A stretch of 17,224 nucleotides of DNA from the NCBI GenBank assembly GCA_023380675.1, contig JAMCRS010000338.1, forward strand, positions 1 through 17,224, given 5' to 3'. The notes beneath the pieces were generated by a model. That model saw nothing but the letters and a program-made list of their open reading frames with translations, had not been told where the DNA came from and ran no database searches. The DNA comes from Chloroflexota bacterium (GTDB lineage: Bacteria; Chloroflexota; Anaerolineae; UBA4142). Each line of letters starts with the position of its first letter. The stretch's first letter is position 1. This document shows, piece after piece, positions 1-17,224 of this stretch. The position numbers and the translations under genes were made by a program.

Positions 1-702
1 GTTGCGCAGGCACAGGCTGCGCTCGACGCGGTCACGGCCAGCTTCGTCAAGATCAAGGCGGGGCCTACCATCGACGACGTCGCCCAAGCCAAGTCGAATC
101 TGGATCGCGCCAAAGAAGCGCTCGATCAGGCCCAGGCTGCTTTCGACCGCATCGGCGGCGACAGCAATCCGTTCGCCGCTGCCTTGCCTCAGACGCTCGC
201 CCTTCAGCAAGCCTATAGCGCGTATCAAGGCGCGGTCGCGTCGTTCAACCTCACCGTGAATCACCCGACGGCGTCCGAGCTTGCCTTCACGCAGGCACAG
301 GTCACAGAGGCACAGGCCGCGCTCGACCTCGCGAAACAGACGCTGGCGAACGCAAAGATCGTCGCGCCGTTTGACGGGACCGCCGCATGGATCGGTCCGC
401 ACGTCGGCGAGTACGTCTCCCCCGGCGCTCCGGCTATTACGCTGGTCGACCTGTCCCATCTGCAAGTGTCGGTCGGCGTGGACGAGAACGCGCTCCCGCT
501 TCTGAAGGTCGGACAATCTGCCGCCATCAAGCTGGATGCGCTTCCCGGCGCGACGCTCACCGGCCGCGTCGGCAAGATCGGAGACCTGGCGACGACCACC
601 GGCGGAATCGTCAGCGTGCCGGTCACGATCGACGTCGACTCGACTCAAGCCCCCGTCTTTGCGGGCTTGAGTGCAACCGTAGACATAGACACGGGCAGGT
701 AG
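1..702 (+). CDS. HlyD-family efflux periplasmic/extracytoplasmic adaptor subunit, C-terminal part (5' end outside window)
   Basis: The reading frame is open from base 1, so the N-terminus lies upstream; 233 residues are visible. Adaptors of this family link an inner-membrane pump (ABC, RND or MFS) to the exterior. Residues 1-115 are Ala/Gln-rich heptads (AQAQAALDAV, TEAQAALDLAKQTLANA), the second half of the alpha-helical hairpin. The second lipoyl half-motif follows (AKIVAPFDGTAAWIGPHVGEYV, split by family convention at VAPFDG), then a beta-barrel domain (LVDLSHLQVSVGVDENALPLLKVGQ) and a terminal strand region ending FAGLSATVDIDTGR. A TTG at 184 could be mistaken for a start, but coding similarity to the hairpin continues upstream of it. 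The next gene downstream is a second adaptor-like protein, so both may belong to one efflux locus extending left of the window. Confidence 0.88.
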   Translation, partial: VAQAQAALDAVTASFVKIKAGPTIDDVAQAKSNLDRAKEALDQAQAAFDRIGGDSNPFAAALPQTLALQQAYSAYQGAVASFNLTVNHPTASELAFTQAQVTEAQAALDLAKQTLANAKIVAPFDGTAAWIGPHVGEYVSPGAPAITLVDLSHLQVSVGVDENALPLLKVGQSAAIKLDALPGATLTGRVGKIGDLATTTGGIVSVPVTIDVDSTQAPVFAGLSATVDIDTGR

Positions 703-755
703 GCGACTAGAGCGTCCATGACGCTATGCCCGCGGCGACGTACTCAGAGCTGCAA

Positions 756-1100
756 CCGGCGTGTCATTGCAGCAGCTGCAGCAGCAGGCGGCGGTTTATG
801 CCGCCGAAGCAATCTCGCGCGAGTCCGCGAGAGACTGCTTCGCCAAACAACCACGAGGATTTGGAATCAGGCATCGGTGCATCATGCACGGATCGCGAGC
901 TCCAGCTCCCGAACGGATCCAAGTCGCCGGAATCCGGCGTGTTATTGCGAGGCGGCGGTTTATGCCGCCGAAGCAATCTCGCGCGAGTCCGCCAGAGACT
1001 GCTTCGCCAAACAACCGCGACGATTTGGAATCAGGCATGGGTGGATCATGCACGGATCGCGAGCTCCAGCTCCCGAACGGATCCAAGTCGCCGGAACCGG
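756..1100. repeat. Two tandem copies of a ~165-bp stem-loop intergenic repeat
   Basis: Copy 1 runs from about 756 to 933 and copy 2 from 934 to about 1100; from the shared GGCGGCGGTTTATG (787 and 951) onward the offset is 164 bp, with few differences. Each copy holds two hairpins: GGCGGC-loop-GCCGCC around the TTTAT, and GAAGCAATCTC pairing imperfectly with GAGACTGCTTC about 25 bp later. The string ATTGCGAGG...CGAAGCAATCTC in copy 2 resembles a dispersed stem-loop repeat I know from many bacterial genomes, so this is probably a repeat element rather than a gene. Copy 1 carries 14 extra bases, an AGC/TGC-rich run at 771-786. The 703-1233 gap contains nothing else I can identify; no convincing promoter for the downstream gene was found. 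Confidence 0.85.
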
Positions 1101-1233
1101 AGGGGCAGTCCATTGCGTCACACTCAGGTTAACGGGCTCTTTCAAGTTCAGTCCTGACCAAGGGAAGGAAGCGGTCTTAACGCTCAAAGGGGATGCACAT
1201 CTCGCCCCCAACCATTCAGCAGAGGGGAAAAAC

Positions 1234-1953
1234 ATGAAGAACATACGGAGTATTCTTCCTTTGGCGCTCATCGTCGTCGCGATCGCTCTCCTCGCGGCGC
1301 TCGGCTACCGGTATTGGTATCAGCCGACGTACGACTGGTTCAGTTCGGACGACGCCCAGGTCGCCGGCGCGCTGGTGCGGATCGCGGCGCCGGCCTTTGG
1401 GCAGATCGACAGCGTGGCATTCGACGTGGGAAGTTCAGTGCGGAGAGACCAGGTGATCGCGACGGTGCAAGTGGCGGCACCCCTTGCCAGCAATGCGGCC
1501 GGGCCGTTCGTGCCGCGAGTCTTGGCGCGAGTCACGAGTCCGTTGACCGGCACCGTCGCCGTGCGCGACGTCAGCGCGGGAGACACGGTCGCGGCCGGCC
1601 AGCCGATCGCAACCATCGTCGACTTGTCGGCTCTTTGGGTCGTGGTCAATGTCGACGAAGATCGTATCGCCGGCATTCGACCGGGCCAGCCGGCAGACGT
1701 GCTCGTCTCGGCGACAAGCCAGCCGCTGCGCGGGCGAGTCGCACAGATCGGATCGGCGACAACTGAGGAGACCGCGCCGAACTCCAGCCTGATCGGGACC
1801 ACTTCCGACGCGACCAAAAAAGTGCCGGTCAAGATCGAGTTTGCTTCGGAAGGCGAGCGGCTCGTGCCCGGCATGTCGGCGACCGTCACCATTTACACGA
1901 ACGGAGCGCCGCCGTCGGCCGGGGTTCAGGACCCGGGCGTCAAAACCCCATAA
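1234..1953 (+). CDS. Short HlyD/EmrA-like membrane fusion protein lacking the coiled-coil hairpin
   Basis: 239 residues. The ATG at 1234 is chosen over upstream in-frame codons because AGAGGGG lies 6-7 bases before it and the N-terminus then starts with a membrane anchor (MKNIRSILPLALIVVAIALL). After the anchor comes YDWFSSDDAQVAGALVRIAA, like the start of EmrA-type adaptors (TDDAxVxG). The first half-lipoyl motif (IDSVAFDVGSSVRRDQVIATV) follows, then the second (VTSPLTGTVAVRDVSAGDTVAAGQ, residues ~110-130), and a beta-barrel segment (DLSALWVVVNVDEDRIAGIRPGQ). The two lipoyl halves are separated by only about 20 residues, so the long helical hairpin of normal adaptors is absent. It shares the C-terminal pattern G-x-S-A-T-V-x-I with the adaptor ending at 702. 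It probably works with the same exporter; substrate unknown. Confidence 0.8.
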   Translation: MKNIRSILPLALIVVAIALLAALGYRYWYQPTYDWFSSDDAQVAGALVRIAAPAFGQIDSVAFDVGSSVRRDQVIATVQVAAPLASNAAGPFVPRVLARVTSPLTGTVAVRDVSAGDTVAAGQPIATIVDLSALWVVVNVDEDRIAGIRPGQPADVLVSATSQPLRGRVAQIGSATTEETAPNSSLIGTTSDATKKVPVKIEFASEGERLVPGMSATVTIYTNGAPPSAGVQDPGVKTP

Positions 1954-2036
1954 GCACACGCCTGAGCGTTCGCCCCTCGCCGCCGATCAGCTCGTTCACG
2001 GTCGGGCTTGCTTCCTTTCCAATCTCGCGTACGGGT

Positions 2037-4157
2037 TCATCGCTTCACGACCGCCAGCGGCTTGCGTCGTTTGAGGCGGCCAAAGATGGACGCAGCCAAG
2101 AGAACGGCCGCACCGAGCCACGCCAGGAGACTCGTCCAATTGGCCCAATCCAGTCCTTTGAATTGGACCCGCACTTGATGAGTGCCAGGTTCGAGTCGCA
2201 AGCCCGCCAGAACCACGCCTTGCTGGTAAAGCGGAACGTAGTCAGCCTTCCTCCCGTCGAGGGAGAGCGTTAGCAGATCGGGATAGAACAACACGGGAAG
2301 CTGCACCCACCTGGCTTCAGGTGGAACGACGAGCGAGCATGCCGTTTCCGTCCCCTCTTGACGGCACATCGGCTGACTCATGGTCACCGGCAGCACCGTC
2401 AGGTTGGGATCGGCATTCCGAATCACCAGAGTCTGTGCTCGCACCGCCAGGTGGCGCTGGTCGGTCGACCCGGCCAGCGTGTCGGCCGGAACGAACGTCT
2501 GGTCGGCCGCGAACGAAAGCGAGCACTTGTCCGCCTTTTTGTACGGGCTGGCGGGCAGCGGCCCGTTCAGCGAGATCGTCCACTCGAATGGCCCGACGCC
2601 CAACTGCTTTGTGGCGACCACTTGCTTGTTGTAAAGAAACGAGAGCGTAAAGGTCTGCTCGAAGAATCGTTCCGGTACGTCACCTTTGAAATAAATGAGG
2701 GCTCCCGAAGGCGACGCCGGCAAGCAGGTCGGAAGCACATACTCTTCGCTGAGTCTCAACCAGCTGTCCCAATCGATCAGGGGGATGTTCTCGAGATTCG
2801 TGCGCTGAACGGTCCCAAGATAGTTGTCGGGCTTGGTCAGATAATCGCTCACGCCGGTCACGAGATTTGGCGCCGCAACGATATCGGCCGTCTTGAAATC
2901 GGCGTCGCGGGGAGACGGAAGATAGGAGCTGCTCGCCATCCCGATCAGCAGCAAGCCGGCGATCAGGTGACGACCGTCCAACCGTCCCTTGAACAACCAG
3001 GCCAGCGCGAACGCGCCGAGCAGCGCGCCGGTCCACATCACTTGGGTCAAGAGCCGGTACGGGAACTGGATGATGCGGAGCTGCACCGGCAGCTGCGACC
3101 AAAAGTCGACCGGCGACCAGGTCATGAAGAGCGCCAAGGCAAACAGGACAAGCAGCGCCGCGGCCACACGCGCCGTCCAGCGCCGCCGCGTCAATGTGCC
3201 GTCGACCACGAGCGCGTACAAAACGATTCCAAAGCCGACGAGCATCGGCCAGCCGACGGCGGGATTCAGGTTCGGCGTCGTGAGCTGTCCCGGCTGCGGC
3301 TCCGGCGGGAGCGACGTTGGGGAAAGCAGCGCCGGCAGAGGAGAGATCCAGTTGTAGGAAAAAGGAGGCCACAGCAAATCACGCACGCGCAAATAGTCTG
3401 CCGTCACCCCGGGTCCGAGAAAATAGGCGGCGAGAAGGCCGGCGAACACGACCGCCAGGCCGAGCTTGATCAGTCTCAGCAAATTGCGTCGACTCGTCAC
3501 GCCGACGATCAGGAACAGGATGCCGCCAAAGATACCCGCGTAGACGAACGTGATGATGTGCGTGGTGGCCAGCGCGAACCAGGACAAGCTTGCCGCAAGA
3601 AACCAGCCCGGCCCGCGCGAGGCGTAGCAGCGAAAACTGGTGTAAAGCACGAGCGGCACGAGCCCCTGGGCCCACGCTTCCGTAAACGCGCCCCGCGCGT
3701 GGAGATTGACCAGGAAGTACGGCGCGGCCATGTACAGCACGCCGGCCAGGAACGAGGAAACGGCCGAGCCGGTCAACCACAAGGCGAGCCGGTAGACGAA
3801 ATAGCCTGCGAGGGCCAGGAGCACCCAATACGCCAGCTTGTATGCTGCGTACGGATCGGTTGGCGTCAGGTATTTATAGATGAGCCCGGCCGCGGTGTAG
3901 GGAATCTGGGAATAGAATTGAAAGATCGGATAGCGCCAGCCGTCGTACGAATACGGGCCGACGCGCAAAGGGAATTGCCCTTCGTCGATCGCCAGCTTGG
4001 CCTGGACGATGAGCGCCATGTGATCGGGCAGATCGGGCGCACTCGTCATGACGTCGGAGGCCATTGGCGCGAGGAGCGCGAGCGCGATGGCCGCGTACGC
4101 AAGCGCGACGAACAGCTTGCGCCACCGCGGGCCGGCCGGACGTGCAACTCTAAACAT
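2037..4157 (-). CDS. Polytopic membrane protein, PTPS-related / GT-C glycosyltransferase-like
   Basis: 706 residues. The ATG at 4157 is preceded by GGGAG six bases upstream. TM1 is at residues 14-33, followed by an acidic first loop (DLPDH, residues 42-46, then the LPLRVGPYSYDGW-like segment). This is the arrangement of GT-C membrane glycosyltransferases, which use lipid-linked sugar donors, and of the '6-pyruvoyl-tetrahydropterin synthase-related' membrane family, a name that reflects annotation history, not function. About ten further TM segments follow. Residues ~430-660 form a large, mostly beta-type external domain (GVSDYLTKPDNYL, EEYVLPTCLPASPSG). A last TM (TSLLAWLGAAVLLAASIF) and a basic tail (GRLKRRKPLAVVKR) close the protein. 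It is convergent with the adaptor gene and divergent from the sigma gene at 4460. An internally deleted copy of its 5' region lies at 14663-14850. The acceptor and substrate cannot be told from the sequence. Confidence 0.82.
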   Translation of the reverse strand: MFRVARPAGPRWRKLFVALAYAAIALALLAPMASDVMTSAPDLPDHMALIVQAKLAIDEGQFPLRVGPYSYDGWRYPIFQFYSQIPYTAAGLIYKYLTPTDPYAAYKLAYWVLLALAGYFVYRLALWLTGSAVSSFLAGVLYMAAPYFLVNLHARGAFTEAWAQGLVPLVLYTSFRCYASRGPGWFLAASLSWFALATTHIITFVYAGIFGGILFLIVGVTSRRNLLRLIKLGLAVVFAGLLAAYFLGPGVTADYLRVRDLLWPPFSYNWISPLPALLSPTSLPPEPQPGQLTTPNLNPAVGWPMLVGFGIVLYALVVDGTLTRRRWTARVAAALLVLFALALFMTWSPVDFWSQLPVQLRIIQFPYRLLTQVMWTGALLGAFALAWLFKGRLDGRHLIAGLLLIGMASSSYLPSPRDADFKTADIVAAPNLVTGVSDYLTKPDNYLGTVQRTNLENIPLIDWDSWLRLSEEYVLPTCLPASPSGALIYFKGDVPERFFEQTFTLSFLYNKQVVATKQLGVGPFEWTISLNGPLPASPYKKADKCSLSFAADQTFVPADTLAGSTDQRHLAVRAQTLVIRNADPNLTVLPVTMSQPMCRQEGTETACSLVVPPEARWVQLPVLFYPDLLTLSLDGRKADYVPLYQQGVVLAGLRLEPGTHQVRVQFKGLDWANWTSLLAWLGAAVLLAASIFGRLKRRKPLAVVKR

Positions 4158-4199
4158 CAACACTCCCGAGAAAATCGAAAGGGGAAATGGGCTGGGGCA

Positions 4200-4227
4200 A
4201 TTATATCCTGAAAGACCAGGTAGACAA
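4200..4227 (-). promoter_or_regulatory. Sigma-70 type promoter for the membrane protein gene 2037-4157
   Basis: On the minus strand TTGTCT (4222-4227) and a perfect TATAAT (4200-4205) are separated by 16 bases. Transcription would start near 4193, about 36 bases before the ATG, leaving room for the GGGAG ribosome site. The same promoter is conserved in the duplicated copy at 14815-14842. The 302-bp gap 4158-4459 holds this promoter and the divergent one at 4361; I see nothing else in it. Confidence 0.72.
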
Positions 4228-4360
4228 AAGCGTCCAGTCGCCTGATTTGGAGTGTTACCGAAATCGCACCGTCGCCAGCACGCCAATGTTCTGCGGACGA
4301 CGAGCCGAATTCACCCACGTGGCGCCCTGGCAAACCCGGCACATTTTTCGGCGCATTTCA

Positions 4361-4389
4361 TTGACACTGCGGTTGATGTGTGATAGAGT
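4361..4389 (+). promoter_or_regulatory. Sigma-70 type promoter for module A
   Basis: A perfect TTGACA (4361-4366) is followed after 17 bases by TAGAGT (4384-4389), four of six matches to the -10 consensus. The start of transcription would be near 4396. This excludes an ATG at 4187 as the start of the sigma gene and favours 4415 or 4460. It looks like a housekeeping promoter rather than an ECF-type one. Confidence 0.65.
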
Positions 4390-4459
4390 CGGGACAAGTC
4401 GTACAGCTCATGCGATGTCGCGCGCTCAATCCTACTTTCCGGTTTCATCCTATTACTCA

Positions 4460-5335
4460 ATGTCGAGCATCACCAAGGACACTGTACGCGCTCTATGTCA
4501 CGACCGCGTTGCCGCGCTGCCCGCCCCGGAAATTGAAGGTGTCCGGCTCGAACAGCGCGTGGTGCACTTGGTGGAAGAAAACATCAAGCGCGGTCGCTTT
4601 GCGAAATTCGCCGGCGGCGAATCGAACCGCACCTTCTTCAACCTCGCCGAGTACGTGGACCGCGTTGTCTCTTGTGTGGTTAAGGAAGGACCGCGGATTC
4701 AGGCCTTGCAGGACGGAGACGCCACAGAATGGAACCGCCTGGGCAACTTTTTGTTCACTCGCGCCAAGCCCATCGTCGGCAGATTTCGCGGCAGGGGTGG
4801 GGCCTCGGCTGACGCTTTAGATTTCGCACAAAAGGCTTGCCTCGTCGTCTTTGAGAAGCAATACCCATTCGACATCCCATTTGATGCCTGGGCCACTACG
4901 ATCCTCAACCACCTCATCATAGCGGAACTCACGCGCTCTGGCGACGCGCTGGACCGTCCTCAGCCCCCCGAATCGCTCGAGGATCCCCCGGGCAGAAGTC
5001 TAGAGTCCGGCCTTCCATTGAGTGAACTGCTTGCCAATCCGTCTGCTCTGGCGCCGTTCGAGAAGATCGAGAACCAAAGCCTGCTCCTCGGCGCAATCGA
5101 CCAACTGCGCAGTCCGGCACAACAGTTCGTCATCATTCAGTCTTATCTAAACCAAGTGGAGGACGTGGAGATCGCGCGTCTCTTGGGAAAGACTACGCAA
5201 GCGGTGTACAACTTGCGTCAGCGCGCGTTGCTGTGCTTGAGAAAGACCATCGAGGAGCCACCGCGCGACAAAACACGGCGAAAACCCATCCCGGAGTTGC
5301 CGCGCAAGAAACCGAGGCGAAAACCCATTTCATAA
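4460..5335 (+). CDS. Sigma-70 family (ECF-like) RNA polymerase sigma factor, module A
   Basis: 291 residues from ATG 4460; ATG 4415 is possible. Neither start has a good ribosome site, but 4460 aligns with the start chosen for the paralogue at 10054 (S-x-x-x-D-[TS]-x-R shortly after the start). Residues 1-90 are a helical extension not found in minimal ECF factors. Region 2 is at about 100-160 (DALDFAQKACLVVFEK, then FDAWATTILNHLIIAELTR), and region 4 at about 215-265 (QLRSPAQQFVIIQSYLNQ, EIARLLGKTTQAVYNLRQRA, a helix-turn-helix). The C-terminus is a 13-residue tandem repeat of basic residues, PR[DK]K[TP]RRKPI, at about 268-291. It directs RNA polymerase to a set of promoters. An anti-sigma-like gene follows after 130 bp and then the TPR-CHAT gene, which suggests its release is controlled by that pair. 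Confidence 0.85.
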   Translation: MSSITKDTVRALCHDRVAALPAPEIEGVRLEQRVVHLVEENIKRGRFAKFAGGESNRTFFNLAEYVDRVVSCVVKEGPRIQALQDGDATEWNRLGNFLFTRAKPIVGRFRGRGGASADALDFAQKACLVVFEKQYPFDIPFDAWATTILNHLIIAELTRSGDALDRPQPPESLEDPPGRSLESGLPLSELLANPSALAPFEKIENQSLLLGAIDQLRSPAQQFVIIQSYLNQVEDVEIARLLGKTTQAVYNLRQRALLCLRKTIEEPPRDKTRRKPIPELPRKKPRRKPIS

Positions 5336-5346
5336 AGTGGAGGATT

Positions 5347-5382
5347 CGGCCGGCCTCAACGTCAGACGGACGTTTTCGGCCG
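5347..5382 (+). promoter_or_regulatory. Nested inverted repeat between sigma A and its zinc-finger gene
   Basis: AACGTC (5358-5363), a five-base loop and GACGTT (5369-5374) form a perfect stem followed by TT. CGGCCG flanks it on both sides (5347-5352, 5377-5382), so a longer interrupted stem is possible. It sits just after the sigma stop codon and could act as a weak attenuator or processing site in the A operon. Only the symmetry is visible; the role is inferred. Confidence 0.35.
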
Positions 5383-5465
5383 CTTTCATTCAAGGGTCAA
5401 ACAGAAACGGGAGCCGCCCCAGATTGCTCCGCGAACCGGGGCGGTGTCAGTACGGATACACGGCT

Positions 5466-6308
5466 ATGCAAAAAAACAAACAGAATTCCATTCCGAAACG
5501 CAGCCGACGCTACGCCAAACGCAAGCAGGTTTCGCAGGCACGGAATACGGCGAGAGAGTACCTGAGCGAATCCGAGACACTCGCCCCGCGACTCCAGCGC
5601 TTGGCGCAAGCGATTGTGGGCGCCAAGCCCAGGCGCGCGCTCCTGACGCATCAAGACGCTCAAGAGATGCTGGGGTTTTACGTAGAGCGTGAAAACCGCG
5701 GCGAGAACGCTCGTGACCTGTATCACGACGTTTACGACCATCTGATGAGTTGTGATGACTGTAGAGCTTCGTACGAGCTACTGAAAAGCGCGCGGCCGCG
5801 TGGCGACACCACCAGCCTATCCTCACTTACGAAGCCCAAGATCGATCTGCCGTTCCTGGTGCAATCATCACCCGACGCCGCGTGGAGCAAGCAGGTTCGT
5901 TCTCCGATCGGCGGCGGCCCGCTCGGGTTCGTGCTCAAGATCAAGCCGAGCCATCTCGCTAACGTGCTGGCACGGGCACCCCAATTCGCTGGGCGTGGTG
6001 AGGCCTCGGCCGAGCGATCGCTGCTGCTGTTGGATTCGATCGCGCTCGGCAGTCGCGAGGTCCAAGTGGAGTTGTGGTTACATCGTGCCGCAAGTCCGGA
6101 TCATGCTCGCCTTGAAATCTCCATCGTTTCTTCTTCGCCCTTGCCCGAACCGCTTCGCGTCAAACTCAGTTGGAACGAGCATCAATACTCCTCAGCCGTC
6201 GAACAAGGTCGAGGATGGATCGACCCAATCCCCATATCCGGTTTGGAAAACGCTCGCATCAGTGTAGAGGTTGAAGCCGGACAGCCGACTCCGTCTACCG
6301 AGAGGTAA
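5466..6308 (+). CDS. Zinc-finger anti-sigma-like protein with beta-rich C-terminal domain, module A
   Basis: 280 residues from ATG 5466; a GTG at 5337 is an alternative start with no better ribosome site. A basic N-terminus (KRSRRYAKRKQ) leads to LAPRLQRLAQAIVG and then a zf-HC2/ZAS-type segment, with H92-x3-C96-x2-C99 in DHLMSCDDCRASYELL. The Cys that usually precedes this triad is Ala65 here, so the zinc site may be incomplete or use His62. The motif PKIDLPFL follows. Residues ~125-280 look like a beta-sandwich (VQVELWLHRA, ARLEISIVSSSPLPEP, PLRVKLSWNE, ARISVEVEAG). No membrane segment is seen. The stop is one base before the ATG of the TPR-CHAT gene, so the two are translationally coupled. 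The N-terminal half aligns with the protein at 11221. Role by analogy: inhibitor of sigma A. Confidence 0.72.
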   Translation: MQKNKQNSIPKRSRRYAKRKQVSQARNTAREYLSESETLAPRLQRLAQAIVGAKPRRALLTHQDAQEMLGFYVERENRGENARDLYHDVYDHLMSCDDCRASYELLKSARPRGDTTSLSSLTKPKIDLPFLVQSSPDAAWSKQVRSPIGGGPLGFVLKIKPSHLANVLARAPQFAGRGEASAERSLLLLDSIALGSREVQVELWLHRAASPDHARLEISIVSSSPLPEPLRVKLSWNEHQYSSAVEQGRGWIDPIPISGLENARISVEVEAGQPTPSTER

Positions 6309-6309
6309 C

Positions 6310-9300
6310 ATGGCAACGGTCGATGACGCTCTCAAGACCGCACGACAACTTGCGCGTCAGATCTCGACCGGCTTGTCAGATACGCCTTCGCCAGTCCCCG
6401 CTATCGAAATCACGCACCTCGTCGAACAAATTGCAGCACCCGAACAGCTTGCGGAGATCCCGACTGCCCTCCAGCGCGACGCGCTCGCATGCCTCGATCA
6501 AGTGCCGCGCGAGGCATTTGGACTGGCGCGTGTGGCGCACGAGCTTGCGTGTACGGCCGCCGACGACCGTGCGCAGGCCGAAACCGCGCTGACACTTGCG
6601 ATTGTCCTGAATCGACTTGGGGAATTCCGCGACGCACTGGCGCAATCACTTTCCGCGGCTGGCGAATTTGAAAAACGGGGCGACATGCCACAAGCCGCGC
6701 GAGGTTATTTCGAAGCGGCTTGGGCGAATTCTTGCCTGGGCCATCTCAAAGCTACCCTGGAAAATGCCGCACGTGCGCGAGAGAAGGATTTATCGCCGGT
6801 CTCCCAGGCACGCTGTGATTGGATTGGGGCGCGCGCTTTGCGTGACCAGGGAAATTACCCCGAAGCCGAAGAACTCTTCGAAAGATCGCGTGCCGTATTC
6901 GAGTCCGCGGGCATGCCTCTCGACGCAGCGCGCTGCACGCGCGAACTGGCTCACGTGTATGTGCGCGGTGAGCGACCAGGAGCCGCCGTGCTCCTGCAAT
7001 CCGCAAGGCAAATCTTCGAGTCCGCCCAATGCGCATTCGATGTCACTTTTTGTGATTTTCTCTCTGGCGTAGACCGAATTGAGAGAGCTTCTTATTCTGA
7101 CGCAGAGAGTAGTATTTCTCAAGCTCGGGACAGTTTTCTTCGCTTGGGCGCAGAGTTTTTCGTCGCCTGGTGTAACGCGCATCTCGGAGTTATCTATCTA
7201 TTTCAGAATCTATTCGAGGAATCGCTCGAAGCATCCCACCTCGCGCGCGACTATTTTCTCACCCGTGGCGTGGTAGTAGAAGTCTCTGCTTGTGACATCA
7301 ATATCGGGCTCACGTGCGATGCACTCAACCGCTATGACCAGGCCCTGACCTTTTATCAAGAGGCAGCTGATTTGTCATTGGAGGAAGGACGCGAGGTTCG
7401 GGCAGGGCGGATTCACGAGAACATGGGCTCCGTTTACGCGAAACAGGGCTTGTACGCGAAAGCACTAGAGCTTCAGGAGCGGGCTCTTGAAATTTACTCA
7501 AGGAAAGCACTCGAAAGCCTCGTGGGCAATTGCCTCGTCAGACTCGCCATCATTTGTCGGCAATTGGGACAGTACGGGGAAGCCATGGAACATCTGCGCC
7601 GCGCACACGCAATATTCTCCGAAAGAGATCTCGCGATTCAGCTTGCGGAATGCGAGTTTACCATGGCAGACGTTCACTTCGCACTTTACGAAACGAGCGA
7701 AGCGAATGTTCAGTTACATCAAGCGCGAAAAATATATGCCGAAAATGGATTAGAATCTCTAGTGGCTGTATGCGATCGCCTCCTCGCGTGTCTCGCCAAC
7801 CAACAAAGTGAACGCATACGCGCTCTATCTCTCGTCTCAGACAGCCGCGCGACGTTTCAAAAGCAGCATCAAATCGTCGATGTTGCTCTCTGCGACCTAA
7901 CGGAAGGTGAACTACGTCTTCAGTGGAATGAGCAACTCGAAGCCGAGCAGGCGTTTGTTCGCGCCCTAGCAGTCTTGTCGCCGGGCTTTCCAGATCAGGC
8001 ATGGCGCGTCGAGGCTGGGTTAGGAGACTGCGCAAAGGTTGCTTGCAAACCCTTAGCTGCGATCGAGCATTATCTAAACGCCATGCGCATCATTGCTCAA
8101 TCGCGTTCAATCCTCGTTACTGAACAGTTAAGCAACGATTACTTCTCCTCGCGCCAGTCCGTTTACGATAGGGCCCTGAAGATCGCGATGGAACTCGACG
8201 CGCCCGAAATCGCGCTAGAGATCGTTGAAGCCAGCAAGGCGCGGGTATTTCTATCCTTGTTGCAGAATCGCCGGTGGCATATTTCCAATGCACGGGACGA
8301 TCCGACCGTTGCTCAATTGCTCGCCCGTGAAAAGGAATTGCGTTACCAACTCGATGCTTTGCGAACCCATGCCACAGTAACTCCGCCCAAGGACAAGGAA
8401 GACGCTCTGCGGGGTGACACGCAAGCGCATATCTCGATAGCGGAATTGCAGGAGCTCAACGCGCTGAGCCACGCATACGAGTCGGTTGTGGCGCGCTTGC
8501 GGCTCTATTCGAACGGCCTAACCGGCGTTTCTGCGCCCTCTCTATTCGCGCTCGATCAATTTCGCGAAGTGGCGTCCGCGCGGCTCGGCACCGACTGGGC
8601 CGCGTTGGATTACTACTTGTCTGGCGATGACCTCACTTGCATTGTCGTGCAACCCACTCGCGTTTCCGTTTCGTCGAGAACACTCTCCAAGTACGATCGG
8701 GGAATCCTTGACAAATGTGTGTCGCAAGAACATGATTTGCGCGAAATCGTGTACAACGGTACGCTGCGGGGCGAACCGACTCCTTCGCCTGGCTTGCGTT
8801 ACTTGAGTCACTTGTATCATTTACTCGTGCCTGAGTGGCTTGACGCCGAGACATTGCTGATCGCGCCGCATGGCGCGTTGCACGCATTGCCGTTTCACGC
8901 GTTGAGAAAGGGCGACGATTATTTGATTCAGCATCACACGCTCATCTACACGCCGAGTCTGCAGGCTCTGCAATACCTCCTCGTCGAAGAACAAGCAGGT
9001 TCGGCGAAGTCGTTGGCAGTGGGGCTGTCCGAATTTGGAGACCAAATGCGACCGCTCCCTTATGCGAGCACGGAGATAGAACAATTCCAGGCAGTGTTGG
9101 GCGGGCAAGCCCAGATCTTGTGGGATGATCGCGCCACGCGCAAGGAGTTACTGGCGCTCGATCAAGCCGGCGCGTTGCAGGATTACGCGCTGATCCACTT
9201 TGCCACACACGCTATCCTTGACCGCACCGCTCCGCATCGCTCGCGCGTGCTCTTGCGCGATGAGCCGTTGACGATACTTGACATCATGGACCTGAGACTG

Positions 9301-9594
9301 AATGCGCGATTGGTGACGCTCTCGGCGTGCGAGACCGCGCTCGGTCAGGGTGGACGCGGCGACGAACTCGTCGGTCTCGCGCGCGCCTTTTTCCATGCCG
9401 GCGCACGAGCGCTTGTCGCTTCTCTATGGCAAGTACAAGACCGTTCGATCGCGGAATTGATGGGGCGTTTTTACCGGCGTCTGGCGGATGGGGAGAATAT
9501 TGCCGTGGCGCTTCGCCACGCGCAGGTCGAGATGATTCAGGCGAACTACTCGCCCTTTCAATGGGCGTCACTCGCTCTAATGGGTCGACCGTAG
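6310..9594 (+). CDS. TPR-CHAT protein (caspase-like cysteine peptidase), module A
   Basis: 1094 residues. The ATG at 6310 has GAGAGG upstream and follows the previous stop after one base. Residues ~85-600 are about 13 helical repeats with a period of almost exactly 40 residues. They are TPR-like (for example ALRDQGNYPEAEELFERSR and GSVYAKQGLYAKALELQERA), and a Cys recurs at the same place in most of them. A linker at ~600-780 contains EIVEASKARVFLSLLQNRRW, a segment typical of TPR-CHAT proteins. Residues ~790-1094 are the CHAT domain: LLIAPHGALHALPFHAL, then YALIHFATHA with catalytic His967, then LVTLSACETALGQGGRGDE with catalytic Cys1007. The usual C-terminal ALVASLWQVQD...A segment and FQWASLALMG complete it. 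Both catalytic residues are present. CHAT proteases are activated through their TPR part and cleave partner proteins. The neighbouring zinc-finger protein is the obvious candidate substrate, by inference. Confidence 0.9.
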   Translation: MATVDDALKTARQLARQISTGLSDTPSPVPAIEITHLVEQIAAPEQLAEIPTALQRDALACLDQVPREAFGLARVAHELACTAADDRAQAETALTLAIVLNRLGEFRDALAQSLSAAGEFEKRGDMPQAARGYFEAAWANSCLGHLKATLENAARAREKDLSPVSQARCDWIGARALRDQGNYPEAEELFERSRAVFESAGMPLDAARCTRELAHVYVRGERPGAAVLLQSARQIFESAQCAFDVTFCDFLSGVDRIERASYSDAESSISQARDSFLRLGAEFFVAWCNAHLGVIYLFQNLFEESLEASHLARDYFLTRGVVVEVSACDINIGLTCDALNRYDQALTFYQEAADLSLEEGREVRAGRIHENMGSVYAKQGLYAKALELQERALEIYSRKALESLVGNCLVRLAIICRQLGQYGEAMEHLRRAHAIFSERDLAIQLAECEFTMADVHFALYETSEANVQLHQARKIYAENGLESLVAVCDRLLACLANQQSERIRALSLVSDSRATFQKQHQIVDVALCDLTEGELRLQWNEQLEAEQAFVRALAVLSPGFPDQAWRVEAGLGDCAKVACKPLAAIEHYLNAMRIIAQSRSILVTEQLSNDYFSSRQSVYDRALKIAMELDAPEIALEIVEASKARVFLSLLQNRRWHISNARDDPTVAQLLAREKELRYQLDALRTHATVTPPKDKEDALRGDTQAHISIAELQELNALSHAYESVVARLRLYSNGLTGVSAPSLFALDQFREVASARLGTDWAALDYYLSGDDLTCIVVQPTRVSVSSRTLSKYDRGILDKCVSQEHDLREIVYNGTLRGEPTPSPGLRYLSHLYHLLVPEWLDAETLLIAPHGALHALPFHALRKGDDYLIQHHTLIYTPSLQALQYLLVEEQAGSAKSLAVGLSEFGDQMRPLPYASTEIEQFQAVLGGQAQILWDDRATRKELLALDQAGALQDYALIHFATHAILDRTAPHRSRVLLRDEPLTILDIMDLRLNARLVTLSACETALGQGGRGDELVGLARAFFHAGARALVASLWQVQDRSIAELMGRFYRRLADGENIAVALRHAQVEMIQANYSPFQWASLALMGRP

Positions 9595-9642
9595 AAAAGG
9601 GGCACGCTTGTATCAGAAGAACCGACCCGCGTCAACATAAAA

Positions 9643-9673
9643 GAGACGAGAAGCACTGGGAGCTTCTCGTCTC
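9643..9673 (-). terminator. Rho-independent terminator of the secreted peptide gene
   Basis: A perfect 12-bp stem (GAGACGAGAAGC with GCTTCTCGTCTC) and a 7-base loop. On the minus strand it is followed by TTTTATGTT, so it ends transcripts of the peptide gene at 9689-9883. It lacks a T-tract on the plus strand but lies 49 bp after the CHAT stop and may also slow read-through from module A towards module B. Confidence 0.8.
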
Positions 9674-9688
9674 GGACGAGCCTGGCTC

Positions 9689-9883
9689 TTAGCAGCCAGC
9701 GGTGCACGGGCTGTCAGGGTGCACCAGAATGGGCGTGGGCGTTGGGGTCGGCTGGTCGTCCAGGATGTACCCAGCCGTGGGATGCGTCGGGTGCGCCGAG
9801 GCTGCAAGAATCGGTGCGGCCGAGGTCGCCACGCCCGCCAGCAGGAACACGGCCAGCAAGAACGCCTTTGTGAACTTGAACAT
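9689..9883 (-). CDS. Small secreted Pro/Thr-rich peptide
   Basis: 64 residues. A near-perfect ribosome site, AAGGAGGT, lies five bases before the ATG, and a strong terminator follows, so this short frame is very likely a real gene. Residues 1-30 form a signal peptide: basic MFKFTK, a hydrophobic core (AFLLAVFLLAGVAT), and a likely cleavage after AAPILAASA. The mature part, about 34 residues, begins with HPTHPTAGYILDD, then PTPTPTPI, and ends SPCTAGC with two Cys. No family is recognised. It is convergent to the TPR-CHAT gene and divergent from sigma B, so it sits exactly between the two modules. It could be an exported signal, a cell-surface linker peptide or a target gene of one of the sigma factors; the sequence does not decide. 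Confidence 0.75.
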   Translation of the reverse strand: MFKFTKAFLLAVFLLAGVATSAAPILAASAHPTHPTAGYILDDQPTPTPTPILVHPDSPCTAGC

Positions 9884-9953
9884 CTCGTACCTCCTTGAAG
9901 TTGGATTACTTACACCCTCAAGGATGGCGAGACATCGTATTTCCTAACAGCCT

Positions 9954-9983
9954 CGCAAGTTATGTTTGCAAGTTATGCTTGCG
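9954..9983. promoter_or_regulatory. Operator-like repeat in the divergent peptide / sigma B promoter region
   Basis: GCAAGTTATG occurs twice (9955-9964 and 9968-9977), 13 bp apart, and the block is bounded by CGCAAG and CTTGCG in inverted orientation. It abuts and overlaps the proposed -35 of the sigma B promoter and lies 71 bp upstream of the peptide ATG, a position suited to a regulator acting on both genes. Binding by any protein is inference. Confidence 0.45.
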
Positions 9984-10007
9984 TTTCCGCATCATTCCTC
10001 GTAGAAT
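9979..10007 (+). promoter_or_regulatory. Probable promoter of module B (sigma B operon)
   Basis: TTGCGT (9979-9984), a 17-base spacer and TAGAAT (10002-10007, five of six matches). Transcription would start near 10014, about 40 bases before the GTG start at 10054. An ATG at 10012 would lie at or before the transcript start, which argues against it. Confidence 0.5.
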
Positions 10008-10053
10008 ATGGATGCGGGGCGCGCTGCAGCCCAAACGACCGCCGGAGGGATGT

Positions 10054-10866
10054 GTGGGGGATCCGTCGCACGATAGTTGTCGCCGCATCGTTCACGCCGA
10101 ATTGGCGAGGCGGGGATGGCAGCTCGCAGACCCCGAGGCCTTGGCAGACGAGGTCTGCCGGGAGATGGTCGAGAAGCAAGTGCCCGCGGCTGACCTGGAA
10201 ACAAAGGCAAAGCGCGCGACCCTGCGCCATTACTGCGTCATCCTCCATACCGCCTGCAGCGCGCACGGCACAGACCGCCAGCGCCGGGGCTTCGAGGAAC
10301 TTTGGTACTACCTGTATCCCATAGCGCACTACAAGTTGCGCGGCGATCCGTCATTCGCTGAGGATCTGACGCAGCAGGCCTTGGAAAAAACCTGGAAGAA
10401 CCTGGCGAATTGCCGGGACGCCGGCAGTTTTCTTAACTACGCCACACTCATTTTGATCAACGAGATCCGGCAGTACTTTCGAGACAAGTTCAAAAATGGC
10501 GGGGGTTCCGACGAACCGGCCTGGTTTGAGAAGGAATTGGACGAGACGGATCTTTCGGACACCAACTCAGAGGGCGACGTCAAGCCGTTCGACGTGATCG
10601 AGGATGAATCGAGTGGCGAGGCGCTGGACAAAGTGATCGTGGATGAAGATCTGAAGGAGTTGCTCGCGGTTCTGGAGGAATGCGTCGAGAATCGATTGTA
10701 CCGGGAGGTGCTAATCGATCTGTTCTTCGAAGACAAGGGCTTTGCGGAAATCGCCTCGTCGCGCCGAATGACCGTGGCCCATGTTTACGTATGCAAGAAT
10801 CGCGGGCTCAAAGAACTGAGCCAGTGCGAAGCCTTCATTCGGTTCGTCGAGAGGAAGAGACGTTGA
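10054..10866 (+). CDS. Sigma-70 family RNA polymerase sigma factor, module B
   Basis: 270 residues from GTG 10054, chosen because GGAGG lies five bases upstream. Residues 1-75 are a helical extension like that of sigma A. Region 2 is at about 85-140 (YYLYPIAHYKLRGD, FAEDLTQQALEKTWKNL, then SFLNYATLILINEIRQYFRDK). An acidic linker (about 153-200: ELDETDLSDTNSEGD, VIEDESSGEALDKVIVDEDL) replaces the usual short one. Region 4 is at about 205-260 (LEECVENRLYREVLIDLFFE, GFAEIASSRRMTVAHVYVCK, a helix-turn-helix). Its TGA stop overlaps the TTG start of the next gene, so it is translationally coupled to a zinc-finger anti-sigma-like protein. It is similar in layout to the sigma factor at 4460 but clearly diverged. 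It presumably directs its own regulon under control of the two downstream inhibitors. Confidence 0.85.
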   Translation: MGDPSHDSCRRIVHAELARRGWQLADPEALADEVCREMVEKQVPAADLETKAKRATLRHYCVILHTACSAHGTDRQRRGFEELWYYLYPIAHYKLRGDPSFAEDLTQQALEKTWKNLANCRDAGSFLNYATLILINEIRQYFRDKFKNGGGSDEPAWFEKELDETDLSDTNSEGDVKPFDVIEDESSGEALDKVIVDEDLKELLAVLEECVENRLYREVLIDLFFEDKGFAEIASSRRMTVAHVYVCKNRGLKELSQCEAFIRFVERKRR

Positions 10867-11228
10867 CGCGTTCAACCCAGGCTGAGAATCTGCAGCACAT
10901 TCGCCGCGCGGTGCGTTCGCCGCGCGTGGCCGCGCTGCCGCTGCCCGTGCGCCTCTTGGCATACGCGGCGGCAAATCCGCGCGCCGGCGGCCCGGCATGC
11001 GTGCGCTGCCACCGCGAGCTCCCTGCTTACGTAGACGCCGAGCTCGACGGCCGTTTGCCGCCCCTCGCCGAATCCTTCAGCCGCCAGCATTTACTTGTAT
11101 GCGCGAGTTGCTCGCAAGACTATACGGATTTGCTGGACGCCGCCATTCTGTCGTTCGAGTCTCGTCTGGCGAAACCGCCTCAGATGCCCAGGCCGGACCT
11201 GGGATTCCTCGAGGACTCTAGTGGCTGA
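10863..11228 (+). CDS. Small zinc-finger anti-sigma-like protein (zf-HC2/ZAS), module B, first
   Basis: 121 residues. The TTG at 10863 is taken as the start because it overlaps the sigma stop (TTGA) and has GAGGAAGAG just upstream; a GTG at 10911 is the alternative. The finger is complete: C46-x2-C49-H50 (ACVRCHRELPAYVDAEL), then H76-x3-C80-x2-C83 (QHLLVCASCSQDYTDLLD), as in ZAS proteins that bind cognate sigma factors. The protein ends soon after the motif PRPDLGFL, so it is a bare inhibitor domain with no sensor and no membrane segment. It overlaps the next gene by 8 bp. Likely role: cytoplasmic anti-sigma factor for sigma B; how its release is triggered is not visible. Confidence 0.78.
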   Translation: MTRSTQAENLQHIRRAVRSPRVAALPLPVRLLAYAAANPRAGGPACVRCHRELPAYVDAELDGRLPPLAESFSRQHLLVCASCSQDYTDLLDAAILSFESRLAKPPQMPRPDLGFLEDSSG

Positions 11229-12045
11229 CATCGAAAACGAGCGCCAAGCTAGACTGCGTCGCGCGGTCCGGGAACACGGGAGCGAGCTGACTCCCGGGCT
11301 CGAACGGCTCGCGCGCGCAGTCGCCGGCGACACCGAGGACGGGATCTCACATGAGGAATGCGTATCCGTCCTGCCCGAGCTCGTGGACGCGGAGATCGCC
11401 GGCGAGTCCATCGCTCGGAAATACGGGCGGTTCAAGCACCACCTGGACATTTGTCCGGCGTGCGCTGAGCAGTATGTCGCGCTGCTTGACTTGGCTCTCG
11501 CGGAAGAAGCCGGGACCCTTCCCGAGCCAGAGTCGATTCCGGGCCCGAACCTCGACTTTTTGCGCGCCCAGGCGCCCGCAGTTCCAGTTCTCCAGCCCGG
11601 CCCGGAGATGACGCTCCCGGAATTCGTCAAGCAGAAGGCGCTGGAAATTCTGAATGCCACCGCGCCGGCCCAAGTGCCAGACCTGTTGAGCGTCGTAGAC
11701 GCCTTCTTTAGACAGGTGAGCCAATTGAGCGGCGACCTGGCTTTCCAGCGCGGCGCCGGGCAGGCGTTGGGCCTGGGATCGGGCGAGTTGACCGCGCCGG
11801 TCGCCACGCTCGCGGTGACTTTTACCGCCGTACGCAGGCTTGTCGCGACACTCTCCCCCGAGCAGGTGGACGCGCTGGCCGCGGAAAACACCCTTGCCGG
11901 GCGCGCAGAGGAACAAGCGCTCCTCGCCGCGCGGGAGCTAAACGTCAATGCGGCGACGGCTAAGACCATCGCCGCGGAATTTGGCGCACTCCTCGCGGCG
12001 GAACCCCAAACTTTCCGCGGCTTGATCGAGCGAGTCAAGCCCTAG
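11221..12045 (+). CDS. Zinc-finger anti-sigma-like protein with helical C-terminal domain, module B, second
   Basis: 274 residues from GTG 11221, with GAGGA about five bases upstream and an 8-bp overlap with the preceding gene. LTPGLERLARAVAG leads to a full finger: C47 (HEECVSVLPELVDAEIAGE), then H74-x3-C78-x2-C81 (HHLDICPACAEQYVALLD). PGPNLDFL follows. Residues ~125-274 are predicted all-helical (EFVKQKALEILNA, VVDAFFRQVSQLSGDLAF, EEQALLAARELNVNAATAKT) with no obvious relatives that I recognise and no TM segment. The N-terminal 100 residues align with the module A protein at 5466 over the whole finger region. It could be a second anti-sigma, an anti-anti-sigma that competes for the factor, or an adaptor to the protease encoded next. 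Confidence 0.75.
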   Translation: MADIENERQARLRRAVREHGSELTPGLERLARAVAGDTEDGISHEECVSVLPELVDAEIAGESIARKYGRFKHHLDICPACAEQYVALLDLALAEEAGTLPEPESIPGPNLDFLRAQAPAVPVLQPGPEMTLPEFVKQKALEILNATAPAQVPDLLSVVDAFFRQVSQLSGDLAFQRGAGQALGLGSGELTAPVATLAVTFTAVRRLVATLSPEQVDALAAENTLAGRAEEQALLAARELNVNAATAKTIAAEFGALLAAEPQTFRGLIERVKP

Positions 12046-12064
12046 CCCGCGAGACGAGCACCGG

Positions 12065-13975
12065 ATGCCTGCGGACAGCCTGGTCGCTGACCCTTCGGCC
12101 AAACGCCTGAACGTGCTCGCGCTCCCGACTCGCACCACCTTGCTATTCTCGCTCATCGTCCTCGCCATCGGGCTTCCGGTCGCGTCCTCTCTCGAGAGCG
12201 GCTCGGGAATCGTCGGTCCATTTTTCGTTCTCGGGATGATCCTACTGACGCTCCGCGCCTTTCTCCGCCATCCAATCCTTCAACTCCGTCATTGCCTGGA
12301 GATCCAAACGAGTCAGCGCTACCCGTCCCTATTGCGGCGCTGGAATGAATTGGCAAAGTCCACTGCAGGAATCAATCCGCCGCGTCTGGTCCTGGAACAG
12401 CTTGGCTCGGCGGAACCCCATACCTTCGGCACATTCACACGCAAGTACATGGCGATGCCGGACCGGCTTGCGCCGGGGCTCGAGCGCGCACTGGAATCCA
12501 CACGCGACGGAGAACGGGCCAGCGGCGAAGCCGTGCTGCTGCACGAATTGGCGCACTTTGCTCATCACGACGTCTGGATGACATTCTTTGCCGAGAGTCT
12601 GCTCAAGGTGACGATCGCGTTCGTGACGCTCGATTTCTTCGTCAATGCGTTGTCCCCCTGGCTGTACAACGGCATCATTTCGTTCTTCGATTTCAGCAAG
12701 CTCTTCGCCCCGGAACTCGTTCAACTCGTCGCGGCCTCGGACCCCCAAATGGCACAAGTCCTGGTCAATCCCCCCCGCGTCCCGCCGGTGGTCTGGATGC
12801 GCTACGAGATATTCATCTTCACCGCCCATTGGCCGCTCGTTCTGGGCAGCATCGTCCTGCTCGTCCTTTACTGGCGCGCGCTGTTACGCACACGTGAGCT
12901 GTACGCCGACGCGCGTGTCGCCGAGTGGCAGGAAAGCGCACAGGGTTTATGGGGTGGGGTGTCGCTGGTGCAGATTCTGCTGATGACGGCGTCAAGCGGG
13001 GAAAGCCTGGGGGAAAAACTGGCGGCGTGGCGGGAGCGTCTGCTTTCGATCAGGCCGCCGGGTTGGAGCGCGCTAAGGCGGTGGCTGGACGTGCATCCGC
13101 GCCTGGAGGCTCGACGGCAGGCCCTGAGCGAACCCTTCAAGATCTACGGAGGCGACTGGGAGATCGCGTTGAGCGCGGGCGGAACGGTCGTCTTGGTCAA
13201 TTTGAGTCTCGGCTCGCTTTTTCTCTCGCGATTCACCCGCGGACCGAACAGCGCACCGCCATTTCTGATCGGGTTCGTCGTTCTATCTCTTTCGCTCTTG
13301 CCATTTCTGTGCCAGTACCCCGAAAGGCGCCGCGAGTTCACGCGCCGGGTCACCCGTACGGTCTTGGGCTTGACACTGATCAAGCTCATCCCCCAGCTCA
13401 CCCTCGCGCTGGTAATCACGATCGGCATTCTGGGCGATCCCGCCTTGATCGATCAAGCCGCCTACGCGCTTGTCCCGGGCGCAGGTGCAAATACTCCGCC
13501 CACGAGTGTTCCCGTCGAATTCGTTCTCGAGCAATTCGTCGTTCGCCCGGCTCTGCTGTTCGCTTGCGTCATGCCCGTCGTTCTGATGCTCTTCCTTTCG
13601 CTGGATGCAAGAATCAAACGGCGTATTCTGAGATGGTACAGCTCGCGTTTCGTCGTTCAGAATCCGGCGCGTGCGTTTATTACAGTTACCCTGCTGCTCG
13701 CGGCGGCCCTTGGCTTGATGCTTCTCCCCCTGCTGGACTGGCTGACAAATCCGACCGCACATGACCTGTTCGATCCGCTCACGCTCTTCGGGATGGCGCT
13801 GGGAACCCTCGGATCGATTGCGGCGGCGATTTGGTTTTCCGTCTTGGATCGCCGCCACGCCGATCGCTGTCCGCAATGCGGTGCGTCATCCAAGGGAGAC
13901 TATTGGCTCGGAAAAACGTGTGGCGCATGCGGCCAGACTTTTCATCCGCGGCTTTTGGCTCCCGGCACCGATTGA
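12065..13975 (+). CDS. Polytopic M48-type zinc metalloprotease with C-terminal zinc ribbon, module B
   Basis: 636 residues, starting 19 bp after the previous stop. Two N-terminal TM segments (TLLFSLIVLAIGLPVASSL; GIVGPFFVLGMILLTL) precede the zinc site H160-E161-L-A-H164 in AVLLHELAHFAHHD. The third ligand is Glu278, with Asp282, in RELYADARVAEW, as in M48 (HtpX/Ste24) peptidases. Between these lie TM segments LKVTIAFVTLDFFVNAL and PLVLGSIVLLVLYW. About six more TM segments follow up to residue ~595, many more than in HtpX. The C-terminus carries C602-x2-C605-x13-C619-x2-C622, a zinc ribbon. Being the last gene of a sigma/ZAS operon, it is a good candidate for the protease that responds to an envelope signal and destroys the anti-sigma proteins, as M56 BlaR1-type proteins do for repressors. 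That link is inference. The 3' end overlaps a convergent gene. Confidence 0.82.
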   Translation: MPADSLVADPSAKRLNVLALPTRTTLLFSLIVLAIGLPVASSLESGSGIVGPFFVLGMILLTLRAFLRHPILQLRHCLEIQTSQRYPSLLRRWNELAKSTAGINPPRLVLEQLGSAEPHTFGTFTRKYMAMPDRLAPGLERALESTRDGERASGEAVLLHELAHFAHHDVWMTFFAESLLKVTIAFVTLDFFVNALSPWLYNGIISFFDFSKLFAPELVQLVAASDPQMAQVLVNPPRVPPVVWMRYEIFIFTAHWPLVLGSIVLLVLYWRALLRTRELYADARVAEWQESAQGLWGGVSLVQILLMTASSGESLGEKLAAWRERLLSIRPPGWSALRRWLDVHPRLEARRQALSEPFKIYGGDWEIALSAGGTVVLVNLSLGSLFLSRFTRGPNSAPPFLIGFVVLSLSLLPFLCQYPERRREFTRRVTRTVLGLTLIKLIPQLTLALVITIGILGDPALIDQAAYALVPGAGANTPPTSVPVEFVLEQFVVRPALLFACVMPVVLMLFLSLDARIKRRILRWYSSRFVVQNPARAFITVTLLLAAALGLMLLPLLDWLTNPTAHDLFDPLTLFGMALGTLGSIAAAIWFSVLDRRHADRCPQCGASSKGDYWLGKTCGACGQTFHPRLLAPGTD

Positions 13976-14568
13976 ACCCCGTCCCGCCCCGAAATCTCCT
14001 TGAACAAAAGCACCGCAAGATGACCGACGAACGCCATGCCTCCGGTCACTGCCAGAAAGGAGAGCAGACAGACCGGCGTCACCAGGACCATCGAATCGCG
14101 AAGGGGCAGCGACGATAGGCGTTCGTATGTCTGGTAGCGCGCCATCGTGACGATCAAGCAGATCGGAAAGCCGAGCCATGCGGCCCCCAGCGCGATCGCG
14201 CTCGCATCCTGATAGATCAGGATCAAAAGCAGGCTGACGAGCATCCCCAGCAGCGTTCCAAACACCACGAGCGTGACCACCGCGTTCAAGTTGCGAAGAA
14301 GCGGACTCGGCGAGTCCCACAAATTCCACTGCCACTGTAGCCAGCCCTGCGCCGCGATGTGCGGCACCGCCAAAAGTCCGAGCCCGCGCCAGCGGCGTAA
14401 GAGGCTGGAAAATCGTAACGACAGCCCCAGTAGAGAGATCACGAAAAGGAGCAAAAGGCCCCAAGTTGCGCAGCCGTCGCGGACGTCGTCTGGCGCCAGC
14501 CAAAAGTAAAGCAGCACGACGGCGAGGCTAATCAAGAGGATCCTATTAACGTAGCGTTCTATCGGCAT
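13942..14568 (-). CDS. Hypothetical five-pass membrane protein
   Basis: 208 residues. The ATG at 14568 is preferred over a GTG two codons upstream because AGAGG lies five bases before it. Five hydrophobic segments are visible: ILLISLAVVLLYFWLA, WGLLLLFVISLLGLSL, VVTLVVFGTLLGMLVSLLLI, AIALGAAWLGFPICLIVTM and LVTPVCLLSFLAVTGGMAF. No family is recognised. Its last 34 bp overlap the 3' end of the M48 gene in convergent orientation, so the two transcripts are antisense there. Its only good upstream promoter is the one kept in the decayed duplicate at 14815-14842, giving a leader of about 240 bases with two hairpins. Confidence 0.65.
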   Translation of the reverse strand: MPIERYVNRILLISLAVVLLYFWLAPDDVRDGCATWGLLLLFVISLLGLSLRFSSLLRRWRGLGLLAVPHIAAQGWLQWQWNLWDSPSPLLRNLNAVVTLVVFGTLLGMLVSLLLILIYQDASAIALGAAWLGFPICLIVTMARYQTYERLSSLPLRDSMVLVTPVCLLSFLAVTGGMAFVGHLAVLLFKEISGRDGVQSVPGAKSRG

Positions 14569-14615
14569 TGCCACCTCTTGACGGACCGATAATCACATTT
14601 ACCCCACATTCAATC

Positions 14616-14649
14616 GGAGACTATGCGAGTCTCCCCGCCGGAGGCGGGG
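14616..14649. repeat. Two abutting perfect hairpins upstream of the five-pass membrane protein
   Basis: GGAGACT-ATGCG-AGTCTCC (14616-14634) and CCCCGCC-GGA-GGCGGGG (14633-14649) share two bases, so both stems cannot form completely at once. There is no T-tract on either strand, so neither looks like an ordinary terminator. They resemble REP-type palindromes. Confidence 0.6.
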
Positions 14650-14662
14650 CTTACCCCCTTAC

Positions 14663-14807
14663 TAACCAAAAGGTGAGCCAGTAGACGAAATATCCTGCGA
14701 GGGCCAGGATCACCCAATACGCCAGCTTGTATGCTGCGTACGGATCGGTTGGCGTCAGGTATTTATAGATGCGCCCGGCCCCGCGGTGCAGGGAACCTGG
14801 GAATAGA
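14663..14807 (-). pseudogene. Remnant of a duplicated PTPS-related membrane protein gene
   Basis: This stretch matches 3774-3916 of the 2037-4157 gene in the same orientation, including 61 identical bases (14711-14771 = 3822-3882). It has several substitutions and a 2-bp insertion near 14780 that shifts the frame. At 14807/14808 the copy jumps to the equivalent of 4193, having lost 276 bp that include the start codon and ribosome site. Similarity then continues through the promoter to about 14850. The rest of the gene is missing. The 563-bp gap 14569-15131 contains this remnant, its promoter, the hairpins at 14616-14649, and from 14850 on only the leader of the MFS gene. Confidence 0.85.
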
Positions 14808-14814
14808 TGGGGCA

Positions 14815-14842
14815 ATTATATCCTGAAAGACCGGGTAGACAA
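14815..14842 (-). promoter_or_regulatory. Duplicated sigma-70 promoter facing the five-pass membrane protein gene
   Basis: TTGTCT (14837-14842) and TATAAT (14815-14820) on the minus strand, 16 bases apart, identical in both hexamers and spacing to the promoter at 4200-4227. The gene it once served is gone. The next intact minus-strand gene downstream is 13942-14568, so it may now drive that gene. Confidence 0.65.
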
Positions 14843-15028
14843 AACGTCCAGCCGCCGGCGTCGTCGCGCGCGCCGCCCTTAAGAAAAACGCCGGTCGGGC
14901 ACGCATTCGGCCCTCATCCAAACGTGGTAGACCGCCTGCCGCGAAACAGGGAGACGATTGCAGGCGCCGCCGTCCATTCGTGCACTCGCCGAATCCGCAT
15001 TTCGCACGATGCCGCCGAACCTGGATTC

Positions 15029-15037
15029 TGGTATGCT
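15029..15037 (+). promoter_or_regulatory. Possible extended -10 promoter for the MFS gene
   Basis: TGGTATGCT reads as an extended -10 (TG-n-TATGCT). No convincing -35 is seen at the normal distance. A start near 15044 would leave a leader of about 88 bases before the GTG at 15132. Confidence 0.3.
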
Positions 15038-15131
15038 TCTCCCGACCGTTCGTGCAGAGCAGTCAAGCGGCGCTCTCGAGCGGTGTGGTACGGCAAACGG
15101 ATACCAAATCGACATTTAGATTGGAGCTCAT

Positions 15132-16409
15132 GTGACGGCAACCAGCCAAGTGGCGGATTTCAAGCGCAGCAATTCGCTGCTCAACGTATTCAAGGGACAC
15201 GATTTTGGATTGTTGTGGATCGGGCAGGGCGCTTCACTGTTGGGGGACCAGTTCTACTTGATCGCACTGCCGTGGCTGGTGCTGCAACTTACTGGCGACC
15301 CATTAGCTTTGGGACTAGTGCTGGCACTGGCCGGCTTGCCCCGCGCAGTCTTTATGCTGGTCGGCGGTGTCGTCACCGACCGCTGGTCGCCCCGCACCGT
15401 CATGCTCGTTTCCGACGTCATTCGCCTGGTTCTCGCGACGGTCATGGCGGTGTTGGTCTTTGCCGGATCGATGCAGTTGTGGATGCTTTACGTTCTGGCG
15501 CTGCTCTTCGGCAGCGTAGCCGGGTTCTTTTTGCCGGCCTCGAACTCGATCGTCCCGAAGCTGGTCAGCCCAGAGAGCTTGCAGGGAGCGAACGCCGCCT
15601 TTCAAGGCACGGCGCAGCTCTCGGTTTTCCTGGGACCGATGCTTGCCGGCACCTTGATTGCTTCCTTTGCGAGCCCGTCGCCCGGCGGGGCCGCCGACCT
15701 GATGGGCATCGGGATTGCCCTTGCGATCGACGCATTGTCGTTCGTCGTCTCGATCGTGACGCTGTGGATGATGAGTTATCGCGGCGCGCCCGCGAAACAG
15801 TCCGCGGGCATCCTCTCCGCCTTGCATGCCGGCATTGATTACGCGTGGTCGGATCCCGCCGTACGCATTCTGATGACGACGATGGTGGCGATCAACCTGT
15901 TCTTCGTCGGCCCAATGATGGTGGGTGTTCCCGTTTTGGCCGACACCAAGCTTGCCGAAGGCGCGGCCGCTTTCGGGGTCATCCTTTCGGCGCACGGCGG
16001 TGGAAACTTGGTCGGCTTTCTCCTGGCGGGCAGCCTGCCCAAGCCCCGGCGAATCGGGGGACTGGCGCTGGGCATGGTCGCTCTTTTCGGATTGAGCTTC
16101 CTGCTGTTCGCGTTCGTCGTGTGGACGCCGGTCGTGGCCGCCGCTTTCCTCCTGTTGGGGATCTGCAACGGATACATCAGCATTCTGTTCATCACCTGGC
16201 TGCAGGGCAAGACTCCGAAAGAGATGCTCGGTCGTATGATGAGTTTGTTCCTTTTCTCCAGTATCAGCCTCGTGCCGGTGTCCATGGCGATCTCAGGCGC
16301 GCTCATCAAGCTCAGTTTGGAAGGACTGTTCGTCGGCGCCGGCGTCCTGCTCATAGCCACGGCGCTGCTGGTCGCCCTGCAGCCCGCAGCCCGCGAGATG
16401 GAGATTTGA
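15132..16409 (+). CDS. MFS exporter (EntS / macrolide-efflux type)
   Basis: 425 residues. The GTG at 15132 has GGAG five bases upstream; an ATG at 15130 is in another frame and is followed at once by TGA. Twelve hydrophobic segments are expected for the family and the pattern fits. FKGHDFGLLWIGQGASLLGDQ is the typical N-terminus of the MFS_3 / enterobactin exporter-like group. Motif A appears as GGVVTDRWSPRT at about residues 78-90, and LPASNSIVPKLVSPESLQGANA is the family's loop sequence after TM4 (IVPKLV-x-PE-x-L-x-x-ANA). These are proton-driven drug or siderophore exporters. No other gene shares its transcript: a decayed gene lies upstream and a terminator downstream. The substrate cannot be predicted. 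Confidence 0.88.
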   Translation: MTATSQVADFKRSNSLLNVFKGHDFGLLWIGQGASLLGDQFYLIALPWLVLQLTGDPLALGLVLALAGLPRAVFMLVGGVVTDRWSPRTVMLVSDVIRLVLATVMAVLVFAGSMQLWMLYVLALLFGSVAGFFLPASNSIVPKLVSPESLQGANAAFQGTAQLSVFLGPMLAGTLIASFASPSPGGAADLMGIGIALAIDALSFVVSIVTLWMMSYRGAPAKQSAGILSALHAGIDYAWSDPAVRILMTTMVAINLFFVGPMMVGVPVLADTKLAEGAAAFGVILSAHGGGNLVGFLLAGSLPKPRRIGGLALGMVALFGLSFLLFAFVVWTPVVAAAFLLLGICNGYISILFITWLQGKTPKEMLGRMMSLFLFSSISLVPVSMAISGALIKLSLEGLFVGAGVLLIATALLVALQPAAREMEI

Positions 16410-16457
16410 TTACTGATCCTGGGTCACTTTTTTGCCCAATATCGACTGAACGTCAAA

Positions 16458-16484
16458 AGCCAGGCCATCCAGGCCTGGCTTTTT
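16458..16484. terminator. Rho-independent terminator after the MFS gene
   Basis: AGCCAGGCC, a five-base loop (ATCCA) and GGCCTGGCT form a perfect 9-bp stem followed by TTTT. AAA precedes the stem, so it could serve the minus strand as well. It lies 48 bp after the MFS stop. Confidence 0.9.
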
Positions 16485-16643
16485 AAATCCTCGCTCTCTT
16501 CCGCGCAGATCAGAATATCAAGGCGCTATAGGGCGCCCTTGCGGACCGATGGCCTTGCCTCAGAGCGCAAATCTCTTCGTCTGATGGCTGAGACGCCCTT
16601 TTGAGCGGGTTTCATGTCAATCGCGCTCACGCGCGATCGGAGC

Positions 16644-17177
16644 TCAGGATGCCACTCGATCCAACGCGGCCGCGAAAATTTCAAGCGCTTGATCGATCTG
16701 GTCCGCCGTGACGACCAGCGGCGGGATCCAGCGGATGGCGTTATCGTAGGTGCCGTAGGTCAACAGCATCAGGTTCTGTTCGAACGCGGCCTGGACCACC
16801 GCCTTGGTCGTTTCGGCATCCGGTTCCCCGTTCTTGGAGAACTCGGTAGCGACCATCAGGCCCAAGCCGCGCACATCGCCGATGGCCTTGAACTCCTTCT
16901 GGAGTCGGGTTAGTCCGCTCATGAGCTGCTTGCCTCGCGCCGCCGCATTCTCGATCAGTCTCTCTTCCTTCATCACCTGGATCGTCGCCACCGCCGCCGC
17001 ACAGGAGATCGCATTTCCGCCGAAGGTCCCGCCATGCCTTCCAGGCTTCCACCTTTCCATCAGCGCCTGAGTCGTCGCGAGCGCGCTGAGCGGCAGGCCC
17101 GACGCGATCCCCTTCGCCATGAGCAGGATATCGGGAAGGATGCCGAAATGCTCCGATATCAGCGTCCCCTCAGCCAT
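16644..17177 (-). pseudogene. Class-III aminotransferase, C-terminal part only (5' truncated)
   Basis: 177 residues are open from an ATG at 17177. SEHFGILPDILLMAKGIASGLPLSA contains the PLP-binding Lys22, followed by GRHGGTFGGNAISCAAAVAT, RGLGLMVATEF and NAIRWIPPLVVT, all typical of ornithine/acetylornithine/4-aminobutyrate aminotransferases. Family members have about 400-460 residues, and the N-terminal ~60% is absent. The expected residues before EHFG (a GRTGKxFA-like stretch) do not appear, and an in-frame TGA lies three codons upstream of the ATG. Similarity seems to start at about 17160, just where an inverted-repeat sequence begins. It is therefore most likely interrupted or truncated, and the missing part could lie beyond 17224. 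Confidence 0.75.
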
Positions 17178-17218
17178 TATGCTTCAGTTTCTATCGCCAA
17201 CTCGCAGAACAATATCGG
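17153..17218. repeat. Possible mobile-element end or palindromic insert bounded by CCGATAT / ATATCGG
   Basis: CCGATAT (17153-17159) and ATATCGG (17212-17218) are perfect inverted repeats 52 bp apart, located exactly where the aminotransferase similarity stops. It may be a small palindromic insert or the outer end of an insertion sequence. No transposase is visible in the six bases left. Confidence 0.35.
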
Positions 17219-17224
17219 CGTTTT

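Follow-up and report, generated by a model that had tools for sequence, protein, structure and literature searches.

The stretch of DNA analysed here (the window) comprises 17,224 nt of an uncultured Chloroflexota bacterium (GCA_023380675.1, contig JAMCRS010000338.1), and carries at positions 4,361–13,975 two gene modules that each lead from a sigma factor to a protease (Table 1). In module A the gene for sigma A is followed by those for the zinc-finger protein zfA and the TPR-CHAT protease, and in module B the gene for sigma B is followed by zfB1, zfB2 and an M48 protease. The reading frames of both modules are open at the positions given and all lie on the forward strand. The sequence-only reading had described two tandem sigma/ZAS/protease modules of the same order and orientation, and this is confirmed by the frames, the motifs and the recurrence of the arrangement in many diverged genomes. 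Module B has two ZAS proteins where module A has one. That reading overlooked a 64-residue gene on the reverse strand (pep).

Table 1. Features of the two-module locus (positions in the window).
Feature	Position	Strand	Description
Sigma70-type promoter-like site	4361..4389	+	TTGACA, 17 bases, TAGAGT; before sigma A; found by eye
Sigma A	4460..5335	+	ECF-like sigma factor, 291 aa, with ~100-aa N-terminal extension; Pfam/NCBIfam and protein search
zfA	5466..6308	+	Presumed anti-sigma adaptor, 280 aa; motif, alignment, model
TPR-CHAT cysteine protease	6310..9594	+	1094 aa; HFATH at residue 963, SACE at 1005
12-bp perfect inverted repeat	9643..9673	+	Just 3′ of TPR-CHAT; terminator-like stem, no clear T-run; z -2.34
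pep	9689..9883	-	Secreted-type peptide of 64 aa with a C-terminal Cys; convergent with TPR-CHAT, divergent from sigma B
Short direct repeat GCAAGTTATG	9955..9978		pep/sigma-B intergenic region
Sigma B	10012..10866	+	ECF sigma factor; Pfam, NCBIfam, tree
zfB1	~10872..11228	+	Small ZAS protein, ~118 aa; exact start uncertain
zfB2	11221..12045	+	ZAS protein, 274 aa, helical-looking C-terminal part
M48-family polytopic membrane metallopeptidase	12065..13975	+	636 aa; HELAH at 160, ELYAD at 278, C-terminal Cys pairs

Sigma B matches Pfam sigma region 2 at 5.4e-9 and scores 44.9 bits with the NCBIfam sigma70-ECF model, while sigma A gives only sub-threshold Pfam matches to regions 2 and 4 (7.2e-4 and 6e-4) and, at 40.8 bits, falls just below the NCBIfam cut-off of 42.9. 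A protein search with sigma A yielded 13 proteins, sigma A itself counted, and none of its relatives was found in a scan of a viral collection. Sigma B may start at the GTG at 10054, as first taken, or at the ATG at 10012. The two modules had also been called paralogous. Their sigma factors show no significant match in direct comparison (BLASTP E 0.27), and are joined only by profile comparison (5.3e-15) and by unrooted trees that place them together (96/93 and 98/91) when 28 other ECFs are included. By eye, we saw no ECF-type autoregulated promoter ahead of sigma A but instead a sigma70-type one; a TTGACA-like box followed after 17 bases by a TA-rich one was likewise seen in front of the sigma A gene at L033, L040, L041, L042 and L044, among 12 upstream regions viewed.

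A hallmark of ZAS anti-sigma factors is the motif H-x3-C-x2-C together with a fourth ligand further upstream, and zfA, zfB1 and zfB2 all contain the motif and an upstream His or Cys. The motif is intact in 19 of 19 aligned partner rows (L034, L039, L043, L051 and L055 are not among these rows). Of 19 cropped rows, 12 match Pfam zf-HC2 with an E of 0.1 or below, the lowest being 4.3e-4, and 10 of 19 ZAS rows match NCBIfam RsrA at E <= 0.1 (best 5.1e-5); the ZAS proteins of the window stay below the zf-HC2 gathering score (13.0–15.1 bits vs 22.2; E 0.025–0.12). Compared with the PDB, the ZAS profile finds the anti-sigma factor RsiW best (0.0027), followed by DdvA (0.1) and ChrR (0.56); a match to 8rot_B (E 4.9) was taken as chance. 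The predicted fold of a ZAS crop has a mean pLDDT of 85.4 and a pTM of 0.62, and Foldseek returned no fold match for it (best E 2.5). As had been proposed, zfA and zfB2 can be aligned (BLASTP 2e-6; profile comparison 98.6%), the alignment being restricted to the ZAS half, and zfB1 matches zfB2 at 6e-13. In zfA the N-terminal ZAS half (~5583–5805) is joined by a low-confidence linker (residues 114–129) to a C-terminal beta domain starting at about residue 137, for which a resemblance to MATH/TRAF is a lead only.

The two proteases differ in kind. The CHAT domain is recognized by Pfam at 1.4e-65 (222 bits) and the repeats as TPR_12 at 1.4e-24, and the catalytic His and Cys are present in the window protein and intact in 25 of 25 aligned family members. 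The M48 protein has HExxH and ExxAD motifs and a Pfam match of 8.1e-7 (29.5 bits, above the cut-off of 20.3). In a simple hydropathy scan there are ten hydrophobic segments in the M48 protein and none in TPR-CHAT, in agreement with the initial contrast between a cytosolic and a membrane-bound protease.

That both proteases belong with sigma/ZAS genes had been expected to show in their neighborhoods, and for each this is borne out in part. In a quick tree, the CHATs linked to sigma genes make up a single family that is separate from nine of ten other CHATs (SH-aLRT 98), but at 14 of 43 sigma-A loci the partner gene is not followed by CHAT. Among 14 M48 relatives whose surroundings were read (15 class members were found), seven lie beside sigma and/or ZAS genes, including all four of the closest (E <= 1e-153), which adjoin a sigma-ZAS-ZAS arrangement, but the other seven do not; of these seven, one has a TIR protein as its neighbor, and another adjoins a protein that matches TRADD-N at threshold and EAD7 below it. 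The slot after module B is itself variable. It holds an M48 gene on the same strand in five loci (the window, L032, L034, L036 and L145), and in another five a distant second CHAT without TPR (L158, L161, L168, L169 and L172), which in four of the five lies on the opposite, convergent strand. This supports the idea of a single repeated design with exchangeable proteases.

In related genomes a zfA-type partner, recognized by a ZAS and/or C-domain match, lies directly downstream of sigma A at 39 of 43 sites, and TPR-CHAT follows the partner gene at 24 of 43. Of these 24, 22 follow a matched partner, L177 and L181 being counted only through an N-terminal stretch cut by the contig and L161 through a broken fragment. 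Beyond the CHAT gene, sigma B and a ZAS gene are found in 10 of the 16 loci with enough downstream sequence. A 400-genome draw from the phylum at E 1e-20 gave only G002 and G117, with at most six candidates scored per genome; as the wide genome draws scored few candidates per genome (6, 15 or 3), their counts are lower bounds. One could argue that the neighbors are merely co-located genes of a lineage that share no mechanism, and co-occurrence is indeed incomplete, with sigma A found without CHAT, CHAT without sigma (L050) and M48 without sigma. We consider this very improbable. Outside the taxonomic order of G002, for example in G435, the genes for sigma A, partner, CHAT, sigma B and ZAS still follow one another in the same order and on the same strand, and of 33 CHAT matches in three genomes only three have a sigma region-4 match no more than 6 kb away, all three in these modules. 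The recurrence of the layout in many diverged genomes is more than chance, and since relatives keep the layout while exchanging some of the parts, the two-module locus has the look of a signalling circuit that evolved as such, not of a set of chance neighbors.

The exchange of parts also bears on zfA. At L051 and L055 a BTAD-STAND-TPR (SARP/STAND) regulator takes the place of sigma, and there the partner lacks the ZAS half but keeps the C-terminal domain and adjoins CHAT. This suggests that zfA is a two-part adaptor, with a ZAS half for sigma and a C-domain for CHAT. Alternatively, zfA could be no inhibitor but a scaffold by which CHAT is brought to sigma or RNA polymerase, in which case the target of CHAT would lie elsewhere and sigma would be a co-regulated partner; we find this rather improbable. 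The partners at L034, L039 and L043 lack the H-x3-C-x2-C ligands although sigma is present, and eleven further partners have a C-domain match and no ZAS match, indicating that zinc is not essential and that the pairing of ZAS and sigma is not strict.

These deviating partners are also what we weigh against a redox or metal switch, whereby zfA and the zfB proteins would free sigma upon oxidation or metal loss, like ChrR and RsrA, and CHAT and M48 would be downstream effectors (e.g. cell-death proteases) with nothing but the locus in common with them. The intact motif of the 19 aligned partners would fit such a switch, as would the conflict-type contexts of the two M48 relatives described above, and oxidative-stress-responsive ZAS anti-sigmas are a known soluble class, according to the accessible part of PMC8999054. 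Yet at L034 and L043 sigma A and CHAT still have a partner beside them that is devoid of zinc ligands, those of L168, L169 and L172 give no ZAS match in the same setting, and CHAT retains the C-domain as its neighbor even at loci that have lost sigma and ZAS. Neither ligand-less partners nor this retention would be required by a pure redox switch, and we regard it as unlikely.

We favor, with some confidence, the reading that the locus encodes two linked proteolytic sigma switches, in which a ZAS inhibitor holds sigma and a protease frees it. The ZAS half of zfA would hold sigma A, and its C-terminal beta domain would be presented to TPR-CHAT. Upon a signal sensed by the TPR part, CHAT would cut zfA, the flexible linker being the likeliest site, and so release sigma A, following the logic of Craspase minus the CRISPR guide. 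In module B, zfB1 and/or zfB2 would hold sigma B until the protease encoded downstream, here the membrane M48, frees it. Directly established are the gene content, the motifs, the conserved order, the single CHAT family and the missing ZAS half at the two loci where sigma is replaced; sigma binding, cleavage, the signal, the order in which A and B act and peptide sensing are what we infer.

A candidate for the signal is pep, whose C-terminal residue is Cys in 30 of 30 database relatives. It lies beside TPR-CHAT in nine of 26 readable family CHAT loci, a pep-like gene being absent at the other 17 of 26 (the sequence of all 26 extends some 300 bases or more past the CHAT gene), and beside STAND-TPR proteins at L117 and L164. 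Five weak matches to pep (E 9e-4 to 0.0098) fall within other reading frames. We tentatively raise the possibility, doubtful as it may be, that the exported Cys-tailed peptide gates the protease switch, so that cells would signal to one another through a caspase-like protease acting as the receptor. The TPR domain would sense the peptide, or else that it has not left or come back; CHAT would cut zfA, and sigma A would be turned on and then sigma B, via its own ZAS/M48 or ZAS/CHAT stage. The Cys-tailed family offers a concrete candidate signal, with which the question of CHAT activation becomes testable using synthetic peptides.

Several known systems share parts of this design. RRNPP quorum-sensing receptors are TPR proteins. 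As far as the available portions of two sources describe, the gene for a secreted propeptide adjoins that of its intracellular receptor in such systems (PMC10075063, PMC9765709). The secreted-type pep beside a TPR-containing CHAT gene is similar, as candidate sensing only, but here TPR and a CHAT protease make up one fusion protein, in which Pfam finds TPR and CHAT and no HTH of the RRNPP effector type, the peptide ends in Cys and is encoded convergently, and the host is a Chloroflexota bacterium. Among ECF groups, the accessible part of PMC8999054 places CHAT-domain proteins in the neighborhood of ECF54 and proposes proteolysis, but describes the group as lacking an anti-sigma factor; it also gives ECF271, with a Chloroflexi model member, a soluble ZAS protein whose mechanism is stated there as unknown. 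Caspase/TRADD-N conflict systems couple caspase-superfamily proteases to ECF sigma factors, in the excerpt available (PMC8195603), and single M48 relatives adjoin an EAD7/TRADD-N-like or a TIR protein; in the modules of the window, a Pfam scan at E 1 detects neither TRADD-N nor EAD, and none of the seven proteins has a PADLOC match at 1e-4. In CalpL/CalpT/CalpS of type III CRISPR systems an anti-sigma factor is likewise cleaved by a protease to free an ECF sigma, but the protease is a cA4-activated Lon-SAVED protein, and the accessible text names no CHAT, TPR or ZAS in the complex (PMC11417357). In titles and abstract openings, a coverage outside which most subscription papers fall, we found no report of a CRISPR-free sigma/ZAS/TPR-CHAT cassette or of pep.

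The closest known system is Craspase (Csx29/Csx30/CASP-sigma), here without CRISPR. Csx29 is the sole CHAT chain at E <= 0.001 (1.8e-5) in a PDB sequence search, but the window CHAT (72 bits) and five relatives (37–71) stay below the NCBIfam Csx29 cut-off of 300. The inhibitor is also different, a ZAS protein with a beta domain, and the profile search of the PDB gave no Csx30 chain at E 1 or better. The 17-kb window contains no CRISPR-like repeat array, and Pfam finds no Cas gene among its scanned genes, Cas7-11 included, so the trigger must differ from that of Craspase, where the TPR-CHAT protease can free sigma once the CRISPR guide meets its target, as outlined in the available part of PMC10028731. 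According to the same portion, Csx30 binds CASP-sigma with its N-terminal domain and Csx29 with its C-terminal domain, and the likeness thus extends to a TPR-CHAT protease, an ECF sigma and a two-part inhibitor with its N half for sigma and its C half for CHAT (PMC10028731). If true, a guide-free chromosomal version would mean that Craspase logic serves ordinary signalling, with adaptor halves and protease as exchangeable parts, and gating by pep, if true, would place peptide signalling of this kind outside Firmicutes, in a CRISPR-free counterpart of the Craspase design.

The two tandem sigma/zinc-finger/protease modules proposed in the sequence-only reading are borne out by their genes and motifs, and the arrangement is more conserved than that reading could tell. 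In the Pfam/NCBIfam searches the CHAT of the window scores 222 bits, with TPR also matched, and the M48 protein reaches 29.5 bits, above its cut-off of 20.3. Catalytic motifs are kept in both proteases (HFATH and SACE in CHAT, HELAH and ELYAD in M48). Sigma B lies above the cut-off of the NCBIfam ECF sigma model and sigma A slightly below it, about 100 residues precede region 2 in sigma A and sigma B alike, and the zinc-finger proteins match Pfam zf-HC2 solely at sub-cut-off scores. By hydropathy, M48 has ten hydrophobic segments and the six other module proteins have zero.

Genes of the two modules and the peptide gene between them
Feature	Module	Position	Strand
sigma A	A	4460-5335	+
zfA	A	5466-6308	+
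TPR-CHAT	A	6310-9594	+
pep		9689-9883	-
sigma B	B	10012-10866	+
zfB1	B	about 10872-11228	+
zfB2	B	11221-12045	+
M48	B	12065-13975	+

Judged by sequence comparison, the zinc-finger proteins of the two modules are paralogous (zfA versus zfB2, 2e-6; zfB1 versus zfB2, 6e-13), and in the profile comparison (98.6%) the likeness is confined to the ZAS half. The sigma factors of the window show no BLASTP likeness to each other (0.27), yet their family profiles align over most of their length (5.3e-15), and an unrooted ECF tree groups 16 sigma-A and 5 sigma-B rows against 28 other ECF genes with support 96/93. These 28 genes come from three genomes (G002, G405 and G410) and from the best 30 loci of 146 region-4 matches, leaving out L097 (short) and L090 (ambiguous). 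An unrooted core-column tree, with one fragment dropped, again groups 15 sigma-A and 5 sigma-B rows (98/91). Thus, we consider it likely that the modules are paralogous, although their divergence is old.

Relatives of sigma A occur in 10 of 20 genomes of the order of Candidatus Aquidulcis (G002; E 1e-20) and in at least 37 of 396 genomes drawn from its class (E 1e-15), a lower bound since at most six candidates were scored per genome. The five named genomes with such relatives are all Chloroflexota, three of them Anaerolineae or Anaerolineales. Neighbourhoods were read at 43 of the 44 sites from the class draw, the site in G477 being left out. At 39 of these the next same-strand gene matches ZAS and/or zfA-type profiles, most weakly in loci L176 and L178 (C-terminal domain of zfA, 6e-4 and 8e-4); elsewhere the partner position holds an unmatched ORF of similar size (L167, L170, L177) or no ORF (L180). 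TPR-CHAT comes next at 24 of the 43 sites, a total that counts a broken fragment in L161 and N-terminal stretches at contig ends in L177 and L181; in 22 of the 24 it stands behind a matched partner. Of the other 19 sites, five reach the contig end and 14 have another gene or nothing. Beyond CHAT, eight of the 24 sites end within about 1.3 kb or inside CHAT itself, and a same-direction sigma B with ZAS follows at 10 of the remaining 16 (L032, L034, L118, L156, L158, L161, L165, L168, L169, L172) and is missing at six (L033, L041, L043, L157, L163, L167). Among the ten, the contig of L156 ends within sigma B, so that ZAS is out of view, and in L032 a foreign 850-residue ORF on the opposite strand separates the modules. 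Locus L036 carries a frame-broken CHAT, sigma B, zfB1, zfB2 and M48 without adjoining sigma A or zfA. Across three genomes, only 3 of 33 CHAT matches (E 1e-10) lie within 6 kb of any of 146 sigma region-4 matches (E 1e-4, a set that does not include sigma B of L036), all three in these modules. The earlier proposal of one regulatory design with interchangeable proteases appears correct in outline.

That reading had also asked whether homologues of the proteases mostly lack these sigma/ZAS genes, and here the answer is mixed. For CHAT, in a quick tree the sigma-linked copies form one group with those of L049, L050, L051, L052 and L055 (25 rows, SH-aLRT 98), joined by L056 as a long-branch outsider, and the catalytic His and Cys are intact in all 25. 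Three of the five CHATs found after module B and one other CHAT had too short a matched stretch for the tree. M48 relatives occur in 15 of the 396 class genomes, and of the 14 read (G444 was left out) sigma and/or ZAS adjoins seven (G002, G410, G405, G557, G434, G616, G443), with ZAS only in G434, sigma-ZAS after M48 in G616 and a broken frame in G443. As the other seven have no such neighbours (L147 being cut 46 bases upstream), the M48 family is not restricted to sigma control. A TIR protein adjoins M48 in L152 (1028-4044), and in L153 (7043-10561) the neighbour matches EAD7 below and TRADD-like_N at the cut-off, which gives the M48 family some conflict-system flavour.

The sequence-only reading overlooked pep, a 64-residue ORF between CHAT and sigma B. 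It is convergent with TPR-CHAT, and has a good ribosome-binding site, a PTPTPT stretch, a C-terminal C-T-A-G-C and, from hydropathy alone, a hydrophobic, signal-peptide-like N-terminus; the window copy has no Pfam match. The window and 583 kb of locus sequence, a set enriched in CHAT loci, were scanned strictly and gave seven pep-type ORFs, against 0.8 ORFs per pass when bases were shuffled in 200-base blocks. All seven lie immediately downstream of a CHAT of this family, on the other strand. L036 has an eighth copy, without a clear ribosome site. Compared pairwise (28 pairs), the eight copies vary most at the third codon position in 27 pairs and least at the second in 25, a pattern that resembles that of a protein gene. 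Pep is present at 9 of 26 family CHAT genes having about 300 bases or more downstream.

Searched against the 20 whole order genomes, the eight-copy profile recovers its seven source copies (window excepted), a new copy with an internal stop in L112 (about 9190-9380, plus strand; no CHAT within the 19 kb read) and five further weak matches (E 9e-4 to 0.0098), with no further strong copy away from CHAT. The 396 class genomes add two copies. In G435 (L118) pep lies within a complete sigma A-zfA-CHAT-pep-sigma B-zfB locus; in G577 (L117) it converges on a STAND-TPR protein with broken open frames, with a divergent sigma-A/ZAS pair upstream and no CHAT. L164 repeats the latter layout by local profile, no CHAT being seen, and in both L117 and L164 the peptide tail runs one or two Gly beyond the last Cys. 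The protein database gave 30 matches at E <=0.001, of which no fewer than five are copies already found here; all 30 have a C-terminal Cys and a second Cys in the last ten residues. Near CHAT-less sigma-A loci, L170 (4535, plus) and L178 (607, minus) have secreted-type ORFs of 72-73 residues with a Cys-Gly-rich tail, candidate kin of pep.

Pep typically adjoins a gene for a TPR protein. RRNPP receptors are TPR proteins. In RRNPP systems the propeptide gene adjoins that of its intracellular receptor (PMC10075063), much as pep lies beside a TPR-protein gene, and on this likeness we see a small but real chance of peptide signalling via a caspase-like receptor at this locus.

Direct repeats flank the two-module region (3775-3894 and 14664-14783, 94% over 120 nt; 4193-4229 and 14808-14844, 97% over 37 nt), an arrangement that looks like the trace of an insertion or move of the cluster; the far copy resembles the beginning of the minus-strand gene 2037-4286, duplicated in shortened form. 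A 147-nt tandem duplication (97%; 786-932 and 950-1096) lies between two genes of HlyD type, either inside the second ORF or ahead of it. Between pep and sigma B is a direct repeat, GCAAGTTATG (9955-9978), a possible operator. In L118 a CHAT-NB-ARC-TPR protein (8106-10846, opposite strand) lies directly upstream of the sigma A locus.

By eye, a sigma70-type promoter-like site can be made out ahead of sigma A, both in the window and in five of the other upstream regions inspected. Expression of the sigma A module may thus be housekeeping-type, which fits control after translation. Most likely, zfA would be an anti-sigma adaptor restraining sigma A, and TPR-CHAT would sense a signal and then cleave zfA, freeing sigma A. 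These three proteins parallel Csx30, Csx29 and CASP-sigma of Craspase, where the N-terminal domain of Csx30 binds CASP-sigma and its C-terminal domain the CHAT part of Csx29, and where the authors' model has inhibition relieved by cleavage (PMC10028731). However, we refuse module A membership of Craspase, because its CHAT scores far below the Csx29 model cut-off and the window yielded neither a Cas gene nor a CRISPR-like array. No description of pep, of the exchangeable ends, or of the three-part cassette and its tandem partner turned up in the literature searched. CHAT near an ECF sigma is already known and not in itself new, since a review reports CHAT in the gene neighbourhood of ECF54; it also describes ECF271, with a Chloroflexi model member, as accompanied by a soluble ZAS protein (PMC8999054). 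CalpL/CalpT/CalpS is a further known protease/anti-sigma/sigma chain (PMC11417357).
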